64,000 bases of DNA from contig CALDZK010000010.1 in NCBI GenBank assembly GCA_937944145.1, positions 62,001 through 126,000 of the forward strand, written 5' to 3'. This DNA is from an uncultured Candidatus Altimarinota bacterium. Its GTDB lineage: Bacteria > Patescibacteriota > Gracilibacteria > BD1-5 > UBA6164. Of the stretch, positions 1-64,000 are shown one piece after another (positions within the stretch are counted from its first letter, which is position 1; each line of letters starts with the position of its first letter). The position numbers and the translations under genes were made by a program. Below the pieces are notes generated by a model. That model made no database searches, had not been told where the DNA came from, and worked only from the letters and a program-made list of their open reading frames with translations.

Positions 1-496
1 ATTTGATATTATCTTGGCCTGTAAAATTCTCTACTTGTTCCAGTGTAAAGAGAGAAGTTTCACTTTTATTGTATTCATTTAGGAATTTTATGATCTTACT
101 ATAAGCGAGTCATTTGTCGTTTGATTCAGCTGAGACGTTGAGTGTGATCTCGTCACCACTGAGGGAAAAGTTTTCAAATACAAGGTCATAACGAACCATG
201 GTTCTCAGAGCATGCTCTACAAATTTTGAGACTTGAGATTTATCAGACAAGTTATCAAATACCTCTTTATTAAGATTATAGACATGATAGGCTGCTATAT
301 TTTTGTCTTTTCTTTCGTTTTTGATAGATGTCTCTGTTTGTTGTATTTGAGAGAGTATATGATCATTTTGTTTCTCTATAGTAGAGTTATAAAAAAACAA
401 TGCTCAGGTTAAAACGCAGACCAAAACAAGAAATCAAAGCCCAAAGTACAGGCCTTTGTTCTTTTTATTTTTAAAAAAACTACTATCTACTGGCAT
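1..496 (-). CDS. Pilus-assembly (PilN/PilO-like) membrane protein, 3' end cut by window edge
   Basis: The gene starts at an ATG (MPVDSSFF) and reads through three TGA-Gly codons; 165 codons are visible before it leaves the window. A basic N-terminus (FFKNKKNKG) precedes one hydrophobic segment (about residues 19-38). Then come a polar heptad-like stretch (about 40-70) and a mixed alpha/beta region. One TM helix, a coiled coil and a small ferredoxin-like domain is the layout of the inner-membrane type IV pilus proteins PilN and PilO. The assignment rests on architecture, not on a signature motif. A T4SS-pilin-like gene lies immediately upstream, 12 bases away on the same strand. Confidence 0.5.
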
Positions 497-508
497 AAGA
501 ATCTGTTT

Positions 509-931
509 TTAAGAAATATTGAGTATATCGATAATAAAAAATGTAATCGGCCAAGCAAGCCATATCAGCACTAGTCCTATCAAAACATAAATAATAGTTC
601 CTTTTGATTTCTTGAGTTTTTCTTCATCCCCATTTCATACGATGATATTGAAACCTGCATAGATGATATATAAGACAGCAACTATGGATATAAAAGTCAG
701 AAGAAATATAACAATATCCTGAATATACTGAGATAAGCTCCTATCTGTTTCTACGTCGTTTATACCTTGTCTTGCAAGTTCTATCCCTGCCTGAAGTCCA
801 CACTCTCATTCATCACACAAAAATGCCTCAGGACGTGAATCGTTTATAAAGTCATCAAAAAAACTTGCTTGGACTGGGCTTAAAAAAAACAAACTACAAA
901 ACACAAGAAAAGTTATAAAGATTTTTTTCAT
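509..931 (-). CDS. T4SS pilin-like (TrbC/VirB2-type) membrane protein
   Basis: 140 aa with a cleavable signal peptide (MKKIFITFLVF...VQA), a short Cys-containing segment (FLCDEGECG, with the Gly from TGA), and two hydrophobic helices (about 73-95 and 110-135) joined by a charged loop ending in DEEKLKKSKG. Signal peptide plus two TM segments around a short basic loop is typical of the VirB2/TrbC-like pilins found in candidate-phyla genomes. The protein at 33839-34180 has the same plan. It sits upstream of the PilN/PilO-like gene, probably co-transcribed. The exact pilin role is inferred. Confidence 0.55.
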
Positions 932-1033
932 TGTTACGGAGTTTTCTCAAGAGTTAATATTTACTTTTGGCTTATTATATATAAATTGGATAAAACTCAA
1001 ACATTTATTTTTCCTCATAATACATCAAAAATA

Positions 1034-2143
1034 ATGAAGTGACTCACACCCTCTATGATATCAAAAAGACTCCTATATGGATATATTTTCCTGTGAGGGA
1101 TCTCATACTTGGTATACCATTTTTTTGGAATAATAGAACTCGGGAAATTCTTATGAGTTATCATGGTGTATTTTTTGGTATTTTATGCTATCTACTGGAG
1201 TGTAAAGAGCATCATGAGCAAGGAATCTGTAGGGTTTAGTGAATTTTTTATTGTTTTTCTCTATAAACTCAGCGTATTTCTCTCGATTATACTTCTCTCT
1301 GGGGGATTTTTTACATATTACCAAAACAATATATCTCCTGCCCAGATGCCACTATATACTCTCTCCAACGGAGAAAAAACACTCAAATTTCAAACTATGA
1401 GCCATATAGCAAGACAAAAGTTTTATAACACCGTACAACTGCAAATCTCCAAGGCAAAGAGACAAGGATTTGTACTGTTTTATGAGTGAGTACGTCCATG
1501 ATCAAAAGAAAGTCAACTAGTATTTGATACAGCTCTCGGGGTAGAGATAAGTCCAGAGTTCTACGAGACCTTCGCAAAAGTGTATGGAGTCTCTCATCAG
1601 AAAAATGAAGATTTCCTGAATATCGTAAACTCTCAGGATTTCAACATAGATCTTGATATAGACACTATCGTAGAACTCTATCTAGAGAGAGTTGATCCCG
1701 AAGTGAGGTCTCAATATGAAAGTATAATCAAACAAGAATCCTTCCCTGAATTTGTAAAAAAATCCACTAATGCAGAAGAAAATCAAATAGATATACAACA
1801 AGAACTCCTCTCTCGACTCGCAACTCTAAACAACCAGCAACTCTCTATACTCAGATATATCAACAAATCTATTTTAAATTTTATTATCAAGCATGAGTGA
1901 CTTAGGGAATTTATCGTTCAGAGAGTTGGTCTCGAGGATATATTTGGAGTGATACTCGATGATAGAAATGAATTTGTAGCACAGCAGATAGCAAACTCTG
2001 AGTTTGAAAATATATTTGTAATCTACTGACTCATGCATTTTGGTGGAATACTCGAGCTACTCAAGGAAGATGATCCCAACTGGGAAATAATAAAAACCGG
2101 TTATAGTTACCCTATATCTGAAAAGAAGCTCCCATGGAACTAA
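1034..2143 (+). CDS. TraB/GumN-like protein with N-terminal membrane segments
   Basis: 369 aa after reading seven in-frame TGA codons as Gly. Two or three hydrophobic segments occupy the first 110 residues. The rest is soluble and acidic. Near the centre there is a VLFYEGVRPG motif, and near the C-terminus IYGLMHFGGILELL followed by a Trp-containing tail. The pair 'lfEG...' and '(I)YG..Hf.G...LL' resembles the TraB/GumN (Tiki/ChaN-like) superfamily, where these loops carry the proposed metal-site residues. No neighbour explains its function. The start is the first ATG after a TAA-rich leader; no clear ribosome binding site is visible. Confidence 0.45.
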
Positions 2144-2157
2144 AAATGCAAGATGTA

Positions 2158-3120
2158 TTAGTCTCCTACACTGCTAGTATCCTCATAAAGTAGGGATCCT
2201 ATATAGAGATACCCTCATATCAAATACACAAATACCATAAAAGATAGACCAATACTCAAACTCACGTCATAAAAACCATGAAGTACAATAGCGATAAGTA
2301 GAGGGAAAGTAGAGAGAAAGAGTGTTGATTTCTGTAAATTATTTGTCATATAACAATACCCAGAAACAGCCACAACACTACACAGTACATGTAACATAGT
2401 AGAAAATATAGATCTTCCTACAGCTAGAACCACGAGCTCAGAACTCAGGCCAAAGGTATGAAAAAACACTATAACGTAGAGAATATTTTCTATAAAAGAA
2501 AATCAAAGTGCCACAAAAATAGCTGTCATAACGCTCTGTTTAGAGTCTTTTGGGTCATTAGATGTATCCGAGGGAACATAGAGATTTTTTGCGATTTCTT
2601 CTATGAAACCAACCATCAGGTAATAAAATAATATCAATTTCAAAGAGTTAAATATGTATCCCGAAAAATAAATACTCTCAGAAATAAATACATCCAAACG
2701 TGGGAACAAAGCAAAAAACATCTGGAGAAGAAAAAACACAACAACAAAAACTCAAAGAGCCCCTACAACTCAAAGCACGCGAGAGTCACGTCTATACGAG
2801 AGAGTCCTCAAGATAGATGGAACAATCCCTAGCCATAAAACTAAAACTACCAAAGTAGCAAAAAAACCTAAAAAAGATCACAGGGAAGAGAGATGAAAAA
2901 TACGTGAAAAAACGCTCCATTCACTATAGCCAATCCACGTCAAAAAAGGATCCATGTACAATATAGGAAGCACCGAAAAACCTCATGCTACAATACCAAA
3001 AAACAACTTACGTTTATTTATACTACTCCCATCAATAAATGAAAATATATATGACCATATCACAATAGGGATAAATAAACTTATCCCAAGAAATATATAT
3101 GTAAAGACCAGTGAAATCAT
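2158..3120 (-). CDS. PrsW-family intramembrane protease
   Basis: 320 aa and almost entirely hydrophobic, with about eight to nine TM segments. The diagnostic motif GFIEEIAK lies at about residues 171-178. PrsW proteases (glutamic-type or metal-dependent CPBP-like, which degrade anti-sigma factor RsiW in Bacillus) carry this EE pair. Downstream, FIENILY and an H-containing helix (MLHVLCSVV, then VLHGFYD) supply the other conserved residues. A terminator separates it from the upstream beta-propeller gene. An ECF sigma/anti-sigma pair lies about 2.5 kb upstream on the same strand, so a role in releasing that anti-sigma is possible but only inferred. Confidence 0.8.
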
Positions 3121-3195
3121 CTATAAATAGAAAAGTATATACCAGAAATAGTATATATTTTTCTTTAGTGCTTACAAGCAATTGATGTGATAGAA

Positions 3196-3224
3196 AAACA
3201 AGAGCCTCTTATAGGTTCTTGTTT
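3196..3224 (-). terminator. Intrinsic terminator after beta-propeller gene
   Basis: The stem AAACAAGAGCC / GGTTCTTGTTT (one G-T wobble) with an 8-9 base loop is followed on the minus strand by a short T-rich stretch. It lies between the end of the beta-propeller gene and the start of the PrsW gene. Confidence 0.7.
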
Positions 3225-3258
3225 TAAAAAGTCTTGAGAGAGTATTTTATTTTGAGAT

Positions 3259-5529
3259 CTACCTGAACTCAACTACCCCATTCTGATCAAGGGTTTCAAA
3301 ATCATGGTCTGTAATCATACTGTCAGATACAGCAAATACACTATCTCCTGCATAGAGAGCTCTCTTTATAAAATTCTTATTGTACTTCCAGCTCCTACTT
3401 GCGAGATATGACCCGACAGGTACATCCGCAAAACAGTAGTTTGGGACTCTTACTTGATTCTGAGTATCACCACAGTAGAGAGTTCCATCTATGAGTTCTC
3501 TACACTTAGGTTCTTTTGGTGACTGAGAGTATTTACTGCACTCTTGCTTTCTATCTGCTTCTAGAGCCTGTAGATCTATATGAGTTTCTTGAGCCTCCAG
3601 AGAAATACCAGAATCTGCATCTATAGAAATAGAGAGGAGTCCATTGAAAAAGTCAGTATTCTGGAAATCTTCTCATCTCTCTTGGAGTGTCGCTGGGAGG
3701 AGGAGTGTTTTTTTCTGGTCATTCCAGACAAAACTACGTGGATTGTTCAACACCTCACTATAACTTCCCTGCCCTCCAAAAGTTTGTGTGTATTTTTGCT
3801 CTACGATAATTCACTTGTGATCTCATGATTCACATTTTTCTTCTTGCTGTTGAGTCAGTCACTCATCTCCACACTTTTTATCAAAGTGCATTTTATAGAG
3901 ATCTACTTTGAGTCATTTTCTTGATGTTCCTCACCACTTGTTTATCTCAGTATCATACCCGAGTCAGATAATATGTGTCTCATCATAAGGATGGAGATAG
4001 GTCGAGAATCATGGAATCTTGAGTTCCCCAAGAATCTGAGGATCTGTTTGGTCTGACAGATCAATAGCAAAAAGTGGATCTATCTGTTCAAAAGTAACGA
4101 GATAGAGCTTATCTCCTATAAATCTACTCGACTGAAATGTCTCACCAGGAGCAAGCTCTGTCAGAGAAGAAGCAAGTTCTAAGTTCTCATCAAATATATA
4201 TACTCACGTAGATCTCTCTGGTCTCCACTGGGACGTAATAATACGGAAGTGGTCGTCATACTCATCCATACTATACTGATTGAGGGGTGATCATGGGACG
4301 ATTCATGTTTGCTGGTATGTGAGATCAGATCCGTCAATCGAGAGTTTATGAATCAGTGTATTTTGTGTCCCACCCCAAAAAGATCATACAGCACAAAGTG
4401 CATTGGGAGGACAAGTAAAGTTATTTTGTTGATAGATTCATTCTGTGAGATAGAGGTTATCTAGGCTCATATATACGTTTGAGTTACTTCCTGCTATGAC
4501 TTTGGTCTCAGCTGGAGTAGTAGTATCTCGTATATCTATGATAGACACTATATTGTATCCTGGATTGAAATCGCTCTCTTCCAAGGTATCTTTGTCTGGG
4601 AGACTATACTCTATAGAGTTACAATCAGCTATATCTCATGACTGTATATTGTATGGAAGAGACTTTCACTTGAGTGTCAGGTTTTGGTCAGAATCAGAAT
4701 CTGTCTTGCTAATATCGAGCTTCTTTGGAAGGATACTCTCCACATCTATATCAATATCATCTATATCTTTGTACTGCCAGTATGGGAAGTTAAAATAATT
4801 ATTTGAGAGAACATAGAGTTTGTCTCCTATTCTTCTTGAGTTTGTCATATTTCCATCGGAAGAGTAGAGTTTGAGGAGTTCTGGGTTTGATTTATCAGCC
4901 GTATCAAAAACAATAGTGTATGTCTTTGAGTTCCTGTTTATAAAATACCCACGTGAAGAATAGTCAGTAGTTGATGATCCTGAGGCAACAATTATAAGTC
5001 TATCATCATCTATATAGAGAACTGGATTCCAAAAGTTTTTTGGGAGATTTATTTTTTTGAGTACTTCTCTGTTAGCAGCGTGAACTATATATATAGCTGT
5101 ATTTGACTGATTATAATAATATATATATGTTCCATCTGTTTTGATAACATCGGCTTCATCTACCCCTTGTACTTGGATATTTGTTTCCGAGAAGTCTCCT
5201 ACTGCCACTGTATCACTTGATTGTTTGAGGGCAGCAGACTCTGAAACATCTGCTTCTATCTGTACTCCATCTTCCACTATCCCTGGGGCAAGACTGCGAA
5301 ACACAGGAAATGGAGTCCTTTTGTTGTATTTCCAGTATGCCTTTATGTACTCTTCTACTACTTCTTCCATAGCACTACAGCTCTGAAATGTCTGAAGCGT
5401 ATAGTCATGAGTCAACTCTTCTACCGTTTCTTTTGTGAGTTCATCTAAGATAGAGTTATCCTCTAAGTTAGCTTGTCACGCAGAAATAAAAAGAAATGAA
5501 AGTAGGAGTCATATACCAAGATGTTTCAT
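3259..5529 (-). CDS. Secreted beta-propeller domain protein
   Basis: 756 aa. A signal peptide opens the protein (MKHLGIGLLLSFLFISAG). A helical region follows (about 25-75), then the hallmark VQGVDEADVIKTDG (about 120-133) of the 'Beta propeller domain' family (PF09826-type secreted proteins). The remainder is a long series of beta-rich blades with repeated IDDDRLIIV / GDKLYVLS-like strands. Many glycines are TGA. I scanned the lower half of the frame for TAA and TAG and found none. Exported or cell-surface location is likely. Biochemical role is unknown in this family. It forms its own transcript, with terminators on both sides. Confidence 0.8.
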
Positions 5530-5550
5530 AAATGAGAAAGCTAAAAAATA

Positions 5551-5577
5551 AAAAATGCCCTAAAAGTAGGACTTTTT
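5551..5577 (-). terminator. Terminator after the anti-sigma-like gene
   Basis: On the minus strand the sequence reads AAAAAGTCCTA-CTTT-TAGGGCATTTTTT: a six-pair stem extended by A/T pairs and a T run. It lies 128 bases past the stop of the gene at 5705-7045 and ahead of the beta-propeller gene. Confidence 0.6.
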
Positions 5578-5595
5578 ATGAGTTATATATTTAAT

Positions 5596-5643
5596 GGAGG
5601 GAGCAATGAAGCAAAATGTAGCATGTCCTTGTTTCTGCTCCCC
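5596..5643. repeat. Imperfect inverted repeat in the 5.5-5.7 kb gap
   Basis: GGGAGCA ... AAGCAA and TTGtTT ... TGCTCCC form a nested imperfect stem of about 13 pairs around a 12-15 base loop. It lies between the stop of the anti-sigma-like gene and its terminator. It has no T run of its own, so it is either a 3'-UTR structure or a repeat relic. I see no gene in this gap. Confidence 0.45.
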
Positions 5644-5704
5644 TAATACCTATAACGCAACTCTCAAAAATCCGTGACAAAAAAACTACAAAAATAATAC
5701 TTTT

Positions 5705-7045
5705 TTATGGTTTTGTTTCAAATGTTTCACTATTAGATCTTCTGTTATTACTTTTTTGCTTATTTTTTTGCTTAGTTTTTTCTGCTGATTGACCTCTATT
5801 GTCTTGTATAGATCCTGATGAAGTAGGGGGTGTTGATCGTTTCTCAGAACTCGAGTGATTCTCAGACTCGGATACTTGTCAGGTACCCTCATCACCTTGA
5901 AAGTCAGGATCTTGTTGTTGTGGTTGTTGTTGTTGCTCTGGTTGTTGTTGTGGTTGTTCTGATCAAGAAGAAGAAGAAGGAGTCTGGTTAGCTTCATCCG
6001 TCTGAGGAGAAGAAGAAGTATTTTGTTCTACTTGTTGTTCTTGTTCTGTAGAAGACTCCTCAGCTGTATCAGACACCGTCCCAGAACCCGTTTCCTGTTC
6101 TGACTCAGGTTCTTCAAATATACTACAGGACTCTGTTTCCTTAAAATCATTGAGCGAACAAGTATTTCCTCATAGAGTACAACTATGTATATCAATTCCA
6201 TCAAATATACTATAGATTCATCCTTGATCACTACAGTATCTTGTAAATATATCTACAAGAGCTTCTTTTGAATCTTGTCTAGAATCTGTAGATTTTGATT
6301 GATCTCATTCGAGTAGTGGTTCTATTTTTTGATCTGGTAGGATGTCTTGTTCATCTTGGGAATCTGATTTTTCTACAGAATCATCAGCTTCTTCCGTTAT
6401 GTCTTGCTCAGGAAGCCTTTCTGATTCTGGGGAACTTTCTTTTTCTAGAGATATATCCTCTGGTATTTCTGATATTTCGTCTGAGTCTAGGGCAGGTGAA
6501 ACTGTAGTATCTTCTATGTTTGATTCTAGTATGTCGCTGGAGTTACCTTCTGGGTCTCACTGCTCTATATCTTCTTCTAGGTTATCCTGTAGAGCGTCCT
6601 GTGGGGTCTCAAGTATTATATCTTCTTTCGGCACGATAGAATCATCTAAAACATCTTCTTCACTAATAGGTACTGGAGTGTCATCAGATCATGATGACTG
6701 AGGTGTATTAGTTGGTTTTTGTTCTACTGGAGTAGAGATAGTCTTTTGTTCTCCTGTTATAGGGTTGGTAAACAGTGTATCACTCGCGACATAGAGAGAT
6801 CCCCCAACTAGAACAAGTGAAGCAAACACTCATGCAAAAAGATTATTTTGTCTTTTTAGGATATAAAAAGCCGATACTTGCATCGCGCTCAGAGCAATCA
6901 CTCTCTCTGCCAGAGTATTACGAAACACAGGACTCGGAGCTACTGATGACTTAAGTGCTACCATACTCGCAAAAACTCCCTCGAGTTTTTTTGCGTCTTT
7001 GGGAGTGGTCGCGAACTCAGATGTAAGGTCTTTTATAGGAGTCAT
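5705..7045 (-). CDS. Anti-sigma-factor-like membrane protein with long acidic/Gln-Pro tail
   Basis: 446 aa. The first 55 residues form a helical region (TPKDAKKLEGVFASM) like the sigma-binding head of anti-sigma proteins. One TM helix follows (about 68-90: NNLFAGVFASLVLVGGSLYV), then more than 350 residues of low-complexity, Asp/Glu/Ser/Thr-rich sequence. This contains one Cys-bearing patch and a Pro-Gln run near the C-terminus. The start codon directly abuts the stop of the ECF sigma gene (TAGATG), which implies translational coupling. The role as anti-sigma is inferred from that coupling and the topology. No zinc-finger HxxxCxxC motif is visible. Confidence 0.6.
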
Positions 7046-7600
7046 CTAAAGAAAGAGTAATATAAACAAAAGCATGGTTGCTACATTTGCTTGGACTTTT
7101 TTGATACTACGAGAGTATATTTTTTTACAGTTGTCGACACTGATTCAGAGTATTTCAGATATTTCTTTATAATCGAGATCATCCCATACACGGAGAAATA
7201 CTATTTCTTGCTCTCTGCTAGAGAGAGTATGGAGATAATCTGTTACTTTTTTGAGAGTGGTACTGTCGTCTACAGATTTTGCAAAGTCAGGAGAAATACT
7301 TGGAGGCTCTACCTCGTCTATATCAAGGTGCTCTTTTTGTTTTCTGTAGTGATCTATAACACTATTATGAGCTATACGGTATATCCATGATTTAAAAGTC
7401 GCACCCGACTGTTCTTGATACTTTTGGATACTACTACATATTTTGATCCATATCTCACTCGTGAGATCTTCTGAGGTATTTGTATCTCAGGTCTTACGAA
7501 ACACAAACCTATAAATATCGTCTACGTATTTCTCGTAGAGTTCTGAAAAACTCGAGGTATCTCCCTGCTTATAGGCATTTACGAGGACTATATCCTCCAT
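7046..7600 (-). CDS. RNA polymerase sigma factor, ECF (sigma-70 family)
   Basis: 184 aa, the usual ECF size. Region 2 is recognisable (FSELYEKYVDDIYRFVFRKTG, then TSEDLTSEIWIKI; about 18-55). A Pro/acid-containing linker follows (about 95-110), and region 4 carries a helix-turn-helix (LSSREQEIVFLRVWDDLDYKEISEILGIS; about 125-155). Two conserved glycines (KTGD and ILGIS) are TGA codons. It heads an operon with the adjacent anti-sigma-like membrane protein, as is common for envelope-responsive ECF systems. The signal it responds to cannot be read from sequence. Confidence 0.88.
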
Positions 7601-7705
7601 AAGTAAGAACGTGATAAAAGTAAATCTGTGACAAAATTATCGTATATGTCTGCAAAAAATCAAGAAAAAGGGAGAAATTAAGCAAGTATTAATTTGACAA
7701 AGATA

Positions 7706-9715
7706 TTATTTAGCTATTCCCTTCTCTTCCAAAAAAGCATCTATTTGTACCTCTCCTCCAGAAAAGTCTCGGAATAACTCTGAGGCTTTTTTGGTAGTTC
7801 ACTGAGAAAGAATCGTATCATGAAGTCGTTTTGATATCTCGGGAGAAAATATATCTCCATCGTCTAGAAATGTACTCCAGACTTGTTTCTCGATGATTTC
7901 TGCCCACATATAACTATAATATCCTGCTGCATATCCTCCATCAAATATATGGCTAAAACTCGTATGGGGATTGTAGATATCTCCTCGAGGGAAGATACTA
8001 TTTGCATCATAGTTCTCGTGAACTTTTGTATCGAGTTCGTCTGAGTCAGTCGGTATTGTGTCAGTATGTAGGAGCATATCGAGCATTGCATATTCGTTTT
8101 GTTTGATGATCATACTTCCTGTTCCAAAGGTCTCGAGTTCCTGGAGTTTTTGTATCATAGGTCTCGGGATCTGTTCCCCCGTATCGATATGACGTGCGAA
8201 TAGATCGAGTCCATCAGGGTGACGACACCAGTTCTCCAGGAGCTGACTCGGAAGCTCCACAAAATCCCATTCTACATGAAAACCAGAGAGTTCACTATGA
8301 GATGATGTCGACATCATCTCATGTGTTGCGTGACCAAACTCATGAAACATCGTCTCGACATCACTGAGTGTCAGAAGTGTCTTCCCATCAGCTGATTTTT
8401 GAAAATTTGCGACATTTACTACTATCTTTTTTCTTTCTGCTATGGTATCATCTGACTTTTCTCGAAGCATATTTGCCCAGGCTCATTGACGTTTGAGTGG
8501 ACGATGGAAATAATCAGTCAAGAAATACGACAAAAACTTTCCATCTCTCGAAACTTCATAAAGCACTACATCCTCATCATAACTCGTAGTTTTTACCTCT
8601 TGTATTTTGAGTCCATAGAGTCTCTCTACTATTTCAAACATTCCCTTGGTTACGGCTTCGAGTTCGAAGTATTTTTTGAGTTCACGGTCATCTAGATCGT
8701 ATTTTTCTTGTCTGAGTTTGCGTGCGTAGTAGGACATATCCCAGGGGGAAATACTCTCCAGTCAAAAGAAGTCTTGTATTTCTGTTATCTCTGAGGCAGC
8801 TTTTTGTCTTGATTTTTCGACTATATCTGAAAATAAATCCATGACCTGACTTGGAGTGTCAGCCATCTTGAAATGCAGAGAGAGCTCTGCGTAGTTCTCA
8901 AACTCTAGGAGTTTCGCTTTTTGTTGTCTGAGTGACAGGATATCTAGGATAGTTTTTTTGTTATCATGAGGCTCAGCTATAGCAAAACTATTACGAGCTT
9001 CAAAGAATTCCTTGCGAACCCCGAAGTCACTACAGTATTTCATAATCGCGACATATGACCCCGCACTTGCGTCAAACAGATATCCATCTATTGATTTATC
9101 TTTAGCTTTTTTTTGCGCAACTTTTTTATCATCTTCTGGCATTTCTGAGATGATATTCTCATCTGTCACAATATATTCAAAGAGTTTTTGACTATCAAGA
9201 ACATTATTAGAAAAATTTTGTCAGAGTTCTGAGAGTTGGAGGTTTATATCCTTGAGTTCCTTTTGTATATCACTATCAAGAGCGATTCATCTCACTTCGT
9301 ACGATTCCTTTGAGAGTTCAAGGATTCGAGTCTGCTCAGTATCTAGTTTTGTATTCTTCAAGCAATATACAATCATATCATAGTATCTCCTAGAGTAGGC
9401 AATCTCATTGCCAAAAGCTACGTATTTTGGTTCAAATTTTTCGATTATCTCTCTGATAGTTTCATCGTTATTGACCCCCTGATAGTGCTCAAGAAGTGAG
9501 TAAAAATACGATAGATCTGACACATCATCAAAAGTCTCAAAGGAAATATCACTATCATCTATCAGAAGTTTCTCTTCGAAATCCTTTTTCTCTTTTTCGA
9601 GGAGTTCCTCGAGCACCTCCTGTGCTATATCTAGAACCTCTTTTGAGTAGAGGAATTGTAGGTTTGGAAAATCTGAGTTTTTGAGTTCTTGGTAGATTTG
9701 TTGCTTTGTGTGCAT
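7706..9715 (-). CDS. M3-family oligopeptidase (Dcp/oligopeptidase A-like)
   Basis: 669 aa, close to the usual length of M3 zinc peptidases. The catalytic signature HEFGHATHEMM lies at about residues 458-468. It is followed by the family-typical GFHVEWDFVELPSQLLENW, which supplies the third zinc ligand glutamate. An N-terminal helical domain precedes it. The ORF joins four TGA-separated pieces. The M3 fold degrades short peptides in the cytoplasm; no signal peptide is present, in agreement with that. It is a single-gene unit. The choice between Dcp and OpdA substrate preference is not resolvable here. Confidence 0.92.
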
Positions 9716-9833
9716 GCCTTGAATTTGTAACCGTAAAAAATATACTATAAGTATTATACAAAGTAGACTATTGGGTCAAGTCCGATAATGAGGAAAATAC
9801 AAAACAGGGAAAGTTGTCTGTATTAAAGGAGCT

Positions 9834-10709
9834 TTATACAAAAAACCAAAGAGAGACTATAGTGAGCAAAAAAGCTATAATCTTTTTAGGAGTTATTTTC
9901 TCTGCGTAAATAAATATTGATAAAACAATAGGAATAAAAAGAGAGTAGGAATAAATCTTATATACAATTCCTAGATCTGCTAAAAGATACGCATTCATGA
10001 GATAAAACATACAGAGCGTCCACAGTATACCGTTACATATATTGATAGCTATATTTTTACCAATATTTCCTTGTCTGAAGTCTATCTGTTTACGATTCTT
10101 AAAATATGTTAAGAAACTTCATACCAAAGCATATGGAATTAACAACGTAGCAAAGTAAAACCAAAAATTTTCCATACTTTGGACTACGTCTGCGATTATT
10201 TTAAGTCATGACTGTAGGAAAACAATCATAACTATACAAATTCCCAAAAATACTAGCCCTGTCTTGTAATTCTCTTTTTTCATCTTCTCCTTCTCAAACA
10301 AAAGCCCAAATACAATAAGTCCTATGAAAAATCCTATATATTCATTAAGCGTCACAGTATCTCCAAACAATAATATACCAACAATCAGAAGAGCCGAAGA
10401 TGAAAAAAGTCGATAATTAACAAAAAATAGAGAAGAAGATATTCCACTCAATGCGATAAAACGGCACTTCATAAAAATATAGTCAACAATTCACCAAACA
10501 ACTCAGTATCATATAACAGTATAAGACACCTTCGAACTTTCTGTGAACAAAAAGATTCAGAGAGAAAAAAACAATACACTCAAAAAAAATGTTAAAACAG
10601 CAATATTTCTATCATACTTTTCCTCTACAATTATCTTATTTATAAACGAAGCAATTCCAGCAATAAATGTCAGTACAAGTGTAAGAATAAACCAAGACTC
10701 AAAAATCAT
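9834..10709 (-). CDS. EamA/DMT-superfamily transporter
   Basis: 291 aa with about ten TM helices in two similar halves. The second half contains the LLFGDTVTLNEYIGFFIGLIV block and a terminal helix pair, the typical arrangement of drug/metabolite transporters of the EamA family. Four TGA codons are read as Gly in the first 80 residues (for example in SLGIF and VIGYGVVWG). Charged residues are limited to loops. The substrate is unknown. A second DMT-like protein is encoded at 30362-31198. Confidence 0.7.
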
Positions 10710-10789
10710 CCTTTACTATTTAATGAGTTAATAATACTACTAGAAATAAGTGTAAGTGAATAGTAGGATAATACAAAATTCTAAAAGTA

Positions 10790-11242
10790 TTACTTATGAT
10801 ACCCACTCCCTTTTATGATTTCTTGGTATCTATATATCTGCTCCAAGAGCATCGTCAGAGCAAGTCCATGAGGGAGCGTCATCTGCCCGAGTGAGAGTTC
10901 AAAATCAGCATGGTTTTCAAGTTGCTTATAGTTCAGTCCATTTGCTCCTCCGATAAAAAACGATATGTCTTGTGCTCTATTTTTTTGCTCTTCTATAAGA
11001 GAGACAAAGTCTTTTGTAGAGAGATTCTTTCCTCAGGGAGAAAGAATGATTCGAAATCATTTTATATATTCCAGTTTCTCTGCCAGGATTTTTGTCTCTG
11101 AGGCTATTATCTGATCAGGAGTTCCTTTTTTTACAGGTTTGAGTTCGATGATCTCTACTCATTTTCTCAGTCGTTTGGTGTATTCTTGTATCGATCCAGA
11201 AAAATGCTTGTAGGAATCTGCGAATATATATATTTTTATCAT
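10790..11242 (-). CDS. rlmH: 23S rRNA (pseudouridine1915-N3)-methyltransferase RlmH
   Basis: 150 aa, the standard length for this SPOUT methyltransferase. Visible signatures are the IILSPGGKNLSTKDF segment (the 'L...G...SSe.fA' equivalent), FFIGGANGL for the SAM-binding knot, and the C-terminal LGQMTLPHGLALTMLLEQIYRYQEI, which is the family hallmark. It methylates Psi1915 of helix 69 in the assembled 70S ribosome. Two glycines are TGA. It appears monocistronic. Confidence 0.93.
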
Positions 11243-11303
11243 GAAGTTTTTGTGGAAAATTTTGATATAGATATAAAAATAATTAAAATATCACTGTTTA
11301 CAA

Positions 11304-11309
11304 TATAAT
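11304..11309 (+). promoter_or_regulatory. -10 box of the yegP-like gene
   Basis: A perfect TATAAT lies 10 bases before the ATG of the gene at 11320. No good -35 is visible at 16-18 bases upstream. A start only about 3-4 bases before the ATG is implied, so this mRNA may be nearly leaderless. Confidence 0.5.
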
Positions 11310-11319
11310 TTTTTGAAAC

Positions 11320-11649
11320 ATGGGAAAATTTGAAATATATATAGATAAGGCTGGAGAACATAGATTTCGTCTCAAAGCTGGAAACGGTCAGATTATTCTT
11401 GCAAGTGAAGGATATAGCTCAAAAGACGGATGTGAAAATGGAATAGAATCCGTAAAAAAGAATTCTCAGGATGAAAACAGGTTTGAAGTAACTGAAACAT
11501 CAAGTGGAAAACCAAGATTTAATCTCAAAGCCGGAAACGGTCAAGTCATCGGTGTCAGTGAAGTATACGAATCTGATGGTGCGTGTTCTAACGGTATAGA
11601 ATCTGTTATGAAAAATGCTCCTGATGCATCTGTTGTAGAGGTCGACTAA
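11320..11649 (+). CDS. YegP/UPF0339-type protein with two DUF1508 repeats
   Basis: 109 aa made of two similar halves (about 1-54 and 55-109). Each carries the DUF1508 pattern 'F.lKAGNGQ.I..Se.Y....C.NGIESV.KN'. The family is small, cytosolic and of unsettled function. The gene contains about 13 glycines and none is TGA, unlike most neighbours, which hints at strong expression. A TATAAT box precedes it and a strong hairpin follows it, so it is a monocistronic unit. Confidence 0.9.
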   Translation: MGKFEIYIDKAGEHRFRLKAGNGQIILASEGYSSKDGCENGIESVKKNSQDENRFEVTETSSGKPRFNLKAGNGQVIGVSEVYESDGACSNGIESVMKNAPDASVVEVD

Positions 11650-11659
11650 AAAATCCATA

Positions 11660-11692
11660 AAAAACACAAGAGTAATATACTATTGTGTTTTT
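11660..11692. terminator. Bidirectional terminator
   Basis: AAAAACACAA - 13-base loop - TTGTGTTTTT, with A and T runs at either side. It serves the yegP-like gene on the plus strand. On the minus strand it directly follows the hydrolase gene, whose stop codon touches its edge. Confidence 0.8.
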
Positions 11693-12334
11693 TTACGTCG
11701 TAATATCTAGCTTCACACCTGCATGTGTTCACAGATAGTGACCTCATCCGGGTACTTTACGAAAAGATATACGTGGATTTTTATCGGCAGGATATACTCG
11801 CTGCAATTCCCTGAAATGATCAAATGATACATCCCTATCCTGATCACCATGTATTATAGAGATAGGGAAATCACCAAGAAACTGAGCTCACTTCTTGGGA
11901 GCAAATGTCCTTGTTTCTCAGAGTCTCTCTATCTTCGTTCGCTTAAAAAATCCTGCAACTATATATGCGCTTGTAATACGATCAATGAAACGATTACTTT
12001 CAGCCAGGTATTTGATAAGAAATGTCGCTCCGAGAGAATGCCCTACTAAAATAATATTTCATGGTATATCTTTCACAGTATTTTCAAAATACTCTTTCCA
12101 CTCATCATAATCAGCAGCATATCTGCGTGGCATATTGAGCAGATGTATATCTGTCATATCCTCGGGATCTCATAAGAGGTGAGGAATTTCTTTTTTAGTA
12201 AAAGACCTAAAAAACTGCGAGTCTGTAATGAAACGTGTCACAAACTCGAGGATTCTCCCTCAGAATCCTACTTCCTCGCGAGAGAATCCTCCATGAATTC
12301 CTATGATTTGATTTTTGGGTGTTGTTGGCATCAT
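11693..12334 (-). CDS. Alpha/beta hydrolase (RBBP9/YdeN-like)
   Basis: 213 aa. The N-terminus has the oxyanion-type IGIHGGFSR. The nucleophile elbow is GHSLGA (about residue 99), and a late IIHGDQDRDVSFDHF supplies the Asp region. A near C-terminal GGGHYLG supplies the catalytic His. In this last motif two glycines are TGA, and several other TGA codons are needed to keep the frame. The two hydrolases at 43204-44315 have a similar layout. The substrate is unknown. It ends at the shared bidirectional terminator and starts 5 bases before the pheA stop, slightly separated. Confidence 0.8.
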
Positions 12335-12338
12335 ATAG

Positions 12339-13151
12339 TTAGTATTGTCCAAGTATACGTATCTCTGTCGTGAAAAACTCGAGTTCCTCAAGGGCTTTTT
12401 GTATCGGCTCGTCACTGAGCTCTCCCTGAAAATCTAACCAAAACATAAACGAAAAATTTCCCTTAAAACTTGGGATACTCTCGAGTTTTGTGAGATTTAC
12501 ATTATTGGTCGCAAATGCCCCAAGACACTTATACAGACTCGCAGGAATATGACGCGTCTCAAACAGTATACTCACTATTCCTGATTTTTTGCTGTAGCTT
12601 ATATCTGTATCTTTAGGAGTGATAATCACAAAACGTGTTGTATTTTCTGCGTGGTCTTGGATATTTTTCTCAAGTATACTCAGCCCATACATCTGGGCTG
12701 CAAGTTCACTACATATAGCAGCAACTCCAGGGTCTAGTGTTTCTTTTGCGTATTTTGCTGAGAGCGCAGTATCGCTATATTTCATCGCTGTGATTCCTCT
12801 AGACTTTAGGTATTTATGACACTGATCGAGAGCAGGTATCTGTGAATATGCGTGGGTAATATTTTCTATATCTGTTTCTTTTGAACAGAGGCAATGCGCA
12901 ATTGGGAGATGATAGTCTCAGATAATTTGATAGTCATATTTCATAAAACCATGCAGGTTTGGATGAATACTCCCCATGTATGAATTCTCTATTGCCAGCA
13001 CAGCGATACCATCTGGACCTATAGATTCCCAGACATCCTGAAACTCTGGCTTTCCTTCGAGTGACTGGATTTCGATACTCAGAGATTTTTGTATTTCCAG
13101 AGACGCACTATGCATATAACTCCCTGGGTTTCCTTGATAAAAAATTTTCAT
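12339..13151 (-). CDS. pheA: Prephenate dehydratase with ACT domain
   Basis: 270 aa. It starts IFYQGNPGSYMHSA, the periplasmic-binding-like catalytic fold of PheA. LAIENSYMGSI is the classic 'iENs..G.v' motif, and the catalytic TTRF lies at about 171-174. The C-terminal ACT domain (about 190-270) includes LTKLESIPSFKG, the Phe-binding 'ESRP' region with an Ile replacing Arg. It converts prephenate to phenylpyruvate. One TGA-Gly is required. It overlaps no gene but lies only 2 bases after the glycosyltransferase stop, so the two are co-transcribed. Confidence 0.9.
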
Positions 13152-13153
13152 AA

Positions 13154-14014
13154 TTATTTTTTGAGGCTACGAAGTACGGTGATAGGAAATATAATAACGG
13201 CTTGATATATTCTGGCAAGTCTTTGTATCTTTCCTGGACTCGTAAATATTCGATATAACCATTCTATTCCTATGGAGCGAAATATCTTTGGAGCGCGTTT
13301 TTGAAATCAAGTAATATAATCAAAACTACTTCCAACTCCGAGGCCTATTTTGATATTGGGACACTGACCCATAATCTCTATTACTGATTGTTCTTGGGAT
13401 TTCATACCGAGTGTCGAGAACAATATTTCTCCCTCAGAGTCCCCAATATGTCAAATAATATCTGTTTTATTTTCAGGATCGTATATATGATAATCAAATC
13501 TGAGTTTGGGATATGCCTGTTGTAAGCGAGGTCAAAATACTTCTTGGCTGGCTACTTTTTTGGCATCATCTGGTTTGTATAGATCAATAATGATAACTTT
13601 TTTATTTTTCCTCTCAGCAAAGTCTAAGAGATCAAGTGTCAGATCACTTCCACAGATCCTGTCTCAGTATTTTTCATACAGCATACTCCTACGAAACATG
13701 AGGTTGAAAAAAAAGTATGGAAGTAACAAAATATGTATTACTTGGAATCATACTCCTCTTAACCCCCCTTTACCAAGGGTGGAAATATACTTAGCTGAAA
13801 AGTCCTCTATCTGATATCCTATATAGAGTCATATCCCATCACTGGTGAGATAGTCAGCTTGATGTAATATATCAAGGAATTCTCTATCTTGCCTAGCCCT
13901 GAGGCATATCTCTGGATTTGGGGTAAATATTATTTTTTGCTCTGAGAGAGAAGTTATATCATCAAATAGATCTGTGTATCTAAGAACTGGTATTTGGAGG
14001 CCAAGTATTTTCAT
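13154..14014 (-). CDS. WecG/TagA-family glycosyltransferase
   Basis: 286 aa. Recognisable blocks are IIFTPNPEICLRARQD (the 'tpN.e.....' start), LTSDGIGLYIGY (the 'sDG.gv' motif) and RICGSDLTLDLLDFAERKNKKVIII. Near the C-terminus the family-typical GLGVGSSFDYITGFQKRAPKIFRSIGIEWLYRI is present. The family transfers N-acetylmannosamine-type sugars onto lipid-linked precursors. The linker between the SDG motif and RICGSD is longer than usual. It contains a GC-rich hairpin read in frame as STLGKGGLRG (see repeat). It is transcribed with pheA, 2 bases downstream. Confidence 0.85.
13763..13782. repeat. GC-rich palindromic hairpin inside a coding sequence
   Basis: Plus-strand CCCCCC-TTTACC-AAGGGTGG folds as a stem (CC.CCCTT/AAGGG.GG) with a four-base loop. 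It stands out in an AT-rich gene and resembles the short REP-like units dispersed in many bacterial genomes. It adds residues in frame to the WecG-like protein. Confidence 0.45.
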
Positions 14015-14033
14015 AAAAAATTAGGTCGTTTTT

Positions 14034-14062
14034 TTGACCGAGTAAAAAATGTATGATACTAT
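14034..14062 (+). promoter_or_regulatory. Promoter of the small gene at 14095
   Basis: TTGACC (14034-14039), a 17-base spacer and TACTAT (14057-14062), about 33 bases before the ATG. This is a good match to a sigma-70 promoter. Confidence 0.5.
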
Positions 14063-14094
14063 TATTATAGAAATTAAATATTAATTACAAACCT

Positions 14095-14331
14095 ATGAGC
14101 TTTTTTGAAGGACTAGTTGGATCTAACTCAACAGAAACAACTAAAGAATTTGACTCACACATCGCAAACGATGCTACAAGTGCTGTACTAGCATGAGAAC
14201 ACAGAGGAGCTCCGATTGCAAATATAGAAAATGTGACTGTTACAGAAATCTGAGGATTTGAAAATGCCGATACTTTTTGGTTTGCAGAAGACTCTATTTG
14301 AAATAAAGGAAGTACTCTATACATGGGATAA
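14095..14331 (+). CDS. Small hypothetical protein (78 aa)
   Basis: Starts MSFFEGLVGSNS and ends STLYMG-TAA. Four TGA codons fall in short Gly-containing motifs (LAGEH, EIGGF, SIGNK), which makes coding plausible. It is Asn/Thr/Asp-rich and soluble, with no TM and no recognisable domain. A promoter lies upstream and a strong terminator downstream, so it is an independent unit. I do not recognise its family. Confidence 0.65.
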
Positions 14332-14357
14332 TAGTTATAAGTTACAAGCCTTAGCCC

Positions 14358-14393
14358 AAAAGAACCTTGATAGCAACTGAGGTTCTTTTTTTA
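14358..14393 (+). terminator. Terminator after the 78-aa gene
   Basis: AAAAGAACCT - 12-base loop - AGGTTCTTTTTTT: ten-pair stem and T run, 27 bases past the stop. Confidence 0.85.
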
Positions 14394-14399
14394 TACCTT

Positions 14400-14491
14400 G
14401 TCATCCTGAACTTGATTCAGGATCTTTCTCAGTATAATCTTTCTATTAATAGATATTGCTTCAGCAGATTCCGCAACAAGTGCGGGATGAC
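14400..14491. repeat. Dispersed palindromic repeat (GTCATCCTGAAC... type)
   Basis: The element is bounded by GTCATCC and GGATGAC. Inside are TGAACTTGATTCA and CCGCAACAAGTGCGG, two smaller palindromes. Sequences of this kind (CATCCTGAACTTGATTCAGGATC, CCGCACTTGTTGCGG) are widespread intergenic repeats in unrelated bacteria. It fills the gap between the small gene's terminator and the glycosyltransferase start. Confidence 0.6.
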
Positions 14492-14504
14492 ATAATAATA
14501 GAAT

Positions 14505-15605
14505 ATGAATCTCAAAGACAAAAAAATCGCTATCGTCTGCGACCGGATCTCTGATCGGTGAGGAGCAGAGATGGTACTCTCTCATATACTTGAGGTGTTT
14601 CCTGGAGCAGATATATACAGCTCTGTTTTTTGGCAGGAGTGAAACCCTGTATTTTCCGGGAGAAAAATAACTTCGAGTTTTATCCAGCGTATTCCCCTAC
14701 TAAAAAAATCACACAAACTCGCTCTCACTCTGAGGCCACTTGCATTTGAGAGTTTTGACCTCAGCAGTTATGATATCGTTATCTCGAGCAGTAGTGCAGA
14801 GAGTAAATGAGTCATCACTAAACCCGATTGCCTGCATATCTGCTACTGTCATACTCCAACGAGGTATTTTTGGAGTCATTATCATGAGTATCTTTCTATG
14901 ATGGAGTTTGGGATTCTGAACCCTCTCGCAAAATGGCTCATGCCAAAAGTGGTTCACAAACTCAGGAAATGGGACTTCCTAGCTGCTCAGAGGCCTGACC
15001 TGTTTCTCGCAAATAGTAAAAATACCCAAGGACGTATCAACAAATACTATCATAGAGATAGTAGCGTCCTCTACCCTGGAATAGACACCAGCGAATTTGA
15101 TCCTAAGGGTAAAAAACAAGATTTTTATCTCGCGACGGGCAGATGTATCCCCTACAAGAAATTTGATTTACTGGTTGAGGCATTTAACAAAAATGGGAAA
15201 CCTCTGATCTGTGTGACTAATACGGATAATAAACTCTTCAAACAACTCCAAAAGAAATCCAAAGAAAATATTACTTGGAAACTCGCTATCAGTAGAAAAG
15301 AAATACTTGAACTCTATAGTCAGGCAAAATGTTTCGTATTTCCTCCAGAAGAAGATTTTGGAATCGTTCCTCTGGAAGCCATGGCAAGTGGAACTCCAGT
15401 AATTGCGTACAATAAATGATGAGCTCTCGAAACAGTCATAGAGTGAAAAACTGGGACATTTTTCAAAGAACAAAACTCAGAGAGTTTACAAGAAGCCATA
15501 GATCGATTCGAGTCTATGACTTTTGATACAAAAACACTCAGAATTCATGCTGAGAAGTTTGATAAGAAAGTGTTTCAGGAAGGTATCGTAAAAATAATGC
15601 AATAA
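14505..15605 (+). CDS. GT4-family glycosyltransferase
   Basis: 366 aa. The N-terminal Rossmann half opens with IAIVCDRISDRGGAEMVL, the donor/acceptor Gly loop, where one Gly is TGA. The linker has CYCHTPTRYFW. The C-terminal half has VLYPGIDTSEF and a YLATGRCIPYKKFDLLVEAF block. The GT-B signature [25 protein letters not shown] follows, with the catalytic-site E(x7)E, and the next Gly pair includes TGA. The frame needs several TGA codons. It likely adds sugars to a cell-envelope glycan, in line with the WecG-like gene nearby. It is transcribed alone. Confidence 0.9.
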
Positions 15606-15661
15606 TCTTTAGAAATACTAAAAAACCCGAAGTCTACAAAAAGCACTTCCTAGAATAATAT

Positions 15662-16345
15662 CTAGACCAATAAATATTTATCTACTACGTATTTTCCACT
15701 GAGGTTATTACTGTGAAGACCTTGTATATCTTTTTCGAGTTCTTCCAGAATCAGAGCATGATTACCCGTTCTTTGTATATAGGCAATGATTGATCTGAGG
15801 ATATTTTTATAATCCCCTGTCTCTCACTTGAAACTATAGAGAAAAGAAATAAGCCCTATATCTCATCCCGAAAAATACTGCTCTACCATGTCATCATATT
15901 GTCCATCATAATCATCACTACTGCCTCCATCTACACGAATCGTCTGTACGCGTGACAGAACCGTTGGGAGCACTCATGCCTCAGAAGCATTGGAGAGGAA
16001 AATAATATTTCCAACTCCTGGTTCTTCAAAGAACTTGAGAGCAGCATTCGCAGATTGCGTCGTCATACGACCGATATTTTCTATAAAAAATACTTGGAAA
16101 GCAAATCTTGGTTTTTCATTTGATTTTGATATAAATTCTCTCATTTCTTGGATCTTGATTGCCTGGGTATCGTCAGAAAGCATAAAAAGACTATTAGTAT
16201 CTATATCATGCTCTGATAGCAGTCACCCTGTTAGCTCACGTATCTTTGCATTTACCAGTTCTTGATTTGGTCATACAAACAAAAAAGGAGCAAGAACTTG
16301 TCCTTTTCTGATCGCTTCACAGATAAATGGATAGAGGTCTTTCAC
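15662..16345 (-). CDS. holB: DNA polymerase III delta' subunit (HolB-like)
   Basis: 227 aa from a GTG start; a TAA lies two codons upstream in frame, which excludes an earlier start. It carries FFIENIGRMTTQSANAALKFFEEPG, the AAA+ clamp-loader SRC-type region of delta'/DnaX. VLPTVLSRVQTIRVDG follows. No Walker A GKT is present (FVGPNQELVNAKI in its place), as expected for delta' and not for DnaX. It is shorter than E. coli HolB (334 aa), mainly at the C-terminus. It is coupled to the upstream lipoprotein gene, 3 bases away. Confidence 0.75.
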
Positions 16346-16348
16346 GAT

Positions 16349-16720
16349 TTATTCTATAAGATCAAAGAGTATATCTAGTTCCTGTTGTATATCATCGACA
16401 TCTCTCACAAGCCCCTCAGCAAGTTCTTCATCGATTTGTTCTTCTTCTACTAAAACATCAGATTCTTCATCTGTAGTTTCTTGTGGAGTATCTTGTAATT
16501 CTCATAATTCTGTTGTAGTAGGCTCCGACTCTGTAGATATCTCCTGTATCTGATCGAGATTGGGAGTCGGAGCATCTGGAGTATCAGGCACTTGTTGCTC
16601 TACTACCCCAGGAAGTTCCACGCTATTTTCTTCCTCTACAGGAGTTGCTGGGGATGATGATTTATGTAGACATGATGATAACAGTAGGGTCAAAAGGAGA
16701 ATAGTAGATATATGTTTCAT
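16349..16720 (-). CDS. Small lipoprotein
   Basis: 123 aa. It has a signal peptide with lipobox LLLSSC (Cys about residue 17), then a low-complexity Pro/Thr/Glu/Gln-rich acidic tail ending DIQQELDILFDLIE. I chose the MKHIS start because it places the lysine and hydrophobic core correctly; in-frame upstream starts also exist. No domain is recognised. The stop lies 3 bases before the holB-like GTG, so the two share a transcript. Confidence 0.7.
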
Positions 16721-16812
16721 AGGTTTAGCTCTCATACATAAGATATTGAAAATAGTATAAAAAAGCTGGTAGAAATCAAGAAAAAATAAAGGTCTCGGCC
16801 TATAATCAAAAG

Positions 16813-16839
16813 TTGAAAAATACAGTTTTTGTGTATAAT
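16813..16839 (+). promoter_or_regulatory. secA promoter
   Basis: TTGAAA (16813-16818), a 15-base spacer and TATAAT (16834-16839), 46 bases before the GTG start. The spacer is short, but the -10 is perfect. Confidence 0.5.
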
Positions 16840-16885
16840 CAATTCGCAATTATTTTAGTTTTATTCCCCAAAAAATATAACACAC

Positions 16886-19519
16886 GTGATAGAAACACTT
16901 ATTAAGAAGGTATTTTGAGATATAGATAGTAAGAAACTCAAACAATACACCAAAGAACTTGCCTGAGTAAAAGCGCTCGAAGAAACATACAAAGACTTTA
17001 CAAAACAAGATATACAAAATAAAACCAAAGAATTTCAGGCTTTGTTTATGGATCTTGATTTTCAAGATGAAGCAGATAGCAAAAAAATACTCCAAATTCT
17101 CCAAGATATAAAATATGACGCATTTGCGCTTGTAAAACAAGCATGTACCCTCCTAAGTGGACAGAGTTTTTCACTTCCAAGTGGAAGAGAAATACACTGG
17201 AATATGATTCCCTATGATGTACAAATCATCGGAGGTCTTGCTATCCACGAGGGAAATATATCTGAGATGAAAACGGGTGAATGAAAGACGCTCGTAGCGA
17301 CACTTCCAAGTTATCTCAACTGTCTCACTTGAAATAGTGTTCATATAGTTACGGTAAATGACTATCTCGCCACTCGTGATGCCGAAGAAATGGGAATACT
17401 CTACGAATTTCTCGGAGTATCTGTCGGAGTGATTACCCACGCGCAAAACAAAGATCAAAAACAAGAATCCTACACAAAAGACGTCGTATACGGAACCAAC
17501 AACGAGCTTGGTTTTGACTACCTACGTGACAATATGGTCACAAAGTCAGACCTCAAAGTACAATCTCCTCTGTTTTTTGCAATTATCGATGAGGTAGACT
17601 CTATACTCATAGACGAGGCAAGAACTCCCTTGATTATCTCTATGCCTGACAATGAACCTACTACCAAATACTTACACTTTGGTACTATGGCAAAAAAACT
17701 CTCATCAGGAAAGCATTATAAAATAGATGAAAAACAAAAAACAGCAACACTGACTGAAGAAGGAATCAAAAAAATAGAAGAAATGATGGGAGTGGAAAAT
17801 ATATTTGTCTCAGATCACTATAATGATCTCCATCATATAGAAAATGCCCTCAAAGCCGAGGCTGTATATATAGTCGATAAAGACTATATCCTCAATAATG
17901 ATGAGGTCATGATCGTCGATGAACATACTGGAAGAGTCCTCTCTGGAAGACGTTATAGCGACTGACTTCACCAAGCGCTGGAAGCAAAAGAATGAGTACC
18001 AATAAAACAAGAAAGTAAAACACTTGCCAGTATCACCTTTCAAAACTATTTCCGCATGTACTGGAAACTCGCAGGGATGACTGGTACAGCAAAAACCGAA
18101 GAAGAAGAATTTTACAAAGTCTATGCTCTAGAAACCATAGCAATCCCAACGAACAAGCCCATTGCTCGTGAAGACAAGGCTGATTTGTTGTTTAAAAATG
18201 AGAAATGAAAATTTGAATATGTTATAGAGCTGATCAAAGAACTCCATGAAACTGGAAGACCTATACTCGTTGGAACTGTCTCGGTAGACAAATCTGAATA
18301 TCTAAGTAAAAGACTCGAGCAAGCAGGAGTAAAACACAATGTCCTCAACGCAAAACAGCACGAAAAAGAAGCAGAAGTAGTCGCAGCCGCAGGTCAAAAA
18401 TGAGCAGTAACCATCGCTACAAATATGGCTGGTCGTGGTACGGATATAAAACTCTGAGAAGGAGTTGTAGAACTCTGAGGACTCGTGATCCTTGGGACAG
18501 AAAAACATGAAACGCGTCGTATAGATAACCAACTCCGTGGTCGTGCTGGTCGTCAGTGAGATCCTGGTATGACTCAATTTTTAATATCTCCAAACGATGA
18601 TATCATGAGGATATTTGGTGGAGATAAACTGTTTTGAGTATTTAACTCTCCTATGTTTGCCAGTCTCCCAGATAGTGAACCTCTTACACAAAGTGGTATG
18701 CTCACCAGAAAAGTTACGAGTGTACAAAAGCAAGTCGAATGACATAATTTCGATGTCAGAAAACATATACTGGAGTACGATGATGTGATGAATAAACACA
18801 GAGATATCATCTACACGAGAAGAAATAAAATACTCAAAAGTGAAAATATAGACAGTGATATACGTGAGATGATTGGTTCTCAAATCAAACAAATCGTTAT
18901 AGCCGAGATGTCCAAGTCTGGTACAGAGCAAGAACAAAAAAACAAGCTCACAGGAAAAATAAATGACTTTCTCGGAGTAGCAGCTATCGATGATACGCTC
19001 GAGAAATGAGATATAGCAGGGATAGAAGACACGCAAATGCTCGCTGACTATATCGTAGATATTGCATTTGAGGAGCTCGAAAAACTCATGCAAGAGTTTG
19101 CTGACCAGGAAACATTTTTCAAAATAGAAAGAGGAGTTGTACTCCAGGCTATAGATAGTCTCTGGATGGAGCATATAAACTCTATGACAAAACTCAGAGA
19201 GCAAGTGGCTTTTGAGGGCTATGCCCAAAAACAACCTCTCGTAGTATATAAAGAAAAGGCTTTTGAAAAGTTTAGAAATCTCTTATGAGAAATAGAATAT
19301 AGAGTTGTAAAGTCTATATTTTCCCTGAAACCTGATATGATCATAAAACAGGCCCAGATACGTGAGTCAGACCTCCAGGTAAATGAAGGAGGAGAAAACT
19401 CAGCTCCTCCAAAGCAATCATGAATACCTCCAAGTTCTGGATGAAATCCTCTATTTGCACAGCCTGAAAAAAATAACCCAGATCAAATCATCTCGAAAAA
19501 GAAAAAGATACGTGTGTAA
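16886..19519 (+). CDS. secA: Preprotein translocase ATPase SecA
   Basis: 877 aa from GTG. DEAD-like NBD1 has Walker A MKTGEGKT (about 128-135) in which the central Gly (residue 133) is TGA at 17282-17284. FDYLRDNM and the Walker B equivalent [21 protein letters not shown] follow. The preprotein cross-linking region, then NBD2 ([27 protein letters not shown]) and the helical scaffold ([20 protein letters not shown]) are all in order. The C-terminus is basic (KKKKIRV) and lacks the Cys-rich zinc-binding tail. It drives post-translational export through SecYEG; secG is at 35086. It is flanked by a promoter and a terminator. Confidence 0.98.
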
Positions 19520-19526
19520 GTCCCTC

Positions 19527-19557
19527 AAAAAAAAGAGTCTATATGACTCTTTTTTTG
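19527..19557 (+). terminator. secA terminator
   Basis: AAAAAGAGTC - TATAT - GACTCTTTTTTT, ten-pair stem with a T run, 8 bases past the stop. Confidence 0.85.
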
Positions 19558-19638
19558 TATGATTGTCAAACTAAAATCATAGTAAATAGCGTATTTTTAT
19601 GATATCGTTATAGAGATTAATTTTTAGTTTACAACTCT

Positions 19639-22416
19639 ATGTCCACACCATTTGATCCATCAAAACTTGATTTGGATATCAACAACACTCCAGATCCTCT
19701 TAGCACTGCTCCTGAAGTTACAAAAACTCCAGAGTCTAAGGATACTCCAAAAGTGAGTCCTGACCCTCTCGCTACATCACAAGAGGAAACAAGTAACACT
19801 CAAGAAAAAACCTCAACAACTCCTATATCTGATGATATACTTCTCGAGGAAAGCTCTACTACAGATGATTCTCTAAAATCAAAACCTACACCAAAAGAAA
19901 CTCCTCCTATAGAACCCCCAAAAGTTATAGATATAAATATCAATTCTCTTGATAACATATGAGCTATTCTCATAGATAAAAAGTATGATTTTGTAACGAT
20001 AGAACCACAAGAAAATGAAGTCAAAATCACCTACAAGAAAGATGGAATAGAAAAATCTACCCAATACATAAAACACATAACCTACAGTAACATACTGCTC
20101 AGGATAAAAGAAATCACCAAACTCAAATGAGTAACGACAAAAGAAGCTCAAGAAGGAAAAGGAGCTTTTTCTCTAGGAAAAGTAAAGTATGATCTCATTA
20201 CGAAAATTGCAACAGGGAGTTTTTGAGAAAAAGTATTTTTAAAAATGACAAAAAATACAGATAAACTCAAATGAACTGCAAAGAAAAAGACAAGTCTCTG
20301 AACTATTTTTTGATTTCTTGGAGCTGTTCTCTTTGTTGGTCTGGTACTCTGAGGAATGTTTATCACTTTTGTAATACTTAATGCTCAGACAGTCGAAGAT
20401 GTAAAATTCTTCTCTTCTCTAGGAATCAACCTCAACGATATAAATACCTTTATATCAAAAATTATTACATTTATATTTTCTATTATACTGTTTATCGAGA
20501 CTGTGGTTTTGGCTATATTTCTCTTTAAATGGTTTCTTACAAAGAAAGAATTCAAAAAGAAAAAACTCGTATATGGTATGATTTCTGTACTTTTATTTAT
20601 GGTAACATTTGCCTCTGCAAGTGGGTGGATGATCATAGATAGAAAAATAAAATCACTCCCAAACTGGCAAGAACTCGCATACTGAGACATCCAGATATAT
20701 GATAATGATCGTCTTATTAGCAACGCGTTTGATAAATGAGGTTCTCTCATAGCTGATACAAGCAAACTCATCTGACCCGTAACTATCAAATTTGATCTGG
20801 GACTCTTTGCACAAAACGAATCAAAAAAATGATTTCAAATCAAAAAATTTATATGGGATATAGGCTGAGAGAGAATCGAAACTATCGACTCTTCTCTTAT
20901 AAAAGAATTTCGTGAAAAAGGAAATTATGATATCTCTCTCATAGTAGAAGAAATAGATCTCAAAGGAGAAACAATAGAAAAGTCAGTTGATAACATCCCT
21001 TCTGTCAGCGTAACCCACGTGGTAGAACTCGAAGAAGAAGTAACAAAAAGTGGTGGAAAAATCATGAAGTTTGATGGTGGTGATCTCAGACAACTAGGGA
21101 AACTCGAATGGTATTTTTGAAATGATTTAGAAAAACCTGTCCACGAAGGATATAGTTTCAAACCAACGCAAGTATTTTTTGAAGAAACCGTTATCGCGCT
21201 CAATATCCTGAACGAAAATAGTAACGAAAATAGAATCAAAGTATTTGTCGTTGGAGCAGAAAACTCTGGGAGTATCGCGTGAGAGATAAGCTATGAGAGA
21301 GATATCGTCAATGATCTCAAGTATACTCTCAAAGTCAGTAATCCTGAGACAGCTTTTGGAGATGGATTTATAGAAGAATTTGAGTGGAAAATATGAGACA
21401 AAACTATCAAAAAAACAGCAGATCCTCTCAATCTCGAAAAATCATCCCAGATAGAATTTGAGTTTGATAGTTATGGAGAAAATGAAGTTTCAGTCACTCT
21501 CACCGACGCATCTGGAAAGATAAACGAGCTCACTACTATAGTTGATATCCCGAGAAATCTGTGACTCAAAAAAAACCTCGACATCTGGAACCGGGATGAA
21601 AAGATAACAGATCTTCGTTATATCGAAAAAGGAAACGAATACTTCCTAGATGAACTCGGTATCCCTACAAAACTCAAATTTGATGCGAGATTTGTGCGTC
21701 CAGAAAATCTGATCTACTCCCTCAAAGAAGTAAGTTGGGATTTCGGGAATAACAGTAGTATAGATGCAACAGGAAAAACAGCAGAATATGAGGTATTTTC
21801 TGAAGGAAACCAAACCGTTCTCGTCGAGTACAAGTTCGTACATAGAAAAGACCCTGATGATGTCATCAAACTCGAAGAATTCATATATATAGAATGAGTC
21901 AAAAAAGATGCTGTTGTTGATTTCAAAATCGAGGCAGAAACGGACTATACTCCCGTAACTGTGAGGTTTGATGCATCAAAATCTACGATCAAAAATGATG
22001 ATGTCGTAAAATTTGAATATGATTATGGAGATGGTATAGTCGAGGTACGTGACGCGATAAATCCAGGGCATAGATATACTGAACCAGGTGACTATACTGT
22101 AAAACTCACTATCACCGGAAGATCTGGAAAAAAATACTCAGCTGAAAAACAACTCATACTCAAACCAGCACCCCAAGATGTAGAGATCTGAGTGAGTCTC
22201 AAAAATGCTCCTGTATGACAAGGAATTGATTTCTCTTCGGATAACTCTGATGGTCAGATCATCGAATACTTCTGGGACTTCGGAGATGGAAATACTTCTG
22301 TAGAAGCAAATCCTACGCACTCATATGACACAGTTGGAAACTATGAAGTACAACTCAGAGTTGATTTCGTAAATAACAATAGTCTCTCTGATGCTATGAC
22401 TATCGAGATATACTAG
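19639..22416 (+). CDS. Large PKD-domain membrane protein
   Basis: 925 aa. A Pro/Thr/Ser-rich, probably disordered head (about 1-105) is followed by a small cytosolic alpha/beta region (about 108-205). Three hydrophobic helices then follow (about 220-250, 270-300 and 310-335). The large extracytoplasmic part has repeated beta domains. The last two are clear PKD domains, FEYDYGDGIVEV...HRYTEPGDYTVKL and IIEYFWDFGDGNTSVEANPTHSYDTVGNYEVQL. Such proteins often mediate adhesion or surface-layer contacts; here that is inference. Many Gly are TGA. The gene ends at an exceptionally long terminator. Confidence 0.88.
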
Positions 22417-22470
22417 AACAACATACTAAAAAAGAAGCTACTAAAGTAGCTTCTTTTTTAGTATGTTGTT
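22417..22470. terminator. Long palindromic bidirectional terminator
   Basis: AACAACATACTAAAAAAGAAGCTAC and its complement form a nearly perfect stem of about 25 pairs with a tiny loop. A and T runs lie inside the stem. It separates the convergent PKD gene (plus) and nrdB (minus). Confidence 0.8.
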
Positions 22471-22471
22471 T

Positions 22472-22594
22472 GGAAAATCTTTCAAAAGCGAGAGTTTCGA
22501 GGCAGATATTTTTGAGTCGAGATAAGTTTACTGATGTAAACGTTCGAGCGAGAAGATATCTAACGAAGAAAATCGAAGGTTTAGGAAGATTTTC
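22472..22594 (-). other. Candidate structured RNA / palindromic element 3' of nrdB
   Basis: Read on the minus strand, directly after the nrdB stop. Nested complementary segments are GGAAAATCTTCC with GGAAgATTTTCC-type ends, TTCG with CGAA, AGATATcTT with AAaATATCT, and GTTTAC-ATCA-GTAAAC as an apical hairpin. Together they form one extended hairpin of about 120 nt. It precedes the bidirectional terminator, so it would sit in the nrdB 3' UTR. It could be a functional RNA or a MITE-like repeat; I cannot decide. Confidence 0.45.
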
Positions 22595-23641
22595 CTAGAA
22601 GTCCCAACTTCCCTTCATCGCACTTGATTGTGCATAATTCGTGACCGTTGATTCGAAGAAATTTCCTTTTTCAGAGTTGTTATCCTGCAGTGCTTCGAGA
22701 TGCTTGTATGGATTTGCAACTATCTCTGGATAAAGAGGCTTGAGTCCAAGGAGGTCGAGACGTTTGTTTGAGAGCCATTTTGTATAGTTAGCTGTATTTT
22801 CTGGTGTCATACCGATGATTTTATTTCCCAGAATATGCTGACTCCAAGCTATTTCTTGTTCTACTGCTTCTTTCATCATATCATAGATCATTTGTTCGTC
22901 ATATACTTCTGGAAATTCTACTTTTACTTCTTTGATCATATTTGCAAATATCGTCACATGTGTGAGCTCATCACGTCTGATGTAGTTGATCATTCTATCA
23001 GTTGCAACCATCTTTGTCTGGCTCGCAAGGGTATCAAAAAATGCAAAACCATTGTAGAAGTAGATACTCTCTAGTAGGAAGTTTGCGATAAATCCTCTGA
23101 AGAGATTTTTATCTGTTGGGTTATCTATAAAATCTTGGTAGATCCCTCCGATGAACTCGTTTCTTTCACGGAGGTGTTTGTCTGTTTTGAAGAAATAATA
23201 AATCTCTTCTCTTTCGTTTGAGTCTACTACTGTCTCGAGAATCGTTGCATAACTCTGAGAGTGGATAGCTTCTTGGTATGCCTGAATAGAAAGAATCAGA
23301 TTTACTTCTGGAGCTGTAATATATTCGTTGAAGTTTGGGAGATTCATCGTCTGAATCGAGTCGAGAAATATGAGAAATGAAAGAATTCCCTTATAGGCTC
23401 TTTGCTCTTCTGGTGAAAGAGTTTTGAACTGTACAGCATCATCCCCAAGTCCTTTTACTTTTTCTGGAAGCCAGAAATTTCCTACCATTACTTGATAGAG
23501 ACTCTTTGCCCAGTTATACTTGACTGCATTGAGGTTAAAAAGCCCAGTGGTATTTCCTTTTATAATTCTTCTATCTTGTATATCATCCTTTCCATCAGGA
23601 TTAAAGAGCTCACTTGCCTCTACTTGATTGTCTTTTGCCAT
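22595..23641 (-). CDS. nrdB: Ribonucleoside-diphosphate reductase, beta subunit (class Ia-type)
   Basis: 348 aa. The di-iron and radical residues are visible: Asp94 (FLDSIQ), Glu124, His127 and the radical Tyr131 in EAIHSQSY, a later Glu (LLESIYFY), and the E/H pair in RRDELTH. The radical Tyr is present, so this is a Tyr-radical type and not the Phe-containing class Ic. It supplies the radical for NrdA (26448-29078). None of its 16 glycines is TGA. The C-terminus ends in GSWDF, a plausible NrdA-binding tail. It is separated from nrdA by three other genes. Confidence 0.96.
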   Translation of the reverse strand: MAKDNQVEASELFNPDGKDDIQDRRIIKGNTTGLFNLNAVKYNWAKSLYQVMVGNFWLPEKVKGLGDDAVQFKTLSPEEQRAYKGILSFLIFLDSIQTMNLPNFNEYITAPEVNLILSIQAYQEAIHSQSYATILETVVDSNEREEIYYFFKTDKHLRERNEFIGGIYQDFIDNPTDKNLFRGFIANFLLESIYFYNGFAFFDTLASQTKMVATDRMINYIRRDELTHVTIFANMIKEVKVEFPEVYDEQMIYDMMKEAVEQEIAWSQHILGNKIIGMTPENTANYTKWLSNKRLDLLGLKPLYPEIVANPYKHLEALQDNNSEKGNFFESTVTNYAQSSAMKGSWDF

Positions 23642-23667
23642 CTTTAAATTTACACAAAAAATAAAAA

Positions 23668-23683
23668 GTTCGATATATCGAAC
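23668..23683. promoter_or_regulatory. 16-bp perfect palindrome upstream of nrdB (possible NrdR box)
   Basis: GTTCGATATATCGAAC is a perfect dyad 27 bases upstream of the nrdB ATG, in the promoter region. NrdR boxes are 16-bp palindromes with an ATATAT-like centre, so this fits in length and core, though the flanks differ from the usual ACA/TGT. I saw no second copy in front of nrdA. Confidence 0.4.
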
Positions 23684-23733
23684 ACGCTTAAAGTATTTTA
23701 TAAAAATACTCTAGAATCTCAAGAGTTTTTTAT

Positions 23734-23763
23734 AAAAAGATTACTGAAACAGTAATCTTTTAT
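23734..23763 (-). terminator. Terminator after the aldo/keto reductase operon
   Basis: On the minus strand AAAAGATTACTG-TTT-CAGTAATCTTTTTATA: 12-pair stem and T-rich tail, about 23 bases past the aldo/keto reductase stop. Confidence 0.75.
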
Positions 23764-23785
23764 TATTCCTTTTGTATCGGTATTA

Positions 23786-24664
23786 TTATCCCAGTGGCAC
23801 TGCGTCTGAAACGTGGATCTGAGATGGGAAATCATCTCTTATATGGAGTAGGTCTGAGGATCCTATGTCAAAGCCTAGGGACTCTAGATTTATATCGATA
23901 TGTTCCGTATTTGAAGACTTGAAAAGTGTAGTTACGTTCTTTTGAGACATGAGCCAATTCAAGGCAATAGCTGATTGTCTTTGTTGATACTTCACTGAAA
24001 GAGTAATGATAAATCTACTTCCACTGTTAGCGAGTTTTCAGAGTTCAAGAGGTCTCCAGGCAACCAACATGACATCATTTTTTTGACAATAATCCAAGAG
24101 CCCCGAAGTCTCTGGTTCACGAAAGATAATGTTATAATGTACCTGATTTGCAACTATAGGGTGTTTACTATAACTTTGGGCTTCTATTAGTGTTTCTTTC
24201 GAAAAATTAGAAACTCCTATGTATCGTATATACCCCTCATCTACCAGTTCGTTCATAGCTTTCATAGAATCCTGAAGCGAAAAACTCTGATCTCTCCAGT
24301 GAATATAATAAAGGTCTATGTATTCTATATTCATTCTCTTGAGGCTATTTTTGCAGGCATTTTTGATAGCCTGATAAGAGCAATTATCCCCTCTCACTTT
24401 GCTAGATATAAATAGTTTCTCTCTGTGATATCCAGATATAGCTCCCTGAACCAGCGTCTCACTGTATCCTCAGGCATACATCTCTGCTGTATCTATCGCT
24501 GTAAATCCATTATCTAGGGCATATCGTATAGCAGATATATCGCGATCATCATTATTGTCAGGATCTCGAAAACCCGCAAATCATCACATAGGCCAGGTGC
24601 CTATTCCCAGGGCTGGCATCTCAAAACCATTTTTGAGGGTTTTTGTTGGGATGTTATGTTTCAT
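23786..24664 (-). CDS. Aldo/keto reductase
   Basis: 292 aa. The family order is complete: MPALGIGTWPMGG (TGA TGA at the Gly pair), TAIDTAEMYAGGYSE with catalytic Asp and Tyr, FISSKVRG with catalytic Lys, YIDLYYIHW with His. IRYIGVSNFS and QVHYNIIFREP line the NADPH side. It reduces small carbonyls with NAD(P)H. Its start overlaps the preceding gene's stop by 11 bases, so it is translationally coupled to the unknown protein at 24654-25511. Confidence 0.9.
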
Positions 24665-25511
24665 TATTATTTTGTATAATACGTAAAGCTGGAAATCTAT
24701 GATCTACTTCTTTGAGATGCTCAAACCTCTCCTTAGCAATACTGAGTTTCTCTGAGAGATGCATACGAAATCTCAAAAGTTGCTTTGTATCTCCACTCCA
24801 TCACTCAGACTTTTCTTCGCAATAAGACTTCTTGTTATCCCATAGATATCTTAAAAGTTCTACACCAGGATCCTTAGACTTTGGTGATTTCAAAATGGTT
24901 ATACAGCCCTGCAGCAATCGTATATCTCTCAAAAGAGAGATCCTCTCAGAAGTATAAGCCCCTTCAAGTCATATAATCACTCCTCCTGTATTGACCCTAT
25001 GAAATCCACTCTCATGTGAATACACTTCAAAACCTCCTTCAACTTTTCAAAAAGTATAGATAACTTCTCCTCTACTATTCACAGGAATTTTTTTATACAT
25101 AGATGTCTTTAATCCTAGGGCAAAAGAAACATCTGTTCCTGGAATGTTTTCTAACGATGCAGCTACGAGCAACTCAGATTCAGATACAGAAAGTATTTCT
25201 CTTATAGCTGAGAGCGTCTTGTGTTTTACTATAGATCTGGCTGTCTCAAATGCAAGTAAATATAACTCCAACTCAGAGTTCATTACGTCACCATAGTCCG
25301 CAAAACTATAGTTTTGTTCACTACAAAAAAGTAAAAATTCCCTATATAAAAAGTCTGAACCAAAGATACAATTATAGACATCACCTAAAGTTGCATCTTC
25401 TAGATCTACATCTGGAAGAGAATAATAAAAATCATATACAAATGCTTGAAAATCGTTTTTTTCAAACTTTTCTCAGAGATACGGAGATGTGGATGTATCT
25501 ATGTCTGACAT
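24654..25511 (-). CDS. Unknown protein A (paralogue of 25523-26311)
   Basis: 285 aa, soluble, no signal peptide. The N-terminal half is acidic and aromatic-rich. The middle contains YKKIPVNSRGEVIYTFGKVEGGFEVYSHESGFHRVN in pieces that align with the neighbouring gene. The C-terminal third is helical (LLRFRMHLSEKLSIAKERFEHL). I do not recognise a family. It follows its paralogue by 11 bases and overlaps the aldo/keto reductase, forming a three-gene unit inserted between nrdA and nrdB. Five TGA-Gly codons keep the frame. Confidence 0.75.
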
Positions 25512-25522
25512 AATTTTTTTGT

Positions 25523-26311
25523 TTAAGGTGATGAAACAATACGTGGTTTTGGAAAAATAGCAGGAGTTCTATGAGGGCTGTGATCGTTAGGATCTTCTAC
25601 GAGCTGAGGTTGGTTATATCTAGTATCTCCTGATATCAATAGATCAAATTCTTCTTGAAACTTTTGTATTTCTTGGTATATAGCAAATCTCCTACGAATA
25701 AAAAATGTCTTCCCTTCCTTGCTTGAGTTATAACTATCCTGATTTGAGAGGAGTTTTTGTCACTCCTGCTTTAGCCTCTCTATATCAGCAAGTATACTCT
25801 GTCTATTGTACGTAAAATTTTTCTGTGTTTTGATAATATTCCCATATCTATCAATGTTGTGAAATCATAGTTCGTGGGAATATACATGGAGTCATTGTGG
25901 TATCTCTTTTAGAAAATATACTACGTTCCCCATGTTATTTATAGGGATTATTTTATATACAGCTTCTTTTAAACCTTGCTCAAAAGTGATATTTGTTGTA
26001 GGAATATTATCACTCAGACCAAAAGATTCTCATGTTTCTCTTCTATGAGCATACAGTTCAAAAACTTTCAAATTATGAAAAAGTGTAACATGATCATGCC
26101 TATACACGTTTACCTCTCTCTTGTAGAAAGCTAAGAAATCTCTATATCTGTCATCATTTTCAAGTATATCTCGACTCAAAACATCTATATCAAATTTCCC
26201 AGGATGTACAGCTCAGAGAGAGTCTTTTAAAAAATCCCGAGCTATCCTCACAAAATCTGTATTACTAAGATCTGTGTGTCGAGTCACTTCTGGTGAGAGA
26301 TTGAGTGGCAT
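25523..26311 (-). CDS. Unknown protein B (paralogue of 24654-25511)
   Basis: 262 aa, soluble. It shares with protein A the block YKIIPINNMGNVVYFL...GLHVYSHELGFHNI and an upstream segment 'IP.T...F..GLK...YK'. A coiled-coil-prone stretch follows (SILADIERLKQEGQKLL), and the C-terminus is Pro-rich (HRTPAIFPKPRIVSSP). No known domain is recognised. First gene of the unit after the nrdA terminator. TGA-Gly codons occur in both paralogues at corresponding places (for example before LHVYSHE). Confidence 0.75.
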
Positions 26312-26405
26312 AATTTTATCAAAATGAGATATATTGATTCCATTATATAAAAAGTATTATTATTTATAAATAATTTTTATATGTTATAAAGAAGTATTTT
26401 GATTT

Positions 26406-26435
26406 AAAAAATCTCGGATTATTCCGAGATTTTTT
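26406..26435 (-). terminator. nrdA terminator
   Basis: AAAAAATCTCGGA - short loop - TCCGAGATTTTTT, twelve-pair stem directly after the nrdA stop on the minus strand. Confidence 0.9.
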
Positions 26436-26447
26436 GATTTCTATATT

Positions 26448-29078
26448 TTACCCACTACAACTCTCACAACTCTCAACTTCGAGACTCATACTACGTACAT
26501 AGTACACCGTCTTGATTCCTTGTTTCCAAGCTTTGAGATAATAGTTAAAGAGCTCTACAGGAGAAACTTTTTGAGGGTTGATAATCCACTCAAACGAGAT
26601 AGACTGATCGACCCATTTGTAGATAACAGAGATCATGTCGATAACATCGTTCATGTCCATGTTTACGTATTCCTTGTAATACCAGAAGTTTTCACTATCC
26701 ATATTTGGAGCCACTACGACTGATGGAGCTACTGAGTTGGTTTCGATAAAGTATTTTTTGTATATCGGGAGAAGTGCTGCAGTCGTCCCGACTACTCCTG
26801 CTGTAGAAGTGTTTGGTGCTGGAGCTGTATGGTAGGCAAATCTGAGTCCAGTTTTTTTGATGTCTTTGATGAGTTTTGACCAGTCATCATCTATGTTTGA
26901 ATTCTTTTTGAACCATGCTTCATCTTTTCCCATGATGATTCCTTTTGACCATTCTGACCCTTCATAGAGATCATATGTTCCTCTCTCTGCTGCAAGCTCG
27001 TTTGAAGCTTTTATCGTCTCAAATGCAAACTTTTCCATAAGAGCATCTACGACATCTCTTGCTTCTTGGCTATCATATGCGAGTTTATGTGTTGCCAAAA
27101 ATTCTGCCATACCAAGAAACCCAAGACCTACAGATCTATATTTTTTTGCTGTGAGTTCTGCTTCTTTTATCGGGTAGTAGTTGAGAGTTACGACATTGTC
27201 GAGGATTCTCATCGTGATGTTGGTCACTTTTTCGATGACCTCTGGCTCGTGTACTTTTCCGACATTGATAGACGCAAGGTTACATACTACAGTTTCTCCT
27301 GGTTTATACTTGATAACTACGTTTCCTTCGTCATCTGTCTCTTCTGCTACAAATTCTGGGGCTTTCGTGTTTTGACAGATTTCTGTACAGAGTTGTGTAG
27401 AGTAGATATTTCCTGCATGTTTGTTTGGATTGAGCTTGTTGACTGTATCTCTAAAAAATACATATGGCATACCTGTTTCTACCGTTGCTTTGAGGAATTT
27501 TTTGAAGAGATCTCTAGCTTTTACCGTTTGTTTGAGTTCGAGTTTGTCGTTTTTTTCACATTTGAGATAAAACGCGTCAAACTCCTCGTTGAATTTGTCT
27601 TGGAGTGTCTCTCCACATACATCACGAATTTCTTTTGGACAAAATAGAGTCCAGTCTTCGTCTTGCTCCACTCTACGCATAAACATATCTGGAACTGAGA
27701 TAGCGGGAAATACATCAAATGATTTACGACGGATATCTCCGGTCTCTGTTTGGAGATCAAGAAAGTCATAGATATCTCTATGAAATACATCAAGTGTAAC
27801 TGAGATAGCACCTGCTCTCGCCCCGAGTTGGTTTACAGCAATAGCTGTATCATTAATAACCTTGATCCATGGAGCTACCCCACCAGAAGTTCCTTTTACT
27901 CCTCTGATAGTACCACCCTTACTACGGATATTTCCCATATATACTCCTATACCTCCTCCGAATTTCGATATCTGAGACATGTTTTCTACAGAGTGGTAGA
28001 TCCCTCTGAGATCATCATCGACATTGAGTTTGAAACAACTCGAGAGTTGATGATAGTTCGTTCTTGCATTCAAAAGTGTAGGAGTTGGAAGAGAGATCAT
28101 TCCTTTGGAACAGTACTCATAGATTTTGAGTGCCGTTGCGAGTCTGTTTTCTTTTGCTTCAGGTATTGCGAGAAAAAGTGCAGCTGACATATACATTTCC
28201 TGAGGAAGTTCTTTGACGATACCGTTTGGATTGAGAAGATATCTCTTTTTGTACATCAAAACAGTTGTATAATTGTAGGTGAAGTCTGTTTCTTGTTTGA
28301 GTTTCTTTCCTGCTTTTATGATATCTTCTTCACTATAGTACTCCATAAAGTCTCTGTAGTAGAGTCCTTTCTCTATATATTCTTTCATGAGAGCCAGATA
28401 TGATTTTCCTTTATAAAAATCCTTGATCTCGAGTCCACGGTATTTTGATGCTTCTTTATATACATCGATCATCGCGAGTCTTCCAGCGATATGTTGCCAA
28501 TGGATATTTTCTACACTGATCAGATCTATCGAAGACTTGATCATCATATTGGTAATATCGCTGGTTTTCATTCCGTCAACGATATACTTCCTCAGACTTT
28601 CTTCGAGTTCTTCGTATTTACACATTCTCGCGAGACCAAAAGAAATTCTCTTATAGGTGTTTTTTATCTTTTCTTTACTAAAACTCTCTTTTTTCCCATT
28701 TGATTTGATGATTTTGAGTTTATTTTTTTCTATCTTCTTTTCTACTTCTTCTCTTTGTTTTTCTCTGAGTTTTGATCTATTGTTTCTGTAGATGATAAAT
28801 TCTTTTGCGATGTTGAAGTGACCTGTTTCCATCAGTGTTTGTTCCACGATGTCCTGGATTTCCTCTATCGAGAGTGTTCTCTCTCACTCAGCCTCAACTA
28901 CCAGAGACACGAGATTATCAACTACCCTATCAGCTATCTCATCAACGAAGCTCAGATCGTTATGTTTTGCAGACTCTGCTGCCTTTTCCATAGCTCTTTC
29001 GATACGGGAAATATCAAAAGGAACGAGGTCTCATTCCCTCGTAACAATTACTTTTATGACCGTTTGCTTCTGTTTCAT
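26448..29078 (-). CDS. nrdA: Ribonucleoside-diphosphate reductase, alpha subunit (class Ia)
   Basis: 876 aa from the ATG at 29078. A first ATP-cone (about 1-90) is followed by a second ATP-cone-like block (about 105-215: KIIKSNGKKESFSKEKI, ISVENIHWQHIAGRLA). The catalytic barrel has LSSCFKLNV, STQLCTEI (Asn/Cys/Glu finger loop with Thr for Asn), and CNLASINVG. The radical-path KTVYYVRS and a CESC tail for dithiol reduction are present. Only two TGA codons occur, both in the first ATP-cone. Allosteric control by ATP/dATP is expected. The gene has its own terminator. Confidence 0.96.
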
Positions 29079-29213
29079 ATGACCCAAATTTTGCGTTAAA
29101 AAAATACTAAGAACATGAGAGTAAATCTATCAGAAAAAAAATATTTTGCTACAATTTTTAGAACGTCTTTGTGGAAAAAATGTGCAAAACTCAGGGTGCG
29201 TATTTTAGCATAG

Positions 29214-29246
29214 AAAAAACCGTTATTTTCTAAACGGTTTTTTATT
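29214..29246 (-). terminator. Terminator after ferredoxin
   Basis: AAAAAACCGTT - ATTTTCT - AAACGGTTTTTTATT, symmetrical enough to work on either strand; here it lies between the ferredoxin stop and nrdA. Confidence 0.8.
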
Positions 29247-29330
29247 ATTTTTTAGGGATACTTTTGGACTTATTAATAAAAAATTAATACTCCTTTGAAG
29301 AGGATTCTAAAAAGCGAAGATTATTTTGAA

Positions 29331-29564
29331 CTAATCCCTCCAGCTGATAGCATCAACAGGACATGCTGCTATTGCATCATCGACGTCTTTTCCATCGTAG
29401 TTTTCCAGGGATACTACTTCGCTCTTACCTTCATCATTGAGCTCAAATACATCTCCTGAAATCGCAACACACGCAGAGCACCCAATACAGGTTTCATTTA
29501 CATGTGGAACTGCGATATTTGCTCCTCTGAGTTTTGCTGCTTGCTCGTCTGTAATAATTGTCAT
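29331..29564 (-). CDS. Ferredoxin, single [4Fe-4S] type
   Basis: 77 aa. The cluster ligands are CIGCSAC and AACPVDAISW, the CxxCxxC...CP arrangement of small 3Fe/4Fe ferredoxins (ferredoxin I/Fer4_15-like). The sequence is acidic. All Gly codons are standard (no TGA). It may serve as an electron donor; no partner reductase is in the window. A terminator follows, and the gene is divergent from ybeY. Confidence 0.92.
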   Translation of the reverse strand: MTIITDEQAAKLRGANIAVPHVNETCIGCSACVAISGDVFELNDEGKSEVVSLENYDGKDVDDAIAACPVDAISWRD

Positions 29565-29923
29565 AATTTATATATTTTTAAAAGCTATATTATACATAAA
29601 TATTATATCCTATTTTTACAAAAAATAAAAATAAAAAAAATAGAGCACATCCGAAGATATAGCTCTATATATTTTAAAAGTGTAAGGAATCCGTTTTAAG
29701 GTCAGTCAAAGAGTGTTGTATTCCTTTGTTAAGGTAGGAATTTTGAGAAGCCCGTTATCGTTATGATAACTACCAAGCACTTCCCAGGTGTGTTGTGTGT
29801 GTAAGGAAAAATTATTTGACCTGCCACCACTAAAACAGATGTACCAAGAGTATACTCAGTTTTACTTTGGGTGTAAAGTATATATACTACTCAAAACTAT
29901 AAATAATTTGTACACAATACCCT
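29565..29923. other. Noncoding gap with structured segments
   Basis: No ORF on either strand holds up here. The first part is A/T-rich (ferredoxin promoter side), with TAGAGC...GCTCTA near 29641-29668. From about 29690 to 29840 several complementary segments are nested: GTTTTA-AGGTCA with TGACCT...TAAAAC as a closing stem, CCTT-TGTT-AAGG, and GTTATC-GTTAT-GATAAC. The size (about 150 nt) and layout would suit a small RNA such as 6S, but no diagnostic motif was confirmed. Confidence 0.35.
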
Positions 29924-30349
29924 ATGTTTGGCTACTGTTTCACTTCTTCACCGAGCTTTTCTTATTCAACTGATGTCGTTGACAAGATATTTGAAAGCAT
30001 CTCTAAAAATATAAACACTCCTCAAAATGGAATACTCAATATCGTGTTTGTATCTAGAAACAAGATCCAAGAACTCAATAAGACCTATAGAAAAAAAGAT
30101 AGTCCTACCGATGTCCTCAGTTTTCATTATTATGACGACTTTTCCTGACTATGAGAAGAGGATGTAGCTGGTGAGATAGTTATCTGTGAAGATATACTGA
30201 TAGAGCAAGCACAAAATGAATCAGAACAAGAACTATATATCCTTACTATACACTCTATACTCCACATACTGGGGTATGATCACGAGACTGATGGGGAATA
30301 CGAAGAGATGAGGAAATGGGAGGAGTTTGTTTGGAGAGATATATTCTAA
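29924..30349 (+). CDS. ybeY: rRNA maturation endoribonuclease YbeY
   Basis: 141 aa, standard length. The zinc site HSILHILGYDHE gives His110, His114 and His120. LNKTYRKKDSPTDVLSFHY is the family's conserved 'LN..yr..d.pTDVLSF' block. GEIVIC follows. It acts in 16S rRNA 3'-end maturation and ribosome quality control. One Gly after DDFS is TGA. The gene ends 12 bases before the next one, so the two are probably co-transcribed. Confidence 0.95.
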
Positions 30350-30361
30350 TACATAAAAACG

Positions 30362-31198
30362 ATGTTTACAGCTATTCTATCAACAATAATTACATCTTTT
30401 TCTGATGTATTTTGGAAAAAAAGCCTGAACTATAATCTAGGAGCATCTATACATAGTCTTTGTTCTTATCCTATGTGAATACTGCTTGTATTATACTTTG
30501 CCTCTACTGGATTTGATTTTTTATCCATACATATACTTGCCATAGGAATTGTCGCTATAATACTCTTAATAGACATAATACGAGAACCTATAATCCAACA
30601 AGTCTACAAAGAAGAAAAGATATCAGTTATTATGCCATATCTGAATCTGAACAGAATATTTGTAATCATAGCTTCTTTTTTTCTGTATCAAGATGTCTCA
30701 TATATCTCTTTTGGGATCATTATATGTACCATAATACTTATCGCACTAAGTTCTATAGACATAAAATCTCGAAGACTCCCTAGAAGTTTTTGAAAAATTC
30801 TATTTACAGAATCGTGAAATGCTATATGAATCCTCTTATGAGGATGGCTTATTTTAAATTACTCTGAAATAATATACTTTAATCTATATATTATTCTTGG
30901 AACACTTTTAATCTGATATATAACTCTGAAAAAAAAGCAATTCAAAGATCTTAAATGAGCACCAATAGATTACTGGAAATATAGATTTATCTCTTCACTT
31001 GGGTGGATATCATGGTTTCTATCTCTAGTAGTAATAAAAAATTTATGACTCTCTATATCTATTCTCCTTGGATTCCTAGGTATTGCTAGCACACTTTTTA
31101 TATCCTATGTATTTCTCAAGGATACTCCTTCAAAAAAAGACATTATTCTAACTCTTACAGTGGCTATTCTTATTTGAATCTGATATTATTTTAAATAA
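30362..31198 (+). CDS. DMT-like integral membrane protein
   Basis: 278 aa with about ten hydrophobic helices and short charged loops, the drug/metabolite transporter layout. IIREPIIQQVYKEEKISVIMPYLNLNRIFVIIASFF in the first half resembles EamA helices 3-4. The last half carries GFLGIASTLFISYVFLKDTPS. Ten or so glycines are TGA, heavily used in the C-terminal TM part. Substrate unknown. Placed directly after ybeY. Confidence 0.6.
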
Positions 31199-31205
31199 AC
31201 ACATC

Positions 31206-31805
31206 ATGAAAAATACTGAAAAAGCATTCTTAAGTGAAGAAGAAAGGAAAAAACAACAAAGAAAAAGTGAAGAAGAACTAAAAAAAGAGCAAGAGAAAAT
31301 ACTCAGACTTGAAAAAAAGAAAGAAGTAGTACATGAAGAAGAAGAGGCCTCTAATGATCTACAGAAACTTAGGGATTTTCTAGAGGAGCATATTATAGAT
31401 GATAACTTGGTCGAAAAGGTTATTGAGGGAACAGAAATAGATCACGAAGATATACAGGAAATCTTTGAAAAGATAGATGAGATAGAACAAATAGAGAACA
31501 TTGATGACTACCTTCCTAAAGACATGAGAGTCACCAAAGAAGAGTACGCTGAAGCAACGCACAATGATACAGCATGCGCTACAGTAATCATAAAACTCGA
31601 AAAGTCCCTTACTATCCTATCACAAAATGCAAATCCTCAAGTTGGAGGATCTATCAACTTATTCTCAGGCTTTCTGACCATGCTGGATAAAAATCTTATT
31701 ACCATTCAAGAGCATCATATAGATATGAAAGACTCTCTTCAGGATCCAAAAAACACAAAGTCTGAAAGTATATGGGAGTTAGTGAAAGAGAGTTTTAGGA
31801 GGTAG
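31206..31805 (+). CDS. Coiled-coil hypothetical protein
   Basis: 199 aa. The first 55 residues are highly charged and strongly coiled-coil prone (KKQQRKSEEELKKEQEKI). An acidic middle (EDIQEIFEKIDEIEQ) follows. The C-terminal half is more globular, with TACATVIIKLEKSL and a helix NLFSGFLTMLDKNLI. No signal, TM or known domain; no TGA codon. It starts 7 bases after the transporter stop, so the transcript likely continues from ybeY. Confidence 0.7.
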   Translation: MKNTEKAFLSEEERKKQQRKSEEELKKEQEKILRLEKKKEVVHEEEEASNDLQKLRDFLEEHIIDDNLVEKVIEGTEIDHEDIQEIFEKIDEIEQIENIDDYLPKDMRVTKEEYAEATHNDTACATVIIKLEKSLTILSQNANPQVGGSINLFSGFLTMLDKNLITIQEHHIDMKDSLQDPKNTKSESIWELVKESFRR

Positions 31806-31906
31806 ATCAAAGTAAGAATTCACTATCTATACTAAGATATAATCAGGAGACTCACAAAGGATATGAGAAAATAAAAGTAGGAAAAGATGATTTGGAGAGG
31901 TGCATT

Positions 31907-32538
31907 CTAGTCATTCTTGTCAGAAGTATCTCCTTGTTCTTGCCTTTCCAATATACGTTTTTTACGAAAATATTTCTTACTTGCCAAAAACTTTCTTTTA
32001 AAATTATCATCTTTTAGCATCCTCCTAATAATAGCAGAAAAACTCCTGTTTCTTCATGCCCATAAGTTATTGGATAAAGCTAAAGAGTTTCAAAAAGCAG
32101 ATACTTCGGTATAGATAGCAAGTTTATCAAAAAAAGACCTTTCCCAAAAATCTTCCCAGACTTTTGATGGGATATCTTTTAATGATTCTAAAGGAAACTG
32201 ATTAATTTTTTCTCATACAGTATTTAAAAATTGCTCTTTATTCTCATAAATGTTTATGAGAATACCTACTTTCCCTCGAGTTTCACTTTTTACGGTTTCT
32301 AGATCAGGGACAACAATAAACTCATGTCCTATAATATGTGCAACACTACATGCTACTCCTATCTTGATTATACATACAAGTTTATTTCTCCCCTTCACAT
32401 CAGTTGGAGTCCAGGTTCATTTTCTAAGCGCAGTAAAAACCTTATCTCATATATACACCCCAATATAAACGGTCGTAGCTAATGTTTTTACAACTGGTCA
32501 ATCTTCTTTTTAGTATTTTCTTTCAATAATCTACTCAT
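31907..32538 (-). pseudogene. Unknown protein with an apparent -1 frameshift near its 5' end
   Basis: The main frame (31907 to about 32516) encodes about 200 codons: DGPVVKTLATTVYIG, GTWTPTDVKGRNKLV, HIIGHEFIVVPDLETV, and a basic tail (KRKFLASKKYFRKKR). It has no ATG or good start upstream before a TAA. An ATG at 32538 opens another frame (MSRLLKENTKKK) that would join the main frame by a -1 shift at CTAAAAAGAAG. Either the gene is frameshifted, the assembly lacks or adds a base, or it uses an unusual start. TGA-Gly codons and codon use suggest real coding. Family unrecognised. Confidence 0.5.
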
Positions 32539-32624
32539 AAGTAATATTATAATTTATCATGGTATCTTGTCAACATATTCTACCTCTCCCCTCTACAAAA
32601 CTCTCTATTTTTTCATAAACTGTA

Positions 32625-32655
32625 GGAACAAGATTGCTGCGTACCTCGCAATGAC
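32625..32655. repeat. Fragment of a dispersed repeat (CATTGCGAGG type)
   Basis: The minus strand reads GTCATTGCGAGGTACGCAGCAATCTTGTTC, matching the common intergenic 'CATTGCGAGG...GCAATC' repeat seen in many bacterial genomes. Only one arm is present. It lies just upstream of the PrgI gene. Confidence 0.45.
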
Positions 32656-32682
32656 AGAACCTGATTTCTAGCAACAAAATTT

Positions 32683-33099
32683 ATGCAATATAAAATTCCC
32701 GTACAAATAGAGAACGAAGATCCTATCCTCCTGGGGTTGTCTCTGAGACAACTCATGGTCATTATGGGGGGGTTCGGGATAGCCTATCTAATATTTACCT
32801 CTCTGGCACCAAGAGCTGGTGGAGAAATAGCACTTATTCCCTCTGGAATTGTGGGTATTATAACGGTACTCATCGCTGTTTTTAAACAATATGAGATGAC
32901 TTTTATTCCCTTTATGTTAGCCCTGATACGCAAATGAATGTTTGCCTCAGAAAGAAACTGGCAGTCAGGAGTAGATAGCTATCAGCCTATCGATATCGGG
33001 TATCTGACAAACGAAGAATCAAAAACACAACAAAATATAGATATATGAACAAAAAAAGGTAGTATGGAAGAACTCCAAGAAAAACTCAAAAAAATATAA
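32683..33099 (+). CDS. PrgI-family (VirB3-like) T4SS membrane protein
   Basis: 138 aa. It opens MQYKIPVQIENEDPILLGLSLRQL and continues into two adjacent TM helices (about 28-52 and 54-72), then a soluble tail. This is the PrgI family plan (VirB3 analogue of Gram-positive and candidate-phyla conjugation systems). The tail contains SYQPIDIGYLTNEE. Three TGA-Gly codons are used. The next genes encode a TraC-like protein and a pilin, which supports a secretion/pilus role. Confidence 0.75.
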
Positions 33100-33123
33100 T
33101 ATTAGCCTCTCTAATTCACACTC

Positions 33124-33834
33124 GTGGCCGTAAAACAAAAAAAGACATCCCACTGAGATGCCTCGACCCAGAGACATCTTCCATTTTCTCAAATTCGTGA
33201 AAATATTATCTTGATGAAAGACTCAAGTGCCCGTATTGTCATGCGTTGTTCTACGGTGAATTTTCTCCTCAAGAGTACTGAGGAACAAGACGCTATTATT
33301 ATGAGTTTTCAGAGATTTCTGAACGCTCTGGATTTCCCAGTGCAGATCATGGTTCGTTCGAGCAAGCTGGACATAGATGGATATCTCAATAGCCTCAAAG
33401 AAAAAGCTGTAGCACAAAAAAATAGCCTCCTACAAAATCAAACTTATGAATATATAGAATACCTCAAAAAACTGGTAGAAGTAGCTCAGATCATGAAAAA
33501 AGAATTTTATATCGTGGTACCTTTTGACGAAGTAGAAGACAGAAGTGTAAAAGACAGTAGTATCGTGGGGATGTTTCGCAATTTTTGGCAGTCTATCAAT
33601 AACTCAAATGATCTCCTGAAAGTAAAAAGTCAGATACGAAACTTTGGAAACACGAAAAAAGGAGTGTTTCAGAGGGTAAACTCTGTAAAAACTAGTCTCG
33701 AAAATATCTGAATCAGGGCAACAGAGCTCGACAAAAGTGAACTGGTAAAATTCCTGAGTGAATACTACAACCCGAGTCTCAATAACTACACTCCTCTGAA
33801 AACCGATGCGGAGAGTTATAATCTAATAAACTAA
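33124..33834 (+). CDS. TraC-like (VirB4 N-terminal domain) protein
   Basis: 236 aa from GTG; an in-frame TAA just upstream rules out a longer form. HLPFSQIRENIILMKDSSARIVMRCSTVNFLLKSTEEQDAIIMSFQRFLNALDFPVQI, split here only for discussion, matches the N-terminal CagE/TrbE-type domain seen before VirB4 ATPases. No Walker A or B motifs are present, so the ATPase half must be encoded elsewhere or absent. It follows the PrgI gene and precedes the pilin gene. Confidence 0.7.
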
Positions 33835-33838
33835 AACT

Positions 33839-34180
33839 ATGAAACGTATTTTTCTTATTGTCATGTCATACTTTTGGGCATATCAGAGTACTTTCTCTGC
33901 TGACAATATCCTCTGACTCGAGAACGATAAAATCCGTAACGGGGACATACATATTGACGATATTCCTCTCGTGATAAAAAGTGCTATTAACTTCTTTCTG
34001 GGGATCGCTGGAACGGTTGCTGTTGTATTTGTGATCATCTGAGCCTACAAAATCCTATTTGGTTCCCTCCAACAAGACAAATCAAAGTGAAGGGATACGA
34101 TCGTAGCAGCTCTAGGATGATTTGCACTTGCAACGCTCAGCTGGCTGATTGTGAGGTTTATTATAGATAATCTTTCCTAA
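33839..34180 (+). CDS. T4SS pilin-like membrane protein
   Basis: 113 aa. It has a signal peptide (MKRIFLIVMSYFWAYQSTFSA), a short linker and two TM helices (about 52-75 and 88-110) around the loop GSLQQDKSKGRDT. The plan matches VirB2/TrbC-like T4SS pilins and the protein at 509-931. Five TGA-Gly codons are used (for example IIGAYK and ALGGFA). It follows the TraC-like gene by 4 bases. Confidence 0.65.
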
Positions 34181-34188
34181 AACAACAT

Positions 34189-34653
34189 ATGTCAAAAAAT
34201 ATACTCTATACATGGACTTTTGATGATACCAAAAATCGTAGTGCTTTTTGGTATATTGCTGCTATATCTATAGTTATTGGATTTGCTGTATGGGGGTTTT
34301 TGACCAAACAATATGGAATGAGTTTTGTCGTACTACTCGTTGCTGGAGTAGCATTTTTCGTAGAAAATAATTCTGCAGACCACGTCAATGTATCTCTGAC
34401 AGATCTTGGAATACAAGTAGAAAATACGTTCTATGACTACTCTCGAATCCAATCCTATACTATGATATATAGTCATGGACAAGCTATATTTTTGCGACTC
34501 AGCCTGACTCAGAGGTGAATACGTAATATCGACCTAAGGCTCGATAACACTGTTGCAACTGAGCTCAAAAATATACTCCCAAACTATCTCGAAGAAAATC
34601 CAAAACAGGATATGTCGTTTCTTGATCGTATTATATATCTCTTGAAGCTCTAA
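34189..34653 (+). CDS. Membrane protein with PH-like C-terminal part
   Basis: 154 aa. A short soluble head (YTWTFDDTKNRSAFWY) precedes two close TM helices (about 22-60). The remainder is beta-rich with one helix (NVSLTDLGIQVENTFYDYSRIQSYTMIY, ILPNYLEENP) and resembles YcxB/PH-type membrane-anchored domains. One TGA-Gly occurs. It is 8 bases after the pilin gene and 6 bases before the YvlD-type gene, so it belongs to the same run. Function unknown. Confidence 0.6.
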
Positions 34654-34659
34654 AAACCT

Positions 34660-35082
34660 ATGAAAATACTTATTTCCATCATTATAAACGGACTTATACT
34701 CTACGCGATTACGTATTTTCTCGGACCTAATGCCGAAAAGTCAATCCAAGCTGGGATAATACTCTGATGTGGAGATTGTAGCTACAATTCTCTGGAAGCC
34801 CTCAAAACCTATATCATCGGAGGAATTATCCTGTGAGTAATAAATGTCACTATTAGACCTATCCTCAAAATACTCTCTCTTCCCCTGTTTTTTATATTCT
34901 TTGGTTTTGTCGTATTTTTTGTCAATGCAGTTATACTCAAACTCTTTACCTATATCATAAATAATATCCTCATTATTCCAGGAGTTGGGTATGAAATAAA
35001 CGGTTGGATAAACTTTATAATTGCAGTTGCAATTTTTACTATTTTGAATATGTTTTATTCACTTTTATTTTTTAAGAAGTAA
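34660..35082 (+). CDS. YvlD / phage holin 4_2-like membrane protein
   Basis: 140 aa with four TM helices. IIGGIILGVINVTIRPILKILSLPL is the signature block of the YvlD (phage_holin_4_2) family. An extra Cys-containing loop (GCGDCSYN) lies between helices 1 and 2. Two TGA-Gly codons occur. Role in envelope stress is proposed for the family in Bacillus; here unknown. It lies 3 bases before secG. Confidence 0.8.
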
Positions 35083-35085
35083 TAG

Positions 35086-35304
35086 ATGATAGAAGTACTA
35101 AAAATCACAGAAATCATAACAGCACTCTTACTCATAGCTGTTATACTTATACAAAACAAAAATGTTACCCTCAATCTCGCAAGTATGTCTGGTGGGATGT
35201 GAGCTGTCACAAAGAGAGGTCCTGAGAAAGTACTTCACGTAGCTACTATAATCCTTGGAATCCTATTTATATCCAATTCACTTGCTTTCTTTATATTTTA
35301 CTAG
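35086..35304 (+). CDS. secG: Preprotein translocase subunit SecG
   Basis: 72 aa with two TM helices (about 8-24 and 50-70) and the conserved central ASMSGGMGAVTKRGPEKVLH. This matches the SecG 'l.....g..g.rg.e..L...T' pattern. One Gly of the GGMG motif is TGA. It partners SecYE and SecA (16886-19519) in export. It follows the YvlD-type gene by 3 bases. Confidence 0.9.
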
Positions 35305-35337
35305 AGATTTCATTGTTTTATCCTTAGTCTTTTATCT

Positions 35338-37512
35338 ATGTGAGAGCTCGTTATCTGAAAAATAAAAAAATACTTATTTTTTATAAGTATTCTTTTTTTC
35401 GTTGTAACTGGATGACACCTCGTCTATCTATATATGTATGAAGGTGCTGAAGAAACACCTGTAGTAGGAGGAACTATATCTGAGGCAATTATCGGAAGTT
35501 TCCCTCACCTAAATCCCCTCCTACCATCAACAGGATACAATTCATATATCAACTCTATTCTCTATAGGTCACTCCTGAGATATGATACTGAGGAACAAAA
35601 GATACAGTCAGATCTTGCGAGCTGTGATATCAGTAATCTCAGTCTGATCGAGTGTTATCTCGAAAATAACATCAAATGGTCTGATGGGAGAGCTATCACA
35701 GAAGACGATATCATAGCCACTCTGAATCTCATCGAAAAATCAAATATCAATCCAGGAATATCCTCTCTCCTAGAAAATACCACAATAGAAAAAGGGAATG
35801 GAAAAATCACCTTTAATAATACAAAAAAAGATATCAATTTTCTCAACGTATTATTCCAACCTATCATTTCTCAAACTCTCGTCAATAGTCTCTGACAAGA
35901 TGAAATAGAAGGAAAGTTTTCTCCTGTATGAGGACTCTACTCTGGAGCCTATACTCTCTCTAGTGTCAATCAGGACGATACAGTTGGAATCACTGTGATG
36001 ACACTGACAAAAAACCCAGAATACTTCCAAAATGATGCTTTTGTAGATACTATTTTACTCAAACTCTTTCGAGACAACGCACACTTCCTCAAGCACAAAA
36101 ATTCTATAAATATATTTAATGATAAAGACAACATACTCGGAGACACTGTTCCTCGCCTCAAAAGTTACAGCTATACGCTCCCACAATTTGTCTGATTATT
36201 CCTAAACCAAGAATCCCTCAGTTCTGATAATCTCAGAAAGTTTATACTCTCAAGTGTAAATAGACAACAAGTCATAGATACTCTATGAAACAACGCTGTA
36301 GAAGCGAGTTACAATCCTTTTCTCACCGATACAGAGATAGATACCGACTATAATGATGAAATACAAAAACTCATAGAACAAGACGGATATCTCTCAAAAG
36401 CAGAGCTGATAGAAATACAGTCCAAAGAACAATCACTCCAAGCATCTAAAACTATCTCAGCAGAAGCGTCTATCCCAAAACTACAGCAAGAATCATTGTC
36501 CTACATAGTTTCACCATCAAACGAAAAATACAATTTCATATCAGAAGACAACGTCCTCATCAAAGGAAATGTCCCTACAGGAGTAGACGCAGTGTATGTA
36601 AACGAATATAAACTCCAATGATTTACCCAGGGAGACGATGTGTTTTATTATCGCTTACTTGAGAGTTATGATTCTATCATAGAATGAGAAAATACGTATA
36701 AGGTATTTTTTGAAAGAAATGGGACTCAAGAACTCGTAGATGAGTTTGTATATACCTACTTTACCGACAACGATAAACTGACTCGTGTTCGTTCTGAGTT
36801 TGACTCTGATAGTTCTACCACTAATCCTGAAGTACCATCTGAGCTCAATATAGACAACTCTTCCCTCCTTAATTTAGATGATAGATTTTATTATACGAGT
36901 GATGCTGAAGTCTTCAAAATACGTATCCTCTACGTAGAGTCAGATGAAAATATCACTCAAAGTGCTCTAGAAATCAAAAAACAAATAGAAGAAAAATGAG
37001 TATTTGTAGAGCTCATTCCTGAGAGTCTGGTAAACATAACACGTGGTCTCAGAAACGAATCACTGGAGTATGATGGAGTACTCATTTGAATCAATCTATG
37101 ATATTTTGATTCAAATGTATTTCCATATTTTCACTCAAGTCAGATAGAAAATGGATATAACTTTGCAAACTACAAACAACTTGGTCTAGATATACTTCTA
37201 GAAGAACTCAAATCTAATAATCTCTCTCTCTCAAAAAAAGAAGAACTCACTGATAAGATCCTAGATATACTAAAAGAGTCTGTCTCTCTCAAAGTTCTCT
37301 ACACTCCAAAAATTCGTCTTCTGGTAGATAGAAATCTCGAATGATTTTCTCTAGAAGAAATACTTCCTGATGAAATACATAGATTTGATCCCTTGAAAAA
37401 GACCTATCTCACAAAGAAAAAAATAATCTCAGGAGAAAATAAATGATTCAAAGATTTTTGGAAATTTGTGTTTAGTTCACTAACAGGAACACGCTCACAT
37501 GAGTTCGAGTAA
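35338..37512 (+). CDS. Extracellular peptide-binding protein-like (SBP_bac_5 family)
   Basis: 724 aa. A TM or signal anchor (about 11-30: YLFFISILFFVVTGG) precedes GGTISEAIIGSFPHLNPLL, the classic start of family 5 solute-binding proteins. YNSYINSILYRSLLRYD and NIKWSDGRAITEDDIIATL follow. A large middle region contains an inserted beta domain (about 380-500), and a second ligand lobe follows. The anchor is not followed by a lipobox Cys. No permease or ATPase genes are adjacent. The stop overlaps the next gene's start. Confidence 0.8.
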
Positions 37513-38413
37513 AACCTTTCAAAAAAACATCATTGTTCCAGCACTGGAACTCATAAAAAACGATGGGAAAGTCAAAAAACTCTATTTCCTCCCTGGTATT
37601 CTATCACTTATTTTTCTGAGTATCTTACTCACATATCAGAGTATCTACACCTACGTCGTAATACTCTGAAAACAAGAAGCAGCTTTTGAAATCATCCTCA
37701 ACTTTGTACATTCTGAGTATCTGACACTCGCCATTATCTCTGCTGTAGTGTTTATCATATTTTATCTCGCGATAGTACCTATATTTGACGGAGGTCTTAT
37801 CAGGTATATAGACCAAAAAACCAATGGAAAATCAGCCTGAGTATCTGACTCTGTTGGTTTCTGAGTATTTCGTTTTTATCCGATGTTTGAGTATAACAAT
37901 ATATTTAGCATGTTTAAATTTGTTAGTCTCATAAATGCTCTCCTGTTTGCGATACGTTTTTTGTGACTAGAATATCTCTCCTATATGCTCACTGCATTTT
38001 TTATTGCATTTATGTTCTCTATTGTTATAAACACACTCATAGCTTACACGAGATATGAAATCGTACTTGAAAATAAAACTGTATTTCAGGCTATAGGAAC
38101 ATCTTCAAAGATATCTCTTCTAACTCTAAAAACAACACTCAAACTCTATCTCATGATGTTTTTTGTAAATATTCGTGTAGTGTTTAATTTTCTCTTGTTT
38201 CTCGTGTTTCCCCTAGTTTGTATATGAGTAGTGGGACTCGTTACCTCGACCATATTTCAAACTATAGCTATTATCATTTTAGGGATTATCTTTTTACTCT
38301 TGATCATTACTATAACCTATATGGCTACTGTGTTAGAAGTATTTACTACTGCTATATGGTACTTTGCATATAGGGAATGAAAGGAAAAACTAAATGCCAT
38401 AAAAGCAGAATAA
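37499..38413 (+). CDS. Integral membrane protein, unknown
   Basis: 304 aa with about six to seven TM helices. A short basic head (SSSKTFQKNIIVPALELIKND) precedes helix 1, and VFIIFYLAIVPIFDGGLIRYI is a membrane-embedded DGG loop. Later helices end with a basic tail. The topology resembles DUF7847-type or glycerophosphodiesterase-membrane-domain proteins, but there is no firm match. It overlaps the solute-binding gene by 14 bases, so the two are coupled, and a terminator follows at once. Confidence 0.6.
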
Positions 38414-38446
38414 AAAAAGATCTACTTTCTAGAGTAGGTCTTTTTT
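38412..38446. terminator. Bidirectional terminator
   Basis: AAAAAAAGATCTACT - TTCTAG - AGTAGGTCTTTTTT. It closes the plus-strand membrane-protein operon and faces the convergent TIM-barrel gene. Confidence 0.85.
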
Positions 38447-38452
38447 ATATAA

Positions 38453-39268
38453 TTACTGTTTAAAGTTTTGGAAGTGTTTTTCATAGTATTTTTTCATATA
38501 CTCGAGGTTTTGAAGTACCCTCTCTGCATTTCCAACTCCGATAGCTTTTGGGCTCACTCTGAGTGTTATAAATCCTGAATATGCCGTTGTTTTCAGCTTC
38601 ATAAGGAAACTCTCAAGTGGAAGGTGGGATATCCCTCCTCCTGAACTTCCTGGAAGTATACCTGTTTTTGGACCATGTCTATCACTAAAAAATACATTTT
38701 TTATAGAACTTCCTAGCATTTTTTGGGCTTTGAGAATATCCATACCTGAACTCGTATCAACTCCGAGTATATCTAGTGCTGTATCTCCAGTAACTCCTTT
38801 TATTTGAGTAAAAGTTGAGTTCTTGTACTCTGGAATAATAAAAAACATAAACTTTGGTGCTACGTTCTGGATCGCGATACTGATATGTGTATCACGTTTT
38901 ATCTTAGCAAGTCATGAAGAAAACCACGTAGTATTTTTATCAGTGATATGTGGAGGAGAAAAAGTAACGACTTGCGTCCCCAGAGTTTTTGCAATAGCTA
39001 TGATTCTCTCTACTTTTTTTTGATTCATTCCTTTGCTTGGAGCTGTGATACTCAGTACTGGAACTCCACTTTCTTCAGAGAGAGACTTGATATACTGATC
39101 ATCCCAGAGGTCATAGTTACTTGGAGTAAGAGCGAGGTCTATACCTGTAAATCCTGATTTTTTTGCAAAATCAAATACCCTATGAAGTCCATACCCAGTT
39201 AAGCTTGCTGTTGAGAGTAATAACACTTTAAGAAACGTTAAAAAGTTAATATAAAAAAAGTATACCAT
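38453..39268 (-). CDS. Sugar phosphate isomerase/epimerase-like TIM barrel (AP endonuclease 2 fold)
   Basis: 271 aa with one TGA-Gly at the central junction. LLLSTASLTGYGLHRVFDFAKKSGFTGIDLAL is the typical start of xylose-isomerase-like TIM barrels. Then comes VVTFSPPHIT, and a late VFFSDRHGPKTGILPGSSGGGISHLPLESFLMKL supplies the conserved 'D......G....pG.G.i' metal-side loop. The annotated start adds 13 residues before the first strand; an internal GTG may be the true start. Function is not resolved. Confidence 0.75.
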
Positions 39269-39285
39269 ACATCCCTACCTAAAAC

Positions 39286-39316
39286 AAAAAATCAAGTAGC
39301 TTCGTACTTGATTTTT
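39286..39316 (-). terminator. serS terminator
   Basis: AAAAAATCAAGTA - GCTTCG - TACTTGATTTTT, 28 bases past the serS stop on the minus strand. Confidence 0.85.
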
Positions 39317-39343
39317 ATGCAATATGATTTCAAAAGTATGTTT

Positions 39344-40612
<1,269 letters not shown>

Positions 40613-40625
40613 AGTATATAATAAT

Positions 40626-41075
40626 TTAGTAATTTTTTTTCAAGTGAAGTTTTGCCTCTCTATCAAGAGTTCTTTCTTTGAGCACTTGTTTTTTCTGGTG
40701 GAGTTTTTTTCACTTTACGAGTCCAATAGAGACTTTTATGAGACTTCCACGAAAGTAGAGCTCTAAGGGAGTCAGTGCGTATCAGGACTCTTTGAGTTTG
40801 GTAGTATAGGAGACTATCTTTTTCTTTGGGAGAAATACTTTCCTTTCTCTATCTGTTTGTATGGTTTGTCTATTTACAATTGCTCCCCGAGCTGAGATAT
40901 GCATGGACTTGATGAACAGTTCCCCATTTCTAGAGATGATATAGGATCATTTGAGGTTTACCTGTCAGGATCGAATAGATTTTACCTCATGTCCTTTGAG
41001 TTCTATCCCAGCCTCCTGAGTTTCGATGATATCATAATCAAAGTAAGCTTTTTTATTTTTTGCAATTGCTTTCAT
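40626..41075 (-). CDS. smpB: SsrA-binding protein SmpB
   Basis: 149 aa. It matches the family in order: [91 protein letters not shown]. Four glycines are TGA. It partners tmRNA in trans-translation; the ssrA gene is not in this window. It sits 5 bases after the M23 peptidase stop. Confidence 0.95.
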
Positions 41076-41080
41076 AGTTT

Positions 41081-42238
41081 CTATTCAAAAATCTCTCCTT
41101 GGTTTTGAAGAATATACTCAAAACTCTCTCCTTTAAATTTCCAGTCCCATTTCATGTAATCTCCGTAGTTATAACTCCCTGCACGATCTGGATCAAATGG
41201 ATTTACTTGCACGGCAAAGTGCAAATGATAGTCATCATATCATTTTTCTGGAACTCCTGTCACTCCCATCGTTCAGAGTCTGGTCCCACGTTTTACTATA
41301 TCCCCCTCTCATATACTTGCATCTACTTCATCGAGGTGGCTATAAAATACTACTTCTCCCTTTGTCGTTTTGAGCCAAACTTGATTGCCTCTGAGGGTAT
41401 CTAGGTTTTTGAGCTTATCATCTTCCGTTAGAGGCCCTCTAAGTATTCTCCCGAGATCTGAGAACTCAAAACCATCCACAATACGAACAATCACTCCATC
41501 ATCCAGAGCTACCACCTCTTCCCCAAGGTATCAGTCTATATCCCAGGCGTGGTGAATACCATCTGTATAACTGGCTCTATATCCTCTTCCCGAATTTGGT
41601 ATTTTTGAGTATTCACGTGAGAGGGTTTTCCCAGGTACAGGAGATATATACTTTTTACTACGTCAGATAAGAATACTTGCAAGCATATCTCTCTGATAGG
41701 CAAACTCTTGGTATTTTCTTTGTTTTTTATAGTAGTTTATGTATTTCCCTAGTTCTTTTGAGTGGAGGGTTTCATACAGTGAGTATTTTGCGAGATTTTT
41801 TTGGATAGAGCGAGCGAGTCCCTGGAGTCTCTCAGTCGGGTGATCTGTCATGAGCTCAAATAACTCTGAGTCTTGAACTAGGTTAAGATCTCTTTGTGTT
41901 TGCGCGAGTATCTGATCATTATGCTTGAGGACGATGTTTTTACTCCTACATGTATCATCTATAAAACGAAGAGAAAAATAATACACTCCCTGATGTTTTT
42001 CCAAGAAATCTGTCTCAGTATTACACAGTGAATGAACACTAGCATTAGATATATCATAACTACTCTCATATCCGAGTATTGTCTCTGAGAGGGTTGGACT
42101 ATTGAGGTAGATATTGGGTGACGTAATAGTCGAGAGCCTGAGTTCTTTGCTAAAGATAAATCATGTCGAAAATACGAATGAAGAACCTCATATGATTCCT
42201 ACAACAAGTAGAAAGGAAAGTGTAACACGTTTGAGCAT
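41081..42238 (-). CDS. M23 (LytM-type) metallopeptidase
   Basis: 385 aa. An N-terminal TM or signal anchor (about 8-28: [15 protein letters not shown]) is followed by a helical region (about 80-200). The C-terminal LytM domain has [23 protein letters not shown], supplying the first His and Asp zinc ligands. [12 protein letters not shown] supplies the catalytic HxH. It is likely anchored outside the membrane and cuts peptidoglycan cross-bridges or stems. The FemAB-like gene next to it could build those bridges. Seven or so Gly are TGA. Confidence 0.87.
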
Positions 42239-42295
42239 ATTGAATTTTCTTGTAAAATATGGCTTTAATTATATAAAAAAGCCTGGTTTTTCAAA

Positions 42296-43204
42296 TTAAT
42301 TCTTGAGTTTTTTTAGCAGAGATATAAGTATATATTTCCATCTTTTATGAATATATAGGTAACTACCTGAAACCTCTCTGACATCAGGAGTAAATTTGAG
42401 TTTGAAATCAGTCACTCCACTGAGTGGTGAGTTTATTTCTCCTGGAGAAGCAATTCCGAGAAAATCATATATCTGACATCATCTATTTTTTGCATGCTCT
42501 ATAGCTACCCATTGAAGTAAGTATGGAGTCATGAGATTTCTATGAGTATTCCCAGAAGCTCCGTAATAATAGAGGGCTACTGTCGGAGTAAATACAAATA
42601 TCCCCGCAGCGATAACCTGATCCTCAAAATACGCAAAAAAGAGTTGAGACTCATCAAGTGAACTAAGAAATGTTTCGTAATACTCTCTTGTATTTCCTGC
42701 AAAATTATCTCGTGAAGTAGTTTCAGACATAAGTTTGTAAAATATACCCGCGTTGTATGGATTTTTTTCTACTTGTTCTACTACCACCCCCTTTTTTGTA
42801 GCGAGACGAATATTATATCTTCCTTTTTGTTTCATAGCTGCAAGTGTATCCTCGCTGGAACGAGTGAGATCTATGACAGTTGTATGAGGAGGAATAAACT
42901 TCTTGTAGTATTTTCCTGTTCTCTGAGTTGTGTCTTGTCTGTTATAATTGAGTGTCTCTACTTGTACAAAGAGACAATTTTCTTCCTGACAGAGAGAAGT
43001 AAGGCTCTCTTGTAAATTTTGATCATATTCTCTCTCAAGTCCGATAACAAATAAACCGTATTCTCAAAGAGAAACCCTTCTCTTTTCTACAAATACTGGA
43101 GGGAGCTTAGTATTTTCTATATCTTGTTCTATCACAAAATACTCCTCACTTTGTCCTGATGCGACGAGCATATCTTGCCACGATGGTGTTTGCCAGAGAG
43201 ACAT
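42296..43204 (-). CDS. FemAB-family peptidoglycan bridge (GNAT-type) transferase
   Basis: 302 aa. An N-terminal TPSWQDMLVASGQ (FemX-type start) is followed by LFVQVETLNYN and IPPHTTVIDLTRSSEDTLAAMKQKGRYNIRLA, the hallmark of FemX/MurM. The second GNAT half contains ALYYYGASGNTHRNLMTPYLLQWVAIEHAK and YDFLGI. The C-terminus is basic, ISLLKKLKN. It adds amino acids to the lipid II stem peptide. TGA-Gly codons occur in both halves. Its start shares one base with the stop of the hydrolase at 43204. Confidence 0.87.
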
Positions 43205-43755
43205 TAAGATTGTATTTTATGAAGTAAATATAGAAACTCACTATATCCTGATTCAGTGTTAAGATGTCCTCCTCACTCTATGACATCTACCTCGATTCAA
43301 AGATTTTCTGCGAGTATCTCGACACTGTGAAACGGGACATATGGATCATCTTCTCAGTGGCACATATAAAAGTAGGGACAATTTTTGTGAATAGATTCCC
43401 AGTCGAACTGACGACTCGTAATAGTTTCGTTGAGCAGATCAAACTCTGGGAGTTGAATGAGTTCGAGAAACCCCGATACAAAATAGCAAGCCTTGATCGG
43501 AGTAGATATCCTCTCAAGAATACTGAGAACAAATGCTGGTCCAGCACTATGAGCTACAAAAATCGTTTCGGAATTGATGTTATCAATATAAGGTTGAAAT
43601 GCTTCTGTCCAACTCTCTAGGGATTGTCAGTGGGGAGTTGGGAGTCGAGGAACAACTACCTGATATCATTGTTGCTCAAGTTGATCTTTCATCCAAGGAA
43701 ACCAATTTCACGTAGGAGAACCTCATGTTCCGTGGATTATAAATGCGTTTTTCAT
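43204..43755 (-). CDS. Serine hydrolase (RBBP9/YdeN-like), copy 1
   Basis: 183 aa. It starts MKNAFIIHGTGGSPTGNWFPWM, with both Gly-loop positions partly TGA. The nucleophile elbow is AHSAGPA (not the standard GHSLG). The acid is in HGEDDPYVPF and the His in GGGHLNTESG. It shares its first residues and overall plan with copy 2, starting 2 bases after copy 2's stop, so the pair looks like a tandem duplication. Its stop overlaps the FemAB-like start (TAATG). Confidence 0.85.
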
Positions 43756-43757
43756 GA

Positions 43758-44315
43758 TTATAAATATGTTTTTATTTCTTCTAATAATTTTGGAAACTCT
43801 GTATATCAAGCACTTTCATTAAAGTGTCATGCATCTGGAATAAAAAGTAAATCTACTCCTAATTCTTGAGATAATATTTCTCCGTTTCCGATACTTACAT
43901 ATGGATCATTATCCGAATGAATAACTATCTGATTATTAACCGTATCTCTTATACTATCCCAGTCAAAATCAAAACCATCTAGAAAATCATAATCTCCATC
44001 ATAAAATTTTATAGGTTTAATTCCTATAGGACTTCAAACAGTTACTAAAAGATAGACTTTCTTTTGGAACTTTTCTAAGAATTTTAGTAAAAATGCTCCT
44101 CAGAGACTATGTCCTATCAAAATAGTATCGTTATTGATTTTTTGTTCGTATTGTTGGAAAATTTTCTGCCAATGATCTACACTTGGTATATCATCGTCTC
44201 AAAAATCAGGTACAATTGTATGTATACCCAACTTCTCTAATTTCTGTTGCATCCAGGGGAACCAGTTTTCTTGACTATGTCATCATGTTCCGTGGATGAT
44301 AAATGCGTTTTTCAT
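43758..44315 (-). CDS. Serine hydrolase (RBBP9/YdeN-like), copy 2
   Basis: 185 aa. It starts MKNAFIIHGTGGHSQENWFPWM with TGA TGA encoding the GG pair. It keeps the canonical elbow GHSLGGAF, whose first Gly after Leu is TGA. HSDNDPYVSIGNGE supplies the acid and ATGHF-like AGHFNES the His. Copy 1 differs at the elbow. Substrates of this family are unknown. First gene of a three-gene unit continuing into copy 1 and the FemAB-like gene. Confidence 0.87.
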
Positions 44316-44340
44316 GATTATAAGTGTTTTTGTATGTCTT

Positions 44341-44670
44341 CTAAGACTCACTCAATATTACTCAAACATCCAGATTTGTAAATCTAATGACTCTTATATC
44401 TAAGTTTTGTAAATATTCTGTTCGGATATTGTCATATTCTTGAGATTTTTCGGTAAAATGACTTTCTCTATCTAGCTCTATGCATAAATTCTTTTCTGGA
44501 CAATAAAAATCAAGAATATATCTTCCTACCGAATGTTGCCTACGAAACTTATATCATAGTTGTTTGCATCTTATTCTAGACCACAATACTTGCTCTGTTT
44601 TCGTTGCATTGTTTCTCAGGTTCTTTCTTACAGGAGTAAGTCTTTTGGTATTTTGTATTATGTGTCACAT
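44341..44670 (-). CDS. DUF559 (Vsr-like endonuclease fold) protein
   Basis: 109 aa. Core motifs are LRNNATKTEQVLWSRIRCKQLGYKFRRQHSVGRYILDFYCPEKNLCIELD, with the PD-(D/E)xK-like 'i.DFy....l.iElD' arrangement, then RVIRFTNLDV. Such stand-alone DUF559 proteins are frequent next to GC-rich repeats, as here. The catalytic activity of this short form is inferred from fold. Two TGA-Gly codons occur. Confidence 0.8.
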
Positions 44671-44680
44671 ATTTTCTATT

Positions 44681-44791
44681 TAAATCCCCCTCTCTATCTC
44701 CCCCTGACAGGGGAGAAGCAGCTACAAATATATCTTTAAGAACAAAGAGGAACTATCCCTCCCCTGCTAGGGGGAGGTTAGGAGGGGGTTA
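44681..44791. repeat. GC-rich inverted-repeat element between ruvB and the DUF559 gene
   Basis: TAAATCCCCCTC at one end and GAGGGGGTTAA at the other are complementary. Inside lie CTCCCCCTGACAGGGGAG and CCTCCCCTGCTAGGGGGAGG, two strong palindromes with an AT-rich centre. The outer arm supplies the TAA stop of ruvB (GGGGGTTAAG). The structure is MITE- or REP-like and stands out in GC content. Confidence 0.65.
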
Positions 44792-45799
44792 AGAGATATG
44801 TCCTATCCCACTTCCCGTTATTTTCCTCCCTCTTGGAGTTCTTTCTATAAAACCTATTTGGAGGAGATATGGCTCTACAACATCTTCGAGTGTCGCCTCT
44901 TCTTCACCGAGAGTTGCAGCGATAGTACTAAGCCCTACAGGTCCTGAGTTGAATTTATTTTGTATTGCATCGAGGTATTTTCTATCGAGATAATCGAGTC
45001 ATTTTTCATCGATTCCTATATCGCTAAATACTCCCTCGAGGATAGTTATATCTGATATATCTTTCCCGATAGTATGATAATCTCTGAGGATTTTTAGGAG
45101 TCTATTTGCAATTCTTGGAGTTCCACGTGATTTCCCAGCAACACAGGTAAGTGCTTGTCTTGAAAGTTTTATATCCAGAATATTACAATTATTGGCAATA
45201 ATAGTAGAAATATCATCTATATCATAAAAATCAAGCTTCAAAACATTTCCAAATCTATCCCTCAGTGGAGCACTCAGTGCTGAGAGACGAGTCGTAGCAC
45301 CGATAAGTGTAAATGGTTTGAGAGGGAGTTTGACACTCTGGGCTCAGGTCCCTGATCCGACCATTATATCTATCTGAAAGTCTTCCATCGCAGTATAGAG
45401 TATCTCTTCTACTTGGGGTCTGAGTCTATGAATCTCATCTATAAATAGTATATCTCCCTCTTCGAGGTTTGAGAGAATACTCACAAGATCTGATTGTTTC
45501 TCGATAGCTGGACCACTCGTTGAGCGAAGTGTCACGTCCATCTCATGGGCAATAATCGAACTGAGGGTCGTCTTTCCGAGTCCAGGAGGACCATAGAATA
45601 GGACATGATCGAGACTTTCTTCACGAATATTGGCACTCGAAATAGAAACCTGGAGGTGTTTTTTTATGGTTTCTTGACCGATATAGTTTTCCAGAGTTTT
45701 GGGTCTGAGGGTATTTTGAAACAAAGAACTTTCTACTTCTCTTTCTTTTGGGGAAACAATTCTCTCTGAATCGTCAGATTTGGATGAGGAAACTACCAA
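44789..45799 (-). CDS. ruvB: Holliday junction DNA helicase RuvB
   Basis: 336 aa from a TTG; no ATG lies upstream in frame. AAA+ motifs are present: Walker [10 protein letters not shown] (about 70-78), Walker [11 protein letters not shown] (about 117-125), sensor/arginine finger region [21 protein letters not shown]. The C-terminal winged helix ends [16 protein letters not shown]. Two TGA-Gly codons are required (GSGTG and before LDYLDRK). It drives branch migration with RuvA. The stop is inside the adjoining repeat element. Confidence 0.95.
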
Positions 45800-45867
45800 A
45801 GTTTTCGTATTTAGTTTGTATATATTTTTAGTGTATGAAAGAGAAGGCTTTTGTAAAGATGATATAT

Positions 45868-45895
45868 TTGACTAAATTATATAAATAGTTATAAA
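45868..45895 (+). promoter_or_regulatory. Promoter of the unknown gene pair at 45922
   Basis: TTGACT (45868-45873), a 16-base spacer and TATAAA (45890-45895), 26 bases before the ATG. Confidence 0.55.
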
Positions 45896-45921
45896 TACAT
45901 AGTATTAGTTATATACTCCAA

Positions 45922-46770
45922 ATGCCTGAAACTCTCTCAACCACATCATATCTAGAAAGGAAATGATTTCTACAACCAGATTTTACGCGTGATGAGTATC
46001 GTGGTCGTGTGGTTTGTATACTAGATCCAGTTTTATCTCAGAGCCTCATGCAAGAGCAGGAAATACAAGAAGTTCCTGATTTTTTTCGTTTTGATAATGC
46101 TCGTATAATAAAAATATCAAAACAACTATCCCCAAATCTCCTAAACCCAAATAGTAAAAACCCAAATAAAGACTTTGAATTCTCTGCTTACAAGCAAAAT
46201 AAAAACTGAACATTTAAGGCAATACGATGAAATAATGGACAAAAGAAATTTAAAACCTCTTCAAAGTGATTTAATCCTGATTATCTAGAAGGGTTGTTTC
46301 TGAGACAAACAGAAATAGATCAAGTTCAAAACAAACAAGTCCATGATGTACTAATATCATGGTGATATGAGTTTATTCCCTACCCAGAAGGAAAACACAT
46401 ACATGGCTATCACTGACCTATGTGTTATATATTTCCAAAATATACAGCAGAAGGACTCAAGACAACGCTTAGCCTCGATGATACTCCTGTGATAGCTCAA
46501 ATCAGAAGATGAAAGCTCGTTGAACTCGGGTGAGCTATAAACAGAAGCAAGCCCCGTAATAAACTCGTTTACAATCTCTTTGCTTTAAAAGATAATTGAG
46601 GCTATATCACTCCTCAGCCAATAAACTGGCAACAACACAAAAACTCCACACAGGATATAGTAAAAACTACTCTAAAAATAGAGGGGAATATAAGCTCTCT
46701 GGAGACGCAAGAGTGAGTATATATACTCAAAAAACACCTAGAAAAATATACCCCTACTACGAAAATATAA
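45922..46770 (+). CDS. Unknown protein, first of a pair
   Basis: 282 aa, soluble, basic in the middle. Blocks such as FRFDNARIIKISKQLSPNLL, EFIPYPEGKHIHGYHGPMCYIFPKY and RGKLVELGGAINRSKPRNKL are not from any family I recognise. The frame needs about ten TGA-Gly codons. No signal or TM. It has a promoter and ends 3 bases before the next gene, so the pair is one transcript. It could be a nucleic-acid-binding protein, given the basic patches, but that is a guess. Confidence 0.7.
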
Positions 46771-46773
46771 AAA

Positions 46774-47169
46774 ATGGTACTCGAAAAAACAGACATATTC
46801 CTCAAAGATTACTTTGAACCAAGGTGATTTAGGGAAGTGGAAAAAACCTATGAATGATTCCCTAAAGTTGTCGTATGTTGACTCCCTGACTATGTAAAGG
46901 GAGATATAAGAAACTGAAACGTTATGAGTCCTACTCAAAGTCCTGATTTTGTAATAGTAAAATCTCCTGAAGTGGAGACACATAACGCATTTCAAAAATC
47001 TATTATCCCAATAAGAGATGATATAAAATTTTCACTCCGGAGTATTATAGATACAGATACATCCCCAGTATTTACGTGTATAAGAAAGTGAGAGAGTGTC
47101 ATACGATTACCTCATATGAAAAAAGAAACTTACTGGGATATTCCGGGTAAACTCTTGATTCGAGAATAA
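46774..47169 (+). CDS. Unknown protein, second of a pair
   Basis: 131 aa. Blocks include FEPRGFREVEKTYEGFPKVVVCGLPDYVKGD and FQKSIIPIRDDIKFSLRSIID, ending YWDIPGKLLIRE. Soluble, no known domain. Five TGA-Gly codons are used. Follows the previous gene by 3 bases. A peptide deformylase gene starts 57 bases downstream. Confidence 0.65.
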
Positions 47170-47226
47170 TTCCAACTATACTAGAAACAACATATATTTA
47201 TGAAAATATACCTCTAAAAATACAGA

Positions 47227-47706
47227 GTGCTCAAAATAGAAACAGGAAAAGATAACCCCATACTGAGGCAAGTTTGCGAACCTATTGCTTCTCATGAAAT
47301 ACAAAAATACGCAAAGCTCGGAAAAGAGATGCTCAAGTACATCAAATCTCCTGATCACAGAGGTGTAGGTCTAGCTGCTCCACAGGTGGGAGTGAGTAAG
47401 AGAATTCTCGTCGCAAGTCTCCTCGACGACTGGGAAGATGAGGTATTTACCACAGTGGTGATGGTAAATCCTGAAATACTGGAACACTCAGAGTCTATCA
47501 CTAATGATACATTTCAAGAAGGATGTCTCTCTCTCCCGGGCACAAAACCTCTCTACGTAGATAGGTATGAAAAAATCAAGGTCGAGTATCTAGATCTCAA
47601 AGGAAAGAAAAAAGTCCTCTGGGTTACGTGACTGGCATCCGTCATCATACAGCATGAAATAGATCACCTCGATGGGATTTTGTATATAGATAAAACATCT
47701 AAATAG
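47227..47706 (+). CDS. def: Peptide deformylase
   Basis: 159 aa from GTG. Three motifs are complete: GVGLAAPQVG (46-55), EGCLSLPG (98-105) with metal ligand Cys100, and QHEIDHLDG with His143, catalytic Glu144 and His147. It removes the formyl group from nascent proteins. One TGA-Gly occurs after WVT. It overlaps gpsA by one base (TAGTG). Confidence 0.96.
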
Positions 47707-48659
47707 TGAAAAAAATACTTATCCTCGGTCTCGGGGCTTTTGGTTTTGCGATAGCAAGACATCTTGGAAAAAATAATCACGAGCAGATATTTCATGCAAG
47801 TGAGGTCAATACTGAGATATTTGACGTAATACAAAAAGACAGAAAGCATCCGTATTTTTTTGATGGAGCGACTCTTCCTGACAATATAAAACTTTGCTCT
47901 GATATAGATTCACTTCTCCCAGAAGTAGATATTATTATATCAGTTATTCCCTGCCAATTTTTAGGAGAAGCATTTGCAGATATGAAAGATAGGCTCAAAG
48001 ACTGAGTCACTATTCTCAATCTCTCAAAATGAATCAATAACAATACACTCCAAACATCCTCTGAGAAACTCGAGGAAGTACTCAAGTGAGTAAACTATAC
48101 ATATGCGTATCTAGCCTGAGGAATGATTGCACAAGAAGTCGTTGACGGGAAAACTCTCGGAGCAGATATTGTAACTCCTGACAAAGATGTAGGGGAAGAT
48201 CTTCGTAATCTCTTTGCATCAGAATCACTCGATATACATCTCATTATCGGAAATCCAAAAAATACAGAACTCTACGCAGCACTCAAAAACATCATCGCAC
48301 TTATCCTCGGGTACTACGAGGGACAATGAAACGGAGCATCGACTCTTGGGTATTATCTCACCCAATTACTCGAGGAAGTATCCTGTATCATAGAAAAACT
48401 CTGAGGGAATCCAGATCTCAACTTCACCGATTATGCTCTCGGGTGAGACATCATTGCTACCTGTTTTTGAGGGAGTCGCAATAAACTTCTTGGGAATATG
48501 CTCTGAGAGTGAAAAGATATACAAATAGCTCTACAAGAACTCGCAGAGCAGAAAAAAATAGCAGAATGATATGAAACACTGAAATGAGTCTATAAAATAA
48601 CAAAAGGGAAAAGTGATTTTCTTCTCATAAATACATTCTCAGAAAAATTCTTAGCATAA
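47706..48659 (+). CDS. gpsA: Glycerol-3-phosphate dehydrogenase [NAD(P)+]
   Basis: 317 aa from GTG, overlapping the def stop. The Rossmann loop is LGLGAFGFAIARHL. ISVIPCQFL is the conserved 'vP...l' strand. SKGI, then AGGMIAQEVVDGK, follow. The catalytic-half KNIIALILGYYEG has the key Lys. GGNPDLNFTDYALGGDIIATCFGGSRN matches the GpsA signature. About twelve glycines are TGA. It makes sn-glycerol-3-phosphate for phospholipids. A terminator follows. Confidence 0.94.
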
Positions 48660-48683
48660 TTCTTTCCACATCTTTTCAACAGC

Positions 48684-48721
48684 AAAAAGCACTTTTGATT
48701 GATTGAAAAATGCTTTTTTTT
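48684..48721 (+). terminator. def-gpsA terminator
   Basis: AAAAAGCA-cTTTTgattgattgAAAA-TGCTTTTTTT: nested stem with T run, 25 bases past the gpsA stop. Confidence 0.75.
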
Positions 48722-48758
48722 ATACTAAAATCAATCATTAACTTGTTATAGAAAATAC

Positions 48759-49439
48759 ATGAATCATCAATACGAAGTCGAAATAAAAACTCTTCTTGGG
48801 AGCAAGGAAAATGCAGACAATTTTATCAAAAACCTAGGAAACTCTGTTGAAAAACTTGAAAAAAAATGAGAAAACTCTCAACTCAATCACTATTTTATGG
48901 GAGGAGATCATGATAAGCTCCTACAAAACACCAAATGAAAAGTCCCATTGGAAAAACTCCAAAGTCTCAAAAACATACTTCAGACTCAAGGAAAACACTC
49001 TGTACGTACACGCTTTGTCGATGGGAATTCTATTCTCGTGGTAAAACTCTCAGTAGACGATACCAGTAGTTCAAACGGTATCCAAAGAATCGAGTGGGAA
49101 GAAGTGTTTGTAGGGATGCCTATAAATGATCTCGATACTATACTCTTAGAAAGTGATTTCCACTACCAAGCAAAATGGTCTCGTGAACGTGTAGAATACG
49201 AATTTGATAACATCACGGTATGTCTCGATAAAAATGCTGGGTATTGATACCTCGCCGAATTTGAGATGGTGATCGCAAATCCTGATGAAACACAAAGAGC
49301 AGAAGATAATCTTAGAGGAATCATGGCAAGAGTCTGAGTCGAAGAACTCGACCAAGGGAGACTTGGACGTATGTTCGATTACTACAATGAAAATTGGAGA
49401 GATTACTATGGGACAGAAAAGACTTTTACTATTGACTAA
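48759..49439 (+). CDS. CYTH-domain (triphosphate tunnel) protein
   Basis: 226 aa. The CYTH strands are visible: YEVEIKTLLG (ExExK start), SVRTRFVDG (basic strand), LVVKLS, RIEWEEV, AKWSRERVEYEFDNITVCLDKNAGYGYLAEFEM (acidic exit strand). Such proteins bind triphosphates with Mg2+ and act as inorganic tri- or thiamine-triphosphatases or class IV adenylate cyclases. The exact substrate is open. Three TGA-Gly codons occur. It precedes dcd by 6 bases. Confidence 0.85.
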
Positions 49440-49445
49440 AGATAT

Positions 49446-49991
49446 ATGTTTCTATCTGATATCGACATAAAAAAAGCTGTAGAAGCTGAGGAAATAACAC
49501 TGAGTGATTTCGATGAATCACGCGTACAACCAGCAAGTTATGACATACTTCTTGGGAACAAATTTTTGACCCTCAGGCAACACTCAACTTCTGTAATTGA
49601 TCCTGCTAAAAAAATACTTCCAGAATATGACGAAGTCATTATAGAAGATGGAGAAGAATTTGTTCTACATCCCGGAGTGAGTTTACTAGGAATTTCCAAA
49701 GACTATTTTGGTTCGAGTAAGTACCTGATTCAACTCTCAGGAAAATCTTCTCTGGCGCGTATTGGGCTGATTGTTCACAATACTGCAGGACTCATAAACC
49801 CAGGGCATTATCTCAATATAGCATTTGAACTCTGTAACCTAAACTCTGTACCTATCATACTGAGACCAGGTATGGAAATATGACAGCTTATATTCGCAGA
49901 AATAAGCACTCCACCAGAACATGGATACGAAAAAAAATGAAGATATGCTAATGAAAACTGGTGAAGTTATAAAGAAAAAGAAGAAAAATAA
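49446..49991 (+). CDS. dcd: dCTP deaminase
   Basis: 181 aa. The signature LSGKSSLARIGLIVHNTAGLINPGHYLNIAFEL carries the catalytic Ser/Arg/Glu positions of Dcd. RVQPASYDILLGN near the N-terminus and GQLIFAEI after the core (Gly TGA) also match. It makes dUTP (or dUMP if bifunctional) for thymidylate synthesis; thyA follows by 24 bases. Confidence 0.94.
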
Positions 49992-50015
49992 TTTATACTT
50001 TAAATTTTTGAAATT

Positions 50016-50981
50016 ATGAACCATAACAGACACCCCGAATACCAATATCTCGATCTCCTCCAAGATATCCTCGATAATGGTTGTGAAAAGAAAGATCACA
50101 ATACTGGTATATCTCTCTACAGTGTTTTTGGAAGGCAAATACGTTTCGATATGTCGAAATGATTTCCTCTTCTGACTACAAAAAAGACTTTTTGGAAAGG
50201 AATACTCGAAGAACTGTATTGGTTTCTTTCTGGTCAGACAAATATAAAGTACTTAGTAGATAGAAAAGTACACATCTGGGATGATTACCCTCACCAGATT
50301 TATATGGATAGTGTAAAAGAATGAAAAGAACCAGAACTTACTATAGAAGAATTTAGAGAAAAAATAAAAACCGATGACGATTTTGCCCAAAAGTGGGGAG
50401 ACCTACCGATGATATACGGACAACAATGGAGAAGTTGGCCAACGAGTGATGGAGACACTATCGATCAGCTTGCTTGGGTTGTAAAATCTCTCAAAGAAAA
50501 ACCTCATAGAAAAAGTATTTGTCTCTCTGTTTGGAATCCTGAATACCTATATGATATGGGAAAACCAGGAAAATCACTCAGGTTTCCTCTCTGTCACGTA
50601 TTTATGCAGTTTGCAGTTCATGATGGAAAGCTCAATCTCCAGCTCTATCAAAGAAGTGCTGATATGTTTCTGGGAGTTCCATTTAACATAGGATCATACT
50701 CGCTCCTCCTCCTCATCGTCGCACAAATAACTGGTCTCGAACCTGGTGAATTTGTGCATACTTTCTGAGACGCTCATATATATGGAGATCATATAGAACA
50801 AGTAAAAGAGCAACTCAGTCGTGAACCGTTTCCATTTCCTACACTAAAAATAGACGATAGTGTCGTTGATCTAGATTCTTTTAGTCCAGACAAGGTGACA
50901 CTTGAAAACTATGAATCTCATGGCATACTCAGAGCCAAGATGACTGTTGCTGGATGATTCAATGAAAAAGATAGAAAATAG
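50016..50981 (+). CDS. thyA: Thymidylate synthase (ThyA type)
   Basis: 321 aa. Catalytic Cys193 lies in [11 protein letters not shown] (usual PPCH, here PLCH). Folate/dUMP residues are in [16 protein letters not shown] and [14 protein letters not shown], where the Gly after HTF is [30 protein letters not shown] opens the protein. It follows dcd, so dCTP-to-dTMP steps are co-transcribed, feeding the same pool as NrdAB. Confidence 0.96.
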
Positions 50982-50987
50982 TACAAA

Positions 50988-51018
50988 ATAAAAGCCTCCT
51001 TCGTACAGGAGGTTTTTT
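50988..51018 (+). terminator. CYTH-dcd-thyA terminator
   Basis: AAAAGCCTCCT - TCGTAC - AGGAGGTTTTTT, 7 bases past the thyA stop. Confidence 0.9.
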
Positions 51019-51070
51019 GATTCCTCTCGAAAAAGATGGTATAATTATCGTGTATTATATTATCATTCTC

Positions 51071-52384
51071 ATGCCACATATAGACATATTATGTTTCTGG
51101 GTCAGTATTATCATTTTCTGAGTGACATTTTTTTGAATACTCTCAGAAAAAATACATAGATCCCTTATCGCATTTCTCTGAGCTATCTGGATGGCTGTAG
51201 TTTGAGACTTTTTGGAGTTCTATACCTATGAACAAGTACTGCTTTCTATAGACTTCAATACCCTCCTTCTTCTTGGAGGAATGATGATACTGGTTTCTGT
51301 AATGGAAAAAACAGGACTGTTTGAATATCTTGCGATAAAAATAGCAAAAAAAACTCATGGAAGCTACTGGCTCCTACTAGTAGCTCTTGGGTCACTCACA
51401 ACCGTTTTATCTATGATTTTAGATAACGTTACGACTATCATACTGATTGCTCCTGTTACACTTATTATTACCAAAATACTTCATTTCAACCCAATCCCAC
51501 TCCTGATGAGTCAAGCTATACTCTCAAACATAGGAGGTGTTGGGACACTTGTCGGGGATCCTCCAAACATCGTTATTGGATCTGCTGCAAATTTCTCATT
51601 TATATCGTTTTTGACACACTCGCTTCCGGTGGTGCTTGTCGCTTGGGGTATGACTATGGTCTATATACTCCATAAGTGTAGAACCGAAAACAAAATTAAG
51701 CCAAAATACATAAAAAAACTCATGGATCTCAATGCTATGGAATCCATAAAAAAACCCATCATTCTCATAAAAGCTCTCGGAGTCCTCGCTATGGTAACGG
51801 TATGATTTTTTCTTCACCATCTCCTACATATGCCCCCATCAGTCGTAGCACTCCTCTGAGCTGCAAGTGTACTTTTGCTCGTTGCTCCTCACGATAATCC
51901 CCAAAAATACCTCAGGAGAATGCACTTTTCTATATTTATGTTCTTTACATCTTTGTTTATTCTTGTTGGAGGTCTCGAGGCTGCATGAGTTCTAGAATAC
52001 CTTGCAGGACTTATCACGAGTTGAGTCGAGTCAAATATACTCCTCACAGCGCTCATAGTACTCTGGGTCACAGCTATTGCCTCAGCTATTATAGATAACA
52101 TTCCTATGACTATTGCTATGGTTCCGATTATTGGGTATTTTGAAGCGCAGTGAATCCCTGGAACAAATCTCCTCTGGTGGGCTCTTGTATTTGGAGTAGG
52201 TTTCGGAGGAAATATCTCCCCCATAGGATCTACAGCAAATGTCGTAGTCATGAATCAACTAGAACTTACTAAACACAAAATGAGTTCTCGGCAGTGGATA
52301 AAAATGTGAGCTCCTGTGAGTTTTCTCTGTCTCAGTGTTGCATCTGCTGCGCTGATGTTGTTTGGGAGATATTTTGCGATGTAA
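51071..52384 (+). CDS. SLC13/ArsB-NhaD-type ion transporter
   Basis: 437 aa with about eleven to twelve TM helices. Two symmetrical halves carry the re-entrant motifs LDNVTTIILIAPV...GDPPNIVIGSAANFSF and IDNIPMTIAMVPI...GGNISPIGSTANVVV. These are typical of the ArsB/NhaD/CitM superfamily. It could exchange Na+ or export an anion. Nine or so glycines are TGA, almost all in TM helices. Monocistronic. Confidence 0.87.
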
Positions 52385-52385
52385 T

Positions 52386-52420
52386 AAAAAAGAGAGAAGA
52401 AATTTCCTCTCTCTTTTTTA
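52386..52420. terminator. Bidirectional terminator
   Basis: AAAAAAGAGAG - AAGAAATTTC - CTCTCTCTTTTTT. It ends the transporter on plus; proS ends inside its T arm on minus. Confidence 0.85.
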
Positions 52421-54103
52421 TATGTTTATTATTTCTGCCTCCTCTCCTCTTTTCATCAGCTCATACCCACCTTGTTCTAGTGTCTTTGGAGATATAACTA
52501 TGCGGTTTGGAATCCCCCAGAGTTCGCAATCACCAGCTTTTTGCCCAAAACCATCCTTACGTCACATCCTGTCATCGAGAATCACCGTATTTCCTTGTGA
52601 CTCGAGTTCTTGGCCAAGTTTTTTGGCTGCCTCTATATTGTCCTCTCCTACCACAATAATATAGTGTGTTGCTGGAGCTATATGTTCTGGCCAAGCAATA
52701 CCTTTTTCTGTCATGAAATACTCTGCCATAACCCCCATAAGACGAGACACTCCAATACCATAACATCACATTTCTATTTGGTCTATTGTTGTATTATTTT
52801 CATCGAGATAGGTCAGACCAAATGGTTTAGAGTATTTGGTTCCGAGGTGAAATATATTTCCTACTTCACTCGCTTTTTTAAAGCTGAGTTCTTCTCCTGA
52901 AATATTTATAGAAGTGAATCATTTTATTGGTTCGTTAAAATCTCAGAATGCTTTTATATCGAGATCTGAGATATTTATATTTTTTGTAGATTTTGCGACA
53001 GCATTTGCTCCTCAGAAGAAGTTTTTTACTGTTTTGAGTGACTCGTCTGCGTAGCATTCTATAGAGAGTTTACTATCTTTGAGTGGAGAGATAAACCCTC
53101 TCACTGTTCAGAGTTCTTCGAGATCTGATTCACTCGCCAGTACAAAGCTGTCATTGTACTTCTCTGCAATAAATTTCCTCAGCTTTATCTCGTTGATATT
53201 GAGATCTCCTCTGATAGCTACTGCTATATATTCTCCTCTATTTTCAAGTTTATAGATAACTGTTTTGAGCATTTGCCAAGCTGGAGCCTGAAAATACTTG
53301 GTCATTTTCTCCATATTTACGATATCCGACACAGAATCCATGTACTCCATAGTGTTCTCATTTTCAGATATATTTTTATTATCAGGAACTCCACGAGCAA
53401 GTTCTAAGTTATAGCAATAACCACTACTATCTTGCACTATTGTATCTTCCCCACAATCAAGAAATGTTTGAAATTCATGAGAATTCTTGTCAGAGATAGC
53501 TCCTCCATCTGCATCAGCCATAACAGTATCTTCTCAGAGTCCGAGTCGTTGAAATACAGACATATATACGTTCTTTACTTCCTCATAAAACACGTCAAAA
53601 TCATCTATATCTTTATGAAACGAATAGGCATCTTTCATAAGAAACTCTCTTCCTCTCAGAAGCCCTGATTTTGCACGTTTTTCATTACGAAATTTCTTTT
53701 GTATATGATAAACACAACAAGGAAGATCCTTGTATGACTGTATAAATTCTCCCATAATTGGAGTAACATTTTCTTCATTTGTTGGAGCGATACGATACTC
53801 TGTTTCTCCCCATCATGGTACTTTGAAATACTCAGGTATCTCCCATCTATTTGTTGTTTCCCAGTAATCACGTGGAGTAAGTATCGTCATAAGCATTTCA
53901 TGATATCATGCTTTGTCCATTTCTTCTCGTACTACCTGTTCTATGTTTCGTAGTACCCTATATCCTATAGGAAGAAATTCATAGGCTCCAGCCATCGCTT
54001 GACGCATGTATCCTCACTGGAGTAAGAGACTCGTAGATCTATTGTCGCTCACTTTTGGAGCTGATTTCAGTGTCTTTATTGGAAAATTTGATAATTGTAG
54101 CAT
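52418..54103 (-). CDS. proS: Prolyl-tRNA synthetase (bacterial type with INS editing domain)
   Basis: 561 aa. The class II core has [25 protein letters not shown] (motif 1), [25 protein letters not shown] (motif 2) and [16 protein letters not shown] (motif 3). Between motifs 2 and 3 lies the YbaK-like INS domain (about 230-390). The anticodon-binding domain follows: [46 protein letters not shown]. It charges tRNA-Pro. A leader peptide and terminator hairpin lie in front of it. Confidence 0.95.
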
Positions 54104-54140
54104 AAAAAAATTGTAAATAATAAATCCATAAAAAAAATCC

Positions 54141-54198
54141 CTTCTCAAGAAAAAGGGAAATATTTCTACATAACAGAAAATACCTTTATCTTGAGAAG
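54141..54198 (-). terminator. Terminator-like attenuator hairpin upstream of proS
   Basis: On the minus strand CTTCTCAAGA pairs with TCTTGAGAAG, with further pairs inside (AAAGG/CCTTT and TATTT-CT/AG-AAATA). GGATTTTTTTT follows the stem. It sits between the leader peptide and proS. The upstream CCCTTCT could alternatively pair with AGAAGGG of the 3' arm, the logic of an antiterminator. Confidence 0.65.
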
Positions 54199-54242
54199 AA
54201 AAAGTAGAAGGGTTGCAGGTGCCAGTTCTGTTTTGTATTCAT
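54186..54242 (-). CDS. Candidate aromatic leader peptide (18 aa) upstream of proS
   Basis: ATG-initiated and 18 codons long, ending TAA: MNTKQNWHLQPFYFFFSR. The run Phe-Tyr-Phe-Phe-Phe sits at the base of the attenuator stem, and the stop codon lies inside it, as in Phe operon leaders such as pheL and pheM. A sigma-70 promoter (54249-54276) ends six bases before the ATG. No Shine-Dalgarno is possible, so this would be a leaderless mRNA. Regulation of proS by Phe supply is unexpected; see findings. Confidence 0.5.
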   Translation of the reverse strand: MNTKQNWHLQPFYFFFSR

Positions 54243-54248
54243 GACAGT

Positions 54249-54276
54249 ATGATATTTTTAAACAAGATTTTGTCAA
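54249..54276 (-). promoter_or_regulatory. Promoter of the leader peptide-proS transcript
   Basis: On the minus strand TTGACA (54276-54271), 16 bases, TATCAT (54254-54249). The T tail of the upstream lipoprotein terminator runs into the -35. The transcription start would fall on or next to the leader ATG at 54242. Confidence 0.65.
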
Positions 54277-54278
54277 AA

Positions 54279-54309
54279 AAATACTCTCCTAAATCCTAGG
54301 AGAGTATTT
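54279..54309 (-). terminator. Terminator after the acidic lipoprotein
   Basis: AAATACTCTCCTA - AATCC - TAGGAGAGTATTT, thirteen perfect pairs; T run on the minus strand. Confidence 0.9.
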
Positions 54310-54325
54310 GAAGAAGCAGTAAGAA

Positions 54326-54658
54326 CTATTGAACTGTAGTTTCAGTTTCAGCTTCTACCTCAACTTCTGCTTCTGATACTACATCTGTAGGAAGATCATC
54401 AACTACTTCTTCTACTACATCTGTAGCAGCTTCAACTACATCATCTGCAGTATCTGCAACAGTATCCACAGCATCGCCTGCAGTATCCACAACCGCACTA
54501 GCAGCATCTGTAGCTGTATCAGCAACTACGTCAACTCCTTCACTTACTACATCTACTGCACTTCATGCAGTATTTTTAGCTTGTTCTACTACGTTTCCTC
54601 CACATGAAGCAAGGAAAACAAGAGATACAATACTTATAAATCCGTATACTTTTTTCAT
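54326..54658 (-). CDS. Acidic repeat lipoprotein
   Basis: 110 aa. The signal peptide ends in lipobox FLASC (Cys about 19). The mature part is a run of 'VxDTAxDA' and 'DVVxE' units (VVDTAGDAVDTVADTADDVVEAATDVVEE), forming an amphipathic acidic helix, apolipoprotein-like. No Lys or Arg beyond the start. Probably a small outer-face lipoprotein. A promoter (TTGGAT-16-TATAAT) lies upstream and a strong terminator downstream. Confidence 0.75.
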
Positions 54659-54693
54659 AACTATGATATTACTAAGTAATAAAAAGCTCCGAG

Positions 54694-54721
54694 ATTATAA
54701 GTAGTCAAAAGAAAAATCCAA
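54694..54721 (-). promoter_or_regulatory. Promoter of the acidic lipoprotein gene
   Basis: Minus strand TTGGAT (54721-54716), 16 bases, TATAAT (54699-54694), about 36 bases before the ATG. Confidence 0.6.
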
Positions 54722-54846
54722 GAAAATCAATATTTACATTTTAGTGTATAATGTTATAGGTAAGAGGATAGCAATTTCTCTTGTATTTTAGGCAATAATC
54801 GTTATAAAAGGGGTATCATTCTTTTGTAAATTTATCGTCAACAATT

Positions 54847-56247
54847 ATGAACAGATACCATAGAAGAAACCATGTGTCTCGCACTATAAAAGACTACTTC
54901 GTACCGATAGTCTGACTCGTGCTTATCATAGCTGTCATATATAGTTTTTTTAGCTCTGATAAAACAGTCGCTCCAAAACAACAAGAAAACACTATTGGAT
55001 ACGCTCTGGAGTACCAAGACACAAATACAGAAGCATTTATAGAGTACTCTGGTGGTAACAAAGAAGCTACAAGTAATGGAACCCAGATATTTAAATGAGA
55101 AAAACTCATCGTAAAAGAAGGAAGTGTAAAATTGCAGCCAGGAGAAAATACACAAATTCATCTTGATAAAATAGGAGAGCTCAAACTTCTTGAAAATGGG
55201 AGCTTTGCACTATTTTCATCAAATATGTGGATATCAAGTCAAGATCCTGTACAAGTAGATATGAGATATGCTAGTGTAAGATCGACAGGAAACTCGCTCC
55301 TGACTCTCTCTCAAAACGAAGTTGGAAGTACGGTATATGTTCTCTCAGGTACTGCAGAGGTAAACAATCTCGCAAATCAATCTACACTTTTATGAAAAGG
55401 GCAAAAAATCACTATACAAAGAAATGAAGCATCTAGCCAAGATATAGATCTTTCTCTGGCAAAGTGAGATCTTGATACGTATTTTCTCAAAAGTGACTGG
55501 TTCCTAGAAAACAATGGTCCTGTACTTCTTGCCCAAGCAGAAACCCTAGAATCAACTACAACAGGAAGTGGAGAAACATCTACTGGTACAACCAGTACAC
55601 TATCCTCTACAAAACTCCTCAGTTTTAGTGGAGTAGAAGACGAGTGAAGTGTTACTACTAACTCAACAGACATAACAGGAAGTTACGAGGATGAAAATGT
55701 AACCCGTATTACTATAGGATGAGTCGAAGCTACTCTTGATACTGAAGCAAAGACATTTACAGCATCAGGAGTTACTACCGATCAAAAAGTAAACGATCTC
55801 ATCATAAAAACATATGCTCCAAACAACTCTATACTCTGAAAACAAGTACTCACTGTATACGCAAATGGGGCTGCCCCAGCAGCAAATCAGCCTCTATTTA
55901 AAGTAGAAAACTTTTCTCTGGATGCTACAGAGTTCCAGTTCATATCTCCAAAACAAAATCCCTATACTACAGAGGATGGAGTCGTCTTTATAGAGTGAAG
56001 AGTTCCAGCAGGAAGTGTAGAAAAGATACTCGTAAACGGGTACCAGCTCCAAAAATTTCCACAATATGGAACCTACTGGGGGTACTTTGCTAACCAAGAA
56101 TTTGGAAACCTCAAACCAGGGCTCAATATATATAAAGTAGAATATATAGGGAAAGACGGAAATGCTCTCCACTCAAATGCGTTTACCATCGTAAAAAATG
56201 CTCCTACGATAGAACAAACTGTCAGTGACGAAGCAGATGCTTCATAA
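54847..56247 (+). CDS. FecR-like domain membrane protein
   Basis: 466 aa. A basic head (MNRYHRRNHVSR) and one TM helix (about 18-35) are followed by an extracytoplasmic part. The FecR-like block (about 70-190) includes GEKLIVKEGSVKLQPG, SLLTLSQNEVGSTVYVLSGTAEV. A Ser/Thr linker and one or two beta domains follow, ending GNALHSNAFTIVKN. FecR domains usually act in envelope sensing; no TonB system is near. Seven or so glycines are TGA. Confidence 0.7.
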
Positions 56248-56260
56248 AAATATACGCTCT

Positions 56261-56295
56261 AAAAAGACTCTCATAATATACGAGAGTCTTTTTTT
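56261..56295. terminator. Bidirectional terminator
   Basis: AAAAAGACTCTC - ATAATATAC - GAGAGTCTTTTTTT between the convergent FecR-like gene and the Cys-rich gene. Confidence 0.85.
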
Positions 56296-56309
56296 ATATA
56301 TAAGTTATT

Positions 56310-56627
56310 CTAACAACTACATCAGCTTCCACATCCACCAGGAGCACATCCTCCTCCAGATCCACCTCCTATAATACTGACAAACATAGATTTGAGTTCC
56401 TCATCTTCTGGAAGCATCCCCTCAAAAATCATATCCTTGAAATCTATCGATTCTTCTTCTATGATGAGAGCTGGAGATTCTTTGATGGAAAGATCCTGCT
56501 TGAGAAGATCGTCTGTCGAGTTTTCGAGTTGTATAAAATCTGTAAGTCCAAGTTCATCCAGGGCAATTTTTACTTTAGCTGTGAGTTGGTCTGCTTGTTC
56601 TCCTGAACCAAAAATAATAACTTTCAT
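56310..56627 (-). CDS. Thioredoxin-like protein without CxxC, Cys-rich Gly tail
   Basis: 105 aa. The first 70 residues fit a small thioredoxin-like fold (KVIIFGSGEQADQLTAKVKIALDELGL, ESPALIIEEESIDFKDMI), but the usual CxxC after strand 1 is replaced by GSGEQAD. The tail is GGGSGGGCAPGGCGSGCSC with Cys94, 99, 103 and 105. The last Gly before the final Cys pair is TGA; without recoding the tail would lose two Cys. Metal binding by the tail is plausible. Function unknown. Confidence 0.7.
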
Positions 56628-56709
56628 AGTATCTAAATATATTTTGAAAAAAATAAAGCAATTCTATCCTACCGATGAATTGCTCTATTACAAATTTAAA
56701 ACGAAGGGA

Positions 56710-57351
56710 TTATTCTGCTGATTTTTCTTCGTCAGATGCTCCTTGTCCTTCATCAGTTGATTCTCCCCCTGTCACTTCTGTTTCAGACTCTTCTTCTACT
56801 ACTTTCGGAGCAGAAGCAGAAACTATAACTGCATCTTCTTGGATGGATATTTCATACTTTTCTGCATCGAGACCGAGATCTGAGAAACGGATAGAGTCAC
56901 CTACTTCTACGAGCTTCGAGAGATCTACTTCGAAATGCTCTACGAGATTTCTAGGAAGACATTTTACATCAAGTTCTTTGAGAACTTCATCTATAATAGC
57001 TCCTTCTTTTGCAGCTGGAGCATCTCCTATAAAGCTGAGAGAGATCTTCGTACTTACTTTTTCACCTCTGGTTACTGCGTAAAAATCTATATGTGTAAAA
57101 TCTCCTGTTACAGGATGTCTTTGAACATCATGAACGAGTGCTTCTACATCTTTTTTTCCTACTTTGAGATCGATGATAGTACTCTCTCCTGCACTACGAT
57201 ATGCTCTGAGTAAGTCAGAGTTAGGTATTTTTATAGAGATGGGTTCTTGGGTTTTCCCATACACAACTCCTGGTACGATTTTTTCTTTTCTGAGATGACT
57301 CACTTTTTCATCTTGTGCTCTTATATCTACGTTGAGTGTTACACTTTCCAT
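56710..57351 (-). CDS. rplY: Ribosomal protein bL25 (Ctc/TL5 form)
   Basis: 213 aa. The N-terminal 5S-binding domain (VPGVVYGKTQEPISIKI, VHDVQRHPVTGDFTHIDFYAV) is followed by the TL5/CTC C-terminal domain (about 95-185), then an acidic tail (about 186-213). All 14 glycines use normal codons and none TGA. A promoter lies upstream (57400-57427). It binds 5S rRNA in the 50S subunit. Confidence 0.94.
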   Translation of the reverse strand: MESVTLNVDIRAQDEKVSHLRKEKIVPGVVYGKTQEPISIKIPNSDLLRAYRSAGESTIIDLKVGKKDVEALVHDVQRHPVTGDFTHIDFYAVTRGEKVSTKISLSFIGDAPAAKEGAIIDEVLKELDVKCLPRNLVEHFEVDLSKLVEVGDSIRFSDLGLDAEKYEISIQEDAVIVSASAPKVVEEESETEVTGGESTDEGQGASDEEKSAE

Positions 57352-57399
57352 TGGTATATCTATAGCAAAATAAATGCTTCAAAAAATTTAAGCCCTGCG

Positions 57400-57427
57400 A
57401 TTCTATATAAAAATATATATTTGGCAA
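57400..57427 (-). promoter_or_regulatory. bL25 promoter
   Basis: Minus strand TTGCCA (57427-57422), 16 bases, TAGAAT (57405-57400), 48 bases before the ATG. The -35 overlaps a small GGCAAAA/TTTTGCC hairpin. Confidence 0.5.
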
Positions 57428-57530
57428 AAGTTTTTGCCTACTTTTTTGGGTTTGATAAATATCTTACTATGGGTAGTATAGTTTTATATACATATGTATA
57501 TCTATTTCTATATCATTATCCCCGTAATAT

Positions 57531-58301
57531 ATGTGAAGAGGTCCCGTTGTACAAGCCAGAAAAAACGCTGTAAATACTGTAAAAGGAAAAGTTTTTTCCC
57601 TGCACGCAAAACTCATAGCTATAGCTGCACAAAAATGAGGAAATCCTGAAGATAATCCGACACTTCACGCAGCTATTATAAAAGCGAAAAAAGATGGAGT
57701 TCCAAACGACAACATCGACAGAGCTATCAAAAAATGAACCGGAGAAGATGCCTCGGCAGATCAAATAGTCGAAATACTCTACGAATGATACGCTCCTGGA
57801 GGAGTTGCTCTAGTAGTATCTACCTTGACAGATAACAAAAACAGAACAGTTGCAAATATTAGGCATATTTTTAGTAAATATGGTGGAAATATGGGAGAAT
57901 CTGGAGCTGTTGCATGGATGTTTCATCAAAAATGAGTTATATTTATAGATCCAGAAAAACATAGTTATGAGAGTATAGAAGAGCTCGTTTTTGAAACCGA
58001 AGCTGAGGATATAGTGAGCGAGTCTGGATATACAAAAATCATTACCAGTCTCGAGGATCATCACTCAGTAGAAATATTTTTCGAAGAAAAATGAATCGAA
58101 CTCTACGAATCAAAAATAGACTATATTCCCGACAGTGATATAGAAATAGATGACTTTGATAAGGCTCTCAAGTTTACGAAGATGATTGAAGCATTTGACG
58201 GGGACGAAGATGTAAACTTCGTTTCAAGTAACGAAGTCATCAGCTGAGAATTACAGGATGAAGTAGATACGTTTATCGAAAAAAACACTTTTAGGACTTA
58301 G
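57531..58301 (+). CDS. YebC/PmpR-family translation/transcription regulator
   Basis: 256 aa. It opens [29 protein letters not shown], where the second residue Gly is TGA, and continues with the family blocks [70 protein letters not shown]. YebC proteins have been linked to both DNA binding and ribosome function at polyproline stretches. About nine Gly are TGA. Confidence 0.92.
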
Positions 58302-58310
58302 GACAACTGA

Positions 58311-58341
58311 AAAATCCCTACTAGAACCTAGTAGGGATTTT
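58311..58341. terminator. Bidirectional terminator
   Basis: AAAATCCCTACTAG - AAC - CTAGTAGGGATTTTA, between convergent yebC-like and PP2C-like genes. Confidence 0.9.
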
Positions 58342-58356
58342 ATTGTGTCTCAAAAC

Positions 58357-60261
58357 CTATCTCACCAGCAACTTGTCATCATTGACTTCAAAACGCATCT
58401 TGTAGAGTCCAGTATCTCCGAGAAGAAATACTTCTTTGTCATTTGCTACATGAAATTCTTTGATATCAAAATCACGAGGCTCGACCTGTCCGATATATTT
58501 GAGAGATTTTGTGTCCTGGAAACGGGTCGTATTTGGCTGAAATATCAGAAGTCTGTTGTCTAGAAGCATATACACGTAGTTCAGATTTGCAGCTGCGTGA
58601 AGAGATACTTTTTGAGTATCATCCTGTCTATCATAGTTTTTTGGGAGTTGATTGAGGGTTATAGACTCGAGACGATACTGTGGTGATACAAAGAGTTTTA
58701 CTATAGAGAGATCTTGTTTGAGGATATATATACCCCCATCTATCGCCAGAGAAAGAATCGTTCCTATTCCGGCTACATCATCCTGCGCGATATAAGAATC
58801 TCCTGCTTGAAATATTCCCCCGACTTTTTTATGACGATATATCTGATCACGGGCTTTATCAAGGAGGTAGAGATTTTGTCCATAAGTTGAAAGGATATTT
58901 GACTCTTCCCAGGTAGGTTGATCTGCTACATCGAGGTAAGTAAAGAAATTATTTTTTGCAAAGTTTACGACTTTTCCCCCAGAGGTAAGAAGAATAATAT
59001 TTGTATCTTGGACGGACGCATCGATAAATTGATCTCCATCCTGGATATCTTCAAATACATGTACCTCTGGATCTTGCTCTCCAATAATTGGTCCTACCAC
59101 ACTCTGTGTATCTATGAGATATAGTTTTCATGCAACACTTACAACTTTGATGGGATCAGTAAGTCCTTCTGATGTGTAGAGGGTATTTTCATCACTAATG
59201 AGAAAAGTCTCTATTCCGTTAAATTGTTTTTTGAGGACAGAGATATCTTCTTCTATCTTGTCGACATCATTTGAAAAAAGATTTTGTGAAGCGATTTCTT
59301 TGAGAATACTTTCTCCATTTTCAATATGGAGAGAGAAAATATCTTCATTTGCTATATTTTCACTCGCCAGACGCACATACTCTCTTGCCTTTAGTAGTTC
59401 TTGTTTTGCGAGTTCTGTATCTCTACTTCCAGAAGAGAGATTTACAAAACCAGACAAAAGTACGTAGAGAAATACAGCACATACAATCATTCCTCAGAGA
59501 AAGACTATGTTTTTTACGTTTTTTGACTGGGAAAATATAAACTTTTTGAGAGACAAGAAGTAGGCTAAAATCGTTTTAACCACGGTATTGTCTAAATATC
59601 TGAGTGCTTGGTAACGGAGTTCAGAGAGACGTGATTCTGATGACTCTAGTGGTGCTTCTTTGTACCTAAAAGAAATAAGTCCTACATTCTTTCATGGTTT
59701 TTCCCCTGTCATAATAGTCTCAATATTGGCATTAGAGTTATTGAGATCATCGAGATGACAACTGTCGATAATATCTCCTTTTGAGAGATAATTTAGAATT
59801 CTGGTGGTAGAAAACATAATAGTTTCTCCATTATTGACTTCTCCGTTGAGGATAAATCAAAAATTCTTTCTATCTTCTTGTTTATCAGTTACTTCGATAA
59901 CATCGCTGTGTGTATTTATGAGATAACATGACGGACTTCCCACAGTCGAGAACAGAAATTCTCTTTGGTTGAGTATTCCTACAAATGCATGAATCCCCTT
60001 TGTGTTATCGTTTTTATCTCTCCAAGTAGACAGAAAACTATTAATATTTTCAAGAGCTGTAGAGAAATCATTGTAAGTGTCTTTTATACTGATCCTGTCT
60101 ATAATACTATCAAGGATCTTGTTCAGAAATAATTCTCAAAAACTTGTATCTTTCACACTGATTAAAACCAGGAGATCAAGATGATGATCCAGATTTACGA
60201 CACGAGATATAATCGTATTTTTTCACTGAAATTTCATCTTTTGGACATGTAGGTCGAGCAT
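58357..60261 (-). CDS. Membrane protein: PP2C-like cytosolic domain, TM helix, beta-propeller-like outer domain
   Basis: 634 aa. The first 240 residues are PP2C-like in flow (VSRVVNLDHHLDLLVLI, IHAFVGILNQREFLFSTVGSPSCYLI, FSTTRILNYLSKGDIID) but lack a clear double-Asp metal pair. One TM helix (about 250-272) follows. Then come a coiled-coil region (about 280-350) and beta-rich blades (about 365-630: YLIDTQSVVG, NIILLTSGGKVVNFA, NLYLLDKARDQIY). A sensor that links an outside domain to an inside phosphatase-like module is a possible reading. TGA-Gly codons occur throughout. Confidence 0.6.
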
Positions 60262-60418
60262 GGTTTTGGTGAATTATAAATTGCATAAGATTCTATCATT
60301 CAAATATATTTCTGAGAAAGTTTTTGTCAACAAGGACTTTGCACCTTTTTCACTGATATCTTTGATATTTCGGGAATTTTCTTTACAATCTGCATGTTAT
60401 ATATCATATACAGAAACT

Positions 60419-61675
60419 GTGTTTCGCATACAACAAAGCCAAAGTCTAAAATGAGAAGTCACTATAGGAGGAAGTAAAAATGCAGCTCTACCACTCATAG
60501 CTGCAACACTACTTATTCCTGGGAAAACCACTCTCACAAACGTACCAGATATACTTGATGTCCATGACTTTATTCATTTTCTCAGGAGTATAGGTTGTCA
60601 GGTGTCTTTTCAAAACAGTACTCTCCAAGTCGACAATTCCGACATAAATTGAGATACGATCGATACCAGTATGATAGCTAGAACTCGCGCTGGGATATAT
60701 TTTGTTGCGTGACTCCTGAGTCGTTTTTGATCTGCTCAGATGCCCTATCCTCAGGGAGACAAAATAGGAAAACGTCCTATAGACGAACATATAGAGTGAT
60801 ATCAAAATATGGGGTATCAGTTTGAACTACAAGAAGATATTCTCAAGTTTTCATCTGGGGATACAAAAAAAGAGAGTACAATATATGCCTACTTTGCAGT
60901 AACAGCAACTGCAAATCTCATCATGTGAGCCGTAGGACGCAAGGCAAATACCACGATCAAACTTGCTGCGTTTGAACCTCATATATTTAACCTCATTGAT
61001 TTCCTGAGAAGTGCAGGAGTCCAAATAGATATCCGATATGACCATACTATCATCATTCATGGAGGAGCTACTCTCAAAAACTCAGTATCTCACGAAGTCA
61101 TCTCAGACTACCTACAGTCTGGGACATTTGCCATCATTGGGGCCCTATGTGCTAAAGAGTACATAGACATCAAACAAGCACGTATCAAAGACCTCAGTGC
61201 CTTTCTGTATAAACTAAACAGTTGTTGAGTACAAACACAAGACCTATGAAACGATACTCTTCGTGTCTACAGGTCAAACAAACTCACTGCTACAAATATT
61301 CAGACCAATATATTCCCAGGATTTCCAACAGATCTCATGCCCCTGTTTAGTGTTCTGATGACCCAGTGTCAAGGAACGAGCAGAATACACGAAGTACTCT
61401 ATGAAGGAAGACTCAATTGGCTTGTTGAATACGAAAGACTCGGGGGACAAGCCAGAATCATCAACCTGCATGAAGCAAAAATAAGTGGTCCAACACAACT
61501 TATCTGAAACAAAGTCAATAGTTGGGATCTCCGTAGTGGTGCTGCTATGGTTATTGCGGGTATGATAGCTGAGGGAGAAACGATAGTCGAAAACATCTAC
61601 TGGATCAAACGTGGATATGATGACTTTCTTTGAAAACTCCAGTCCCTAGGGGCTGATATCACAGATATATCTTAA
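60419..61675 (+). CDS. murA: UDP-N-acetylglucosamine 1-carboxyvinyltransferase
   Basis: 418 aa from GTG; the upstream frame is open but lacks similarity. [21 protein letters not shown] carries the substrate Lys-Asn pair. The catalytic loop reads [16 protein letters not shown]: Asp114 replaces the usual Cys115, as in fosfomycin-insensitive MurA enzymes. [46 protein letters not shown] and the C-terminal GYDDF follow. First step of peptidoglycan synthesis. Ten or so TGA-Gly codons. Confidence 0.94.
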
Positions 61676-61687
61676 AAAATACACATC

Positions 61688-61879
61688 ATGAACAAAACAG
61701 CTCTCGTTCTCATACTCTTTGGAATGACCAATATTCTCTTTCCTGATTTTATTGCCTATATCATCGGAGGAGTATCCCTTACTGCAGGAATTATCATGCT
61801 TCTAGGAGGAAGTATCTGACCCAAAAGACCAAACGGAGAAAGCCACGTAAAATTTGGGAACTACAAGATATTTAGGTAA
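61688..61879 (+). CDS. Small two-TM membrane protein
   Basis: 63 aa. Two hydrophobic helices (about 4-20 and 24-42), then a polar tail GPKRPNGESHVKFGNYKIFR. One TGA-Gly. It starts 12 bases after murA and ends one base before the convergent tRNA deacylase gene. No family recognised. Confidence 0.65.
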
Positions 61880-62353
61880 TTAGAGTTTGCTATAGACATA
61901 CTCTATCTCCAGATTTTTAAGAAAATGTTCTACTGCTCGCATCTGTAGCACGATCGTATTATCATTTTGTAGTGGATGAAATCCTACTTGTTTTCACTGG
62001 AGCTCTTGATCAAAAACAACTTTGATATCTCTCTGCTGGTTATTCACCAGAGCAAATGGGCTGACACTTCCTGGTTTGAGTCATATCTTATCCATCATAC
62101 GCTCTGGACTTGCAAAGCTCATTTTGCTATCATCAAATATACTACGAATAATATTGGTATCAAGTTTCTTGCTGTCAGGGAGAACTACCATATAGAAATT
62201 TGTAGCTTTTTTGTTTCGCAAAAGTAGTGACTTGACCCTATATCCGGGTATATCTACTCACTTTGCCTCGTCACAAGTAAACACGGGATCATGTTCATAG
62301 TTTGTGTACTCTAGTTTGAGTTCATCGAGGATATCGAATATTTGTTGTTTCAT
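61880..62353 (-). CDS. ProX/YbaK-type trans-editing aminoacyl-tRNA deacylase
   Basis: 157 aa. KSLLLRNKKATNFYMVVLPDSKKLD contains the catalytic-type Lys. DDSKMSFASPERMMDKIGLKPGSVSPFALVNN and VGFHPLQNDNTIVLQMRAVEHFLKNL match the ProX family. It clears mischarged tRNA-Pro (Ala or Cys). ProS in this window already carries an INS domain, so editing is doubled. Three TGA-Gly codons. Confidence 0.88.
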
Positions 62354-62380
62354 GTATCTAAGTATATAAAACTTTATAAA

Positions 62381-62412
62381 AAAATCGAGTCCCAAATTTG
62401 GGACTCGATTTT
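62381..62412 (-). terminator. Terminator of the 154-aa gene
   Basis: AAAATCGAGTCCCAAA / TTTGGGACTCGATTTT, a perfect sixteen-pair palindrome. The stop of the 62411 gene touches it. Confidence 0.85.
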
Positions 62413-62875
62413 AATGAAATCTTTTTTTAAAAGGAGAGGTGAGAATATTTACTACATCAAGACACCTCATTCATATAACTTGCTGTATCGTTGGTTGAAA
62501 TGGAATATCCGTAGTAGATCTCGGTTGCAAACGATCCTGGGGACTTTGAAGATCATGAAGTCCTCAGTTTGTTTTATAGTAAGGGTCTAAATCAGAAGCA
62601 TCAAACGGGGGTATAATACTGGCTGTTGTTCCATCAAAGTTTATAACGAGTCTACTTCCATCTGAAAATACTACTTGTCCTGACGTACGTATCCATTGCA
62701 TTTCTTTTGACCATGAAACGGGTATTTGCGCGTATTCTATATCATTATCTATCTTTTTGGGAGCAAATTTTCTATCAGATATATCTGGTCCTCTTACTAC
62801 CTCTGACCATTTATAGTTCTCTCTATCAGGGAATCCATACTGTATAGGGTATATATCTCTGAGATTTACATTCAT
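62411..62875 (-). CDS. Unknown soluble protein
   Basis: 154 aa. MNVNLRDIYPIQYGFPDRENYKW, then EYAQIPVSWSKEMQWIRTSGQVVFSDGSRLVINFDGTT, a beta-rich centre, and a Pro/Gln-rich end (LQSPQDRLQPRSTTDIPFQP). No known family. Two TGA-Gly codons. It follows hisS by 62 bases on the same strand and ends in a strong terminator, so it may be the last gene of the hisS transcript. Confidence 0.65.
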
Positions 62876-62937
62876 ACATAACGATTATTAGTATTTTTGA
62901 TTATCCTAATAATAAACGAATTACAAGCACTGTCAAA

Positions 62938-64000
62938 TTATAAATCCACTGATCTTTGTGCTCATGACTGGAGATTTTCAAGAATATATCATCCTTGCTG
63001 CTTCTCCTCTTTTCCATAAATAACTACTTCACTATATTCCTTCTTCTTTGCATACTGAATCGCTTTTCCTATCTTGCGAACGCTGAGTCCTACAATAACG
63101 TTCTTTCACTCTGAGCGAAGTCCTGTAGCGATGTTTTGGATATCTACAAAGTATGCTTCATCCAGAAGGGGAATAAAAACAGTTTCTGATTTTTGATTTT
63201 GTATTTCACTCAAGAGTCCATGTCCCTCGAGAAAGAGCTTCATCGTCTCATCTCCCGGAGCAAAACCTACCGCAGGAATTCCTTCTTTAACTCAAAATAT
63301 ATCAGCAAGACCATTGTAACGTCCTCCTCAGAAGAGTGCGCGAGGATTGTCAGGATTTTGGTCAAACATCTCAAATATTATCCCATCATAATAATCAAAC
63401 CCACGGATCAGACTTCCTGAGAATTCTATCTCATTTTCATATCATAGATCTGTAAGTTTCTCGGTAATACTTGCAAATTGTTTGAGGCTCTCAGTTCCTG
63501 CCAAAAGCAAAAACTCTTTTCGAATATCTTCTGTAGTTCTTGCGCTCATAAACGCGTGTATCGGCTCTGGGGTTTTGATTCCTATACTCTTGAGCTCTTT
63601 TTCAAATACTTCTTTAGGAAGCTTATCATACTTATCAAGAAGCCTCATGAGATTCATTTTGGTCTCTTGTTTTTTAATGGCAAGTACCTGCGTCAAAAAA
63701 CTATCTATGAGCCCTCTATGATTGAGTTTGAGTTTATAACTTCCTGCAGGAGGGGCAAATGCTCTCATAAGTTCCAGAGAAAGAGTCAGTATTTCTATAT
63801 CAGAGTTCTCTGACTCATCTCCAAATATATCAGCGTTGAGTTGCCAAAACTCCCTATTTCTCCCTTTTTGAGGTTTTTCGTTACGATAAAAATTTGCGAT
63901 AGAAAACCATTTTATAGGTTTTTCTACTTCTTTCCATTTACTCGCGACCATACGCGTTACTGTCGGAGTCATCTCTGGACGAATAGCCAGATCTGATAGT
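62938..64000 (-). CDS. hisS: Histidyl-tRNA synthetase, 5' end cut by window edge
   Basis: The C-terminal 353 codons are present. LAIRPEMTPTVTRMVASKWK is motif 2 start, then FYRNEKPQKGRNREFWQLNADIFG. The HisA motifs SLIRGFDYYDGIIFEMF (LVRGLDYY-type) and GGGRYNGLADIFG follow. The anticodon domain ends GLSVRKIGKAIQYAKKKEYSEVVIYGKEE. Two TGA-Gly codons lie in the C-terminal part. It charges tRNA-His. Confidence 0.95.

Follow-up and report, generated by a model that had tools for sequence, protein, structure and literature searches.

A predicted ribosome-mediated attenuator with a single proline codon in front of proS in a genome of Patescibacteria using genetic code 25

Organization of the proS leader region

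The window, the whole stretch of 64,000 nucleotides analysed here, is a part of contig C10 of a genome of 1.18 Mb with 35.5% G+C, in which TGA is read as glycine (code 25). The proS gene for prolyl-tRNA synthetase lies on its minus strand (Table 1), and the proS matches that carry names come largely from Candidatus Gracilibacteria assemblies. The promoter TTGACA-16 nt-TATCAT was found in front of proS, six bases ahead of the ATG (54242-54240) of an 18-codon ORF ending with the stop at 54188-54186, as the earlier note had described, and gave the top match (11/12) across 48-60 kb. Since the lipoprotein-like gene upstream carries its own terminator, with a T tract overlapping the TTGACA of the leader promoter, the leader forms a separate transcription unit. 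Between its promoter and its terminator there is thus one short, translated-looking ORF, which is conserved in relatives (12 genomes of the family).

The terminator predicted between the leader ORF and proS was confirmed as a hairpin with a tract of eight T, 26 nt before the proS ATG (54103). Its 5' arm had been proposed to overlap the Phe codons and the stop. This does not apply to the arm of the local terminator, but a longer alternative stem, UUUUCUUCUCAAGA:UCUUGAGAAGGGA, has a 5' arm (54201-54189) that spans codons 14-18 and ends right before the stop. The competing pairing of CCCTTCT with AGAAGGG is possible, as was suggested, and the antiterminator 2:3 of the window copy is weak (-4.1 kcal/mol). 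As a whole, the 116-nt leader is more stable than its shuffled versions (z=-2.8).

Table 1. Features of the proS leader region, in positions of the window
Feature	Position	Strand	Remarks
proS, prolyl-tRNA synthetase, 561 aa	52418..54103	-	TIGR00409; 10 in-frame TGA=Gly
Leader promoter, -35 element TTGACA	54271..54276	-	kept in most relatives
-10 element TATCAT	54249..54254	-	6 nt upstream of leader ATG
Leader ORF, 18 codons, MNTKQNWHLQPFYFFFSR plus stop	54186..54242	-	11 relatives have a homologous ORF ahead of proS
Codon 11, CCC (Pro), putative prolyl-tRNA sensor	54210..54212	-	CCC11 in 12/12 leaders; predicted switch point
Segment 1, pyrimidine-rich arm over Phe14-Arg18, partner of segment 4	54189..54201	-	
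Segments 2:3, antiterminator hairpin AAAGG...CCUUU plus inner stem	54152..54187	-	2:3 complementarity kept across relatives
Segments 3:4, intrinsic terminator hairpin TCCCTTTTTCTTGAGAAGGGA, -8.8 kcal/mol	54138..54158	-	
Terminator T8 tract	54130..54137	-	U tract in 12/12 leaders
Long-range helix AACAGAA (54232-54226):UUCUGUU (54178-54172), closing the leader loop (tentative)	54172..54232	-	

Conservation of the leader and of its alternative pairings

In 12 family genomes the module of promoter, ORF and terminator precedes proS, and in three of these a small ORF intervenes. In G012 and G017 this ORF, which is conserved, lies between the terminator and proS, indicating that the module tracks the proS operon and not its immediate neighbour. 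The intervening ORF, of about 80 aa and without a Pfam match (L155/L158 in G012 and G017; L172/L189 in G015), is co-directional with proS in several relatives and is absent before proS of the window. The comparison of alignable relatives had been named in advance as the check on which the earlier reading could fall, and both the peptide and the stems were found to be kept in them. The pattern AACNNGNACCTGCAACCC gave exactly 8 mismatch-free matches in 48 whole family genomes, all of them immediately ahead of proS; the reversed pattern, used as control, gave zero in the same 48 genomes. A covariance model was trained on nine leaders, leaving out that of G015; it recovered this leader, MNKQLNWHLLPLIPSCLRKD, before the proS operon (E=8e-13), again with CCC as codon 11. 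The more distant proS leaders are those of G039 (MIKQYKIFLHPVDPKN), G041 (MLKLYKTFLHPVNPKY) and G006 (MFTQIFTYLLPVFP), and a shorter one, MILAPVHSCV with CCC as codon 5, was found in G027; the hairpin and the U tract are present in all 12 leaders and in G027. In many of the more distant relatives no recognisable leader was seen before proS, none of the weak covariance-model matches in 380 genomes across the phylum could be confirmed as a further proS leader, and the viral contigs searched yielded no relative. In two genera, short ORFs with a CCC codon in CCC..GGG mini-hairpins were observed before proS (L018, L129 and L130 in genus g20; L016 and L020 in genus g2); these loci are without a clear terminator and possibly represent a different form of control.

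The start of the leader message is less uniform. Shine-Dalgarno (SD)-like motifs precede 5% of starts genome-wide, not above control positions, and an SD-less start is therefore normal in this genome. The leaderless start proposed for the window fits six of the eight close leaders, as the TATNNT-N6-ATG spacing is also present in G007, G012, G013, G017 and G018, but not the more distant ones; in leaders without this spacing, the -10 element is 20-35 nt from the ATG.

Within the peptide, the invariant codons are CTG (Leu9) and CCC (Pro11), the latter being codon 11 in 12/12 leaders from four genera. A second Pro codon stands at codon 14 in nine of the 12 main leaders. Several regulatory codons are usual for attenuators, although not definitional, and were not found in these 12, with one Pro codon in three leaders (window, G011 and G016) and two in the other nine. 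Compared with its relatives, the window leader no longer has the second Pro, contains two additional codons and is the sole carrier of Phe-Tyr-Phe-Phe-Phe (codons 12-16, four Phe plus one Tyr). Conserved regulatory Phe codons of the pheST-like type are absent, the Phe run being confined to the window genome, where it largely encodes the pyrimidine-rich hairpin arm, segment 1.

For the pairings we employed a permutation test, in which blocks 1-4 of each species were paired with the partner block either of the same or of another species. The own-species partner gave better energies for the terminator 3:4 (p=0.0005) and for the antiterminator 2:3 (p=0.001), indicating that the terminator and the competing antiterminator are both maintained by covariation. 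The own-species advantage was weak for 1:4 (p=0.025), and the control pairings 2:4, 1:3 and leader:3 stayed at chance level in this test. Relatives have helices comparable to the tentative long-range one that would join codons 3-6 to the stretch past the stop; the permutation result for it (p=0.06) is only suggestive.

These results bear on the reading that the promoter-to-terminator segment is an independent gene for a small RNA or small protein, with the proS promoter located after the terminator. The segment does have a promoter and a terminator of its own, and the 26-nt gap to proS is AT-rich and contains TACAAT, 7 nt upstream of the ATG, but no promoter match was found from the terminator to proS. 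The module also keeps synteny with proS or with the operon of that gene across 12 genomes, its alternative pairings are conserved and its predicted switch falls on Pro (see below), so that we regard an independent gene as very unlikely.

Predicted stall position and cognate leaders

In order to locate the switch, the ribosome footprint was masked codon by codon, and we calculated what it costs in energy to hold open the foot of the terminator, defined as the four bases that abut the U tract. In the window copy, the open foot cost 5.2 kcal/mol in the free RNA and 9.7 kcal/mol with the ribosome either at the stop or at Phe14-16, and the cost fell to 0.0 when the ribosome stood at Phe12 (edge +12) or Pro11 (edge +15); all are equilibrium values for what is a co-transcriptional process. 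The terminator is thus predicted to be destabilised with the ribosome at codons 11-12, and neither at Phe14-16 nor at the stop. In the relatives the minimum lies mostly at Pro11 or a neighbouring codon; for G006 it lies two codons earlier with the +15 edge, and for G027 at Pro5 and its neighbouring codons. As references, the leaders of E. coli K-12 were subjected to the identical calculation, which recovered their known regulatory codons, Trp10-Trp11 for trpL and Thr10-Thr11 for thrL.

Under a stricter criterion, in which the entire 3' arm of the terminator is held open, the cost for the window copy was at least 7 kcal/mol and the minimum moved to Phe12-Tyr13; its modelled switch thus looks weak by this criterion and normal by that of the four-base foot. 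When the genome was screened on the stricter criterion, 5/157 candidates passed, among which thrS ranked second, and the window proS leader failed. Because the window copy is weak or shifted and fails this screen, the conclusion is less firm for the window genome than for the family.

The thrS gene of the same genome (contig C2:19161-19290, locus L206) carries a Thr-codon leader, MRLALLVTTPTTLSLEGFL, with a terminator 22 nt upstream of the gene, and this leader was also picked up by a genome-wide scan without the requirement for T-tract pairing. In 11 relatives, leaders with Thr runs stand before thrS or the operon containing it, and for 8/8 thrS leaders tested the switch was predicted within or beside the Thr run; in G015 the Thr leader precedes thrS, and in G018 a peptidase-S51 gene plus thrS. 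The use of cognate codons on two synthetase genes of one genome is a strong argument for Pro, not Phe, at proS.

The proS covariance model brought up other leaders at thrS, asd-type and HMGL-like loci. The leader MQINLTTKTKTAHLLRG of G049 (L192, C39:12664-12770, minus) contains four Thr codons and is followed by a terminator and then by an aspartate-semialdehyde dehydrogenase gene. The leader MYAKNIIISIIILSTRRGLL of G068 (L199, C42:1306-1417, minus) contains six Ile codons, likewise has a terminator and stands before a gene which is HMGL-like (citramalate-synthase-like) by Pfam. In G001 (L197, C190:6115-6232, minus), the leader MRLALLDTLNSTYLLLK, with a start similar to that of thrS leaders, is followed by a gene for a HAD-phosphatase resembling ThrH/SerB. 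The window genome also carries a candidate Ile/Leu leader, MRENVFFIQIIILLSYA (C3:12878, minus), with a strong predicted switch (rank 1 in the screen), before the gene for a 346-aa protein without a Pfam match.

The earlier note had left open whether aromatic supply or Pro starvation at the single codon controls proS. That Phe or Tyr supply acts through the aromatic run in pheST-style is suggested by the four Phe and one Tyr at codons 12-16 of the window copy, with Phe12 and Tyr13 at or beside the predicted switch point; this run is, however, found in no relative and largely codes for segment 1, Phe14-16 is predicted to give no more antitermination than the stop, and the thrS sister leader employs its cognate amino acid. 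The aromatic signal is very probably wrong, and as a general explanation we give it hardly any weight. Under some footprint assumptions, modelled stalls at Phe12 or Tyr13 could open the terminator of the window copy, and there may be a minor aromatic input in the window genome alone. Starvation for Pro at the single codon is in good agreement with the invariance of CCC11 and the predicted switch point at codons 11-12, and this codon is very probably the sensor.

The fixed Leu9 and Pro11, with their invariant CTG and CCC codons, and the constant peptide length ahead of the stall could also point to a ribosome-arrest peptide, in which a ligand, and not shortage of Pro-tRNA, would trigger stalling in the exit tunnel through the conserved LxP motif. 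Ten residues, however, hardly reach into the tunnel, the G027 leader retains CCC while differing in sequence and length, and the thrS leaders follow the cognate rule without an LxP motif. An arrest peptide is therefore improbable, although marginally less so than the aromatic signal or the independent gene.

A T-box-like riboswitch reading tRNA-Pro directly was also considered, since AACUGGCACC is similar to the T-box UGGNACC and T-box-like motifs lie ahead of aspS and glyS in the window genome. The UGG is replaced by AGG in G012 and G013 and by UUG in G018, and this lack of conservation largely refutes the T-box; in addition, the specifier loop of stem I is absent and stem I does not fit in the available space. 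UGGC suits a G73 tRNA, whereas tRNA-Pro of the window genome ends ACCA (A73). The proS leader gave no Rfam T-box match, and no match to RF00230 above the cut-off was obtained in the 48 family genomes. The chance of a T-box here is close to nil. The motif upstream of aspS (C1:6140-6440) is AGGUGGCACC with a possible GAC specifier, and that in front of the glyS operon (C3:9353-9600), which opens with another ORF, is GGGUGGAACC; neither reaches the Rfam T-box model. One-mismatch matches of the leader pattern in relatives look like tRNA genes, and tRNA mimicry or antisense was rejected, as the core ACCTGCAACCC, although similar in sequence to the complement of certain T arms, is not complementary to tRNA-Pro of the window genome.

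Proposed mechanism and relation to known attenuators

By the features tested, the proS leader is a ribosome-mediated attenuator, and its response to proline is predicted; the leader-peptide attenuation of proS proposed in the earlier note is well supported. We consider it highly probable that proS is under transcription attenuation of the classical ribosome-mediated type, in which one rare CCC codon serves as the sensor of uncharged tRNA-Pro. Transcription would start at or beside the leader ATG, where the ribosome would load without an SD site and then move in coupling with RNA polymerase. When Pro-tRNA is plentiful, the ribosome would pass CCC11, reach the stop and cover segments 1-2, so that the 3:4 hairpin would form against the U8 tract and transcription would end before proS, leaving terminated transcripts. 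When Pro-tRNA is scarce, the ribosome would wait at CCC11 and keep segment 1 from pairing on the U-tract side, and segment 2 would be free for segment 3; the terminator would then stay unclosed and read-through into proS would follow.

The sensor codon CCC, which would be read by tRNA-Pro(UGG), represents 9.5% of the Pro codons of the window genome, and the sole tRNA-Pro found has the anticodon UGG (ARAGORN, which found only 29 tRNAs, another being possible). CCC has been reported to be the slowest Pro codon and to cause stronger pausing upon deletion of its specialised tRNA, ProL (PMC8129111), and a one-codon sensor fits with this. On the other side, theory predicts a low attenuator sensitivity with few regulatory codons (PMC1183508), and in this respect the single codon counts against our reading.

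Taking the other cognate leaders together with that of proS, we lean toward a clade-wide set of attenuators in code-25 Patescibacteria, with Pro for proS, Thr for thrS and asd and Ile for the citramalate-synthase-like gene, in which proS would be controlled via one CCC, with only tRNA-Pro(UGG) and a leaderless message. Such a set, if true, would represent a general amino-acid-starvation response in host-dependent bacteria. To our knowledge, almost nothing is known of gene regulation in Patescibacteria, and the proS leader offers a concrete candidate for a starvation sensor in bacteria that are believed to rely on hosts for building blocks. As a natural minimal one-codon attenuator it bears on the theoretical link between codon choice and sensitivity, and the thrS leader provides a built-in specificity control within the same genome.

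In the open-access literature, we found neither a leader-peptide attenuator described for proS nor any account of transcription attenuation in Patescibacteria. The T-box riboswitch (RF00230) is the usual device on synthetase genes of Firmicutes and shares the goal of the proS leader, i.e. turning the synthetase gene on via antitermination when the tRNA is uncharged; the proS leader differs in having no stem I, specifier or conserved UGGN, its predicted sensor being the translating ribosome. The E. coli trp and thr operon leaders show the same stall-position energy signature in the identical calculation, but belong to biosynthetic operons and have repeated regulatory codons and SD-led translation. 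Among synthetase genes, ribosome-mediated attenuators have been described for pheST in gammaproteobacteria and for trpS and leuS in Streptomyces (PMC1262725). These share with the proS leader the promoter, the short ORF with cognate codons, the antiterminator/terminator pair and the synthetase gene behind. The proS leader differs from them in serving proS and tRNA-Pro, in belonging to Patescibacteria with genetic code 25, in having usually one or two Pro codons and no run, and in a predicted leaderless start without an SD site. The kind of control is known, while the target gene, the phylum and the single-codon sensor look new, as far as checked.
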